Assembly (NCBI GenBank): GCA_039583875.1
Contig: CM077152.1
Location: 21,427,538 to 21,491,537 of the forward strand
From: Platanthera guangdongensis
Lineage: Eukaryota > Streptophyta > Magnoliopsida > Asparagales > Orchidaceae
Length of the DNA stretch: 64,000 bases
Direction of reading: 5' to 3'
The first letter of the stretch is position 1. Each line of letters opens with the position of its first letter. A model generated the notes under the pieces. It searched no databases. It saw only the letters and a list, made by a program, of their open reading frames with translations, and was not told where the DNA came from. A program made the position numbers and the translations under genes. Below, one piece after another: positions 1 to 64,000 of the stretch.

Positions 1-1497
1 GAAAAGTGGAAGGAGGCAATAGTTGAAGAAATTAAGTTAGTAGAAAAAATGGAACCTGGACTTTGTTCCTCAAGGCCAACAAACAAAGACGTAATTTGCT
101 TGAAATGGATCTTCAAGCTTAAATGCAATGAGGCGGGGAGAAAATTGTTAAGCATAGAACCCGCATTGTTGTCAAAGGCTACAACCAACAATATGTAAGA
201 GACTTCGATGAAACTTATGCTCCGGTGGCCAGAATGGACACTATAAGGCTGCTTCTTGCTATTGCAGCAAACAAAAATTACCCAGTGTATCAACTCGATG
301 TTAAATCAACGTTTCTAAATGGAACTCTGAATGAAGAAGTTTTCGTAGAACGGACCGAAGGATTTGAGAAAAATGGAAGAGAATCTGATGTTTACCTTCT
401 CCATAAGGCTTTGTATGGACTCAAGCAGGCTCCCAGAGCCTGGCATGAAAATATTACCCAGTACTTCCATGAAGAAGGATTCCTGCCTTCTAAATCAGAA
501 GCTTTTATGTTCATTAAAACAAATTTGAATGGATGCAGAACCTTCATATGCCTATACGTCGATGATTTGATCATCACTGGTGATTCTGTCTCCGTTATCA
601 ACAAATTCAAAGAAAGCATGAAGATAAAATATGAGATGACAGATTTAGGATTACTGAAATATTTTCTGGGTCTACAAGTCCTTCAAATGCCCGGATCAAT
701 TTTCATCTCTCAAGAGAGGTACGCGATGATCTTCTTAAAAAAATATAAACGGAGAAGTGTAATCTCTGTATTACTCTTATAAGTAAAGGGGAAAAGATGC
801 ATAAGAAATTAGAAGGAGAAGAGCTGATGAATCCTCCTACCGAAGCCTAGTCGGATCACTCATTTACCTCACCTCCACAAGACCAGATATCAAAAATACT
901 GTAGATCAATTATCCAGGTATATGAGCTCACCATCCAAGTCGCATCTCCTGGCAGCAAAGCGTGTTTTAAGATATATTCAGGGGGACCAAAGACTATGGC
1001 CTTAGATACTCTCAAACTCAAAATCCCACGCTTACAGGTTACTACTGCGACTCAGATTGGGGAGGCTCCCTGGATGATCATAAAAACACTACAGGGTATG
1101 TGTTCTACTTTGGGACTTGCCCTATATCCTGGAAATCATCGAAAGCAACCAACTGTTGCCCTCTCAACTACAAAGGCAGAGTATATGTCCCCTGAACTCA
1201 TCCGTCTGTGAAGGCATATGGTTGAAGAGATTAGCCAGTGAACTCCTTGGAGAAGAAAAAAGGAGTTCGTGATTAAACTGTGATAAACATCTCCGCCATC
1301 GCACTCTCAAACAATCATGTCCGGCATAGTCGAAGCAAACACATTGATATCAGATTTTCGTTTTATAAAGAGAACAATTGGAGAAGAAGAACCGTAAAGT
1401 TGAAACACTGCAGCTCATCTTCTCAGTTCGCTGATATCTTGAAGAAACCCTTGGGGAGAGCTTCACTTCCTGGAAATGAGGCCACATTTAAGACTTG
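1..1497 (+). pseudogene. Ty1/copia RT and RNase H remnant, 5'-truncated
   Basis: This is the 3' part of a copia polyprotein: reverse transcriptase followed by RNase H, which together copy element RNA into DNA in cytoplasmic particles. It starts inside the RT-entry region (LKWIFKLK near base 105), then reads the QLDVKSTFLNG block (about 290-320), the GLKQAP motif (about 420) and an intact YVDD catalytic box (about 555). RNase H pieces follow in other frames: STRPDI near 875, DSDWGG near 1050, TKAEY near 1170 and SKHIDI near 1340. Frameshifts near 150, 770 and 1000 and stops near 1210 break it into at least four pieces, so it is dead. The window edge removes gag, protease and integrase. Confidence 0.9.
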
Positions 1498-1522
1498 AAT
1501 CATCTTCGGTTTCAAGAGGCGG

Positions 1523-1830
1523 TGTTAGAAGATGAACCGGCTGACCAGGGAACTGAACCAGACCAAATTAAAAGTTAAGGCGTTTACTGAACCTAACGCC
1601 GAAGACGAAGCGAACTGGAGTTATGGCGTTTAGGTGAAACTCAACGCCGAAGTCAAAGCAACCCGTGACTGTTTGTTTCTTCTTCGCATTAATGCACTGC
1701 TTAAGTTAACTGAAACCTGCAAATTATAAAAGGCAGGATATGTATGTCTTAAGAACAAGAAGATGAATGAGAATCCTTATCTTTTTCGTTTAGTTTTGTT
1801 TCTTGCAATTCCCTCATTCATCATTCATTT
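1523..1830 (+). repeat. 3' LTR of the first copia remnant
   Basis: It begins TGTTAGAAGATGAACC directly after the purine-rich run TTTCAAGAGGCGG that ends the coding remnant. A TATA-like ATTATAAAAGG lies at about 1724-1734. The right end is set tentatively at TTTTCA near 1830; no second copy is present for checking. Confidence 0.5.
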
Positions 1831-2303
1831 TCAATACTTTTAGCAGCTCGAGATTGGAGGTTGCGGATCTCAGGCAGTGCCCCGACATCAGCTCTGCCGC
1901 CAGACTTTTCTTATAGTCATCCTCCACTTCAAAAATAAGTATTAAATGTTTGTGGTCGATCGGCCTTAAGCGTGAGAGCACACCAAATGTTAAGTCAACA
2001 AAGTTTTGAATGCCGGAATCGATGGTCGACCACAATGCACCTTTGGCCACTGGGCAGACTTCAGCTAGGAAGGAATCTGATGAGAGGTCGAGATCATAGT
2101 CATTAGCCCACACATGCAAAGGCCGTCAGAGACGCATCCTTCCCACATGTATTGAAAGAACCCTTGAGCAAACTCAAATAAGGACACCATAGTAGCCAAC
2201 ACATGCCAAAGGAACAATGACCGATGGGAATAGAGGCAGTCGGAGCCTCACCAGAATGTACTACAGAGGTGAAATTCTGAACAAGCACACACAAAGCCTT
2301 CAA
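1814..2303 (-). other. Unrecognised minus-strand open frames, possible gene fragment
   Basis: Two overlapping open stretches (about 100 codons at 1814-2119 and 66 codons at 2103-2303) have ordinary protein-like composition, unlike the surrounding repeats, and could be exons or a frameshifted pair. They include the stretches TFGVLSRLRPIDHKHLI and VEDDYKKSLAAELM. I do not recognise a family. They lie just beyond the LTR of the first copia remnant, so they may be host sequence interrupted by that element or a captured fragment. Confidence 0.2.
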
Positions 2304-3845
2304 TGATGTAATCTACCTCAACAAGGAGAAGAAGACCACCTTTGTGTAGACCTTGGGGAACAGGGGAAGGTCCTTGTCGTTGCCTCGTCGGTAGTAAAAG
2401 TCATGCCTACGCTGGGAGTGAGGAAGCACTCCGCCTTTCGTTGGGAACCAAAACCACACACCAAACACGAACCAAACCACACACCAAACACGCCGTCGTC
2501 GGGAACCCTATGGCGAATGTGCTTTTCACATGTTCTTCGGTAATAGGTGAATGAGGAAATAGAATGGAAATGCAAAGATCAATGGACATAAACTTTTCTA
2601 TGGCAATTTCATGAACCTTTAATTGTACCAAGACCAAAACTGATCGATCAAGCTTCACGAAGAAATAATGTCATCCGAGTCACATGAGGCGATAATGCTT
2701 TCAATTATACTACATCTCTAATATTCAAAAGCAATGTATACTCTGAAAAGATAAACATATGCTAGCAGGAGGTGGTGTAGTTTCCTTTTTGTCATTTCAA
2801 TATGTTTATAAGAAGTATAAAAATTCAAATTTCATTTTGAACTTCAGGAGTGAAAAAGAGAAAATGCACTTTTGTCATAGGGAAAGGGGCGTAGTCATAG
2901 CAAGGAAAAAAGGGCAAACTAAAATATCGTTATCTTTTGTTATATTAGTATGTGTTTCGTATCCCAAAATATTTTGTTTTAGACAGAACATCATTGCTTT
3001 TTTTTTTTTTTGCTATTTTTTTTTTTTGTAATAGTTTATAAAATTCCATAAGAAGCCTCACTTTTTAATTTTACGGGTCATGTGACTAGCTAGTTATAAT
3101 TTGGTACAAAAAAGTGTGCATTTAAGGAATATATTACAACAAAACAAAACACTACATGTGTGAGGTTATCTTTTGGGCCGCAAGTTCTTAATTCTAAACC
3201 AGCTAGCTTCCTTGTAAGCACATATCAATTTTACATGAGGGCCACCTTGGAGCTGATTATTGTAATGTCCGTAAGCTTCCTACTACCCTAAACAGCATTA
3301 GGGTATCACTCAACATACATGATTAACACTTCTCTATAAAATGAACTATAGAATACATTAAAATGATGATCATTGCTAACAAAGGGTGATTTATGCATGA
3401 TAACATAATATAAACTACTTGATATTAGTTTTCCTTAGACAAATCATGCTCATTATACATAAGATCTATCAAACACAAACATGTTACTTGAAATAGTCAT
3501 GTTCATTATAATGTTGTGGTGTTCTGTGCATCACAAGCATCATCCTACTAATTTCATGTCATTATGTTGTAGTCATGATTCTCAAAAAACCAAAAAACCC
3601 ATTCCCTCCGCGCTTCCCCACGATCATTCTTCATTCATATGCATTTTTCACAGCCATGTGGAGTTTTAAACAACGGTAGAGTACAATCAATTATGATGGG
3701 TCGACCCAAAATTTATAGAAAAACCCGAACTGCAAATAACCGGATCTCCCTCTCATCCCACTAGCGAAATAGGGAGTTATGGGCGGCGTAACCACCACAC
3801 GCGCGATCTGCGCAGTAACCACCGCGCATGAGATCCCAACCGCCA
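2304..3845. other. No gene seen
   Basis: The stretch is AT-rich with two T-runs (about 2998-3029). I see no supported coding region, RNA gene or element ends. Bases 3846-3855 (CAGTGGCGGA) look like a plant hAT-type terminus, but no partner was found. Confidence 0.5.
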
Positions 3846-4458
3846 GTGGCGGAACTAAGATTTTGGTTGGACCCGAGCACCATATAAAAAATTATGCCTC
3901 ATTATAAAGTGCTTATTCATTGAAGAACACTAAACTGTTAAAGAGTATGATTTGCAAAAGAATAACTAAAAGACTTAGTCCTAAGATTCAATTGTAGACC
4001 AATGTTTATGTAGTAATGTTAGAGAGTATTGATTTGCAATTGGTTGAGATTACACCTATATAAGTAAAATGCAGGAATCTCAGGTCACATGCTGTTAGAG
4101 AATATTGGGTTAAATTATACCCAAGAAAAATGCAGGAAAAGCTCACTTGTGGAATTTTTGAAGTTACAGATAATCATCAGTATAACCTAATTAAGTTACT
4201 TCTAAGAGGATCTGCAAACAAAGTAAAGCAACTAAGATTTTCATGAAAGAAAGAAACTACTATTGCATTGTCTATAACATTCAATACCTGCCAGGCTTCT
4301 ATCGATTCCTGTTCCGTGAATTGTGATCTCAGGCTTCCAAAACTCTTACCAAATAGGGTTCTGACTTCCCTGAATCGTGAAAATATGCAGCTAAAAGTGA
4401 AATTGAAACTTTAACTTGTCGGCTTCAGGCTTCGGCAGAGGGTGCCGACAACTCTTAC

Positions 4459-4524
4459 CTCACAAATATTGAGTTCGTCGACAATGTACAGGGGGCTGCG
4501 TTCAAGCGTCGTGAATCCTTCCAT
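4459..4524 (-). other. Possible first coding exon with splice donor
   Basis: On the minus strand an ATG (4522-4524) opens 22 codons that end at a canonical donor GTAAGAG. Reading through the donor the frame stays open for 16 more codons. No family is recognised and downstream exons could not be assembled, so this may be a gene fragment or chance. Confidence 0.2.
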
Positions 4525-4721
4525 CGCCCGCTAACGGTGTGAGCTCGATGATTCCGTCGGAAACTGTTTCTGTCAGGGAAATGGCGCAGAGGCAGATCAG
4601 CGGAATGCAAAAATGTCGGATTTAGTCGAATGGGGGAGAAATCACGAAATAAGACTCACCGTGCACATTATAGGCTATGTTATGTTTGGAGCCCCTTTTA
4701 ACTCCATTCTATTTTAAGCGA

Positions 4722-5870
4722 GGTCTTGTTAGGTGCACATCATTTTTGCCTATGTGCACATCAAACTTTTAAAATAAAGGGCGTCGTTGCTACTGAACAT
4801 CATTTTTTGACTATGTGCATGTCAAACTCTTAAATAAATAATACCATTACTTTTTCCCAATATATTAAACGTAAGCGCAAAGAATTGACATGCTTTAAAA
4901 TGGGTCAAAAGTGGCTACAAGTGCTCAAGGAATTGACATTAGAGATTACTGATAATGAGAGTTTGTATACTCAGATATATGGAGTGGAAGACGGTTAGAG
5001 TTAATCGAGTCTCTAAATTGTAATGAAACTCCAGCGCCGCTTGAAAAATGGAGGTCTATGTCAGATATTGAACTAATAGTTGCATCTTGCTATAAATGTA
5101 GCGTTTATTCGTTACTCAAAATATCAGTCATTTTCAATTCATATCATTACATTCTGCACCTCCAGAAATCCGGAAGAATAACTTTTATTGGTTTTGTCAA
5201 TGGTAATCATTCCATTTATTTGTCGATGAAAGAAGGGTGTCCACTTCCACCTATATGCTCTTTCATGGTTAAGGTATCATGAAGCAGCTGCAGAAAATAG
5301 ACATTTACACAAACATATGGACGTTGTAGTAAATTTGTCTGACCCATGAACAGGTGTGTATGAACTATTATTAAGCTCATTTCATTACTTAATATTCAAT
5401 TTCTCTATCTAATTATTATTTTGCTTGTATGAATCAAATGAATTTTGGGACTTGTGAGTGATTATATGCATATGGACACTATCATTCAAGAGCTATTAAT
5501 AGTCATTTTAAGTAACTTGTAAATATTTTTATTTTATTTAAGACAACTAATATTCATATCTTTATGTCCATGCAAGTCTACCCGAACTTAAAAATGGACC
5601 ATTCAATTTTTTTAGTATATCGGCCCAAAATGATTTTGAGATTTTTGTGTTTTTATTTTATGTTTTTTGTTGGTTTGAAATGTAAAAGAGAAGAAATCTA
5701 TTGTATTTGAAGACAAAAAAACTCAAACTTTATTTTGGCGTTTATTTTAACAATTTGGTCATGAAAATCAAATTTATTTACTACATTTGGTGCATAATTA
5801 TATAGTGTTTGGTGTGCACATATCAATGGTGTGGCACATGACCAAAAGTGATGTGCATGTAACAACGCCC
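4722..5870. mobile_element. MULE-like non-autonomous DNA element
   Basis: Imperfect terminal inverted repeats pair GGTCTTGTTAGGTGCACATC at the left with GGGCGTTGTTACATGCACATC, read inverted, at the right. The left arm is duplicated in tandem (about 4735-4775 and 4791-4835). Flanks TTTAAGCGA and TTTAAATGG look like a diverged 9-bp target duplication, the Mutator size. No transposase frame is visible in the 1.15 kb. It sits inside the larger PIF-like element. Confidence 0.5.
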
Positions 5871-6101
5871 TTTAAATGGACCCGAGGAAGATGTTTGAGA
5901 ACAAATAAAATGTTCTCATTTTAAAACAGTCAGTTTTAAAACCTACTTTTTCCTCCGTTTGAAAAGATTAAGGAGATCTCCATTCCCTTTCAAAATGACA
6001 GTTTGGAATATTTTAAATTTTATTTAATTAACATAACTCTTATAAAAAATATAATAATATTCTTAAATTTGTAAAAAAAAAATCACAAATATAATACTTA
6101 A

Positions 6102-6811
6102 TGTATAACCCCGTATTCGCTGAGTGGGTCCCCCAGCCAGGATGAGGGTCAAAGTAGGCGAGTGAAGCCTTCCAGATCAGCATTCGCCTAGGGGGAGAGA
6201 ATGGGCTCCCGCCTATAGCAGACGAGGAGGCTCTCGCTCGTGCAGGCGTGAGGGGTCTCGCCCATGTCATCGAGTGGCCTTCTGATCCCGCTTCCGCTCT
6301 CTGAGTCGCGGAGGTGAGTGTTTGGCTTACCCAGCACTCACCCCTTTAGGCGAGCGGCGCCTTCATGGGCCACTCGCCCAGTGGGGTCTAGAGGAAGAAT
6401 TACCTTGATGCTTTGGCGGTCTGCGTCTAGCTCCTCAGAACAGCGGAGTTTGTCTGTTGGCATACCACTTTTGGCTGCATATAGCAGTTTACAACACCAA
6501 AGCTATGTTATTTGTAGGCCAAATTTTGAAATCTATAAATAGACCCAAGGGGGTACCTCAGAAGGCAAGATTTCCAGTTTTCTCATTCTCAGATCTTCTT
6601 GTGCTTTCTGAGGTGCCATTAGCTCAGCACTGGCTAAGGAGGGGAAGCACTCTAAGATCTTCCGGGTGTGTGGTGAGACCTCCGTGCTGGAGCCTTGGGT
6701 CAGTTTGAGCTCTAAGTCTTTGGTTAGTCAAGCTTGCTAGGAGAAATAAGTGTGTGGTCACCCCTTTCCCAATAGTCTGAACTCCACAGAAGTCGGTTCT
6801 CGATTTCAACA
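6102..6811 (+). repeat. Solo LTR with perfect 5-bp target duplication
   Basis: It opens TGTATAACCCCG and closes TTTCAACA, and is bracketed by CTTAA at 6097-6101 and CTTAA at 6812-6816. A TATA box (TATAAATAG) at about 6533-6541 gives the orientation. There is no internal element DNA, so it reflects unequal recombination between two LTRs. The 5-bp duplication fits either copia or gypsy. Confidence 0.85.
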
Positions 6812-7139
6812 CTTAATTGTTTTTAAAAAAATTCATAAATAATTGGTCCGAAATAAAATTCATGCGAATATAATTTGGAAAATAATTCAAATCGTTACCG
6901 AAACGGAGGTTACCCAAACAAATGCTTAGTTTAAAACTACAGTTTTAAAATACAGTTTAACATCTCCCTTTTTAACTTCCTCATTTAAAAACGACATCGG
7001 TATCCCAAACAGAGCCATAACGTGGGTCGCTGACCAGCATATTAAGAGCCCAAACAGTACCATGAGTGTGCCTAAATTAAACTTAAATGTATTTGGTTGA
7101 ACCCAAATAAATTCTCTATTTTTTTCTAAAATTTTGGAC

Positions 7140-8430
7140 CCAGGCACGTGCCCTGGTGTGCCCGTAAACAGTTCCGCCCGTGCCAGCCGCCGCACGGGAT
7201 CCCATGCGATAGCCGCTCCATCGGCCACCCGGCGGCCTCGGTCGGCCCTGCAGGGATGGCCACCCCCTTTGTCGCCCAACTAATGGGTGACCTCGGCCTC
7301 GGTCGGCCCCGCTCCTCAGCCGCCCGGCGCTTGGTCGGCCTCGGCCAGCCCCGCAAGGTCCGACCGCCCCTTGACCGCCCGACCCACGGGAAGCCTCGGC
7401 CTTGGCGAGCCTCCCGACGCTTGGGAGGCCTCGGCCTCGGGCGGCCCTGCAAAGGCCGGCCGCCCCGCGCACGGGCGGCCTAGCTCGATCGCGGTCGGCC
7501 CCCGCTTGGCTATCTGGGCATAGGGCGGCTCGGCTAGCCTCGCCAAGGCCGGCTCCCCCCCCCCCCCCCCACCTGGTCGCTCGACATGAGGGGGTTGGTT
7601 AGCCGCGACTTTGGCTGTCAGCCTTGCCGAGCGCCCGGCTCGACGTGCCGCCTGTTTTCCCGGGCGGCCTTTTCTCGGTCCAGAGGGAGGGTCGTCATTT
7701 CTCTAAAAATAGTCATCACGTATTCAATTTGGACGCTCTTATTCGTCTGTCTGATAGTTACAGGTCAAAATTATTGTACCGCCCTTTTAGAAATCTATAA
7801 ATAGCTCACTTCTCTACTTCATTTAGATTCTTTTTGCACTCTGAACTTTCTCTCTCTTCTTCCTACTTCTCTCTCTACTTGCTCTTTTTCTCGCTGCAGG
7901 ATCTCCACCAAGGTTCGTCTAGATGATCGAAGTCACCCCGAACTCACTCAAGAACTTGAAGGCTGGCGCAGGCTCTCAACGATCGCTCACTGTCTTCGGT
8001 CGTTCGCATGCATGGCGTTGAAGCAAGCGGCAAGCTTTCTCCGTGTCAGCAAATCGAGCCTGTCAAGGCGCCCAAGTCTGCACACGTCCCTTCGCACGAA
8101 GAAGCAAGACCATTGACAAAATTGCGGAGCTCTGTCGTGCTCTGAGCTCTCTCTCTCATCTCAACAAGTATAACGAGCAGGGTCTGTCGCCTGCGCTTCT
8201 TCGAAAAGCTTTGTAGCAAACTATGTATAGTGAAAGTTAGGTCGGCACCGAATCGATCACGTGTTTTTCACCTCGATTGCAGGTTTTCCACGTAAAAAGA
8301 TCTCTCTCTCTCTCTTTCTCTCACCTCTTGTGAAATTCCAACTGTTTGCACTTTTGACCACTCAGAGAGGTAAGACGGTTTAGAGACCCAGTCTATAAAA
8401 ATTTTTGAGCAGACCACAACAATAATATTG
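7140..8430 (+). repeat. GC-rich tract and TATA-bearing LTR-like DNA
   Basis: Bases 7140-7680 are very GC-rich with scattered CTCGGCC/GGCCGCC words and a C-run at about 7554-7570. A TATA box (CTATAAATAGC) follows at about 7795-7805, then a pyrimidine-rich stretch, as in LTR U3-R-U5. A (TC)n run is at about 8302-8325. Many overlapping open frames here are GC artefacts. LTR ends and family could not be fixed. Confidence 0.3.
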
Positions 8431-8521
8431 ACATGTTCACCACATATGTTCCTTCATAGACCTCAGAAGGAATATAGTCAGCATTTGAACCCTATCACGA
8501 CATGGGTCAACTCGTACTTAT

Positions 8522-8525
<4 letters not shown>

Positions 8526-8559
<34 letters not shown>
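8526..8559. repeat. (TA)n microsatellite
   Basis: About 17 uninterrupted TA dinucleotides. Confidence 0.95.
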
Positions 8560-8562
<3 letters not shown>

Positions 8563-8738
8563 CATAACCCTAAGACCTTCTACTGTAAGATGTTGTCAAA
8601 TACCTTTAAAAGTTTCACTGGATAAAACCTCCATCAAATACTGTAGCCCTTGGGAATGAGTCCTGAGCCCCATATTTATACTTCAAGACCACCATAGGCA
8701 TAGTCCATGTTAAAATTTCTCAAGATGGTCAAGAGATA

Positions 8739-8750
8739 GCTCTCATACCA
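8739..8750 (-). other. tRNA-Met primer binding site
   Basis: On the minus strand TGGTATGAGAGC follows the LTR directly, one base off the usual plant copia iMet site TGGTATCAGAGC. It identifies the neighbouring LTR as a 5' LTR. Confidence 0.7.
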
Positions 8751-10434
8751 AGTAAAACTTCCAGAGCTATCAAGATGATACCTTGATCAAGCGGAAAGCG
8801 GGAACCAGGTGCATGAACACTCAACCTATCCGAGCCTAAATAAACCAGATGCAAAACAGAAGAGCAAGAATCTTGTACTATAATAATCTTTACAATGCGA
8901 GACATACATGACGAGACATGATTTGCCGATGTATTCAAAGGAACCAGAAACAATACAAGACAAATATCAAACCGCGCGGACTCAAGGAGTAACCGTCGGA
9001 ACTACTGTTGTACTACGAAGTCCGCTCAACCCGCCTATTCGCCAGACCGCAACCAAGCCACGCAGACTTCCCGTTATTCCAATGCACGCTCTACTCGTTG
9101 ATCTGCAGACCGCCTAACCGCGAGGTTGCCTAGCCGCCTGACCGCACGATCTGTTGCTGCCAAACTGAACAAGCCGCCAGAAGTGGACAGCTTATTGAAC
9201 CGGGAAACTAGTTGCAGAAGAGAGACCGACTAGCCGCAACCAGCGACCTGTTGTTATCCGCTGGTTGCTATCTGCAGAGTCCGCACTGTCCCTGACCGCA
9301 GTCAAAACCAAGTCCCTGGCTTCCAGCATTATCCGCATAACCTGCACAACACAAACCGGTCAACCTCCTCAAACCGCGCGGATACACAATCCAGTCCGCA
9401 TCACTATATCCGAGTTCACTCACTGTTCATTCGTCATATTTGTTGATGTGACAGGGGGCCCTTTTATAGGCACGATGAGAAGTGCGGTCATTGCCCAATC
9501 TAATAGGATAACAGCCCATCTCACGGCAAGTACCAAGTGTATCTGCAAGCCACAGATACACATCCAGTCCACCGCGACCTATGCAAGATAGCCAGACCGC
9601 CAATAGCTTCATCAAGGCCGGATATCAACCCTATCTGCCTTGTCGCCAAAGGCCAAGTCAGGGACAAGCTGCCACCAGCAGACCCTGCGGCAACACCACC
9701 TATCTGCATGCCAGCGGACACCGCTACAGTCTGCACGCCTTGCGGACACAGCTCTAGTCCACCTTCACCAAGCTCACAACCAAATCAGAAGTCAACTGCT
9801 ACCGAGCTTGGCGAACTGAGAAGCTGTCCGTGCTTAACAATGTGATCTCCCTGGACTGAGCCAACATGGACTTGGTTAAGAACCACAACCAAGTCCACAC
9901 CACTGGCATAAGGCCAGTCCGCACTTACTGAGTGGACACAAGCATAGTGCGCCAAATCCCGACGAACTCCATCCACCTGTCGCTCTAACCAGCAAAACCT
10001 TGCAACTTTCGCCAGCCGCACCGCTAGAGCTAGACCAAGGCATCTGTCATGCCGGTCGCCAAGCTCAGTCCAGTCCGCTCTAACCGGCAAACTCCGTGGC
10101 TACCACCCGCCGCTCCACCAGAACAAGACCAAGGCATCTGCCATGCCGGTCTGCTGAGCTCCAGTCCAGTCAGCATCTTGCCGGACTCCGACGAATAGAG
10201 AAGCTACCGCCCGGTTACCTTTTGAGAACAAACTGTCTGCTGGCACAAGCCGGCCTGGCTGGTCGCCACCTCTGTCCGCATAGACCGCGCAAACAGACTG
10301 TCCAGGCCGCCAAGGAAACAAGTCGATTGCAGCAATTCTGCCGACCTGGCTAACCGCCAGTCCTGTCCGCATGGACCGCGCAGACAGTTCGCCCAGGTCG
10401 CTCAATCACCCACTTTCAGTTCACCATTTTCAAC
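8751..10434 (-). repeat. Copia 5' LTR, family with GACCGC-rich U3
   Basis: Minus-strand LTR of 1,684 bp beginning TGTTGAAAATGGTGAAC at 10434 and ending beside the primer site at 8750. A TATA box (CTATAAAAGG on the minus strand) lies at about 9459-9469. The U3 half is packed with GACCGC/GTCCGC words. It shares ends and the GCGAGACATGATTT block with LTRs at 10599, 15236, 41939 and 61375. Only about 300 bp of possible internal sequence remains beyond the primer site. Confidence 0.8.
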
Positions 10435-10598
10435 AGTCCGAGCCTTATGATCTAAATAATGAATAAATCTTATTGTAGAGATTACAAGGAATCATGAATC
10501 GTGATTTTTCACGCAAATATTATGACAACTCATGCAAGGTTCATCAGTTTCTAGATACTGTCTACATTGGAACTCTTCATGTCTCAGGTTGGACCGGA

Positions 10599-12062
10599 TG
10601 TTAAAATTGTTGAAGTGAGAGTGGAGTGTGGGCGATCTGATTGACAGACCGCACAGACTGCAGAGTGGGCCACCGGCTTGGCGGATAGCCTTTGGCGGGT
10701 TGCCGGTTATCTCGTGCGGTCCGGCTCACAAACACCTTGGTTGAAAACGAGCGGTTAGATTTCTCTAACCGTGGCTGTGGTGGTCTGGTGGTGAGACCGC
10801 TCATCCGCTTGAAGTTTCATGTTTTGACTTGCAAGAAGGCTGGCGGTCAGCGCGGACTATGGTGGCTAACCGCACAGTTCACTGGAGCCTTCTCGAGCTG
10901 GTTGGTAGCTAGAGTCCACTGATATGTGACTTGATTCCGTGTGACAATGTGCAGAGTTGTTATTACCTAGCTCGCCGAGTTCGCCTGTTGTGCGGTACTA
11001 CTTCTAGAGCTCGCCCGAGGTCAGCAAGTTTGTCTCGTGACAAGTCCAGAGTTGTTGCACAGCTCGCGAGTTCGCCTGTTTGTGCGGAATGGTTCTGGAG
11101 CTCGCAGAGCTCAGCAAGTGACGACACGGTCCTTGTTCTAGTCGCGGGTTGAAAGTATGCCGGACTGGGAGCTATGTCTGAAAGGCATTGTGATCTGGTG
11201 GTGGTGTCTGACAGCCCGTCAGTGCTGTGTTCGTCGTTCTTGTTGGATTGGTGTTAGTCTTCTCAGTCTAACGGACTGGTCGTTCTTTCTGCCCTTGCGG
11301 GCAGAGAGTAGTGTCTGCACTACTTTGCATACAGTTTTCTTCAGCGGCGGACTGATGTTGGTATTCACACTGTGCGAATACGGGTTGCTAGCTGCAGGAT
11401 TGACAGACAGTTATCCTATCGCTATCAGTGGAGACGAGACTCCTCCTCACGCCTATAAATAAGAGTCCCTGACTCGTCATATATAACAAAGAACAATGAG
11501 AACTCAGCTCGTGCTTAAAACTTGCAGTTACTTTTTTCTAACCGGCGCGACTAAGTGAAGTTTACTTTGTGCAGGTTGTGCGACTAGCATCAGACGGCAA
11601 GGCAACTAGTTGAAGCTTGGTGTGGAACAGTTCACGGATAGCAGTCAACGGATAACAACATGTCACAGTCTCTGCAACTTGAAGTCTCTTCCTCCGATTT
11701 GCGGTTAAGCAGAGCAGTTCGCCCGGTCTATCAGCGAGTTCTATTCAAGTCCAATTTTCAATAACAAGCAGTCTGTGCGGCTAGTTACGATTAGGCGACT
11801 TCGGCGGTCTCGGCGGACTCAGCTTGCGGTTGGCTTCTAGTGAGGTTACAACTTGCTATCCGAGCGGTTTCTTCTTGTTGTAGTTTTTTGTTTCCTTTGG
11901 TTACATTGTGAATCATGCCTCGCAATGTATACCTCGATTTGTAAAGCAGTTTTAATTCCAATTAGAGACTTTTGTGCTGTTATTGCTATTGATTTCTACT
12001 TGACTTTGGTTGTGGTTGAGTGTTCCTGCGATCTCTTGCGGTTTCCTTGATAAATTTTTTCA
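10599..12062 (+). repeat. Copia 5' LTR, same family, plus strand
   Basis: The LTR (1,464 bp) starts TGTTAAAATTGTTGAAG and ends TTTTTTCA, directly followed by the primer site TGATATCAGAGGG at 12063. The TATA box TATAAATA is at 11454-11461. The 5-bp left flank is CCGGA; no matching right flank is seen because the element is truncated. It points away from the LTR at 8751-10434, 164 bp upstream. Confidence 0.85.
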
Positions 12063-12500
12063 TGATATCAGAGGGTGGTTGAGGAGTTAGGAGTTCACCA
12101 ATCTCAACAGTTTGTTATTCCTTCATGAAGATCAAGTAAATCAGTTGGGTGCAATGAAAACCGGTTATGTAAGAGAAATTGGAATTGAACTCTTAACGCA
12201 CACCAACTTCAAAAGGTGGAGGTCTTGCATGAAGAGTTACCTTCTTGGAGAGGATCTTTGAGAAATTTTCGGTGGTGATAACCGGCAAGAAGTAGTCGTT
12301 GCTGGGGGAAATGCTGAAACGGTGAAAGCTTGGAGGCGAACAAATGCGAAGGCAGCATTCGCTCTGAAGCGTGCGATTTCACCGGAATTGTTTGACCACA
12401 TCATCGAATGTCGGTCCGCAGCTGAAATCTGAATAACCTTAGATGACCTGTTAATCAAGAAGACAAGAACAAACATGTCGCCTGTACAAAAAAAATGATA
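12063..12500 (+). pseudogene. Copia primer site and gag remnant
   Basis: After the primer site, a gag frame of the copia UBN2 type reads NFKRWRSCMKSYLLG (about 12210), then TVKAWRRTNAKAAFALKRAI and PELFDHIIECRSAAEI (to about 12430) and, after a stop, ITLDDLL. Gag would form the capsid that packages element RNA. In-frame stops near 12260 and 12430 kill it, and the sequence changes to unrelated AT-rich DNA after about 12500, so protease through RNase H are lost. Confidence 0.8.
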
Positions 12501-12876
12501 TTTCCTTGACCTGGGACGGCCCATTGAGCTATCAAAATGATCATGTTAGACTTCTTTCGTGATCGCGTGTACTAAAAAACAGTTTTTTTTGTGATCACAT
12601 GAAATCAAACAAATATTTCTAGCAATCATCATCCCACATATATTTTTAGTCTTCAAAATTTAATTTCAAACGAAATACAATTAAATGGACCTGTACAAAC
12701 GGAAAATATATAAAAAAATAAAAAAAATCGGGCCAAATGGCACAAATGTAATTAAATTGATGATTAATTTATATACTTTTTAATGCAAAGATATTGAAGT
12801 GAAACTAAAAAAGGACAGATAAGAGAGTGAATAGTAAATAGAGAAGCCCTGAACCCAATAAGTTAAGAACTACGTA
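12501..12876. other. No gene seen
   Basis: AT-rich spacer with no supported frames or repeats. Confidence 0.5.
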
Positions 12877-13096
12877 GGGTTTGTTTGACACTACGTCCCG
12901 ATGGCACGACGGCGAGGAAAGAGATGATGACCGGTCAGAATAGCAGACTGGTGCTCGGAAATCCAGCGGCAAAATGACCGGGCTGTTACCCTTTCAGACC
13001 GATCGTTTTCAAAGGTCGCTTGCCAATCCGTCCCAAACAAGATTGCTCCGGCTCGTCCCGACCGGAATGGTGCAACGCTTGGTTATCAAACGGGCC
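12877..13096. mobile_element. Possible MITE of about 220 bp
   Basis: The left end GGGTTTGTTTGACAC pairs with the inverse of the right end, GGCCCGTTTGATAACC. Both are flanked by GTA. GC content is higher than in the flanks and no frame is supported. A 3-bp duplication suggests the PIF/Harbinger group; the ends are only partly matched. Confidence 0.4.
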
Positions 13097-13429
13097 GTAG
13101 AGACGTTTGATGACGTTAGATTAGTCATTATATTTCTTAATATGGAATAATTTAAAATATCACATAATAATTATAAATATATATTATATACATAAAATCA
13201 GGATATCAAATGTAACCAAATGACATGTTCTCCACTAATGTAGCAATTGTGAATTTAGTTTTATATAAGTATAGATAAGTGAATATACTACATGTTCTCC
13301 ACTAAAGTTGTACTTTTACATCTTGCCTTAGAATAAAAAACAAACACAAATTGTTATTCTTCATTTGCCCACTATTCTGAATTGCGACTTCAATTTCTCT
13401 CGGCTTCGTTCTCTGTCAAAATTCAACTC
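13097..13429. other. No gene seen
   Basis: AT-rich spacer between the possible MITE and the copia pol fragment. Confidence 0.5.
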
Positions 13430-14060
13430 GCGTAATTTATGATCATAAATGACATTCTTTAGCTTACAAACATGTCTTGAATGTTCTTTAGAAACATAAC
13501 CAGGTGACTGCAGTATGAAGATGTACTTGTCAATCTCGCTGTAATGAAAGACATTCTTTACGTCGAGTTGTCAAATCCCCCACCCTTGACAAGCCGTCGA
13601 AGAAATCACTAACCGAACTGAAGTCATCTTGGCCATCGGACTGAACGTCTCTTCATAGTCTTCCCTGTACTGCTGCGAGAACCCCCACGCCACAAGGCGA
13701 GACTTGTGCCGCTCAATGCTGTCGTCAGCCTTCTTCTTTAGCTTGTAAACTCACTTGCATGTCACAAGAGTGATGCCTTCGACCTTGGGTACAATGTCCC
13801 AAGTCTCGTTTTTTCCTGAGGGCGGTCATCTCCTCATCCATAACATCTTCCCACTCCTTAATGTCAGTGACATTTTCAAAGCATGACGACTCCCGTTCAT
13901 CCAAGGGACCTGCGAAGAAACATGAGACAAAACTCACCATGTTCCCGTGCATATATCGAGCCCGTGGAATAATGATCTTTTTGGACCTCTGCAGGGCTTG
14001 ATCCTGATCAACCACTTCCGCTGCTTCTTCTAAACTAGCTGTCCTCTCGGGCACACCATG
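13430..14060 (-). pseudogene. Copia integrase-RT linker and RT fragment
   Basis: Read on the minus strand, 14054-13725 carries the acidic linker and the start of the RT domain (EWEDVMDEEMTALRKK). A frameshift follows near CDMQVSLQ. A second frame gives GFSQQYREDYEETFSPMAKM, then an in-frame stop, QLDVKNVFHYSEIDKYIF and SPGYVSKEHSRHVCKLKNV. It ends before the YVDD box. It abuts a piece of 5' LTR (14100-14666) with gag, protease and integrase missing, so an internal deletion joined the two. Confidence 0.75.
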
Positions 14061-14099
14061 AGCATTGCTCTCCCTGCTTCCAGATCAAATCGCTTACGC

Positions 14100-14666
14100 A
14101 GAAAGCATCACCAGTCCGGTAAACCGAGCGGACAGAAAACTCAGTATGCGTGGACTGGATCAAACCAGTCACGCGTCCTGAACCACCATCGCGCTAATGA
14201 CGAACTGCCAATCTCTGCAACCTGACCACGCAGTACATCAAATTCCGCAAACTTCAGAGCAGACCGCGCAACTATGCGAACACTGTGAACTAGGCAACCA
14301 ACCAGACTTGTCACCCTTTGTGAACAAACGAACACAACCCAGCGAACCGTGACATTAACCCGCACAAGTAGGCCCCAACGAACTGTACTGTTAGCCTCCG
14401 CAGTCCGATCTAACCGTCTGCCTCCACGCGAGCCAGAGAACCTGATAGTTCCAAGCAGGCTGTGTGGTTTCACAGTCCAGACCGCAACAACCGCAATTAG
14501 ACAAAGCTAACCGTCTGGTTACCTCGCAGGGTGCTTGCTGAATCAAACCGCAAGAGAGAAGAATAGTCAGCCGAAAACTGGCTATCTACCGGACCGGCGG
14601 CGGTCTCTACGGTCTGTCCAATCAGACCGCCCACTCTACTTCACTTCCACTTCAACAATTTCAACA
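14100..14666 (-). repeat. Partial LTR (U3 end) of the GACCGC-rich copia family
   Basis: The minus strand begins TGTTGAAATTGTTGAAGTGG at 14666, matching the LTR start at 41939 almost exactly, and continues with GCGGTC-rich DNA. The TATA/R/U5 part is missing; the lower boundary is approximate. Confidence 0.65.
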
Positions 14667-15235
14667 AAAAATAAAATCTGGAGTGTTATAGGGTCCTCAA
14701 TACTCTCAAAGCACAATTCAAAATCATAAGAGTTACATAATGCAAGCTTTAAAAACAAAGTGAATCACTCAAAGGGCTAAATGAATTTTACTAATTTATT
14801 CTTCACTAAAATGAGCACGGTATCACATGAGAAATCAAGCACAAGCACTACTAAGTAACGAATATGTTAATTGAGCAATTAAAGGCCCAACAAGTGTATA
14901 ATGGCTTTAAAAGACTTTGTTAAATTAGCTTAAACCGCTCTATTATTACCCATTTGACTAAACTAATTTAAATGAGGTAGCATTAGGCATGATATGATAT
15001 GATTTATAAAGTCAAATAAAATTAATGCAGGCACGATATATGGGTAAATATGTGTAAAAGATACTATTTGAAACTTGTGTTTTAGAACTACTTCGCTCAT
15101 CAAGTCTTTGAGAAACGAACCGGGCACTGAAACCGAATAAGAAATTGTTCAAGATTTTCAATTAATTCGACCGGTCTAATTGTTCGAACCGCAATATATA
15201 ATTTATAATATAAAAATTTTATGATTATCTAGGTA
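14667..15235. other. No gene seen
   Basis: AT-rich spacer without recognisable features. Confidence 0.5.
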
Positions 15236-16423
15236 TGTAAAATTTTATGAAATGGGATGGTCGCGAACACTCAATCAATCAAGTCAAATAAATCAGTAGT
15301 AAGTAGAAGAACAAGAGTCGAAATTATATTATCAATCTTCTTTACATAACGATACATACATTGCGAGACATGATTTTGCAATGCACCCGATGAAAATCAC
15401 AAAAAATAGATGAGCAAAACTGCCTGACAGAACTTTGTAACCGTCAAGCCGTCAATCCTCCTGCTATCAGCAAGGTCGCGTGAACAACTCAAGCCGCCAA
15501 CCGCTGAACTGCCAGACCGCACTTCTTGGCCGCCTGACCGCAGAAGCCGCTACGAACAGACTGAACTGGAACTGAACTGCTAACTGTCTGCAACCCTTGG
15601 TCACCTAACCGCTAAGGTCCCTAATCGCAGAGTTGAAAGAACAACTTATTTGAACTGCTAGTCAGCCCGCCAGAGGCGAACTGATTTAATTTATCCAAGC
15701 TGAGAAAACTGTCAAGGAAGAACACCGCCAAGTCGTTGAACCGCGACCTGCTACTAACCGCCTATTGTTATCCGCTTAACCACACTGTCTCCTCTGACTT
15801 CACTGTAAGAACTAGTTGTCTGGTTGTTCAGTGCTACCCGCACAATCTGCAAACACAAGAATAGATCAATGTCACTTCTCCTTGTCGCGCGGTCATAAAA
15901 ACATAACCGTCGAGTTTAACTCGAGCTACAGTTCGCACAGTTTATGTTATAAAATGACGAGGCCAAAACACTATTTATAGGCAGGCAGACAGATACCCTC
16001 ACTGTCCAAGGGATAGAATAACCGTCAGTGACATGCCAGTTAGCAGCACCACCAGCCCGTCAAACACGCAGACTGCCAACACCAGAATGCACACGATTAA
16101 TAACAACAATCTGCACGGCTATGCGGACAACATACTCAGGCTGTGTGAACTTAAGTGACCAATTAGACAACCACACAAGCTGAAGCCCAACCGCGCACAC
16201 AACGGTTTGCCAGTCTCCACGATCTCCCGATTCAGATCGCACACTCTGCGATTAGCTAAAAAACCAACCACGCAATTAACATCCAAGAGACTGCTAAGTT
16301 AGACCGCAAGAACAAGACTGGCCAAGAACCAAGCCCTTCACCAAATCCGATCCGCGCAAGCCGCGCGGTCTGTGCGGTCAGCACCATTCTGACCGTCCAC
16401 TTCCAATTTCAACATTTTCAACA
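15236..16423 (-). repeat. Copia 3' LTR, GACCGC-rich family
   Basis: The minus-strand LTR (1,188 bp) begins TGTTGAAAATGTTG at 16423, right after the purine tract CAAATGGGAG, and ends AAAATTTTACA at 15236. A TATA box (TATAAATA on the minus strand) is at 15972-15979. The conserved U5 hairpin block is at 15360-15382. Confidence 0.8.
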
Positions 16424-16640
16424 CTCCCATTTGAAGTGATAAGTGAAAGTCAAACCAAGCAATCCCCGTAACTGCACAAACGATCCCTTCGACAGCGGTT
16501 TCGTGAAGATGTTCGCAACATTGTCCCGGCTCTGCACATACTCCACCATCAGAGATCTGTCCAACACCTTTTTTCGAACGAAGTGATGCTCGATCTCAAT
16601 GTGCTTTGTCCTCACATAACAAACTGAATTTGTAACAATG
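16418..16640 (-). pseudogene. Copia RNase H C-terminal remnant
   Basis: About 70 codons carry RTKHIEIEHHFVRKKVLDRS, VANIFTKPLSKG and a FKWEC end. The last Cys codon and TGA stop are the first six bases of the LTR. Homology stops near 16640 (VTNSVCYV), so the rest of the element is gone. Confidence 0.85.
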
Positions 16641-16675
16641 ATTTCATAAAATTAGAGGTTATAATATCAAACTAA

Positions 16676-16768
16676 GGCTCCGCTTGGCATGATGGTGACA
16701 GTCATGAACATGAGGGCGGTGGGGTAAATGATCATTTGTTAACGCTCACCGTCACGCCAAAGAGAGCC
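16676..16768. mobile_element. 93-bp PIF/Harbinger-type MITE
   Basis: Ends GGCTCCGCTTGGCATGATGG and, inverted, GGCTCTCTTTGGCGTGACGG form about 23-bp imperfect terminal repeats. It is flanked by TAA at 16673-16675 and TAA at 16769-16771, the TWA duplication expected for this superfamily. It has no coding capacity. Confidence 0.75.
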
Positions 16769-16780
16769 TAAGTAAAAAAA

Positions 16781-17084
16781 ATGTTATCAAAAAAGAAGTC
16801 ATAGCAATTTCTAATAAGACAAAATGAAGGAATATTGAAGCACTTGATAAATCTAAAGATTAATCGACCACCATGCATTAGACAATTAGGACAATATATA
16901 GAAGCCTTAAATTAATTCATGATACTTATAAAATGTTATCAAAAAAGAAGTCGTAGTAATTTCTAATAAGACAAGATGGAGGAATATTGAAGCACGTGAT
17001 AAATCTAAAGACTAATCGACCACCATGCATTAGACAATTAGGACAATATATAGAAGCCTTAAATTAATTCATGATACTTATAAA
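16781..17084. repeat. Two-copy 152-bp tandem duplication
   Basis: Copies 16781-16932 and 16933-17084 begin ATGTTATCAAAAAAGAAGTC and differ at only a handful of bases; a third copy starts at 17085 and stops after about 9 bp. It adjoins the MITE. Confidence 0.9.
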
Positions 17085-17548
17085 ATGTTATCAATTTACT
17101 TGTAAAACTAGACCTATTACATCACACAAATTTAAATATTAATGCTAGAGATGTCGGCGTTATGGACGGCTCAACGTCTTTAAGCGACGACTATCTTGCA
17201 TTGTGATCTCCAGTTTGATGGTCAACCAAACTTCTCAAATGAATGCACTAAACCATGCTGCGAGAAGTTCTTAAGTGTCCAGAGAACAAGTATGTCTAAC
17301 CTTAAGGTTCCAAAATTCATATGTCAAAAGACATACCACAAGACATAATTCAAATGAAATACCCTAGGCCTTATGCTTCGACTGACACAAGTCATGAGAC
17401 TTTGTATGAAGTGTGACGTGTCACATAAATCCAACAAATATTGAAACTTAATAATATTGTTGAATGAATATTTTTTAATTATTAATGAATTAAATAAAGT
17501 GCAATGTAAATAACAAAAAACTGAATTGAAGCTACATGTAGCCTCCCA
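17085..17548 (-). other. 3' non-coding region or LTR of copia-D, ends not resolved
   Basis: It follows the RNase H stop of copia-D on the minus strand. A purine tract AGTGGGAGG lies just past the stop (about 17543-17551), but I cannot match the following sequence to the 5' LTR candidate at 24548, so the LTR limits remain unknown. Confidence 0.35.
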
Positions 17549-18247
17549 CTAATCTAGCATATCAATCGACTCTTTAAGCCCCATACTAATATCATGTTTC
17601 TGAAACATGTTAGGGCGAAGTCCCTTAGTAAGTGGATCAGCTAACATGTCATCTGTCCCTAAATGCTTCACTAAAATGACACCCTTCTTGACCAATTCTT
17701 TAACGGTCAAGAATTTAATTTCCATATGCTTGGACCTTGTGATACTTTTATTGTTCATCGAGAACATAACCACAGAGATGTTATCACAGTACATCCGGAT
17801 GAGTCCAGCTATAAAATCGACAACCTTTAACTCTGTAATAAAATTATTAAGCCACACTGCGTGAGTCGAAGATCCAAAAAGAGCGACAAACTCCGCATGC
17901 ATTGTGGATGAAGTGATGAGTGTTTGTTTGACACTCTTCCACGAGACAGACCCACCAGCAAACTTAAATATATATCCTGAAGTAGACTTCATATGATCCT
18001 CACACACGGCAAAATCAGAATCTGTATACCACACTAACTCAAGATTTTGAACTCTATGGTAGACCAACTTAAAAGCCTCAGTTCCCTTTAAATACCTTAG
18101 GACTTTCTTGGCAGCTACCCAATGATCAGGTTCTGAGTTTGACTGATATCTGCCTAAAAGTCCTACTGTGAAGGCAATGTCCGGTCTGGTACAGACTTGA
18201 GCATACATTAAACTGCTTACCGCAATAACGTAAGGTATATCCTTCAT
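17549..18247 (-). pseudogene. Copia-D RNase H domain
   Basis: About 230 codons: [51 protein letters not shown] and DMLADPLTKGL in the usual order for the copia RNase H, which removes RNA from the RNA-DNA hybrid. It is read in a different frame from the RT upstream (overlap of a few bases at 18244), so a frameshift separates them. Confidence 0.9.
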
Positions 18248-18984
18248 GTGCGCTCTTTCTCTATATCGTTCCTAGGGCATTGTGATAAACTAAGCTTATC
18301 ACCTTTAAGCACAGGTAGGTCACCAGGCTTACAACCGAGCATGATAAATCTCTCAAGTACACGCTCGATGTAAGCTTTCTGAGAGAGTGCCAATGTATGG
18401 TGAGATCGGTTCCTAATGATCTCAATTCCTAGAACGAAGGATGTTTCTCCAAGATCTTTCATATCAAAGTGTTTTGACAGAAATTGTTTAGATTCATGCA
18501 ATAATGTCAAATCATTGCTCGCAAGCAAGATGCCATCTACATAAAGAATTAAGAAAATGAATCTGCTCCCACTGATCTTGTGATATATACAACGGTCTAC
18601 CTTATTTTCTATAAAACCAAAAGAAGTAACTATCTCATCAAATTTCAAATACCGTTGTCTAGAAGCTTGCTTCAAACCATATAAAAACTTGTTAAGTTTA
18701 CATACAAGTTGGTCAGAATGACCAGACTTGAATCCTTCAGGCTGCACCATATAGACCTCCTCGGCAAGATTGTCATTCAGGAATGCGGTCTTTACGTCCA
18801 TCTGGTACAGCTCCAAATCATAATGAGCTACTAATATCATTATCACTCTAAAAGAGTCTTTATAGGAAACAAGAGAAAAAGTTTCGTGATAATCGATTCC
18901 TTCTCTCTGTGTAAATCCATTTGCTGTCAGTCTAGCTTTAAACCGCTCGATCTTTCCTTTAGAGTCCTTCTTGTTCTTAAACAT
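18244..18984 (-). pseudogene. Copia-D reverse transcriptase, catalytic box altered to YVDG
   Basis: The frame carries [47 protein letters not shown] and LGETSFVLGIE, the normal order of a copia RT. The catalytic box reads YVDG instead of YVDD (near 18540), which removes one of the two paired metal-binding aspartates; together with the frame breaks the enzyme cannot work. Confidence 0.9.
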
Positions 18985-19455
18985 TCATTTAGAACCAATG
19001 GGCTTACAGTTTTTGGGCAACTCAACCAACTCCCAAACTTTATTCAGCTTCATATACTTCATCTCGTCTTTCATCGCATCCCACCATAGATCAACTTGAG
19101 GTCCAGACCTAGCTTCATTAAATGTCACTAGGTCAACTACTTGACCAATATCATAATCACTCTCTCCTAAATAGACTTCATAGTCTGAGGAAATTGCAGC
19201 CCTTCTCTGCCTAATAGATCTCCTAGCGGGTGGATGAATCTCTTGAACACGAGGAGGAACCTCAACTAGAATCAGTGGTAAGACCGCTTCCACATCCTCC
19301 ACTTGTTCTGTCACGGGTTCAGATACCACATGATCTCCTATCAAGGGCACAGATAAATTAATAGGCACAAATTCCTCGACTTCACTAATAGGATGAGAGC
19401 AACTAGGTTCATCAAAGACATCCCATTCTAAAAATTTAGCTGTTTGAGACTCCAA
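18985..19455 (-). pseudogene. Copia-D integrase C-terminal linker to RT start
   Basis: The frame ends in WWDAMKDEMKYMKLNKVWEL and PKNCKPIGSK, the conserved entry to the copia RT domain. The preceding proline/acidic stretch (PISEVEEFVPI, PPARRSIRQRR) is the variable linker. It joins the RT piece at 18984 with a frame break. Confidence 0.85.
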
Positions 19456-19508
19456 ATTCTGGGACCTTCTGAAGGGGAATAAAACTTAAATCCCTTGGAG
19501 TGTTTTGG

Positions 19509-20607
19509 TTAGCTGATGAAATAGTAATGACAAGACCTATGGGCAATCTTACTTTCTGATGGGTTATACAGACAGACCTTTGTAGGACAACCCCAGACAC
19601 GTAAATGATTAAGGCCGAGTCGTCTACCAGTCCACAATTCAAAAGGGGTTTTTGGTACTGACTTAGACGGAACTCTATTATGAATGTACACAGCAGTTTT
19701 AAGTGTCTCACCCCATAAAAATTCAGGAAGATTTGTCTTACTCATCATGCTCCTCATCATTTCCTTAAGGGTGCGATAACGCCTTTCGGCCGCACCATTT
19801 TGCTCAGGACTACCCGACATGGAGTACTGGGCAACAATGCCACAACTCTCCAAGTATCTAGCAAACAAACCTTTATATTGCCCGGAAGCATCATGTCTAA
19901 CAAAATACTCGCCACCTATGTCAGACCTAACAATCTTGATGACTTTCCCTATTTGTTTCTCAACTTCAGTCTTGAAAATCTTGAACTTTTCAAGAGATTC
20001 AGACTTTTCTTTAATTAAATACAAATATTCGAAACGAAATTAGTCATCAATGAATGTAATAAAATAGGTGTTCCTATAGAGGGTAGTGGAATAAGGACCG
20101 CTGATGTCCGTATGAATAACCTCTAACAAACTTGTACTACAAGTTGAGCATTTCTTCTTAATCTTGGTCATCTTACCTCTACAACAGTCGACACATGTCT
20201 CTAGGTCACTGAAGTCAAGAACAGAGAGAATATTATTCTTAATTAATCTCTACCCTTTTCTTAAAAATGTGACCTAAACGTTTATACCACAACATGGACG
20301 ATGTTTCCTTAAGTAAAGATCTTTTATTACCAGCGCGTTCTACATTATAGGTGATCGTATATATGTTCGTAGGAACAATACATAAACTATATAATCCGTT
20401 AGATAATGAACAGTGACCTATAACTTGCGATTCATAAGAAATATTAATAGAACCATCATAAATGTTAAAACCATAATGAAGTTTATCTAAAATAGATACT
20501 GAAATAAAGTTCCTTCTAAACGAAGGAATGCAGAAAATGTCTTTTAAAACAAGTTCATATCCAAAAGAAAGAACAAAGCTAACATCTCCAATAAACTCTA
20601 CTTCCAC
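19509..20607 (-). pseudogene. Copia-D pre-integrase and integrase core
   Basis: The pre-integrase motif MLWYKRLGHIFKKR is at about 20290-20240 and a CX2C piece (ETCVDCCRGKM) at about 20200. The DDE core is visible: D in VIHTDISGP, D in RSDIGGEY (about 19910) and E in [15 protein letters not shown] (about 19790). A stop after FIDD (about 20043) and frame changes near 20239 break it. The integrase would insert element DNA into the genome. Confidence 0.85.
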
Positions 20608-20673
20608 CTCAGCGTTGTTTCCAACCGTGTGTCTGCACTCACGCTTGCTTGGTCTCCTCCCTTTGATGAACCC

Positions 20674-21318
20674 CTACAGTGTATAAGAAACATGATTAGT
20701 TGCTCCACTATCGAGCCACCAAGAATTTGATGGGGTTTCAATTAAATTGGATTCACAAAGGACTAGAGCTAAAGGGTTACCTTTAGGTGTGAATCCACGC
20801 TTCTCCATCCAAGAATTAAACTTCAGGCACTCGTGTTTCACATGTCCCTTCTTCTTACAAAAGAAGCAGCTAAGAGGCTTCTTTCCACCAATGTCTTTGC
20901 TCCCTGAAGCTTGTCCATCCTGAGCCTTAAACAGAGCTTTGAACTTCTTTTTCTTCTTAAACGGGGATTTGACTACGACCAAAGCAGTGTTCGTCTCCAC
21001 CTCCTCCCGAATACCTCATGGAGAAGAGGTCCTGAATCAGAGTCCCAATCTCAGCATTGGAAGACACCTTATATCTCTGCACAACGGCGGTCAGAAAATC
21101 CCTAGCAACGGTCGTGTTTGGAAGACCACTCAGCAGGTGCTCCAGAATGGAATGCTTTATAGTCAACAAGCAGATTTTGTTCGAGTGCTAGTCACTGTGA
21201 GGGCTGTGGGCTGGTTGGTATTCATGGCCATCTCTACGTCCGCCATCTCGAGAGCAAACATGATGTCGGACTTCCACATCTTAAAGTTCGATCCAGTGAG
21301 TTTCTCAATGACCGTCAT
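20674..21318 (-). pseudogene. Copia-D gag and protease start
   Basis: Gag opens at an ATG (21316-21318) with TVIEKLTGSNFKMWKSDIMF, then a UBN2-type region (HSILEHLLSGLPNTTVARDF), a zinc knuckle CFFCKKKGHVKHEC (about 20865-20825) and the protease active-site motif WWLDSGATNHV (about 20720-20690). Frame breaks occur near 21170 and 20960. Confidence 0.85.
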
Positions 21319-21870
21319 AGTGAACTGTAAAGGTGACTGAATAAAGAGAAAAGAAAAATCAGTGACAAATAGGGCAACAGTGGCTATAAAACCCTAAATA
21401 GCACACTAGACGAAGAATCCTAGTGCGTTAATATGCAACACCTTTGGGCAGACTACGTGTCACACAATTAGTAATTCTCCACACTAGAACAAGCAACTGT
21501 TATGCTTTAGCTTTTCATAGATCTATCACCTTTGGGTGAATAGATTACTAGAGCTCCGCACTACCGTCCAAATGTCCTTGTTGTTGATGCGCGAAAACGT
21601 CGCGGGGCACCAGCCAGCTAACACGGAGGGGGTGTTCGATCTCACAAGCTAGGAGAGGAGGAAAGGAGGAAAGGAAGGAAGCCTCTGAATGCTCGAGAGT
21701 GGAGCAAACGGCTTGTCAAAGAGGGTTGCGGGGATAGAGGAGAGAAGCTTGATCAACAGAGCGGGTTGATCAGGAGAGAAGGAGGTTGACCAGGAGCTGT
21801 CGAGCAGACGGCTAATGGACGGTTGTGCTTGCAGGTTGGATGCCGAGGAGAGCTGAGCTGAGAAGAAGTC

Positions 21871-21950
21871 TGCTGAGCAGAGGAGCAAGACTTGCTGAGC
21901 AGAGGAGCAAGGCTTGCTGAGCAGAGGAGCAAGGCTTGCTGAGCAGAGAG
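21871..21950. repeat. 22-bp tandem repeat, four copies, in LTR R/U5
   Basis: TGCTGAGCAGAGGAGCAAGG-type units start at 21871, 21893, 21915 and 21937; the last is incomplete. Confidence 0.9.
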
Positions 21951-22413
21951 AAGAATAAGGGGGGCCGCTAGCAGCGGCAACAACACACTTCGCCCGCCGC
22001 GGCCTAAATGCCACTCCTGCGACGGGCTTTCCTTTTATTAATAGCTAGAGATTACAAGCTTACAAGTACACCTTTACAACAAAATCACTTAAAGGGTACA
22101 AGGAGAAGCTGGCGGCTAAGAGAGAAGAAAGTGCCAGAAAGCAGGGGAGAAGCTGGCAGAGACTAAGTAAAATAGTCTGCTAGCTGCTGGAGGACTGAGA
22201 AACTGAGTCTGCAGAGGGCTGCTGGCAAGCTGCTGAAGAGCTGCTGGAGAGCTGCGCGGACAGGAAATTGAGTCCGCAGAGCTTGCTGGAGGAGGCGATG
22301 ACGGACTGCGCGGACTGGAAAACGGAGTCCGCAGGGCTTGCTGGCGAGACTTGCAGGATCCAGCCAGATCCAGGAACCGTCTGGCGTGTTTCAGAATGAG
22401 AGGCACCATGGGC

Positions 22414-22421
22414 TATTTATA
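22414..22421 (-). promoter_or_regulatory. TATA box of the solo LTR
   Basis: TATAAATA on the minus strand, between the upstream 61-bp repeat array and the downstream R region with a poly(A) signal. Confidence 0.7.
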
Positions 22422-22559
22422 GGCCCAGGGGAGTTCTTCTAGAAGCGGGGCCCAGTGACATCAGCATGACGACCTGCGCGGACTCCGCGGACAGAGATTT
22501 TGCGTCCGCCACTGTCGAGCGATGAAGCAGTCGGAAGGACCCACCTGCAGAGAATTGGA

Positions 22560-23718
22560 GGGCGCCCCCTAGCGGGCGACCTGGGCGGACTCCGGGAGGA
22601 GTCCGCCCGGCAGGCCGGAGGCCGCCCCCTAGCGGGCGGCCTGGGCGGACTCCGGGTGGAGTCCGCCCGGCTGGAGCCGGGGCCGCCCCCTAGCGGGCGG
22701 CCTGGGCGGACTCCGGGTGGAGTCCGCCCGGCTGGAGCCGGGGCCGCCCCCTAGCGGGCGGCCTGGGCGGACTCCGGGAGGAGTCCGCCCGGCTGGAGCC
22801 GGGGCCGCCCCCTAGCGGGCGGCCTGGGCGGACTCCGGGAGGAGTCCGCCCGGCAGGAGCCGGGGCCGCCCCCTAGCGGGCGGCCTGGGCGGACTCCGGG
22901 AGGAGTCCGCCCGGCAGGAGCCGGGGCCGCCCCCTAGCGGGCGGCCTGGGCGGACTCCAGGGGGAGTCCGCCCGGCTGGAGCCGGGGCCGCCCCCTAGCG
23001 GGCGGCCTGGGCGGACTCCGGGAGGAGTCCGCCCGGCAGGAGCCGGGGCCGCCCCCTAGCGGGCGGCCTGGGCGGACTCCGGGAGGAGTCCGCCCGGCAG
23101 GAGCCGGGGCCGCCCCCTAGCGGGCGGCCTGGGCGGACTCCAGGGGGAGTCCGCCCGGCTGGAGCCGGGGCCGCCCCCTAGCGGGCGGCCTGGGCGGACT
23201 CCAGGGGGAGTCCGCCCGGCTGGAGCCGGGGCCGCCCCCTAGCGGGCGGCCTGGGCGGACTCCGGGTGGAGTCCGCCCGGCTGGAGCCGGGGCCGCCCCC
23301 TAGCGGGCGGCCTGGGCGGACTCCGGGTGGAGTCCGCCCGGCTGGAGCCGGGGCCGCCCCCTAGCGGGCGGCCTGGGCGGACTCCGGGAGGAGTCCGCCC
23401 GGCTGGAGCCGGGGCCGCCCCCTAGCGGGCGGCCTGGGCGGACTCCGGGAGGAGTCCGCCCGGCTGGAGCCGGGGCCGCCCCCTAGCGGGCGGCCTGGGC
23501 GGACTCCGGGTGGAGTCCGCCCGGCAGGAGCCGGGGCCGCCCCCTAGCGGGCGGCCTGGGCGGACTCCAAGGGGAGTCCGCCCGGCTGGAGCCGGGGCCG
23601 CCCCCTAGCGGGCGGCCTGGGCGGACTCCGGGTGGAGTCCGCCCGGCTGGAGCCGGGGCCGCCCCCTAGCGGGCGGCCTGGGCGGACTCCGGGTGGAGTC
23701 CGCCCGGCTGACGGGCAG
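22560..23718. repeat. Nineteen 61-bp tandem units, each with two inverted repeats
   Basis: Units begin at 22560, 22621 and every 61 bp to 23658. Each contains GGCCGCC...GGCGGCC (7-bp arms) and GGGCGGACTCC-N4-GGAGTCCGCCC (11-bp arms). Stems are constant; the four-base loop is GGGA, GGGT, AGGG or AAGG, and the linker is CTGGAG or CAGGAG. Loop/linker order shows a higher-order 183-bp repeat (units 5-7 and 8-10). Degenerate units continue to about 23830. The unbroken open frames across it are by-products of its composition. Confidence 0.95.
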
Positions 23719-24532
23719 AGGCCGCCCGGGGTGGGCGGCCTCGGCGGACGGCGGCAGGAGGCCGCCGCCCCTCGGGCAGCAGGGAGGTCGCCCTAGGCGG
23801 GCGTCCTCGACGGACGGCGGTAGGAGACCACCACCCCTTGAGAGAAATAGGAGGCCGCTACTGGTACTGCTGTTGGCGGACTCCTGCAAGGAAAAGACTG
23901 CACGATTAGCGGACCTAACCGCATGTCCCGCGAGGGTGAGCCATGGGAATAGCTCGTCGTCCCGCAGGGCACGCGGTTGCTAGGAGACCTAGGCGGATAG
24001 GGAAGACTGTCCGCCTACGCTGGGACCCATCGCGATCGAAAGGGATAATCTAAGGGTCACGATGAGCCAGCTGGCCATCTTGGGAAGGATCGCCGATTTC
24101 TGGGTTAACACTTGTGTAACCCTCTGAACCTATTGCGCAAGCACCACCTTTGGGTGAATGATTGTGCACTAGTCTCAGAGAACTCTCTAAAACATGTGAA
24201 ACCGTAATCTCACAAACTGACTCGAAAAGGCCACTTTGGCGGCTGCAGTTCTTATCAATCCACGAGACCCTTTCACACCGGGATATCTGAATATTGCCCT
24301 AAAATTAATGTCGTGTTTTTTTTTGCTTAATGACGTATGGGCACTTAATCGTCTATATAAAACACGAAGTTTTGTCAGAGATTGATTAATGAAATCACTT
24401 TGAGTTTCTATCCCTAATTTTAATTCCCTCTGAATAGTTAATGAGTTTTGAAAATAGTGTTCTTTAATTGAATTAATTAGAAAAATAATTTACTCCAAAT
24501 TATGAAGAAGACCAATAGGTTTAGGTAAACCA

Positions 24533-24547
24533 GACTCTGATACCAAC
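24533..24547 (-). other. tRNA-Met primer binding site
   Basis: The minus strand reads TTGGTATCAGAGTC right after a TTATAACA LTR end at 24548. Confidence 0.75.
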
Positions 24548-25445
24548 TGTTATAAAAAATATTGGAGTATGCGTCGCTACGGTGAATTTGTATTACCGAA
24601 GATTCTGCTTAATGCAGTGACTAATAAAGCTCCAAAGAATCGTTATAACACTATTAGTCTCTTTATCGGAGTGCAAACTGAAATTTATTTTCCTAACTTA
24701 TGAACAAAAATAAAGTGAGGTTGAACAAACGGTAACTGTAGTGCAGAATTAATTTATACCGATTTTGGATTCAAACTCGTGCGTCATCATGACCGAAAAT
24801 CCGAGAAGTTTGGACGTATACTTCTTTATGAAATCTGCGGCGTTAGCAGATCTCTACAACCAAAAGAGTTAGCACAAGTATACATGTACACATTATTTCT
24901 ACAAGTAATCTGTGATGAAAACATGCTTAACACCTTCAGTTTTTCTTCTTAAAGAAGAATCACTGGATTTGCTAGTTATGCACTTGATCAGAAAAATAAT
25001 ATCATATAAACATTTATTTCCATATGTATACCTGAGGCCTGAGGGGCAACGATGAGATCTGTAGATGAAGTAATCGCCAATAAATTTGTTAAGCCCAAAT
25101 CTGAATACTGATTTAATGTTGTATAACTGATCCAAATCAAAAACCAGCGGCAGTGTTCAGATGTACAAGATGGTCTACAGTGAAGTTTGCACGTCCCGAA
25201 AATGGCCGTGATCTCCTTGGCCAATAAACAGTGTGGCAAAACGACCACCGATCTACTCCGACGATCAGCTCTCCCAAAAGCCGAACGGTGATGGCGTTCC
25301 AGATCTGAGCAAAATCCTCCAACCGCCGACCGCCAGGGAAGAGGTTTTCGGGATTTCACACCCGTTCTAAGCGAAGAACTCCTTCACGGCACTGGCGAAG
25401 ATCACCGAGCTCCAATCTGAACGAAAATCCGGGACTGAATGGAGA
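24548..25445 (-). repeat. 5' LTR next to the primer site, upper limit unknown
   Basis: The 3' end of a minus-strand LTR (TGTTATAAAAAATATTGG read on the plus strand) lies at 24548. It extends through AT-rich DNA toward the G-rich tract; its start was not found. No convincing match to the DNA after the copia-D RNase H stop, so it may belong to another element. Confidence 0.45.
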
Positions 25446-25449
25446 AGAT

Positions 25450-25562
25450 GGGGGGGGGGGGGGGGGGGGGCGCCGGGTTCCACTCTGGTATGAGGGGGGG
25501 AAAAAGGGGGGAGGGGGGAGGGAAGAGAAAGAAAAAGAGGGGGAGGAGAAGAAGGGGGGGCA
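25450..25562. repeat. G-run and G-rich low-complexity tract
   Basis: A run of about 21 G bases at 25450-25470 is followed by GGGGGGAAAAAGGGGGG-type sequence. Run length may be unreliable in the assembly. Confidence 0.9.
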
Positions 25563-25699
25563 AGAGAGTTAGGTTGCCTTTCTCTTTTATTTTTAATTTT
25601 TTTTAAAATGATTTTTGTCCTTTATGCTTTTCTCCTGCAATGAATTTTTAAGCCTTCCGCGATTGAATTTATGACACATAGTAAAACGCCGCAAATAAA

Positions 25700-25847
25700 T
25701 GTAGAAGGCGCTCGAAACATCCGGAGGAAAGTCTAAGTGGAACCTTACTCTCCGTTGTCCCCAGCTAGGTATATATATATGGTTAAACCTAGGGTTTAAT
25801 ATGCACAAAGCCCACAAGCCCGTTATTCGTCCGAATATACACTTACA
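25700..25847 (-). repeat. Copia-A 3' LTR
   Basis: Reads TGTAGAAGGCGCTCG to ATACACTTACA on the plus strand; differs from the 5' LTR at two bases (in the GCACAAAGCCCAC region). Confidence 0.95.
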
Positions 25848-26622
25848 ATCTCCTCCTATATTCGTGACAAATAACGGTGACGTTTCGGGGTGCTGGAGTG
25901 TAGACAAAATAATAATTCAAACTAAGCAAAAACAATCAGGACAGATCATACTAATAAAACAAAAGAAAATAAGGTTTTGCCTCAACGACAAACCACCACA
26001 CAGATGCTGTCCAAAAACCATAGTCTGAATAATTATTACAAAACAATGACATGAATTAAACGTTTGATGATTCTACTCATCTAGTAGATCATCACCATCT
26101 ATGTCCAAGTCTACAGCTCCTCCATAATCTCCATCGTAGCCTGCAAGGAATTTCATGAGTCAGACTCTATGAATTCATAAACATATGCAGTAACATTTAA
26201 AGTAAACTAGCTCTTACTAAATGAGCTTAGCACTTCTAGCAACGGTGAAGTAACTCTGTCAGCATCTCATCCAGTCTAACTAGGACTAGTCATGTTACCT
26301 TACTCATTACGGATCACTATGTGCCTCACCAACACATGTGGGCACACATCACGTGCAACATTATCAAATGTGGAATAATGTGTTGTGACCAATAATGTTT
26401 AGGTTAACATTTACAACGACTTTCAATTCCCAGTTGAATAACTCTTGAATCAACTTACAATAGGAGGACGTTAGGTTATCAAGTATGGAATAACCAGCAT
26501 CCAACCATCTTGGGTTTTCATCAAGAAATTATTTGGGATTTTCAGTCTGTTACTATTTAGATGCTTGAATGTTGACAGCTATAGGCTCGTACGTATCAAA
26601 ACATAAACGTTGGAGGAAAGTT

Positions 26623-29600
26623 TCATATTTCTATGAACTTTAATCTCATTTCCCCCGATGTTTTGATTGTGAGAGCTCTATTTAATCCTTTAGTAAGGGC
26701 GTCTGCAACATTATCTTTTGACCTCACATCAACGAGGTTCACAATCCCTTGAGTCGTAAGGGAGGTCAACCAGGCTTGTTTCATCCGTAGTTGCCTTCTT
26801 TTGCTATTGAACAACGTGTTCGTAGCAATCGTTTTAGTAGCCTGATTGTCGCAGTAAACTGCAACAGAACTCAGTTTCAGGCTCGACAGTGGAATGTCCA
26901 TCACCAAATCTCTTATCCACTCTGCCTCTTCACCAGCTGAAGCTAGAGCATAGAGTTCGGATTCCATAGATGAGAGTGCAATGCACGACTGTCTCTTGGA
27001 CTTCCAGGCTACAGCTGCTCCTCCTAGTGTGAAGAGGAATCCACTAGTGGACTTGCTGTCGTTTACTTTTGAGCACCATGATGCATCAGAATATCCTTCC
27101 AGAACTGGAGGATGACCATTATAACATAAAGCATACTGTCGGGTGTGCTTTAAGTATCGCATCAGCCTATCGAGGGCATCCCAATGGTCTTGGCTAGGAT
27201 TGCTAGTGAACCTACTTAACATGCCGACCGTAAAGGCTATGTCAGGTCTTGTACAGACCATAGCGTACATGAGGCTACCAAGCAGTTTAGAATAATCTAA
27301 CTGTCGAACCGCAGCACCATCATTGGGCTTTAAGCGGTTAGAATAATCGTATGGTGTCTCAGCCGCTTTACGTTCACTGTATCCCCACGTGTCCAACATG
27401 GACTGGATGTAGTGGCTTTGACTTAGGGAAATGCCATGTTTCCCAAAGCTCACTTGCATACCTAGTATAGTGTCAACTACACCGAGGTCTTTAATGCTAA
27501 ACGTCTGCATTAGTTCCGACTTAACGTCATCCACCACGGATTGATCAGAACCAAGAATCAGCATATCATCCACGTACAAGCATATTATGGCGACGTTGTC
27601 TGATCTATGACGTATGTAAAGACATTTGTCCGAGAGACTCGACTTGAATCCCATGTTCTTTACAGTATAGTCAAACTTCTCATGCCATAATTTTGGTGCT
27701 TGTTTTAATCCGTATAGCGATTTTAAAAGCTTACAGACCTTGTTTTCGTGACCGTGTACAATGAAACCTTCAGGTTGACTCATGTAGATCTCTTCGGTCA
27801 GATCTCCGTTCAAGAACGCAGTCTTAACATCCATTTGATGAACAACAAAGTTCTCAATGACCGAAATAGCAAGAAGAACTCTAATGGTTGCTAAGTGACA
27901 CACGAGTGAGTATACATCAAAGTAGCCTACTCCGCTTACTTGTGTGAAACCTTTAGCCACCAGGCGTGCTTTATACTGAGCTACGCTACCATCGGGATTT
28001 AGTTTCCTTTTCAGAACTCACTTGCACCCTACAGTTTTAGCCCCTGTTGGCTTATCAACTAACGTCCAGGTGTCGTTCTGAAGGAGAGAGTTCATCTCAT
28101 CCTCAATAGCTTCTTTCCAGAGTAGGGAATCCCTTGATCTCATCGCTTCCTTAAAGGTAGATGGATCATCCTCAACGTGGTAAGTGACAAAATCACTACC
28201 GAAGGTTCTGGGGGTTCTCTCTCTCACTGAAGTCCTCCTAGACTCTAGGCCAGAGTTATCTACCGGAACAGAATAGGAGGTGCTCGGTACTGATTCAGGA
28301 ACTTCCTCAGTAATAGTTGCTTGCATACCTGGGATTATTAGGTTCTTGTCTTTGAGGAACTTATCCTCGAAGAACACTGCATCCCTAGATTCTATTATGA
28401 TATTATTAGACAGGTCTAAGAATCTATCTGCAGCACTATCTTCAGCACAACCTAAGTAGACACATGTATTGGTCCTAGGTCCAACCTTAGACCGTCTAGG
28501 GTCAGGAACCCTGACATAGGCTAAACAGCCCCAGGTCTTAAGTCTAGTTAAAGACGGGGGTCGCTTAAACCAAAGCTCGTAGGGTGTAACCTCTAACTTA
28601 GCATGAGGAACTTTATTCAAAATGTGATTCGCAGTCAAGACTGCTTCTCCCCAATAAGCGGAAGGCATGCCTGCAGTGAGCAGCATAGAGTTCAACATCT
28701 CTGTTAACGTTCTATTTTTGCGCTCGGCTATGCCGTTAGATTGGGGGGAGTAAGGAGCAGTGGTTTCTGCGATGATGCCCTGTGAAGCAAGGAAGCATCT
28801 GAACTCACTGGACATGTATTCTCCTCCTCGATCACTCCTAAATCTCTTTATTTTCATGCTTAATTGGTTTTCTACCCTGGTTTTGAAAAGGCAAAATTTT
28901 TCAAACGCTTCGTCTTTAGTTTTAAGCAACGAAATATGACAAAACCTTGTGCAGTCATCTATGAACGTGATCATATACTTCCTTCCACCTATAGTGACAA
29001 AACTCTTAAAGTCACAAAGATCGGAATGTATAAGCTCAAGAGGTGTTGTGCTCCTAGTAACCGTGCCAAAAGGTTTCCTAGTGATCTTAGTCTGAGCACA
29101 CACTTCACATTTTCCAAGAGGAGACTTAGTGTCTAATGTGATCTTGTGAGTTCTAGCGACTTGGAACATTTTCCTGTAGTTTACGTGTCCTAGTCTCTCA
29201 TGTAGAGTCCTAGGGCTAACTAAATTCAATTGAACTTGTTGCACTACCTCATTTGCTAGACTCAGACGGTACATCCTATTTTGGACGTAGGCACATCCAA
29301 AGTAGTGAGAGTTAACTGACAGAGTCACTCTACCGCTACAAAAAGTAACTGACATACCAGCATCACACAACAAACTAATAGACACTAAGTTAACAGATAA
29401 AGAAGGAATAAATTTTACGTTCTTTAAAAGTAAAGACTTACCTGAGGAGAGCAACAGAGTTGCGTTCCCCACCTTCAATGCGTCAGCTGTTCCTCCATCT
29501 GCTACAGTCACTGATTCCTTTGCATTCTTCAGCCCTGTCAAGAGATTAGCATTGTTGCAAACATGGCACGTTGCCCCAGAATCTAGGAACCACTCTGTGC

Positions 29601-30489
29601 TGGCTTGCTCGTGTCCGACCATGGCAACAAAGTCGGATGGCTCAGCTTGACTAACCAGATGAGCCTGGTTGCCCTCTTGTGGTGCCTTAGTTCTTTCCTT
29701 CCTCGGTAACTTGCAGTCAGATGCACAGTGTCCCCACTTGTTGCAGTTAAAACATTTACCCTTAAATTTCTTAGAGGGTCTACTCGGTCCTGCAACCTGA
29801 GGGCTACTACGAGACGGTTTGGTCTTGTGAGGGGGAGGAGCACGCTTAGAGCTTGAAATCATGTTGGCAGCAGCTTTCTGCTTGCCAACAGCTTCCAAGG
29901 CGTGCTTCGTCCTGTTCTCATCCTCAATGCGTATGAAACGCTTGAGGTCGTTCAGACCAACCTGCATCTTCTTGCGGTACATCTCCGTTTTGAAATTGTA
30001 CCACGAGGATGGCAACTTATACACAATTGTGCCCGCAACAAAACTATCTGGCAGACTAATAGACTCACTATGCAGAGAATCAACCAAATTTTCAAATTCG
30101 GATACCTGAGGGAGAATGGCTTTCTCCTCGTCGAAGCTGAAGGAGTGGAACTTGTCCATCAGATGAGCCTTGGAGAGGTCCTCCTCCTGCTTGAAGTGCT
30201 CCTCCAGTGCTTCCCAGATCTCCTTACCAGACTGCATCTTGATGTAGTTCTTGGCCAGGCTGGAGGATAAGCAGTTCAGCAGGTAATCCCTGCAGAAGTC
30301 CTCATCTTCGACCCAATGCGCCTCATCTTCAGTCCCAGCAACGTCAGCACGAGTAGACTTGATGGTGTAGAAAACGTTCAGGTATTTCATCCCGAACTGG
30401 GTGTTCAACTTCCAATCATTGAACTCTGTGGCAGTGAACTTCTCCAATTTGTTCATGGGTACTGGAGAGGACAAGCTGGAGTTCCTCAT
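26623..30489 (-). pseudogene. Copia-A gag-pol polyprotein, open except one TGA
   Basis: I start at the ATG at 30487-30489 (MRNSSLSSPVPMNKLEKF); the frame is open further upstream but only through leader repeats. Of 1,288 codons, one is an internal stop: TGA at 28018-28020 (about codon 824) where the RT-entry motif CKW needs tryptophan. Order: UBN2 gag (about 15-200), zinc knuckle CFNCNKWGHCASDC (about 244-257), protease WFLDSGATCHV (about 297), pre-integrase LHERLGHVNYRKM (about 430), integrase DDE (D near 486, RSDRGGEY near 549, E near 585), RT with [11 protein letters not shown] and an intact YVDD (about 975), and RNase H with [18 protein letters not shown] and VADALTKGL. It encodes everything for autonomous movement apart from the stop, a G-to-A change from TGG. 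Confidence 0.95.
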
Positions 30490-30589
30490 CTTGACGGAAA
30501 AACAGAGAGTAAAGAGGATCTCGACTGGATCGGCAACCTTGCCGAAAGAGACAATGCAGCAGGGAAGAGGCGATCGACGATCGGGAGAG

Positions 30590-30950
30590 AGCGATCGACT
30601 ACTGGGAAAAACAATCGTCGAACGTGAAAGCGCAGACGTTGAGCGCTGGACGATCGTCGAACGTCGACAGGGAAACGTCGAACGTCGACCGGGAAGCAAT
30701 CGTCGAACGTCGACCGGGAAGCGATCGTCGAACGTCGACCGGGAAGCGATCGTCAAACGTTGACCGAGAAACGATCGTCGAGCGGGAAGACGATCGTCGA
30801 ACTGGAATCGTCGACCGGGGATCGTCGACCGGGGATCGACGATCGGGGAACGTCAACCGGGGATCGACGATCGGGGAACTGCCAGGCGATCGTCGAACGG
30901 GCGATCGTCGACCGGGATCTGCTAAGCGATCGTCGAACGGAAGCCCTGGT
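30590..30950. repeat. Degenerate minisatellite of about 25 bp in copia-A leader
   Basis: About a dozen units of the type CGATCGTCGAACGTCGACCG lie between the 5' LTR and gag. The core CGACGATCGTCG is palindromic. Unit length and sequence drift along the array. Copia-B lacks it. Confidence 0.8.
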
Positions 30951-31290
30951 TCCGCGACGGGGAAGACGCAACGACGAGCTCTTTGTTCAGCGGCGCCGAA
31001 CGCGACGACAAGCCCAAGCAGGCGGCTTCAAGGGGACGCGAAAGGCCCAGGAGCAATCGTCGACTGGATGCAGAGAACCGCAAACCCTTTGTTCCGCTAA
31101 AGCGAACGCGGCGGCGAACCCTTTGTAGACGGCTTATAGAGCGACGACGTCGTTCTTCACTCCTTCGTTCTCTGTCAACGAAGGGAGAAGGAGGCGGAGA
31201 AGAACAGTCGCGAAAAGGCAAAGGAGAACGGCGGCAACTATCGGGAACGAAGGCGAACCCTAGAAATCGCGAGCAAGCGCCAGAAGGACC

Positions 31291-31321
31291 TGTTTCGAGA
31301 ATGTAGAAGGCGCTCGAAACA
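31291..31321 (-). other. Inverted repeat across the copia-A LTR/leader junction
   Basis: Nine-base arms TGTTTCGAG (31291-31299) and CTCGAAACA (31313-31321) with a 13-base loop that contains the LTR end (31302). It occupies the place where a tRNA primer site is expected. Copia-B has an equivalent with different arm sequence (41063-41099). Confidence 0.8.
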
Positions 31322-31449
31322 TCCGGAGGAAAGTCTAAGTGGAACCTTACTCTCCGTTGTCCCCAGCTAGGTATATATATATGGTTAAACCTAGGGTTTA
31401 ATATGCGCAAAGCCCCCAAGCCCGTTATTCGTCCGAATATACACTTACA
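31302..31449 (-). repeat. Copia-A 5' LTR
   Basis: 148 bp with the same ends as the 3' copy. A minus-strand TATATATATA box is at about 31372-31382, about 80 bp before the LTR end, so R and U5 together can only be some 50 bp. Confidence 0.95.
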
Positions 31450-31612
31450 ATAAATAATGTAAAAAATAAGTCATTGTTGTCATCATGTGTTGTGCCATCA
31501 GTAAGAAATGCTCAAATGCTGCTCATAGATAAATGATATCTGTCTTATGGCTGAGACAGACGGGCGATTTTGCACCAGAATTCATTGCCCTTGTAAGAAA
31601 TGTTGCTATTCT

Positions 31613-32170
31613 CTAGATTTTAGTGTAGATTGTGGGTTGGATATACCTCTTAAGAAAAGCGTCCCCGAACTCTTCCACTGACGGGGTGCGTCCCGGAAAC
31701 TGGCGGCCGCTATGGCTCACCCACCACAACTTGGCGTCTCCTTCCAATATGAACGCCGCATACTCAGCTTTCTTTTCCTCTGGCGTCTCTGCCGCCCTTA
31801 ACAGTTCTTGAATGCGAACCCACCAGTCTTCCGCATCCGTTGGCGTTCCGACACCCTTGAAAGACGGGGGATGGAAACTCAGGAAATACTTCATGTGTCG
31901 GTCTCCATGTCCAACAACTACTCTCTCCGCCAAAGGCTCCACTCGCCTGGCTTCTGTTCCTGGCACGGCCGTTGCCGTATCTGGTGTGGCAGGGGCTGCC
32001 ACCTGAGCCGCTGCTGCAGCCTGAGCTGCCACCATCGCTTCTGCAAGCATGCGGCAGAAGTCGGCCGGGTCTACACCCGTGCCCAAAAGACCTGGAGCAG
32101 TAGCACTGCTCGCTGAGAGATCATCCCTTGCTCTTGAAGTGCCCGCCTCGTTGCTTGCACTCTTCAGGAA
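31613..32170 (-). pseudogene. Ty3/gypsy gag fragment
   Basis: A frame without an ATG opens after a stop near 32205 and carries the retrotransposon gag signature: MKYFLSFHPPSFKGVGTPTD, EDWWVRIQELLRAAETPEEK, YAAFILEGDAKLWW and FGDAFLKRYIQPT. Gag would form the particle core. It is preceded by a primer site (32280-32294), so this is the 5' end of a gypsy element; it is cut off near 31620 and the rest of gag and pol are absent. Confidence 0.85.
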
Positions 32171-32279
32171 GACAAGAATAAGGGATTAGTCTCCAATCTC
32201 AAGACTAAAACATAAGGACACTCATGGTCCCGCGTTACTCTTATGTGGATAACTTCTCTACGCACTGACCTTGAATCTA

Positions 32280-32457
32280 ACCTGGCTCTGATACCAAATT
32301 GTAACACCTCCCCTGTAATGGACGTATAATATGGGTCCGGCCGGGGCCCCACAACATACGAACGCCACAGCTTTAGCATTAAAAGTTGATATAGCTACCC
32401 AAACTCAAAACACTTGCACAACACAGCGGAAAACCAAGCACAACTAGAAGTTATCCA
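32280..32457 (-). repeat. Gypsy primer site and 5' LTR end
   Basis: The minus strand reads TGGTATCAGAGCCAGG (about 32280-32294) just inside an LTR end that reads TGTAACACCTCCCCTG from 32299 on the plus strand. The LTR seems cut at about 32457 by the next element. Confidence 0.65.
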
Positions 32458-33287
32458 CTAACTCGGTTGGCCTGCAGAGACAGTTTTTGCATCTAATGCA
32501 GCCGGTATCTCTCCTACATGATAGACCTGCGGAAAGAGGTCAATGGGATAGGAGGTCCAGTCGATGGTCAGGTACTTGATCTTCAGGATGGTCTGGATGA
32601 CTCCTCCCAAAGGGAGTGTATTTACCCGCTGACGATCGGGGGACTTGAGGAGAAAAGTATACCTCATGATAGACAGGATGAGATCTGAAACGCTGAATGG
32701 CTTCTGCGCTATAATGTGATAGGTCACCATGGATAGCTGAGCCGTGATCTTTCGAGTATCTCCTGCCTTGAACATCAGCGAATGGCGGAGGATATCCTGA
32801 ATTATCCGAGCAACTGGTGTGAGTGTGTCCACCGAAGTGAAAAGTCAGGACGCCCCTCCGCTCCATGGAGAACCTCGTTCATCACTCTCCAATCCCGTGC
32901 TGTCCTGAAGGATTCTACAACATCCAAGTATGGAAGGTTGGATGGCCACACGTACTTCGTCTCCAGGTCGGCATGGGTGATAGTAACTATCTCATCCCCG
33001 ATGCAAGACTGAACTCCTCCTCCCAGACGCATCAGAGATGGATCCCTCAAGTTGTTGTAGAACTCTCGAACGAGAGCGGAGGAAAAGGAACACCCATCTG
33101 ATATCACCGCCAACACGCCCGATTCTTCGAGATACTCATAGATATGAGTATACCGATCATCAATTTCTATGAGCATAGGAATGCTCACAGTGGCGTTGTC
33201 TATAGCGGGGTGCGTAGTCTCTCCACGGTTTCGTTTTGAAATACTTCGACGTCCAGAGTGTGCGCTCGAGGAGGCCATTTCCTGCAT
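32458..33287 (-). pseudogene. Plant putative transposon protein, frameshifted
   Basis: Two frames overlap at 32802-32832. The first (33287-32802) opens MASSSAHSGRRSISKRNRGE and carries SSALVREFYNNLRDPSLMR and VTITHADLETKY. The second (32832-32458) carries TPVARIIQDILRHSLMF, LSMVTYHIIAQKPFSVSDLI and LPLGGVIQTILKIKYLTID. This matches, as I recall it, the plant-specific putative transposon protein domain seen in many retroelement-rich plant genomes; its function is unknown. A single frameshift near 32815 splits it. Confidence 0.55.
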
Positions 33288-34000
33288 GAAACAACATTCA
33301 AAAACTCAAATCAGGAACTGGGATCCAAAACTGAAAATTCACAAAAATTGAGTGAAATCTGGGAGCTATCACAGGCGATAATTAGCTATCACCGGCGGTA
33401 GCTCGACGGACTGCACTTCACCTCTTTCCGCCGTTTTGAGCTAAAAATCGATTTCTTTTGTAAAAACCACTCCAATCTCCATGTTTTTCATAGATCTATA
33501 TATGAACTTCGTAGATCTTGAAAGAGGAGATGAGATCCGACAATAAACATCTAAAAATGAAACATGTGAAAGTATCTCTTTTTACTCCTCCGCATCTCGA
33601 ATCCTTTACAAACAATGACAATATTTTTCACCTCTTAAAGCGTAGATCCGAAATAGACTAAAACAATGGCAATATGTTTTCAAAAAGGGGGATATGTGAG
33701 AGGAGATCCATGAAGAAGTGGATATAAAAATGCCATGAGAGAACACATCTACTCCACAAAGACATCTCATATGGATCCTAAAAACAAGAAATTAAGCAAA
33801 AATGAGAAAGGATAGAGCATTACCTGGAATCAAAGGAGATCTGTAGGGCTGGAGAAGCTTCTTTCCAAAAGGGGATGCAAGGTGAGAATGAGTGTGGGCG
33901 GATCTGAAATAACCTACAGCATATTTATTCTGGAGTTACCGCGGCGCGGTAGTACTACCGACAGGCGATAGTACTCTGACTCGCATATAAGTACACACGA
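33288..34000. other. Spacer with GGCGGTA/ATCGCC palindromic words
   Basis: No gene. Words such as CTATCACCGGCGGTAGC (about 33388) and GCGGCGCGGTAGTACTACCG (about 33940) resemble the palindromes inside the Sirevirus LTR at 35580-37236, which suggests further Sirevirus-derived DNA. Confidence 0.4.
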
Positions 34001-35250
34001 AAATCATGCTTATCCAACCTGTTTTGACAAGGCTAGGGAATATCTTAAGGTGTCCATATAGTAGACAAATGGTGGTCGTTTTAGGGCCAAAGTGCGTTTT
34101 TTTTTATCTCATGGGGGCTCATATGACCGAGTCGTGGTATATTTTCAAGTATATACAATGTTTGCTAATCTTTTTGTCAATTTGTACGGCACATTGGTAT
34201 CCTGTCATGATGAGCGAAGTTAAATTTTTGTCTAGCTATTGAGTGCGAAAATTAATGTGGGTGTACGTTGTCTATGCCTCTAAGTATGTGTGAGGATTTA
34301 TTTACGATAATGATTACACCTCTCACACACCACTTGATCATGCACTCAACCTGAGATAATAAGCTGACATGCTATAAATCGTGACACTAACTTTAACATA
34401 TCTGATATATCTTGAACAATCAATGTCATGAAATCAAATTGCGCGTGTCTATGCTAATTAAATTTTTGGGCCAAAACTAGAAAGGCATATGTCCAATGTA
34501 AACAAGTTAAAGTGGATCTACCTATGTGGGTAGATTTCGATTGACTTGGGGTCTTGTTCTGCTTTGATTATGTATAAAGTTGATGGCCTAACTCCAAAAT
34601 AAAATGATGGCCATCAAATCCCGCTTACAGACCCCCCAAGCACTACTCATCCCTCCTGATAAGTCTTCATAAGCGTTGTGAGGGTGAGCACCTTGGATTA
34701 CAAAGTCGTTTCGATCTTGTGCATGGACTACACTTTATGATTTGTGCCCTTGATTTAATTTCTTTATGCCGCACTATGTCATGTGACGTGATTTTTCACT
34801 ATATCTCTTTGGTGTTAGCATCGTTAGTTTGCTTGATATAAAACATGTCTGCATGATATCTCTATTGAATGTTTTGTCTCTTGGTGCTACACGTGCACAT
34901 GTCATTATCTTATTTAAATCTTCCGCGCATAAGAATTGGACCTCAACTACATTCGATGCTTTTCGCACAATACGTACTGACACATTTTTTTCTCTCATGA
35001 CGATATTTGTGTTTGCCTATTTTTCTCTCTATTTATCTAAACCCTGCAAACATTCATGTCATACTTGATGTGTGCTATGTCTCGTGCATATAGTCCATTT
35101 TCTTCACTCTGATTAGCGTTTGCTCCTGATTTTGACCCTGTTTTACAATTCTCTGATTTCAAGTGCTGTGTAGGTCTATATTACGTTATCTCTCGCCTAC
35201 AATTTTCATCCTCCTTGGTCGGTTGGCCTCGCCCATTCTTTTGATATTAT
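34001..35250 (+). other. Sirevirus 3' non-coding region
   Basis: No supported frame. By position it precedes the purine-tract array and the 3' LTR of the plus-strand Sirevirus. Gag-pol of that element is absent from the window. Confidence 0.5.
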
Positions 35251-35579
35251 CAAAGGGGGAGAAGGTATTGGAGGTAGTGTTCATGATAGGGGGAGCGTAT
35301 TGAGGTGTGTGTGTGCTCATAGATAGGGGAGCGTCCCACCGATAGGGGGAGTATGTAGTAGGATAGAACAGGATTGAACGGGATCGATATATGTGTGTAT
35401 TTGCTTATTTGTTCAATATCATTTTACTCTGATACTCTACTTTATACTGTTCTACGTTCATTTTACTCTGATACTCTACTTTATACTGTTCTACGTTGCT
35501 ACATACATCTATTCTGGCACTCTATCTACTTGATTTTGGTTTATCATGAACGGGATTGATATTATCAAAAGGGGGAGTT
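35251..35579 (+). other. Multiple polypurine tracts of a Sirevirus
   Basis: Five tracts precede the LTR: AAAGGGGGAG (about 35252-35261), GATAGGGGGAG (35285), GATAGGGGAG (35322), GATAGGGGGAG (35341) and AAAAGGGGGAGTT (about 35566-35579) abutting the LTR TG. Repeated polypurine tracts are a published hallmark of Sireviruses. They prime plus-strand DNA synthesis. Confidence 0.8.
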
Positions 35580-35982
35580 TGTTGGAACATGGTTTCACAC
35601 TCCTTAGGTTTGAGAATATCAACTCCCTGCTTGTATTTGATGAGATTGGTTGTGTGATAGAGTGTGCAGGCTGATAGGTGAAAGGAAAGGAGAAGAGCTT
35701 CAAAAGGTTACTACCGCCCGGCGACAACCTTATCGCAGCGCGGTAACCATCTCGATCGACGCTTATCGGTTCGATGGTCGACAACCCATTTATCAGCTAA
35801 GGAAGGATCGTCGACAATCAAAAGCTACCGCCCGGCGACAGGACGCTACCGCCGGCGGTATCCGGTCGACGTGCATCGAGGGGACGATCGTCGACGATGG
35901 TACCTACCGCTCAGGCGATAGTCTTATCGCAGGCGGTAGAATTATTTGGCGAAATGGCGCTATCGCTCTGACTGGGCGCGGT

Positions 35983-36206
35983 AACCTTTACCGCCCGGCG
36001 ATAGCTCTCTTGAAACGGCAGTTTCCTTAATGAGCAGCTATAGTTGCCGTTTCGGGAGACGTGTGGAGACAGCTGGCAGGCGTTACGCGGTAACCATTAC
36101 CGCCCGGCGATAGCTCTCTTGAAACGGCAGTTTCCTTAATGAGCAGTTATAGTTGCCGTTTCGGGAGACGTGTGGAGACAGCTGGCAGGCGTTACGCGCG
36201 AACCTA
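35983..36206. repeat. Tandem duplication of about 108 bp in Sirevirus U3
   Basis: CCGCCCGGCGATAGCTC starts at 35991 and again at 36100; a third start without the rest lies at 36207. Each copy contains AAACGGCAGTTTCC and GTTGCCGTTTC, an inverted pair. Confidence 0.9.
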
Positions 36207-36690
36207 CCGCCCGGCGATAGAGTTATCGCAGGCGGTAGTCTATTTTCTCCAAGACGTATAAAAAGCAGCGCCGTTTCCTCAAGACCTAAGCCTCCAGAGA
36301 TTATTGACGAAGTGCTCCAGGAATACTAAGTTCGGCCGTCTTCCTACGTCCGTTCTACTCGTCTTCGTCAAAGAAAAAGCAAGGCTTCTTCCTCCCGTTC
36401 GAGATCGAAGAACTCCGGCGATCAAGGCTTCGCATCGTCTACGTCTAGCGACCGGGTGCTTTCCATCGAAGATCACAAGCACCGGCCGTAGATCTATCCG
36501 GAGAACTTCTCAAGAGGGAGAACCTAAACTTTAACGAATATATTTTGTAATCTCTTTTTGTATCTTTTTCTTCTTCTATTGTTGTAAGTGGTAAGGGAAA
36601 TCGACCGGGGAAGGTCGTCGGGATCCGGGTTGGATTCCGTGGAAAATCGTCCCGGGATTTGGGGCGTCTAGATCGGGGATCTAGCGGTGC

Positions 36691-36830
36691 TCTAAGACCC
36701 TTCCGGTTGTGGAGGTGAAGAGCGGCTCTAAGACCTTTCGGGGAGAAAGTGAAGAGCGGCTCTAAGACCCTTCCGGGTGTGGAGGTGAAGAGCGGCTCTA
36801 AGACCTTTCGGGGAGAAAGTGAAGAGCCAA
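36691..36830. repeat. 70-bp tandem repeat, two copies, in Sirevirus R/U5
   Basis: Copies start at 36691 and 36761, each made of two related 35-bp halves (TCTAAGACCCTTCCGG and TCTAAGACCTTTCGGG). Confidence 0.9.
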
Positions 36831-37236
36831 CCGGTCCGGGTTTTGGGTCGGTATAGAAAACCCAAGAGTTTTATTCACCGCCTCTGATCTCCGGCGTCAT
36901 GGAGATCCATGTTGTATGTATTGTGTGTAAACATGGTTTAAATCAATCCTAATTACAAGTGTAACATTGTGTGTGACTAAATGATTCATATGAGATATTG
37001 TCTTCATATCATTGCCTCTTATGTTTACTTGTGAATGATAAGTCTAGTTTCACGTGTGTGCGCACAAGCTAATTTGTACAGGAAAAGAGTGAATAACGTA
37101 CCGCAGAACATTGGTTACCCAACGCTCTGCAGTAGTTTCCTATGCTCTGGTTCTGTGGACAAATTAACGCTTAAATTTCAAGAAACGCGTCGAACCTTAT
37201 TCACCCCCCCTCTAAGGTTGGCTACAAGATCCAACA

Positions 37237-40149
37237 ATATAGGCATATGATGACTGTTTGATTTGCCAACGAGCGGTAGTAGAGGCACTTGCCTGAGAGA
37301 CTGGACTGAAATCCAACGCTCTTTACCACTTGATCAAATTTAATGTGCCACATCTTAGGTGCTTGTTTAAGCCCATAGATCGATTTATCGAGCTTGCACA
37401 CTTTGTCTCTTAAATCCTTGTGCACATAGCCTTCAGGTTGTGCCATATAGATCTCTTCATCAAGCTCTCCATTTAAGAAGGCTGTTTTTGCATCCATCTG
37501 ATGAACTAAAAAGTTCTCGATAGAAGCTATGTCAAGAAGAATCCTAATAGTGGATAGGTGACACACAGGTGAATAGACGTCAAAATAGTCAATTCCCCCC
37601 TGTTGTTTATAACCCTTAGCTACTAGACGTGCTTTATATCTGGCTATAGACCTATCACTGTGCAATTTCTTCTTCAGTACCCACTTGCATCCTAAGACTT
37701 TAGCTCATTTCGGCAGGTCAACTAGATGTCAAGTGTTGTCTTGTAGCAGCGAGTTCATCTCATCATCGATGGCTTCTGCCCACATTAACGCATCTCTGGA
37801 TCACATTGCTTCCTGATAGGAGAATGGATCATCCTCTAAGTGGTAGGTGACAAAATTCTCACCAAAATTCTTAGGGATTCTATCTCTTGTAGATACTCTA
37901 AGAGGAACAGCTTCCACCTGTAGAGGTTGGGGAGCAATGCCAGAGGGGTTAGCTTCAGGTTCTTCAGTAGATTCTGAAATCATGTCAGTAGACCCGGAGA
38001 CGGTCAAGCCATGATCTTTAATAAATTTGTGTTCAAAGAAAATATCATCTCTAGATTCTATCACTGTATTAGTGGATAGATCCAGAAATCTGTCAGCTGC
38101 ACTATCTTCTGCACTACCTAGATAAACGCAGGTCGTTGTTCTAGGTCCCACCTTTGGTCTCTTAAGGTCTTGTATCCTTACATAAGCGATACAACCCCAA
38201 GTATTTAGAGTGTCATATATACAAGGATGACCATGCCACAACTCATATGGAGTAGAGTTGAGCTTTGAGTGAGACACTCGATTTAGAATGTGATTTGCAG
38301 TTAGAACTGCTTCCCCCAAAAAAGAATTAGGCATGCCAGTTGTGAGGAGCATAGAGTTCAACATTTCTGTTAAAGTTCTATTCTTACGCTCAGCAACACC
38401 ATTCGACTGGGGTGAGTAAGGAGCTGTGGTTTCTAGGATTATACCCTCAGAGGCACAAAAGTCCTTAAACCCAATTGCAGTGTACTCTCCTCCTCGATCA
38501 CTTCTAAGTCTCTTAATCTTTACATTTAATTGATTTTCTACCCGAGATTTGAAGATCTTAAAGGTCTCGAATGTCTCATCTTTCAATTTCAATAGGTAAA
38601 CATGACAATATCTGGAAAAATCGTCGATGAATGTAATTAGATACTTCCTTCCCCCTCTAGTGGCGTGACTACGAAAGTCACAGAGGTCGGAATGTATCAA
38701 CTCCAGAAGTTGTGTGCTCCTAGAAACTGTCTTGTAAGGGTTTCTAGTGATCTTAGTCTAGGCACAAACCTCACACCTATCAAACTGAATAGAAAGATCT
38801 AATGGAATGTTTTGACTTTTAGCTAGATCTCGCATTTTCTTATAGTGGATATGTCCAAGTCTATTGTGTAATAACTTTGGATCAATCAGAGTTGAACTCA
38901 CTTGATTTATGCAGAAGTTATCTAGGCTAAGTCTATACATACCATTGATCAGGTAAGCGCAACCAAAATAGTGAGAATTAACAGTTAATGTCATTCTACC
39001 GTTCACGGTTGTGAAAGACATTCCGGCTTTATCAAGCAAACTCATAGAAATCAAATTCTTAGTTAAATTATGAACTACTTTAACATTTTGCAAAATTAAA
39101 GTTTTATCTGAAGAGAGCACTAGCTCTGCAGTCCCAGCATGAGTAACATCAGTCGCTCCTCCATTGCAGTTTTCGACTCTATCCTTGACTGCTGTGACCT
39201 TTGAGAGAAGACTCCTATCATTTGTGACGTGACAGGTAGCACCACTGTCCAGCCACCACTCAGAAGACGCACTGCGGTGACTACTCTCAATCATAGCCAC
39301 GAAGGACTTAGGATCGGAGTTGTCGACCACCATGTGCGCCACATTTTGTGGGGCATCCTCTTTTAGCTTCTTCGGACCCCTGCATTCAGCGGCCTAGTGA
39401 CCCCATTTGCCGCAGTTGTGGTACTTGCCCTTCTTCCTTTTGAGTGAAGGCTTTTTGACCGCCAACGGTGCTGGAGTATCACCCTTAGGTGTCGGGGGCT
39501 TCCGAGAAGGCTTACTAGGACGTGAAACAAAGTTGACAGCCTGTGTGGGCTGCGCAACCTGCTCCAAGCTTTTCCCAGCAATGTTTTGGTCTTCAATATG
39601 GATGAACCTTTTGAGTTCATCCAAACTGATCTTCTCTTTCAGTCGGTGCATCTCGGTCTTGAAAAAGAGCCATTCAGGAGGCAGTTTACTCAGGATCATG
39701 TACACAAAGAGGCTGTCGTCCATCTTCGAATGATCATCATCCAGCTTCTGACGAAGATTGACCAGCTCCAAGAGTTGAGAAGTGATAGGCATGTTCGCTT
39801 TGAACCTGAAGTTGAAGAACTTCTCTCCAATGAGCGACTTTGACAATCCTTCCTCCTTCTGGAAATGCGCGTTCAGTCGATCCCATATCTCCTTTGCAGA
39901 TTTGTAAGCGTGGTAGGTCAACGCAAGCCGGGGATTCAGAGAATTTAACAGGTAATCCCTGCAGAAATCTTCATCCTTGTTCCACTGGTACTCGTCCACG
40001 TCCTCGACGGTGGAGGCAAAATCGCTCTGAACAGTATAGAAGATCTCACGTTCCTTCATTCCTAGTTGGACTTGAATTTTTCAACTGAGAAAGTCGGAGG
40101 CGTCGACCGATTGCAATTTTATTGTGTCGAGCGCGCTTTTCTTTGACAT
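37237..40149 (-). pseudogene. Copia-B gag-pol, truncated at the RT catalytic box
   Basis: A relative of copia-A. It starts at an ATG (40147-40149), hits a TGA at a position where copia-A has tryptophan (FNDW), then reads gag (EDFCRDYLLNSLNPRL), a zinc knuckle CGKWGH (about 39410), protease WWLDSGATCHV (about 39260), pre-integrase LLHNRLGHIHYKKM (about 38840), integrase (HSDLCDF near 38690; RSDRGGEY near 38500; AERKNRTL near 38390) and RT through QMDAKTAFLNGEL to ICLY, where the Sirevirus LTR begins. Stops near 39394, 38758, 37800 and 37700 break it. At six stop positions I compared with copia-A, most fit single C-to-T or G-to-A changes. Confidence 0.9.
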
Positions 40150-41074
40150 AGTTCTAGATTTAAAACAGAAATAAAAAAATTCTAGAACAAAGTCACCTGA
40201 GCCCGTGAAGATGTCAGAAAAAACCTTCAGATCCAATTCAGTAATTATTTGCACTTCCTGTCTGACTGAACGCAGTCACCGAATACCAGATTCGATCACA
40301 ACTGAAGCTGAGATATCATAGGACAACTAGCAATGCTCTGGAAATAGAATCTCTAGTTGGATTAATCCTGCAATTGAGTAGATCTGGAATGACTTGATCT
40401 AATTTTCCAAGCAATCTTCCTACAGGAAAACCTCCAATTAGGTCACGGGATAATGGCTTGAGTGTCCATCGCTTTCCCTGGATATAATCTTCCAAGTGGC
40501 GTGAGACTGGATCTGCAAACAGGAATAACCCTAGATTTCCTGTAGGCTGGAGAAAGTTAGGTCTGCTTCCTGGTTTGATCGGCAGAGGACCACCTCTTCC
40601 AGCAAAGAGAAACGCACGATCTGATAGTGCGAAGGAGAAAAACGCGCGATCCGACAACCCGGACGAGAGGTGCAGAGCAGGGAAGCGACGATCGGAAGAT
40701 CTGCTGTGGCGCTGGGGTCAACACCGAGATCTGCAGTGGATTTGGTCGATCTTCCTCTTCCGATCGTGGGCGGCGATGGAAGCATAATCCACCGGCGATC
40801 TACAGGCGGCGGAAGTCCTGATCGGCAAACCTGCAGCGGCTTGCGACGGGGTGCGCAGAGATGTTCGCAAGAGGCGCAAGAACGAACGACGGAAAAAGCC
40901 GATCCCGGTTCCTCCTTTCTTGCGATCCGGCTGCCACTCCAGATAAAAACAAAGGATGCGATCTCCTTTGCAGATCACGAGCACGGAAGCGGCGACTGTA
41001 GCGGACGGGAGAGGGAGAGCGCGGTAGACTGAGAGCGAACGGGAGAGCGAAACCCTAAACGGCTATCTTGAGAA
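40150..41074 (-). other. Copia-B 5' leader
   Basis: Non-coding region between the 5' LTR and gag; no tRNA-Met primer site and no minisatellite seen. GC-rich near 40560-41000. Confidence 0.6.
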
Positions 41075-41099
41075 TGTTAGAAGGCTCCGCTCAAGATAG
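41063..41099 (-). other. Inverted repeat across the copia-B LTR/leader junction
   Basis: Ten-base arms CTATCTTGAG (41063-41072) and CTCAAGATAG (41090-41099), loop 17 bases. Same placement as the copia-A hairpin but different arm sequence; the loop word AATGTTAGAAGGC is shared. Confidence 0.8.
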
Positions 41100-41238
41100 T
41101 CCACTAAGACTCATCGGTGTGGAATGACCTTATATAGTATCTCCAGCGTAGAGCCGTTACACTCTAGTGACACATAACCCGTTGGGTCGTTCCGAGTCGG
41201 TCCTGACACGCGCGGACATATAATTAAATATTCTAACA
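41075..41238 (-). repeat. Copia-B 5' LTR
   Basis: 164 bp, TGTTAGAAGGCTCCG to TATTCTAACA on the plus strand. A minus-strand TATATAAGG box lies at about 41115-41124, only about 40 bp from the LTR end. The 3' LTR is not in the window. Confidence 0.85.
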
Positions 41239-41894
41239 TTTATCTAGTTTGGAGAAAATTTCACTGTGTTTCTCGGGATGGAGACGTTTGAAGCACATAT
41301 TCTCGAGCAGCTACTTCCAAGTGAATATCCTCAATCTTTTTGCGAGGGGAGCGAATATTTCAAGTGCTTCTTTTGCTAGGGGTGTGAATAATGAAATCAG
41401 AGATATAATTCAAAAAATGAATATTACAAACCTGGATTTAAAAAAAAGAGCTTATATCCTAAAAATATGGAAATGGACAATCTTTAACCTTAATTTTCAT
41501 TAAAATTTCTAGTAATTTAAATGGCATGCATGTAGTCACCCTAATAGAATATTTCATTCTCAGATAGACATATTAATTAGGTTCGAGGGACGCACGATTT
41601 TCACCATTTAGAAAGCAACAATCTAATAGCGTAAAAGGCGGTTATCTTTGGTGCGTTACATGCACGAATAACTTTTCCCGCTATTAGCGTCTAGAGTGGG
41701 AGAGATAATTAGGTACGGGCAACACAGTTCTCATCATGCAGGTTGAAATACAGCCCTACGATCTGAGATCATACATTGGAGATTTTTTACGAATATTCAA
41801 CCATAATACAAACTTATTGAAATATGATCGAATTGAAATACAATCGTATTTTTTATCAATCATGCTAAAAAAATTGGTTGTTACGGTCGGTTAC
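41239..41894. other. No gene seen
   Basis: AT-rich spacer with no supported frames. Confidence 0.5.
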
Positions 41895-41938
41895 GGGGTT
41901 TGATTGGGCTGATTTTCACTTCCCACTTCAAGAAAAAG
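41895..41938 (+). pseudogene. Copia RNase H tail and purine tract
   Basis: Twelve codons (GLIGLIFTSHFK) match the C-terminal end seen at 16418 and 63016, followed by the tract CAAGAAAAAG and the LTR. It shows that the LTR at 41939 is a 3' LTR. Confidence 0.7.
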
Positions 41939-43453
41939 TGTTGAAATTGTTGAAGTGGGAGTGAAGTAGGGGCGGTCTGAGATGGCAGACCGCACAGACC
42001 GTAGAGACCGCTGCAGTTTGACGGATAGGAGATGGCGGTTAGACGGGTTCAGCTTTTATCTTTCCTCCCGCGATCTGGTTTGGCAAGCACCCTGAAGAAG
42101 TAACTGGGTGGTTAGCTTTGTCTAACCGCGGCTATTGCGGTCTGGATTGTGAGATCGCACGGTTCGCTTGAAGTTTTCAAGATCTCTAGCTCGCAAGAGG
42201 ACATGCGGTTAACACGGTCTGCGGAGGCTGACTGCACAGTTCGCTGAAGCCTTTTCGGGCGGGTTGATAGCCAGAGATCACTGGTGTTGTGGACTTGGTC
42301 ACGGGTGTGACAAGTCTGGTTTATTTTCTAGTCCACCGAGACCGCCTGGTTGAGCGGTCTGCTTCTAGAGTTTGCCGAGTTTGACTCAGAACATATTTTG
42401 TTCTAGTCGTGGTTTGCTGTATGCGCGGATTGGATGTGGAGACCGCTCCACAGTGATGTCTGGTGGCAGAATCCGACAGTTCACCGCTTGCGTGAATGGA
42501 TCAGCACGTGCGGCCGGGTCGCTGAACTGCGTGGTCTGGTACTGTGCTCGCTGAACTGTGCGGTCTGGTTGAGGAGACCGACAATTCGGCATTGGCACGT
42601 TGGTGGTTCAATACACGTGGCTGGATTGTTCAAGTCCACGCGGACTAGTATTGTTGTCCGCTCGGCTTGAAACACTGGTCCTTCTTTCCGCCTATGCAGA
42701 TAGATGGTTTTTTGTGGCGTATTGATGCTAGTGTCTGTGTTTTGTGTGGATAGGTGGTGTCAGACATGTTTTGATGTGCAGTTATCCCATCACTATAGGT
42801 GGTGATGATACTACTCCTCACACCTATAAATAAGAGTACTCAGCTCGTCATAAATAACAAGAACAGTGAGAACTCGGCTCGCGTTTTGGCCTTGCGGTTA
42901 AGATTTTCTAACTGTCGCGACTAAGTGAAGTAAACTCTCCGTGCAGGCTGTGCGACTAGCATCAGGCAGCTAGCAACTAGTGGAACGCTTAGTGTGAAAC
43001 AGTTCACGGTTAGCAGTCGGCGGAATGCAGCAGGTCGCTGTCTCAGCGGCCTAAAGTCTCTTCCTCTAGGTTGCGGTTAAGTCGAGCAGTTCGCCCGGAC
43101 TATCAACGGGTTCTGTTCAAGTTCATCAACATTCAATAACAAGGAGTCCGCGCGGCTGCTTACGGTTTGGCGACTTGTGCACTTACAACTTGTTTTCCGC
43201 ACGGTTTCAGTTTGGCGGCTTGTGCGGTTACAACTTGCTGTCCGCGCGGTTTCTTCTTTGCCTAGAGTTGTGCTTTTCTATTTCCATCGGGTACATTGCG
43301 AAATCATGTCTCGCAATATATACTTCGCTCTATAAACCAGATTCGTGAATTCCAGATTAAGACTCTTGTGCTTTTGTTGTGCTGAATTCTACTTGACTTT
43401 GATTATAAGTGAGTGTTCTTGCGACGTTTCTCAGCTTCCTTGAAATTTTTACA
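41939..43453 (+). repeat. Copia 3' LTR, GACCGC-rich family
   Basis: 1,515 bp, TGTTGAAATTGTTGAAGTGG to AAATTTTTACA. TATA box TATAAATA at 42825-42832. U3 is rich in GCGGTC. The U5 hairpin ATTGCGA/TCGCAAT is at 43295-43317. Confidence 0.85.
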
Positions 43454-44062
43454 AAAATAAACTAAGTCCTTAGAGCTTTGGTGAAAAATGTTAAGTAGTC
43501 GGAGTTTTGATGAAAGTGCTCCCGTACAGGGGATGCTTCTTGCCGGCGGCGGAGGGACATGGTGCCGTCGGAAATTGCTGCTCCGGCGGTACCCAACAAG
43601 TAATATTTTCCTCTGCTTTATTTTCTCGACGGCGGCCTGCGACGTAGGACCGTCGGGCCACCACCGAAGAGAAGCCGACCCCCGGCGCGCCGACCGTGGG
43701 TGGAGTAGTGGTGTACAAGCCACTAGAGAGGCAGGGAGGCGCGACATCGCCGGGAGCAGAGCTGGTCGCGACACCTTGCTCTCGGGGTGAAATTTTTGGC
43801 GGTGGCCAGCGGCGCCTGGTCGCCAGACCACCGCCAAATGACTCGTTGGACCCCGGCAAGTCGACCGGGGGGGGCGCCGCAACTGCCACCTGCGGACCGG
43901 TGGTGGCACAGGCTACCACCCTCTGCACCACCGGGGAGCAGCAGCTGCCGTCCGATCTCCACGATGAGATCAGACGGGATTATCTGAATTCCCGTCCTAC
44001 CTCAGCATCAACGTCCCCACAACGGATTAGTGTCAGATCCGCTGGGGGGACAGAAGAATAAA
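43454..44062. other. GC-rich island of unknown nature
   Basis: Open frames run on both strands (for example 43696-44061 plus; 43491-43931 minus) because of GC content and lack of stops. I see no known motif. It could be a captured gene fragment. Confidence 0.3.
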
Positions 44063-46860
<2,798 letters not shown>

Positions 46861-46989
46861 AGACAATGTCCGCAATATATACATATGAGTACTCAAAATG
46901 ACCGTAAAAAATATAAATCAATATTACAATTTTTATTTTATATAAAAAAATTACGTTTTGTCGTAAAAACTTTAATTTCACGCAATCTT

Positions 46990-47060
46990 TCTCTTCCGTC
47001 ATCTCTCTCCCTTTCTCTCTCCCTCTCTCCCCTCCCCTCTCTCTTTCTTAACTCTCTTCC
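46990..47060. repeat. Pyrimidine-rich CT tract
   Basis: CTCTCTCC-type low-complexity DNA. Confidence 0.85.
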
Positions 47061-47145
47061 CTCATCTCATGCTCTCTCTAATGATCCAATGGCTCTTATT
47101 TGATCTATGGTGTGCCTCCAAATACCTATATTGCTTTATATAATA

Positions 47146-47147
<2 letters not shown>

Positions 47148-47199
<52 letters not shown>

Positions 47200-47294
47200 A
47201 TATATATATATGTATATATACATATATGTACATATATATATATATGTATATATACATATATATATATGTATATATATAAATAAATATATATATC
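47148..47294. repeat. (TA)n and TATACATATATG microsatellite
   Basis: Pure TA to 47197, then interrupted TATATACATATATATG-type repeats. Confidence 0.95.
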
Positions 47295-47339
47295 ACACCA
47301 AAAACCAAAATAATACCTATATTTTAAGACTTAGTAAAT

Positions 47340-47580
47340 CTCTTTATGAGCACACCGAACACTTTTACGCCGCTCTCCCTAACGCTAAATCAGCAACTCC
47401 ACAGCCACTCTCCCGCCTGCCGCTGCCGCTCTCTCGCCTGTCGCTTAGCCGCTCACATGCAACTCCCCCTACAAACCCTAAATTTGACGGTGTTGCTGCT
47501 CGCTCGACAGGTAATTCCGAAGACTCCCCTAAACTTCATGTGAATCCCCAATTTTTAATCGCACGCATGTAACATTTCAA
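47340..47580 (+). other. Possible 5' end of a host gene (leader and first donor)
   Basis: A C-rich leader is followed by an AAACCCTAA telo-box (about 47472-47480), a motif common near starts of plant ribosomal-protein and translation genes, and then CGACAG/GTAATT, a plausible splice donor near 47509. No coding exon could be confirmed and the gypsy LTR begins at 47740, so any gene would be truncated. Confidence 0.2.
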
Positions 47581-47776
47581 CCAGTTGCTGCTAATATCCA
47601 AAATAGGCTTTATGTTATTGCTTCTGCATATATGCGATGTGATGTGTATGATTTTGATTCATGCCTGATAAGGCAGCCAACTAGTACTTGGTAGAATAGA
47701 TCATTGCAACTCGAAAAGCACTGGGTGGATGTCTTGAGCTGTAAGGCCCGTCTTCGACCCGACCCGGGCAAGAGTT

Positions 47777-47809
47777 GGGGGAGGGGGTCTTATGTAAGAC
47801 CCCCCTCCC
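47777..47809. repeat. Long hairpin near the gypsy LTR end
   Basis: GGGAGGGGGTCTTA (47779-47792) pairs with TAAGACCCCCCTCCC (47795-47809) with one bulged C and a two-base loop. Confidence 0.85.
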
Positions 47810-48835
47810 GAAACACAAAACATGGCCGAGTGGAGTCTTATGCCCAGAACAGCCGTCATGCGGTAGCGTTAGCACACGAGCTAACCTGTACTACAAGACG
47901 TCTATCCTGCCGGCTAAACATATCATCCATGCCAACCCAAAATAAAGAATATGAAAACAGAAGTTAAAATGCACACTAGTATATAATAATCCAGAAACAG
48001 GTACATCAAATAAAAGAAGCAATCATGACTTCCATAATATCAGAGTACATAAATGCCAAACAACTACAAAGAATGAGTCTCTCTACAACTCACATCAGTC
48101 ACTAACGGCAGCAACGACACCGCCACTTCAGGCCCCATCCCCCTGGCCTGGCTGTCCTCTTGCAAAACCTGCTGCTGCTCTGTCTGCAAGGTTTCCTCCT
48201 AAAAAGAAAGACGTAGCAACTGTTAGTCATAAAGACTAAGTGGTTATCACATCCACTCCCCCGGCGACACCTCGACACCAGGCAGAGAAAGGGACAAAGA
48301 TACAATATAGTATGTAATAGTAGTACAATCAGGTGAAGAACATATATATATCAAGCGAATAAAAACAACAGTGAAGTATAACAAGTCTATCAACATTCTA
48401 CTTTAGCAGTTATACACAATTGTATCAATCCAATAAGCAGGTAAAGCACAACAAGAAAGTAACTTAACTTATATGAGTGTCCATACAAACATATAAGTTA
48501 AGGATCGGCTCAACAGTAAAGTAACTCATCATATAAGAGTCCCCACACAAGCTTGTATGATGAGGATCCTGAGTATGCAATGAAATGCAATGATATGAAT
48601 GCAATGCAATGACTCACCCATGCTTGCACACATGTAATTGCTATGTTGACACAAACTTGAAGTTCCCTCTTTTCGAGCAGGTAGCTAACCTCTCATGTGT
48701 CATCCGTCGTGGCCAGACGGTGACAGTAGAGCAGGCTTCTCCATTACTAGGCGGGTATCCACACTACCAAGTCTAGGCCTCCGCACGTCTCAACGCTAAG
48801 AATACAACAACGAAGCTCCCTGCATACTACGACTC

Positions 48836-49010
48836 AAAAGGAGCCTCGGGTAGGTGTGCACCGAGGACCAAGCCCAACTGGCATATCATCGTAGCACAAA
48901 AGGAGCCTATGGGAGCGTATCACCAAAATACAAAGCCCAACCGTCCACTTGGCACAGAAGGATCCTTGGGAGTGAGCATCGAGGACCAAGCCCAACCGCC
49001 CAAAGTCTAT
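48836..49010. repeat. Degenerate tandem repeat in gypsy LTR, three copies
   Basis: Units of about 60 bp share GGAGCCT/GGATCCT, then a CGAGGACCAAGCCCAAC end (ends near 48880, 48935, 49000). CAACACTCAAGGGCT words recur at about 49188, 49242 and 49341. Confidence 0.6.
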
Positions 49011-49787
49011 CTGTCAACTCCCGTCAGTGTGACGACTGGCGAGCCTGTAGACCTGTCACACTATCCTTAACCCAGAATTATGACACCGCGTGTCAACTCA
49101 CACCGCATGCAATTTCACGTAGGCATTCCATCAACATACAAGGGCTCCAACCGAGCCCCTTCTCATAGTTACCAAACTAGTGATCAACAACACTCAAGGG
49201 CTTCATAATGAGTCCTTATTAATATTCGATCATGTGCTCAACAACACTCAAGGGCTCCACACCAAGACCCTTATCAGCATATTATTCCAGTGCGGCAAAC
49301 ACACATGCACTACCAACCCTTTCACACTTTCATGCATCCAAGCACTCAAGGGTTCCTTGAAACCTAGATGGCAAGCCACCTTGCACAACATAACAACACG
49401 CACTGCTACTCGTAGGGAGACTCAACTCTACGCAGTGGACCACTTACACTTTTTATTACTTATCACCTCTCATGGCCATACTTCAGCCTCTTCTGATTAC
49501 TTTTAAGGATCGAGCATTCACCAACAAATATACTCTCATCACGGTAATCACATCATCATAAAGATAGTTCACCCCTTTCATTTACGTGAATACATAGTTA
49601 TGATTTACTTATTCAATTATCGAGCGTCACAACCCCTTCCAAAACCTATACCATTTCCCTAACTACAATCATGCTCAATTATGTCTCTCCAACCACTTAT
49701 TTGTCACATTTACATAGGACTAAGTTCGCCAAAACCTCAGCATTTATTCTTACAATTTCTTTACTCAAACCAAGCCCAATACTACAC

Positions 49788-50196
49788 TATTGAAGTATTA
49801 GACCGGGCGGCTTAGCGGTCTGATCCAGCGGTTTGTTGACCGGGCGGCCTAGCGGTCTGATCCAGCGGTTTGTTGACCGAGCGGTCTGGCGATCTCACTC
49901 TGAAGCCTGGAGACCGGGCGGTCTATCGGTCTACCATTGCGGCCTGTTCTATCCTGCTAGAGTTGCCGAGCGGTTAACCCATCTGTCTAACCGCGTGGCC
50001 TGTGCGGTCACCCTTGTTCTAGCCGCTCAGTATTGTAAATGTTTAGTCCCATATTGTTTGTATACTCTCTTTCTTATCTCCTCCATTCTATATAAGGGAG
50101 GCCATACCTTTGTAAATGATATCTTTTTTGGATAATAAAATTTCAATTATTCAAAAGTTTATCCGCTTGTTCTCTCTTTTTCGCTACTTTCTAACA
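49788..50196 (+). repeat. Copia-C 5' LTR
   Basis: 409 bp; starts TA instead of TG, a G-to-A change compared with the 3' copy. Contains a 37-bp tandem repeat (GACCGGGCGGCTTAGCGGTC unit, two full copies and a third partial) at 49801-49900, a TATATAAG box at 50089-50096 and an AATAAAA signal near 50134. Confidence 0.95.
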
Positions 50197-50208
50197 TGGT
50201 ATCAGAGG

Positions 50209-50768
50209 ACACGGTCATTTCCTCCTGATTCTGTGCGCTCTCTGTTGTTCGCGACTTGTTTTCCGCTTTCTGCGACCTATCTCGCGACTTGCCTTCTCTT
50301 CTGTCCGCTACCCTGTTCGCGCAGCTTGTTTATGTCCGCTGCCCTGTTCGCGCGGCTTGCTTCTTCTTGTTTCTCTTCTCCTACTACTATTCGTCGCAGC
50401 GACCTGTTTCCTTGTCGCCGCACTCCTTGTTCTTTCTTGCCTCTCCGACTTCCTAGTCGTTGCGGCCTTGTCTCTACCCGCTGCGAACTTCTTCTCCCTG
50501 TCCGCTTCTGCTTTCCCCATTTCTGCTTGTCTCTATACTCGCGGTTTGCTGCTGTGATCTACCTGACCATGCGGGTTGTTCCTATCTCACCTGCATCTTG
50601 GTCGCGGTCACCTGCTCTTCTCCTCTCTTCTGTTCGCTCGGCCTTTTCAGTCCGCGCGACCTCTTCCCCGCTGTGCCGTTGACCTCTTTCTAGCCGCTAC
50701 TGTTCGCGCGGCTTCTTCTGTTTTCTAACCGCTTCTGTTCGCGCGGCTTCTTCTGCTTGCCGGGTTCT
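50209..50768 (+). other. Copia-C leader replacing gag
   Basis: Pyrimidine-rich, with repeated CGCGCGGCTTCTTCTG-type words. No gag signature (no zinc knuckle, no UBN2 motifs) is visible before the protease. Confidence 0.6.
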
Positions 50769-51479
50769 ATGACTACCTCCGGTCTCACCACTACTCCTGC
50801 TGCTCCTTCTCGGCCGTCTGCCTCTGTGGCCACGACGTCAGGTAGTGCCCACATCGTTACCCAAGGTAAATGGCTGATTGACTCTGGTGCCACAAATCAT
50901 ATGACGGGCAACCCTCATTGCTTCTCCCGTCTTAAGACCCATGACCGCTTACCCCCGGTTTGTGTGGCAGATGGTTCCCCGTCCCCGGTTCATGGGACGG
51001 GTATGGTTCAACTCACCCCATCGCTTTGCTTGGAGGATACCCTCTATGTTCCGAAGTTCCCGTGCAATTTGTTATCAGTTACTACTTTATGCCGGCAATT
51101 TCAGTGCTCCGTCTTATTCACTCTCACTACTTGTTCTTTTCAGGACCCGAGGACCCAACGGACGATTGCTATTGGGACTGAGAGCGGCGGCCTCTACTTC
51201 CTCGACGATGTTTCCGCTCTATCTGCCTACTCCTCCTCCACCGATCTCCTTCAGTGGCATCTTCGTCTTGGACATCCTCCTCCTCGGCTTATTCGCCAGC
51301 TTCTGCCCCACTTACCTCCTACCAGTTCTCCGCTCAACTGTGATGCGTGTCAGCTTGGCAAACATCATCGCTCCTCCTTCCCACCGAAGCAAGGCCGTGG
51401 CTCCTCTCGTATATTTGATCTTATTCATTCTGATGTATGGGGTCCTGCTCCTACAAGCAGTTTGTCTCCGCGGATGTGA
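50769..51479 (+). pseudogene. Copia-C protease, pre-integrase and integrase start
   Basis: From the ATG at 50769: protease WLIDSGATNHMTG (about codons 37-49), pre-integrase LLQWHLRLGHPPPRLIRQLL, zinc-binding CDACQLGKHH and the integrase first aspartate in LIHSDVWGPAP. The sequence then jumps, near 51450, straight to the post-integrase stretch ([19 protein letters not shown] in the next frame). The rest of the DDE core, several hundred bases, is deleted. Confidence 0.9.
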
Positions 51480-53388
51480 CTTTTTTCGAAAATGCTTCCT
51501 ATTTCTCTCCCCCCTCTTCTCTTCCTTCTGATATCTCCGTTCCTTCCACACCTCTCCACGTTTTCCCACCTTCATCTCCTCCTCCACCCACTCCTTCCCA
51601 GTCTGTCTCCCCACCCACCCCTCCACCCTCCTCTCCGCTGCCGTCTCTCTAGTCCCGGGCCAGCCTTCTCCGCCACGGACGCTCCGGTCGCTGACGCTCC
51701 CGTCGCCGACGCTGCCGTTGACCTGGATGTTCCCATTGCCCTTCGCAAAGGGGTGCAGGCGTGTACTCAACACCCGCTCACGACTGTTGTTTCCTATGAT
51801 CAGCTTTCTCCTTCTCGCATGTGTTTTGCCTTGGCTATCTCTGCTACTTCTACTCCCCGTACCTACCAGGAGGCTCTTGCTCTCCCTCATTGGAAGTCTG
51901 CCATGGATGAGGAGATGGCTACTCTTACTGAACGGGGTACCTGGACCCTGGTTCCTCCTCCCGTGGGCACTGATGTGGTTGGCTGTCGCTGGGTCTTCGT
52001 TGTGAAGTTTCGCCCCGACGGCACTGTGGATCGCTACAAAGCCCGGCTGGTGGCCAAGGGCTTCACTCAGACTTACGGCGTTGATTACTTTGATACCTTC
52101 TCTCTGGTTGCTCGCCTCAGCACCATCCGGGTTCTCTTTTCTGTGGCTGTTAACCGGGCTTGGGCCATTTCCCAGCTTGATGTGAAGAATGCCTTTTCTC
52201 TATGGCGATCTTCAGGAGGACGTCTATATGGAGCAACCTCCTGGGTATGTTGCTCAGGGGGAGACACGCGTATGTCATTTGAAGAAGGACATTTATGGCC
52301 TAAAGCAGAGCCCTTGGGCATGGTTTGACAAATTCAGTGGTATTGTGGCTACCATCGGCTTTCAAAGGAGTTCGGCCGATCACTCCTTATTCATTCGCAA
52401 AACGGCCTCGGGACTGGTGGTTTTGGCCGTATATGTGGATGATATTCTCCTTACTGGCGATGACCGAGATGGGGTGGACTTGACGAAGAAGCACCTCCGT
52501 CAGCACTTGGTCACGAAGGATATGGGCTCCCCAAAATACTTTTTGGGGATAGAAATCTCTCGGAAACTTGACTCCTTGGTTCTCTCTCAACGGAAGTATG
52601 TCCTTGATCTTCTACGAGAAGCAGGATTGACAGGTGCCAAACCAGCTCGTTTTCCCATGGCTGTTGGAGAACACAAAACGTGGACGAATGACTCGCCTCT
52701 TCTATCTAATGTCACAAGGTACAGACGTTTGGTAGGCAAACTCATCTATCTCACGGTGACTAGACCCGACATCGCCTATGCTGTAGGCAAGGTCAGTCAG
52801 TTTATGCAAGCTCCCAGTGATTGCCATCTTCAGTCCGCCCTGAAGATTTTGGAGTATATCAAAGCAGCACCGGGCAGAGGGTTAATCTTTCAGAAGAATG
52901 GTCATCTGAGGGTTGAGGCCTGCTCAGATTCAAGTTACGCGGATGACAAAGGCGATCGTAAATCCACATCAGGTTTTTGTACCTTTGTTGGAGGTAATCT
53001 CGTGAGTTTGAAGAGCAAGAAACAGTCTGTTGTCTCCAGATCAAGTGCCGAAGCCGAATACCGGAGTATGGCGTCAACCACGTGTGAGTTAAAGTGGTTG
53101 CGGGCTCTCATGCTTGACCTGGGCGAGGTATATGACTGTCCTCTCCCTATGTTCTGTGACAACAAGGCCGCTATACACATATCCAAAAATCCGGTCTTCC
53201 ATGAGAGAACAAAGCATATAGAGGTTGACTGTCACTTCATTCGGGAAGAGATTTTGAAGAAACAGATTTGTACTCCTTTTGTCACCTCTGACAAGGAATT
53301 GGCAGATATCTTCACCAAGCCGGTTTCTACTTCCTTCTTCCGCATTTGTGACAAGCTGGGCATGATTGATATCTATGCTCCAGCTTGA
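51480..53388 (+). pseudogene. Copia-C linker, RT and RNase H
   Basis: A proline/serine-rich linker leads into RT entry ([26 protein letters not shown]). After QLDVKNAF an extra T in a T-run near 52199 shifts the frame; the second frame (52189-53388) continues through [22 protein letters not shown], an intact YVDD (about 52432-52443), TRPDIAYAVGKVSQ, SSYADDKGDRKSTSG, SAEAEYRSMA, FCDNKAA, ERTKHIEVDCHFI and LADIFTKPVS to a TGA. Apart from the one-base insertion the RT/RNase H is well kept. Confidence 0.9.
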
Positions 53389-53395
53389 GGGGGAG

Positions 53396-53803
53396 TGTTG
53401 AAGTATTAGACCGGGCGGCTTAGCGGTCTGATCCAGCGGTTTGTTGACCGGGCGGCCTAGCGGTCTGATCCAGCGGTTTGTTGACCGAGCGGTCTGGCGA
53501 TCTCACTCTGAAGCCTGGAGACCGGCGGTCTATCGGTCTACCATTGCGGCCTGTTCTATCATGCTGGAGTTGCCGAGCGGTTAACCCATCTGTCTAACCG
53601 CGCGGCCTGTGCGGTCACCCTTGTTCTAGCCGCTCAGTATTGTAAATGTTTAGTCCCACATTGTTTGTATACTCTCTTTCTTATCTCCTCCATTCTATAT
53701 AAGGGAGGACATACCTTTGTAAATGATATCTTTTTTGGATAATAAAATTTCAATTATTCAAAAGTTTATCCGCTTGTTCTCTCTTTTTCGCTACTTTCTA
53801 ACA
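53396..53803 (+). repeat. Copia-C 3' LTR
   Basis: 408 bp with intact TG/CA ends, following the purine tract. Same 37-bp internal repeats as the 5' LTR. Confidence 0.95.
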
Positions 53804-53808
53804 TACAC

Positions 53809-54690
53809 TAATCCGAGAGTATTAAGTACACTGGACTTGTCTGTACAACAACTTTGACCGGACATTTCCAAGCCTACAAGACTTGTATGAAGACGTGTAA
53901 CTACCCGTTGGAAAAGACTTTCTGAGGGCTGCGACTTTCATGTTTAGTTGAAAGCCCGGATCTGGTCGTATCGTATACGAAAACGGTCTCGAAGTTCGCT
54001 GCGCGTAGAAAACAGATTTCTGCGCGCATCATAAAGCAAAACAAACGACATCGGTTCATCTTCTACCTCTTGCCATTCATTCAACAGCAGTTTCAGAATT
54101 TCCTCCTCCCTTATTCACCCTCAACAGGCCAACTCTCTTCATGAAACCAAGTCCATCTCCTTCACAACGAAGAGAGGAAATGTTGAAGTCAACTAATCTC
54201 TAGGACACAAATTCTAGCATGCCCTCTTCCTAGGAAATCTTCTTCTCACGAATCGAAGCTCTTTTGAGTCGATATCACTCCTAGAAGTAACTAGAGATCT
54301 AGCACCAAGGGAGGGGGTAGGAAGCACACCTCATTTCCGGCCATAGATCTGATTATCCTTCTTGGCGGCATTTTCTTCCTCATAGATGTTGTTCTTCACG
54401 GAAAGGTAGATTCCTTCTTCCAGGAAATCCGACTCCGGTGATTTCTCATATTTCCCTCCTGACGGTTTCGCACAGAAGAGGTATCGACAAGATGACAAGA
54501 AACAACTAGGGTTTTGGTTTACTCCTTTTTATATCAGTATATTAAGTTAAGTTCACTTGCCACGTGTCATTGCATCATTAGACCGCCCATATTAGGTCTT
54601 ATTGAAAGGACCGGTCCAAGGTAGTCTGGCCGCACACATCCCGAATTCGGTTCAGCCCGCCTGTACAAAACAGCGATTCTGCCTGAATCG
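53809..54690 (-). other. Continuation of the gypsy LTR without genes
   Basis: DNA right of copia-C; no frames supported. It resumes the gypsy LTR sequence interrupted at 49787. Confidence 0.5.
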
Positions 54691-54699
54691 AAAATCACG

Positions 54700-55110
54700 C
54701 AAGTTAAATTCGACGAGTATCAACTTCCATACTCGACGAATCATTGAATCAATCCGGGTAAACTCAATGATTTCCCGCTGCTCTCGCCGAATTGCGTAAG
54801 TGATATTCGACATATTCGTCGGATATCAACAATGATATCCGACGAATTTCCTTAACCATTTTCTCCAAATCCCGGCGTTGAGTGCGTCGAGTATCAACCA
54901 GAGATACTCGACGAATTCTTGCAGCTCTCGTTGAATTACCTAGGTGATATTCGACGAATTGGTTGGATATCAACAATGATATCCGACAAATTTCCTTAAC
55001 CATTTTCTCCAAATCCCGGTGTTGAGTGCGTCGAGTATCAACCAACGATACTCGACGAATTGTGATCAAACTCGACAAATTCGTCGGATATCCTAGATGA
55101 TATCTGACGA
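54700..55110. repeat. Hairpin array within a 144-bp tandem duplication
   Basis: GGATATCAACAATGATATCC occurs at 54821 and 54965 (period 144). Alternating with it, CGTCGAGTATC/GATACTCGACG stems (about 54887-54915 and 55029-55058) and related stems at about 54708-54742 and 55079-55110 give about six hairpins, all using GTCGGATATC or GTCGAGTATC arms. Confidence 0.85.
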
Positions 55111-55198
55111 ATTTCCCTTTGTCAATTTCTCTTAGGCCGTTCCCCTCTGATTCATTGGGTATCGCTCAACCCTAGCCCTTCGGCCAATGCACCCCGAG

Positions 55199-55221
55199 CC
55201 TGAGTCAAGTCTCTTGACTCA
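55199..55221. repeat. Perfect 10-bp hairpin near gypsy LTR start
   Basis: CTGAGTCAAG-TCT-CTTGACTCAG. Confidence 0.9.
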
Positions 55222-55261
55222 GGACGTGTGTGAGGTGTCTAGCGCGAAACGGGACGTTACA

Positions 55262-55829
55262 TCTTATAGGGGTGGCTCCACTGGCCGGGCGACAACAACA
55301 AACAAGTAGGGGAGTGTTGTGATCAGATCTTGAATTAAGCAGGGCAACGACCTGTTTTGCAAAGGGCGAGAGGTGGAGGAAGGGGAAACAGCTTAGGTGG
55401 GAGGGATTTGTGAGGTGCGGCTGCTGGACAGCACAGGGGAGGGGTTGTTTTGAAGGGGGTGGCGACTGGACAGAATAAGGGAGAACTTCCGTGTGGGGGC
55501 GACGACTGTATAGAACTGGGGATGGGTATATGGAGTGGAAAAGAATAAAAATACAAAAGCTTACCAAAGGTGTTGTTACATGGGGTTTCACAAAGTCGGT
55601 ATCGCGGAGGAGATCACTAGAAATGAGAAAGAAGCTCTCCAAATTTCAACATTGAGAAGAAAAGTGAAACACTAATGTCCTATTTATAAGAAACTGAAAT
55701 TAGGGCACGCAAAATCAATAAATATGATATATCGATTGTTTTGGGGTCATAAATACATGAAATAGTGTCAAAAATAATAAAGTTGTATATGAAAAAACAT
55801 AGGAATGTGAATCCAGACACATCCGCGGA
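55262..55829. other. No gene seen
   Basis: Between the gypsy LTR and the integrase remnant. No purine tract adjoining the LTR is obvious. Confidence 0.45.
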
Positions 55830-56880
55830 ATTGGATCATCGTTCTGGGCACTTTATATATGGTAAGTCGTCAATCAACTCCAAATGGACCAAAAACTCGT
55901 CCTCTGGTGCGGGTCCACATCTCCACTCCGCATCATTCTTCCAGGTTTGAAAGAATTCATCTCCCGATAAATAGAGATGAGAATTCTCTTGATGTATGCA
56001 AGTAAGACTTGATGAGGTCCACCAAAGGTCGTCCAAGTGTCGTCGTTGGGAAAGTATCCTCACCAATTAACTCTTTTGGATTGCAAAGCTTTCATCTTCG
56101 ATGAATGGAGACGGTCGTACTGAAGTTGAAGTCCATGGGTAAATCGATCAAGCTATGCTGGTAGCTTCTAGGTGTTGTCGGAGAAGGGTTGTTTGCACCA
56201 ACGAACCAGGTAGCTGCACACAAGATCATCTGGAGAGTGGACAGACTCACGTGTAATGATCTCAAAGATATGTTCATCACTCAATGCACTAGTAGGAGGA
56301 TCCAGTGGAATCAGTCGTGCCAAAGGTGAAACCAGTGGAGACAGAATCTTGGGTAGATGAGGGTCGGGTGTGGGCTGAGCAAGAAGTAGTGAATGCGGTG
56401 GTAAAGGCTCAGGTGTAGACTGGGTGGCGGGTGGCAAAAGCGGTGGTGATGGCTCAAGAGGGCCGCCCAGGTATGGGTCTGAATACTCGTAAGGTGCCAA
56501 GTATAGAGTCAGGTCTTCAACATTGAACACAGATGGATATCCATGCTCGTGAGGATGTCCAACTCATAAGCATTCATCTCGATGCATCTCAGGACTGTGT
56601 AGGGGCCAATCAACCTAGCGCTTAGTTTCTTTGCAGGCCCCTGAGGGAGTCTCTTAGTGCAAACTCTTACTATCACCTATTCACCTACTAGAAATATCTT
56701 TTCTCGCTTATGTTTATCTGCATGTTCCTTATAATATTCATTGCTTGAATTAATTTGACGTCTGACTGATTCATGCAAATGACGTGCAAAGGACACAACA
56801 GACTCTTGCAGATAATGCAAATAATGCAAATAAAATATGACATACACAACACACTCCCTATGATGTAGCCTGACAATGGC
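55830..56880 (-). pseudogene. Gypsy integrase C-terminus and chromodomain-like end
   Basis: Minus-strand pieces in order: SFARHLHESVRRQINSSNEY and EHADKHKREKIFLVGE (about 56790-56690), VRVCTKRLPQGPAKKLSARL and GPYTVLRCIEMNAYELDI (about 56670-56570), FNVEDLTLY (about 56525), then, after a proline-rich linker, SYLVRWCKQPFSDNTWK (about 56220-56165), which resembles the chromodomain core that guides chromovirus integration. Stops and at least two frameshifts break it. It lies upstream of the LTR at 55261 in the same orientation. Confidence 0.75.
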
Positions 56881-57189
56881 TTGAAAGTCTACAAAATAAG
56901 GTGGCCTATCATGAGACTATCTCGATGGAATGTAGGAAAACTCATCCAGTGTGTAACGAGTGTCTAAGTGACCGTGTGAGACATCAACACTCAAATACGA
57001 GCTTGTAAACAACCAAATGTCTCCAGAATGTGACACATCAAGGGTCTCACCAGGAGATATGCATGAAAAGTTATCGTGAATGCGACGACCACCTGAGTGA
57101 AAATCATGTACACCGACTAGATGATGCGACTCCAGAGTGTGATGAGTGTCTCTGAAAAGAAAGAAGTCGTTTGGTGGGTCAGCAGGTGA
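56881..57189. other. No gene assigned
   Basis: Unplaced DNA upstream of the gypsy remnant; a minus-strand stretch reads in part HLDTRYTLDEF and DRPPYFVDFQAIVRLHHRE but I do not recognise it. Confidence 0.3.
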
Positions 57190-57665
57190 CAGGGTTGAGC
57201 ATATTATTCAAAACTCGAAAGTCACTCGAAAATTGAGCCGAACCGGAATCGGTTAAAATTGATTTAACTCAAGTTGAGTCCATTCAATTTGACTTGAATC
57301 TGATTTCGAGTCGATTTTGAGTCAGCCCTGAATCACTCGAAATATGATTCGAATCAACTCGATTTAATTAAAAATATTATATAATTATTAATATATTCTT
57401 ATTTTTAAAGTTAAAATAATAAAATTTAAATATAAATAAAAAGAATGAAGACATTAAGTGTTTCATTTGCTAAATTTATAAATTGTTCAATTTAATTTTG
57501 AGCCAATTAGGAATACAGAAGAAAATTGCGCAATTTCGAGCCGATTCGGTTTCGAGCCGACTCGGAATCGAGTCATTTCGAGTCGAGCTGACTTGACTCG
57601 AAATTAATTTTGAGTTGAAAATTTTGATTCAAGCCGAGCCAAAATCAATCGAACTCAAATCGATA
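57190..57665. repeat. TCGAGT/ACTCGA-rich dispersed repeat
   Basis: Imperfect inverted halves rich in ACTCGAAA, GAGCCGA and TTGAGTCGA words flank an AT-rich centre. Such DNA is common in plant intergenic regions; the class of element was not determined. Confidence 0.45.
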
Positions 57666-58357
57666 TCAACCTTATTGGGAAGCGGATATTCCGCAGGTTT
57701 CCTGTGGCGAGGAGCGAAACTGCCCAACCATAACCCCACCAAACAAACGGTTCTCGCGTCGGGGCAGTTTTGTCCGCGCGACCGGCGCAGATCCGCCCCC
57801 CATCAAAGGAAGCCCTTTGTTTGAGCCGGTCGGAAACTGCAGCAAAAAAATATTTTCTGTCAACTTCAACAAAAAAAAGATATTTGGTTCAGTGCTGCGC
57901 GCCTTCAGCAGCCCTGTTTGGCTGAAGCAACCTTCTCGATGGAGCCTAGATGATAAGTTGGTCAACGTTTAGTTTTCCACCTCCACGGCAGAAGAATCGG
58001 TCAAATTGAAGTATGCCCAAATTTCCAAAAAAAAAAAAAATTTTCAACAAAATGCCGCAGTTCATAGCTTGTGTTGGCCGCCTTTCTATGAAGAATAGAA
58101 ACTAAAACATTGATCCAACTCAACCGCTTGCTCCGTCATTCCTCAAAGACGCAAATCTTTCATTTATTGCGCATCTGTTCGCCCCTTTCTTCCCCCGTCC
58201 TCTTCCCCACCCTTCCAATTGTTTCTTTCCCCATCTCTTTCCCCTCCACCCCGTTAACTTAGCCCAGAAGCATCCGTTTCACTCTTCCTCCGTCGCTTTC
58301 TCACTAACCCTCTATAAATTATTTCGAAAAAAGCGATCTTTTTCACAGCAGGCCGGC
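57666..58357 (+). promoter_or_regulatory. Upstream region of the RING-H2 gene
   Basis: A TATA-like TATAAATT is at 58313-58320, only 38 bp from the ATG, which would leave a 5' UTR of about 10-15 bases. A more distal start is possible. Pyrimidine-rich DNA (58180-58300) precedes it. Confidence 0.45.
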
Positions 58358-59617
58358 ATGGACTTCCTTACTGCGTCTCCATTTTCTCGGCCCCCAATTT
58401 CATCCGCAGTCGCCGCCGGGCTTGTTGCCGGCGGAGGAGGTCAAGAAGCAAGCTCCACGGCGTCCGAGCTGGTGGAACGAATCGTCGTCGGCATAATTAC
58501 CTGCGCTTTCGCTTTAGGTTTGGTCTCAGCTTGATCGAAGTGCGATTTATGTCCCAATTTGTGTTTTTTTTTCCTAGGTATTCTATGGTTGGCTAAGTCT
58601 GACTCATACTTGGAGTTTTGTGAAGGAATTCTATCTTGTTCACTTACTGTTTGATAAAATGTCTAAACGGGCTTAGTTTCACTAAAAAGGTGATTTTTTT
58701 TCTGCAGTTGGAACACCAATTGGCGCCGTTACAGGAGCATTTATCGGCCTTGCAACAGAGACTGGGCTGTTTAGGGGAGCTGGGATTGGAGCCATTTATG
58801 GGGCCGTCTTCTCCGTTGAGGCTGTTGAATCCTCTGTTGCCCTATGGCATTCCCATGAATCAGGGGTTTCAAGCATCCTCTATGTTGTAAGTTACAAATC
58901 ATGGCATAGCGATTATAATCTCTGCAAGCCTTGATGATAGCAAATTTGTTGGATTTCTGCAGGAAATCAAGCTCCTTATACGCACAATGAACCTTTATTT
59001 GGTAGTTCCATCAATTCATCTCTTTGATCTTCTTCCTCTTGCAGATTGACATCATATGCAGCCTTTTGACTGGAAGGCTTGTCCGGGAGAAGGTTGGTCC
59101 GGCGGTTCAGAGCGCCGTTCAGAGTCAGGTTGTTCTTCAATTGAGCTTAACTACAGTATTTGAAAGTGAAATTCTACATAACGAATCTCACTTCTGGTCC
59201 TATTTTGGTTTGATAAATCCCGCAGTATTGATTCATTGCAGATGAGCGCTCTGGAGCTTCCATATGTGGAGGCTCTTGATATATTTGAAACCGGTGACAC
59301 CCGCGGCATGTCGAAGGATTCAGTTGAACTGCTTCCAATTCTTAAAATCACTTCAGAAAACAGCTGCGATTGCTCGGGAGAAAGGATTATCTGCTCTGTT
59401 TGCTTGCAGGTTGGCACAGTTTGTGCTTTGAATAAATTTTTTATTTTATTTTGGTCTATGAGATGCTGATAGTGTTCTACTGAATCATTTTCAGGACATC
59501 CAAATTGGGGAAACAGTGAGGAGTTTGCCATTTTGTAAACACATGTTCCATTTACGGTGTATCGATAGCTGGCTCGTCAGGAATGGCTCTTGCCCTTTAT
59601 GCAGGAGAGATATCTGA
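58358..59617 (+). CDS. RING-H2 finger protein, NEP1-interacting-protein-like, five exons
   Basis: The only intact host gene. Exons 58358-58517, 58708-58886, 59045-59128, 59242-59409 and 59495-59617 all have GT-AG introns and join in frame to 237 residues. A leader with [11 protein letters not shown] is followed by a glycine-rich hydrophobic segment (about 41-95: [40 protein letters not shown]) that is probably membrane-embedded, then [20 protein letters not shown] (about 121-140). The C-terminus is a C3H2C3 RING: C192, C195, C211, H213, H216, C219, C230, C233, ending CRRDI. This layout is that of the plant NIP/NIPL proteins, membrane RING E3-type ubiquitin ligases; Arabidopsis NIP1/NIP2 bind the chloroplast RNA polymerase NEP. 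Ligase activity and partner are inferred from the family. I skip a possible 42-base exon at 58965-59006 because family members join exon 2 directly to IDIICSLL. Confidence 0.9.
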
Positions 59618-59796
59618 ACATCTTCTATATACTATTTTGATGCTCAATATTTATATTTTTTCATGTGTTTTTTTAGCTGCAGCTTTATTTCTCTTTTTTT
59701 AAAAGTTTAGATCTTTGTGAATAGTTTATATATCCTTTTGAAGGATATTCCTTTGTAGAGTTTAGCTGAGCACGTACTCCTTTATTTACATGAGAT

Positions 59797-59802
59797 AATA
59801 AA
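59797..59802 (+). terminator. Candidate poly(A) signal of the RING-H2 gene
   Basis: AATAAA 180 bp past the stop codon, followed by AT-rich DNA. Confidence 0.5.
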
Positions 59803-61374
59803 GTTTTATGTGAATATAAGTAAATATTTGATGTTGATTTCATATGCATGCCTAATTTGTTATTTTGGATATGCTCTTTTGATATTTTTATAGGATATAC
59901 TATTTTGATGCCTAGGTCTTGTATTAGATGGTTCTAGGTACATTTCTTGTGGGGGATGGTTGTAGGGCCGGTCCTGCAAGTAACAACAAAGACATAAATT
60001 AAGGTTCTGGGTGATATTTCTCCCAAGGATTTCTGTGAGGATTCTATCAACCTTCAACATGTGTAAAACTATCCTCCAAAGAATAATGTGGGGCTATTTG
60101 TAGCTCTAACGAAGGGCGTTCATGTCCTTGATCTAAGCATTTCTTGTAGTTATTCAAAATAATCTGTTTAAATCGCTCTCTATGATCAAGCTTGGGTTCT
60201 GTAAGTCAATCCCGCGGAGTGAGAAATCGAGAAATCGACCGGACAAGAGTTGTTTGGTAAAACTCTCCTGGGGGGAGTCACAGGTGACCAAAAATATGTT
60301 GGTCACCAAAAATATGTTGAGTCCTTGGCAGGGATGCCATTGACCTGAGGTGACTCTCAATTGATGAGATGTTATGGTGGAACGCCTTTTGGAACCAATG
60401 TTTGGTGGGGAGGATCAGATCAGATCTCCCTCGGATTCAACTGGCTCTTACTGATGTTGCGGAGCTGCCTGGTTTTTGCTTGTGGTGGTGGACTTTCTTT
60501 GGTTTTCACTCGACGTAGCTCAAGATGGAGTTCTCATATAGAGCTCTATCTCTTCCTCGCAAACAGAAACTATTGGAGAAGCTCAAGGAGGATCTCTTAG
60601 ACTCTATTCCACGGCTGATGTTTTTTTTTTCTTGCTGCTCTTCTTCTCTCGAGAATTTGTGAACATCTGTATATGGAATATTGATTGGCAATGGAAAATT
60701 CTACTTATCTTTTATCATAAAATTTCTAATGAAGATGTCCAAGAGATTTCTAGGCTGTTTTGCACTTCCATTCTCCTTTGAAGGACAAGCGGTTGATTGG
60801 GATGTTTGTGTTCGAACTCTTCTGAAAAAGATTAGTCTCATTTAAATTGTGCAATATCATATGGTAATGGACAGTTATGCTCCTTTTTTATAATGAAGTA
60901 AAAAAAGAATAGTCTCATTTACTTCTTTATAATCTTCTTTTCTAGTGATGTATCGCAAAAACGCTTGTGTTCTTCTAGATTTCCTCAGTGTTTCACTTTA
61001 AAACAGCAAATCTAACATATATTTTCACATTGTGAACTCAATTCAGTAACTAGGTAATAAGTTTTAAATATCCTCTTGAAATGATTTCCTTCAATAGCAT
61101 GGGCGTTCGATAATAAAATATCACAATTGGTCCCTGTGAGTTGTCATCCAAGTATAAGAACTTGTACAGAAAGCATCCAACTGATTTGTTACAGTAGGCC
61201 ATTTGCAATACGATTGGGTCTATTTACTTACTTGAAGATCTAACTTTGTGATTCGTTAATTGCTGGAACTATGGAGGAGTTTGAAGCAGGAATAACTGGA
61301 GAGAAGGCTGGTTCATAATATTTTTCATGGATATGGTAAATAGTGTAAAATTTTATAAAATCAGAAGGTCGCAG
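59803..61374. other. No gene assigned
   Basis: Intergenic DNA. A plus-strand open stretch at 60361-60600 has no recognisable motif. GGTGACCAA...TTGGTCACC forms a 9-bp hairpin near 60282-60306. Confidence 0.4.
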
Positions 61375-63021
61375 TGTTAAATTTTCTCAACGTGGTCAGC
61401 AAGGTAGCCCAAACGCCAAATTAATATCTTCGGAACTACCCAGTTCGCACGTTGAACTAGCGGAACCCAAGGAAGAGAGGTAAATTCCAACAAACAATGG
61501 AGGCACAAGCAGGTCAATTAACATTCACTTCTTTACAATCCGAGGCATACATAGCGAGACATGATTTCGCTAGTATAACAGTTGCAAACAGAAAGCACCA
61601 AAAAACAAGCCGGGCGGACAGCACCGGAGTCCGCCGAGACCGCTGAGCTCGCCCAAGCTATGCTGCAATCCGCCGAATAGACACGGAGTTCGCCGAAGCA
61701 GCGAGGCCGTGCGGACACACCGTTATTCGCCTCCTGCTGAACCTGAACTGAGGAACACCCCCTACCCGCCTGAAACCGGCGGACAGGTTATTGAAGCTGG
61801 CAAAGTTGAAACAGAACTGACAAGCCGCAGAGCGACCTCCTGCTGAGTCCGCAGAGACCGCACACTTCCAAGCACTTGACCGAAGTCACAGCCAAACTCC
61901 TGGCTCCTTGAAGCTATCCGCGCGACCTGCACATAGCAAACCGTCAGCCTGAAACAATCCGCGCGGACTGACAAACACAGACCGCAGCACTTCGCTCAAC
62001 CCAACTTACTGTTCACTCAAGTTACTTAGGTTACTGTAGATGTGCCAGGGGGGGTCCTATTTATAGGCAGGGTGAGGAGTGTGGTCACCGCCCAAGAGAT
62101 AGCGACACCGCCCCAGCCCGCGCGATAGCAAACCTCCGTCCGCTGAGTCCGCAAGGACTTAGCCGGATACCAAGGGAAACCGCCGGGAGCAAGACAACCA
62201 TTGACGAACTCCCTCCAGTCCGCCCAAGCGATGCGGACAAGGCATCAGCCCGCAAAGCTCCAACCACTGCAGGACAGCAACCCCCTTCAATGGCAGTCCG
62301 CACCAACCCGGGGCAGTCCGCAAGACTCACACCTCAATCCGCCATAAGTCCACGACCAAAGGCAGACAGCAACAGTCCGCCCGGTCACAGCGGACTTGGC
62401 GGATACGGCGGACACCATGAACTTGACACAATGTGTGACCAAGTCCAAAACCATCAAGGGTCATTGCGAGCATGGCGGACACGAACTCCCGTCCGCCAAA
62501 CACCCTAGCACAGACCGTCATCAGTCCGCGAGCTCCTCGCACTTGTCCAACGCAGCAGCTTCCTCCCGGACTCCAAACACCAGTCCGCCAACCGGTCTCC
62601 ACAGCAAAGCACCTGCTGTGTCACCAGAACTTGACAAGGCATCAGCCAAGCTCTAAGCCCAGTCCGCAACAGCCAATACCGCGGACACATCAGTCCGCAA
62701 GCTTCCCGCGGACAAGAGCCAACTCGCCTATCAGCACAAGCTTGCACCCGCGGCCACTGAGCAATGCACCAGTCCGCAAGCCTCCATCCGCTCAGGCCGC
62801 TCCTTGGCAAAGCCAATCAGCAAACACCCTATCCGCAGACACCAGGCCGCATAGTCCGCGGACTCCATGCAACAACCCGCTCAGAAGACAGTCGGCTTCC
62901 CACTAGACCTATCACCAGGCCGCACATCACAGTCCGCCCAGTCCGCCTAGTCCGCCAATGCTGTCCGCCACAGGCCGCCCGGCCTGTCCTGTCACCCACT
63001 TCCACTTCACAAATTTCAACA
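61375..63021 (-). repeat. Copia 3' LTR, GACCGC-rich family
   Basis: 1,647 bp, beginning TGTTGAAATTTGTGAAGTGG at 63021 on the minus strand, right after the tract CAAGGGGGAG, and ending GAGAAAATTTAACA. TATAAATA (minus) at 62058-62065. U3 is filled with GTCCGC/GACCGC words. The U5 hairpin TAGCGA/TCGCTA is at 61552-61572. Left flank CGCAG (61370-61374). Confidence 0.85.
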
Positions 63022-64000
63022 CTCCCCCTTGAAGTGGAAAGTGGTGACCAAGCCCAGCAAGCTGCGCAAGCGTTCAAAAGGCCCCTTCGACAGTGGCTTC
63101 GTGAAGATGTCAGCAAGATTATCTTCACTCCGAACATGCCCGACCAGCAGAGACCCCTCCAACACCTTCTCCCTGATGAAGTGGTGATCAATCTCTATAT
63201 GCTTGGTCCTGCCGTGACACACTGAATTGTTAACCAGTTTGAGAGCACTCTCATTGTCACCCCGGAGTAAAGTAGGCCCTTGCACTTCTTCATGAACATC
63301 CTCTATAAGCCTCCTCAACCAAACGGCTTCCCGAGCAGCCAAGGCCGAAGCCTCATACTCCGCCTCCGTGGTTGAGACCGACACCGAGTCCTGCTTCTTG
63401 CTACACCACGAGATGCTAGCTGAACCGCAAGTGAACACATAACCTGAAGTAGACCTTCGATCATCCGAATCACCGCCATAGTCAGCATCCGTGTACCCGA
63501 GCAACGCAAACTTCGCGTCCCTTCTATAGAGGAGTCCCATATCAGAAGAAACCTTGACATACTTCAGAATTCCCTTTGCCGCCACTAGATGAGATTGCCT
63601 TGGTTCAGCCATATACCGACTTACTCGGCCAACAGCATAAGCTATATCCGGCCTTGTAATCGTCAGATAAATCAAGCTCCCAACAAGAGCCCTGAACACC
63701 AAGGGATCATGAAGAACCCTTCCCTCATCTCGTCGAAGCTTAAGCCCAGATTCCAGTGGAGTAGAGCACTTCTTCCCTTCGTCCATGCTGAACCGCTTCA
63801 CAATACGATCAGCATATCCTTTCTGGCTAATGAGAACCCCGCACTCCTTCCTCTCCACTTCAAGACCGAGAAAGTGATGTAACTCTCCCAAGTCTTTCAT
63901 CTCGAAGCGTATAGCAAGCTCTGCTCTGAGCCTTGCTACTTCCTCCTCCGAATTTCCTGTGATGATCATGTCATCCACATGCAGTAGGACCAAGACCCGT
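63016..64000 (-). CDS. Copia RT C-terminus and RNase H, partial at window end
   Basis: About 327 uninterrupted codons running off the window: LVLLHVDDMIITGNSEEEV, where the catalytic box is HVDD rather than YVDD; DLGELHHFLGLEVERKECGV; VGSLIYLTITRPDIAYAVGR; DADYGGDSDDRRSTSGYVF; STTEAEYEASALAAREAVWL; RGDNESALKLV; GRTKHIEIDHHFIREKV; NLADIFTKPLSKG; end FHFKGEC. The last Cys codon and TGA are the first six LTR bases. Lack of stops suggests a recent insertion. Confidence 0.9.
   Translation of the reverse strand, partial: RVLVLLHVDDMIITGNSEEEVARLRAELAIRFEMKDLGELHHFLGLEVERKECGVLISQKGYADRIVKRFSMDEGKKCSTPLESGLKLRRDEGRVLHDPLVFRALVGSLIYLTITRPDIAYAVGRVSRYMAEPRQSHLVAAKGILKYVKVSSDMGLLYRRDAKFALLGYTDADYGGDSDDRRSTSGYVFTCGSASISWCSKKQDSVSVSTTEAEYEASALAAREAVWLRRLIEDVHEEVQGPTLLRGDNESALKLVNNSVCHGRTKHIEIDHHFIREKVLEGSLLVGHVRSEDNLADIFTKPLSKGPFERLRSLLGLVTTFHFKGEC

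What the first reader, a model, noticed from the sequence alone, without database searches (positions are those of the whole stretch)
31291..41099. Covarying stem at the LTR/leader junction of two copia elements, in place of a tRNA primer site
Copia-A and copia-B have very short LTRs (148 and 164 bp) and nothing like TGGTATCAGAG after the 5' LTR, although copias elsewhere in this window do (8739, 12063, 24533, 50197). Instead both have an inverted repeat straddling the LTR end: TGTTTCGAG/CTCGAAACA in A (31291-31321) and CTATCTTGAG/CTCAAGATAG in B (41063-41099). The arm sequences differ between the two but pairing is kept, while the loop word (AATGT-AGAAGGC) is conserved. In B the LTR-side arm lies about 38 bases from the TATA start, near the expected transcript 5' end. 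That resembles the arrangement of self-primed elements such as Tf1 of fission yeast, where the RNA 5' end anneals to the primer site. Inference: this lineage may use a self-primer or an unusual primer.
Basis: partly seen in the sequence, partly recalled or inferred. Interest (0 to 1): 0.8.

Follow-up and report, generated by a model that had tools for sequence, protein, structure and literature searches.

The report
Self-primer site in orchid copia elements
A group of copying DNA elements in what looks like an orchid genome seems to start its copying step from a nine-letter piece of its own RNA instead of a borrowed cell tRNA, and the two matching pieces change together between families, which supports an idea so far only predicted for plants.

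Summary
The stem is real and recurs in the family copies examined. Two Ty1/copia elements on the minus strand (A: 5' LTR 31302-31449, 148 bp; B: 41075-41238, 164 bp) lack the tRNA-Met site after the LTR. Two nt (TT) after the LTR's CA stands a 9-nt block that is the reverse complement of a 9-mer lying 11 (A) or 15 nt (B) before the LTR end. Copies from the same 4.2-Gb genome give four families with different arms (TGTTTCGAG, TATCTTGAG, TACTTTGAG, TGCTTCGAG); four of nine pairs change on both sides. Pairing ends at 9 bp: a tenth pair occurs in 11 of 57 B and 0 of 27 A junctions. Of 30 elements found by gag alone, 29 show the junction and all 29 pair 9/9. Best reading: a 9-nt self-primer binding site. 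One copy (L094) carries antisense 3'-LTR sequence inserted exactly after the 9 nt, as if a primer had been captured. Self-priming was already predicted for the plant TAR lineage (Neumann 2019), so this is a new variant of a known kind: very short LTRs, tiny U5, fixed 9 bp. Transcript ends, the cut and the primer itself are not shown. Not every copy is perfect (L002, L049, L066, L111).

The parts
31302..31449 (-). 5' LTR of element A (148 bp, TGTAAG...TTCTACA)
25700..25847 (-). 3' LTR of element A (98.7% identity to the 5' LTR in the 152-nt alignment; TSD TTTAT on both sides)
31313..31321 (-). A, LTR-side arm / putative self-primer (sense TGTTTCGAG)
31302..31312 (-). A, U5 between primer arm and LTR end (sense CGCCTTCTACA)
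31300..31301 (-). A, 2-nt spacer TT between LTR end and putative primer-binding site
31291..31299 (-). A, putative self-primer binding site (sense CTCGAAACA)
26623..30756 (-). A coding region: gag, Pol_BBD, integrase core, then RVT_2 reverse transcriptase (copia order); two frames, 28018-30756 and 26623-27960
41075..41238 (-). 5' LTR of element B (164 bp, TGTTAGAA...TTCTAACA)
41090..41098 (-). B, LTR-side arm / putative self-primer (sense TATCTTGAG)
41075..41089 (-). B, U5 between primer arm and LTR end (15 nt)
41073..41074 (-). B, 2-nt spacer TT
41064..41072 (-). B, putative self-primer binding site (sense CTCAAGATA)
37222..40080 (-). B coding region in several separate open frames: gag, integrase and RT matches; no 3' LTR found in the window

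Best explanation
The 9-nt block 2 nt inside the 5' LTR is a primer-binding site for a piece of the element's own RNA. RNA ending in the LTR-side arm (...T[GA][TC][TC]T[CT]GAG-3'OH), probably made by a cut directly after GAG as RNase H does in Tf1, pairs with CTC...A and is extended through TT and the U5 (usually 10-17 nt), giving a very short minus-strand strong-stop DNA. The plus strand later copies the primer, so the site in the new DNA equals the complement of the LTR arm; this explains near-perfect pairing, concerted change and the sharp 9-nt limit. Shown: the pairing, its position, its covariation, its limit. Inferred: the cut, the priming, and whether the primer comes from the RNA 5' end (likely in B and C), from further inside (A, D) or from a 3' LTR.
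For: Position fits a primer site: CA|TT directly before the block in 29 of 29 readable gag-ascertained junctions of 30 loci, all pairing 9/9 (26 TATCTTGAG, 3 TACTTTGAG); 25 of the 29 were located by an LTR-side word alone, 4 by the word CATTCTC with up to one mismatch. Four families, four arm pairs; 13 rows counted, 3 of them imperfect (L049, L066, L111): 97.4% of cells paired, 20 cells with changes on both sides, covariation score 0.444 (each 0 of 500 shuffles), sliding by 1-3 columns gives at most 58% paired. Sites GAG-N4..26-CATTCTC in 364 kb of held sequence, where only the GAG/CTC pairs are demanded: 105 rows pair 9/9. Pairing stops: tenth pair in 11 of 57 B junctions and 0 of 27 A junctions. 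No TGGTATCA in the following 139 nt of 80 distinct leaders (78 full length). Genome-wide the architecture with a 10-nt U5 occurs 129 times against 1 for the pattern read backwards. L094: 79 of 79 nt palindrome about the stem, and antisense 3'-LTR/PPT/interior inserted exactly after the 9 nt in a copy with an open 1299-aa frame.
Against: No transcript, primer or strong-stop data. 9 bp is short; the hairpin is not unusually stable in A and is absent from B's predicted fold. In one search two measures do not exceed the shuffles: number of pairs with a change on both sides (4; reached by 195 of 500) and further pair types (6; reached by 500 of 500); the structure was read from these rows. The control has only 6 rows (none above 5/9). 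Imperfect copies exist: L002 (extra T), L049, L066 (8/9), L111 (7 pairs plus one G-U, in a copy with a 1286-aa open frame). In A and D the arm is 55-60 nt from the TATA word, so not at the expected RNA 5' end. Four families from one genome are few independent changes; C and D rest on 3 and 2 perfect junction loci, and L099 and L100 are near-duplicates. L094 is a single copy and could be a later chromosomal rearrangement.
Confidence: 0.75

Rival explanations
1. The stem is a structural RNA hairpin (packaging, dimer or U5-leader stem like the U5-IR of retroviruses), and an unknown primer binds elsewhere.
For: Covariation fits a structure as well as a primer; Tf1 too needs duplexes beside the primer duplex (PMC10085805, passages).
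Against: No TGGTATCA in 80 distinct leaders, though other tRNA words were not tested and 26 of the 80 have some TGG within 40 nt; B leaders are otherwise poorly conserved apart from one block (gaps counted as differences); fold energy of A not unusual and B's fold omits the stem; Watson-Crick pairing with G-U only in L111 and L049, and exactly the place expected of a primer site.
Confidence: 0.13
2. A tRNA fragment or other host small RNA primes, as in half-tRNA copias (Bianca, Osser); the LTR match is secondary.
For: Half-tRNA primers occur in plant copias (PMC6317226, passages). The host tRNA set could not be searched here.
Against: Four different 9-mers would need four host RNAs, each of which happens to match the element's own LTR. 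A full tRNA 3' end (CCA) does not fit a site that starts with CTC.
Confidence: 0.06
3. A DNA-level inverted repeat used by integrase or arising by template switching, without a role in priming.
For: It straddles the LTR end where integrase acts; L094 shows that the repeat can template a fold-back.
Against: The outer end of A's 3' LTR lacks the second arm (it is followed by the TSD); the U5 tip between the arms varies in letters and length.
Confidence: 0.04

Closest known systems
TAR lineage of plant Ty1/copia (incl. Houba, Osr1)
   Same: Plant copia; predicted self-priming from a 5'-LTR segment complementary to a site 0-5 bp after the LTR (PMC6317226, passages).
   Different: LTRs 148-164 bp against 965-968 bp in Osr1 and Houba (PMC1940013, passages); fixed 9 bp (the published search asked for at least 10); whether the proteins cluster with TAR was not testable here.
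Tf1/sushi elements (Tf1, Tj1, Tcn1)
   Same: Self-primer complementary to a site just after the 5' LTR (11 nt in Tf1, cut by RNase H; PMC7175516, PMC4600332, passages).
   Different: Those are Ty3/gypsy; the primer is at the RNA 5' end and a three-duplex 'pretzel' forms (PMC10085805, passages). Here U5 is usually 10-17 nt, leaving little room for it (inference; not modelled).
Fungal GalEa copia elements with a Conserved Hairpin Site
   Same: Copia without a tRNA site, hairpin at the LTR end (PMC5445492, passages).
   Different: That site is a palindrome including the last A of the LTR and its authors found no LTR complement; here the partner lies inside the LTR.
tRNA-Met-type copia at 50197(+) in this window
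   Same: The sequence before its primer site also ends TTCTAACA.
   Different: TGGTATCAGAG follows at once, without the TT spacer. Its LTRs were not mapped here.

Membership tests
Ty1/copia | gag, then integrase before reverse transcriptase | tested here: met
   A: gag_2, Pol_BBD, rve, SH3 in the first frame, RVT_2 in the second; B: gag_2, rve, SH3, RVT_2 in separate frames in the same order
TAR lineage | RT/RH/INT proteins cluster with TAR references | not testable with these tools
   no labelled reference proteins at hand; no look-ups in supplements allowed
TAR lineage | predicted self-primer: at least 10 bp complementary to 5' LTR, starting 0-5 bp after it | tested here: inconclusive
   start at +2 met; A has 9 bp, window B 10, B family 9
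tRNA-primed LTR element | TGG (tRNA CCA complement) 0-5 nt after the LTR | tested here: not met
   29 of 29 readable gag-ascertained junctions read TT plus CTCAAGATA or CTCAAAGTA there. The 0 of 89 is true by construction, since that set was chosen by the word CATTCTC.
half-tRNA-primed copia (Bianca, Osser) | site complementary to an internal tRNA cut end | not tested
   host tRNA set not obtained; window holds no tRNA gene
Tf1/sushi | Ty3/gypsy domain order | tested here: not met
   copia order
Tf1/sushi | self-primer at the RNA 5' end | tested here: inconclusive
   TATA-to-arm 37-40 nt in 57 of 59 B and 2 of 2 C junctions, 55-60 in 17 of 26 A (9 had no TATA word) and 2 of 2 D; no transcript data
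GalEa Conserved Hairpin Site | palindromic 9-mer including last A of the LTR | tested here: not met
   the site pairs with the LTR and is not such a palindrome in any of the four arm types

The most novel reading that the evidence does not exclude
The primer is not the RNA 5' end, as in Tf1, but RNA ending in the arm of a 3' LTR (interior-PPT-U3-R-arm-3'OH), acting in trans or as a panhandle. L094 would be a fossil of it: after the 9-nt site the element carries the antisense of R, U3, PPT and about 170 nt of 3' interior, as if a long 3'-LTR primer had been copied into the plus strand.
Probability: 0.2. Interest if true: 0.75.

Novelty: new variant of a known kind. Interest (0 to 1): 0.52.

Why it matters
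Self-priming was demonstrated for Tf1; for plant copia elements the papers I saw offer it as a prediction from sequence. Here it gains an evolutionary test: the LTR arm and the site change together across four families, over exactly 9 nt, beside a leader that is otherwise poorly conserved. The arrangement is minimal (148-164-bp LTRs, U5 usually 10-17 nt), which makes the first strand transfer hard to fit to the textbook scheme and gives a clear prediction for strong-stop DNA. It also tells annotation tools to look for LTR-complementary sites, even of 9 bp, when no TGG is found.

Tried and rejected
Rejected: full-length tRNA primer at the LTR edge; chance hairpin; co-variation of the U3 and U5 tips (U3 tip nearly constant, U5 tip variable); a special mutation hot spot just after the site (most of the leader is as variable, so I dropped this idea). 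Led nowhere: viral-contig scan found no relative; Rfam and tRNA scans of the window found nothing; seven 211-bp windows upstream of P0038-like gag hits missed the junction, and of three 801-bp windows two held it: L109 9/9 pairs, L111 7/9 plus one G-U; L110 had none. Not settled: TAR membership; host tRNAs; whether C and D hold in more copies; pairing in the 129 pattern matches, whose letters were not shown.

Rows dropped or fixed by construction: searches contain only junctions with exact pairing and the word CATTCTC, so their spacer (TT) and the absence of TGG at 0-5 nt are not evidence; the tenth pair, the U5 and the TATA distance are free there. The sets not chosen by pairing are (30 gag loci; 28 A loci; 30 B loci), the last two found by similarity to a stretch that includes the junction, where GAG and CTC are demanded. 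The sets include the window's own copies (L001, L029, L076), and some loci overlap. In one search, 29 of 30 B loci carry the exact site (L049 not), 27 of 28 A loci pair 9/9 (L002 not; recounted). in full: 105 rows at 9/9, 1 at 8, 4 at 7, 5 at 6, 7 at 5, 87 at 4, 2 at 3; most of the 4/9 rows are a second GAG in the U5 of the same B copies. L067 and L073 are chance pattern hits; L075 is an LTR followed by other sequence, picked by the pattern.
Full report
What is there. Elements A and B lie on the minus strand. A is a two-LTR copia: 5' LTR 31302-31449, 3' LTR 25700-25847, 98.7% identity in the 152-nt alignment, TTTAT on both sides, with gag, integrase and RVT_2 in copia order. B has its 5' LTR at 41075-41238, coding pieces in several frames and no 3' LTR found in the window. 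The window lies in a 4.25-Gb genome. Protein hits of A (80% over part of it) and of B gag (95%) are to Platanthera zijinensis, so the host is inferred to be a related orchid.

The junction. In transcript sense A reads TGTTTCGAG-CGCCTTCTACA|TT-CTCGAAACA and B reads TATCTTGAG-CGGAGCCTTCTAACA|TT-CTCAAGATA. The LTR ends with CA; after TT stands a 9-mer that is the exact reverse complement of the 9-mer before U5. Markov-shuffled leaders reach the observed length in 45 of 20000 (A) and 11 of 20000 (B) trials.

Other copies. Similarity searches gave 28 A loci and 30 B loci, the window's own copies included. 27 of 28 A loci pair 9/9 (L002 has an extra T in the arm), and 29 of 30 B loci carry the exact site (L049 does not). 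Those searches used the junction itself as part of the query. A set chosen without it came from a search with B's gag protein: of 30 loci (L076-L105, the window copy included) 29 show the junction, 25 of them located by an LTR-side word alone, and all 29 pair 9/9 behind CA|TT; in L102 other sequence lies upstream. Three of the 29 have a third arm, TACTTTGAG/CTCAAAGTA (L099, L100, L105; L099 and L100 are near-duplicates). A fourth, TGCTTCGAG/CTCGAAGCA, is in an element near a B copy (L071) and in L109, found with a different gag. L111, of that fourth type, pairs at 7 of 9 plus one G-U. The family letters A-D are mine.

Covariation and limit. Thirteen rows, three of them imperfect, give 97.4% paired cells (shuffles 88.0), 20 cells with changes on both sides (8.1) and a covariation score of 0.444 (0.237), each reached by 0 of 500 shuffles; four of nine pairs have double changes, a number that 195 of 500 shuffles also reach, and the count of further pair types is below the shuffles. 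Sliding the partner by 1-3 columns gives at most 58% (the structure was read from these sequences, which favours it against sliding). Demanding only GAG-N4..26-CATTCTC in 364 kb of held sequence gives 105 rows at 9/9 (overlapping loci counted more than once); the reversed-sequence control gave just 6 rows, none above 5/9. Pairing ends after the ninth base: a tenth Watson-Crick pair occurs in 11 of 57 B junctions, near chance, and in 0 of 27 A junctions. The B leaders beyond are poorly conserved apart from a TAGGGTTT block (gaps counted as differences). The U5 between the arms is 13-17 nt in 56 of 59 B junctions (others 6, 23, 25), 11 in 26 of 26 A, 16 in C and 10 in D. Genome-wide, the general architecture with a 10-nt U5 has 129 matches against 1 for the backwards pattern (the letters were not shown, so pairing at the free positions is not known).

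No tRNA-Met site. In the gag-ascertained set the first 11 nt after the LTR are TTCTCAAGATA or TTCTCAAAGTA. Past the site, TGGTATCA is absent from the next 139 nt of 80 distinct leaders, 78 of them held in full; other tRNA words were not tested, and 26 of the 80 have some TGG within 40 nt. Elsewhere in the window TGGTATCAGAG occurs exactly at 50197(+), 32286(-) and 24535(-).

A copy that may record the event. In L094 the LTR, U5, TT and the 9-nt site are followed at once by the exact inverse of the LTR upstream of the arm (79 of 79 nt, limited by the locus edge), then by the rest of the LTR in antisense (149 nt in all), the antisense PPT and about 170 nt of antisense 3' interior (94.7% to L074 over 75 nt just upstream of an LTR there); leader sequence like that of L082 (94.3% over 53 nt) then resumes, and the gag frame is open for 1299 aa. 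Either a plus-strand 3' end at the close of the site folded back on the arm and was extended, or a long primer ending in the arm was copied. Both use the stem as primer and template. A chromosomal rearrangement is not excluded, and it is one copy.

Mechanism. I take the block to be a self-primer binding site. In Tf1 the first 11 nt of the RNA pair with such a site and RNase H cuts after them (PMC7175516, passages; for Tj1, PMC4600332, passages). Copying of the primer by the plus strand would rewrite the site at every cycle, which explains matching, concerted change and the sharp limit better than selection on a hairpin does; the stem is in A's predicted fold but not in B's. The arm starts 37-40 nt after the TATA word in 57 of 59 B (38 nt in 47) and both C junctions, hence near an expected RNA 5' end, but 55-60 nt after it in 17 of 26 A (9 had no TATA word) and both D junctions, so the source of the primer is open.

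What is known. Neumann et al. 2019 (PMC6317226, passages) predict self-priming for the TAR lineage of plant copia, including Houba and Osr1. Those two have LTRs of 968 and 965 bp (PMC1940013, passages). I could not test whether A-D are TAR. Fungal GalEa copias have a hairpin in place of the primer site, without an LTR complement according to their authors (PMC5445492, passages). A 2025 review of the plant LTR-element life cycle describes tRNA priming, and its main text holds no word beginning 'self-prim' (PMC12786077, passages). In the listings of my searches I noticed no experimental test of self-priming in a plant copia; I saw listings and passages, not whole papers, and most subscription papers are not in that library. 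So: a new variant of a predicted kind, with comparative support and an unusually compact layout.

Noticed in passing
L094 (reverse complement, about 1-430): Perfect 79-nt palindrome centred on the stem; antisense LTR, PPT and 3' interior inserted exactly after the 9-nt site of a copy with an open 1299-aa frame.
   Followed up: partly
L088, L089, L097 (5' junctions): Duplications at the border of primer arm and U5: the arm repeated in L088, CTTGAGC repeated in L089 and L097; this is where a primer cut would lie.
   Followed up: no
B-family loci among L029-L105: The U3 tip (TGTTAGAATATTTAA) is nearly constant while the U5 tip before CA differs in letters and length.
   Followed up: partly
leaders of A, B, C: A TAGGGTT(T) block shortly after the site recurs in a leader that otherwise diverges; it resembles a common plant 5'-UTR motif (recalled).
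   Followed up: no
22583-23705: Tandem array: the same 9-bp inverted repeat recurs 19 times at a spacing of about 61 bp.
   Followed up: no
35977-36194: 109-bp tandem duplication, 98% identical.
   Followed up: no
50197 (+): TTCTAACA followed directly by TGGTATCAGAG: same tip as B's LTR, but a tRNA-Met site at offset 0 instead of TT plus self site.
   Followed up: no
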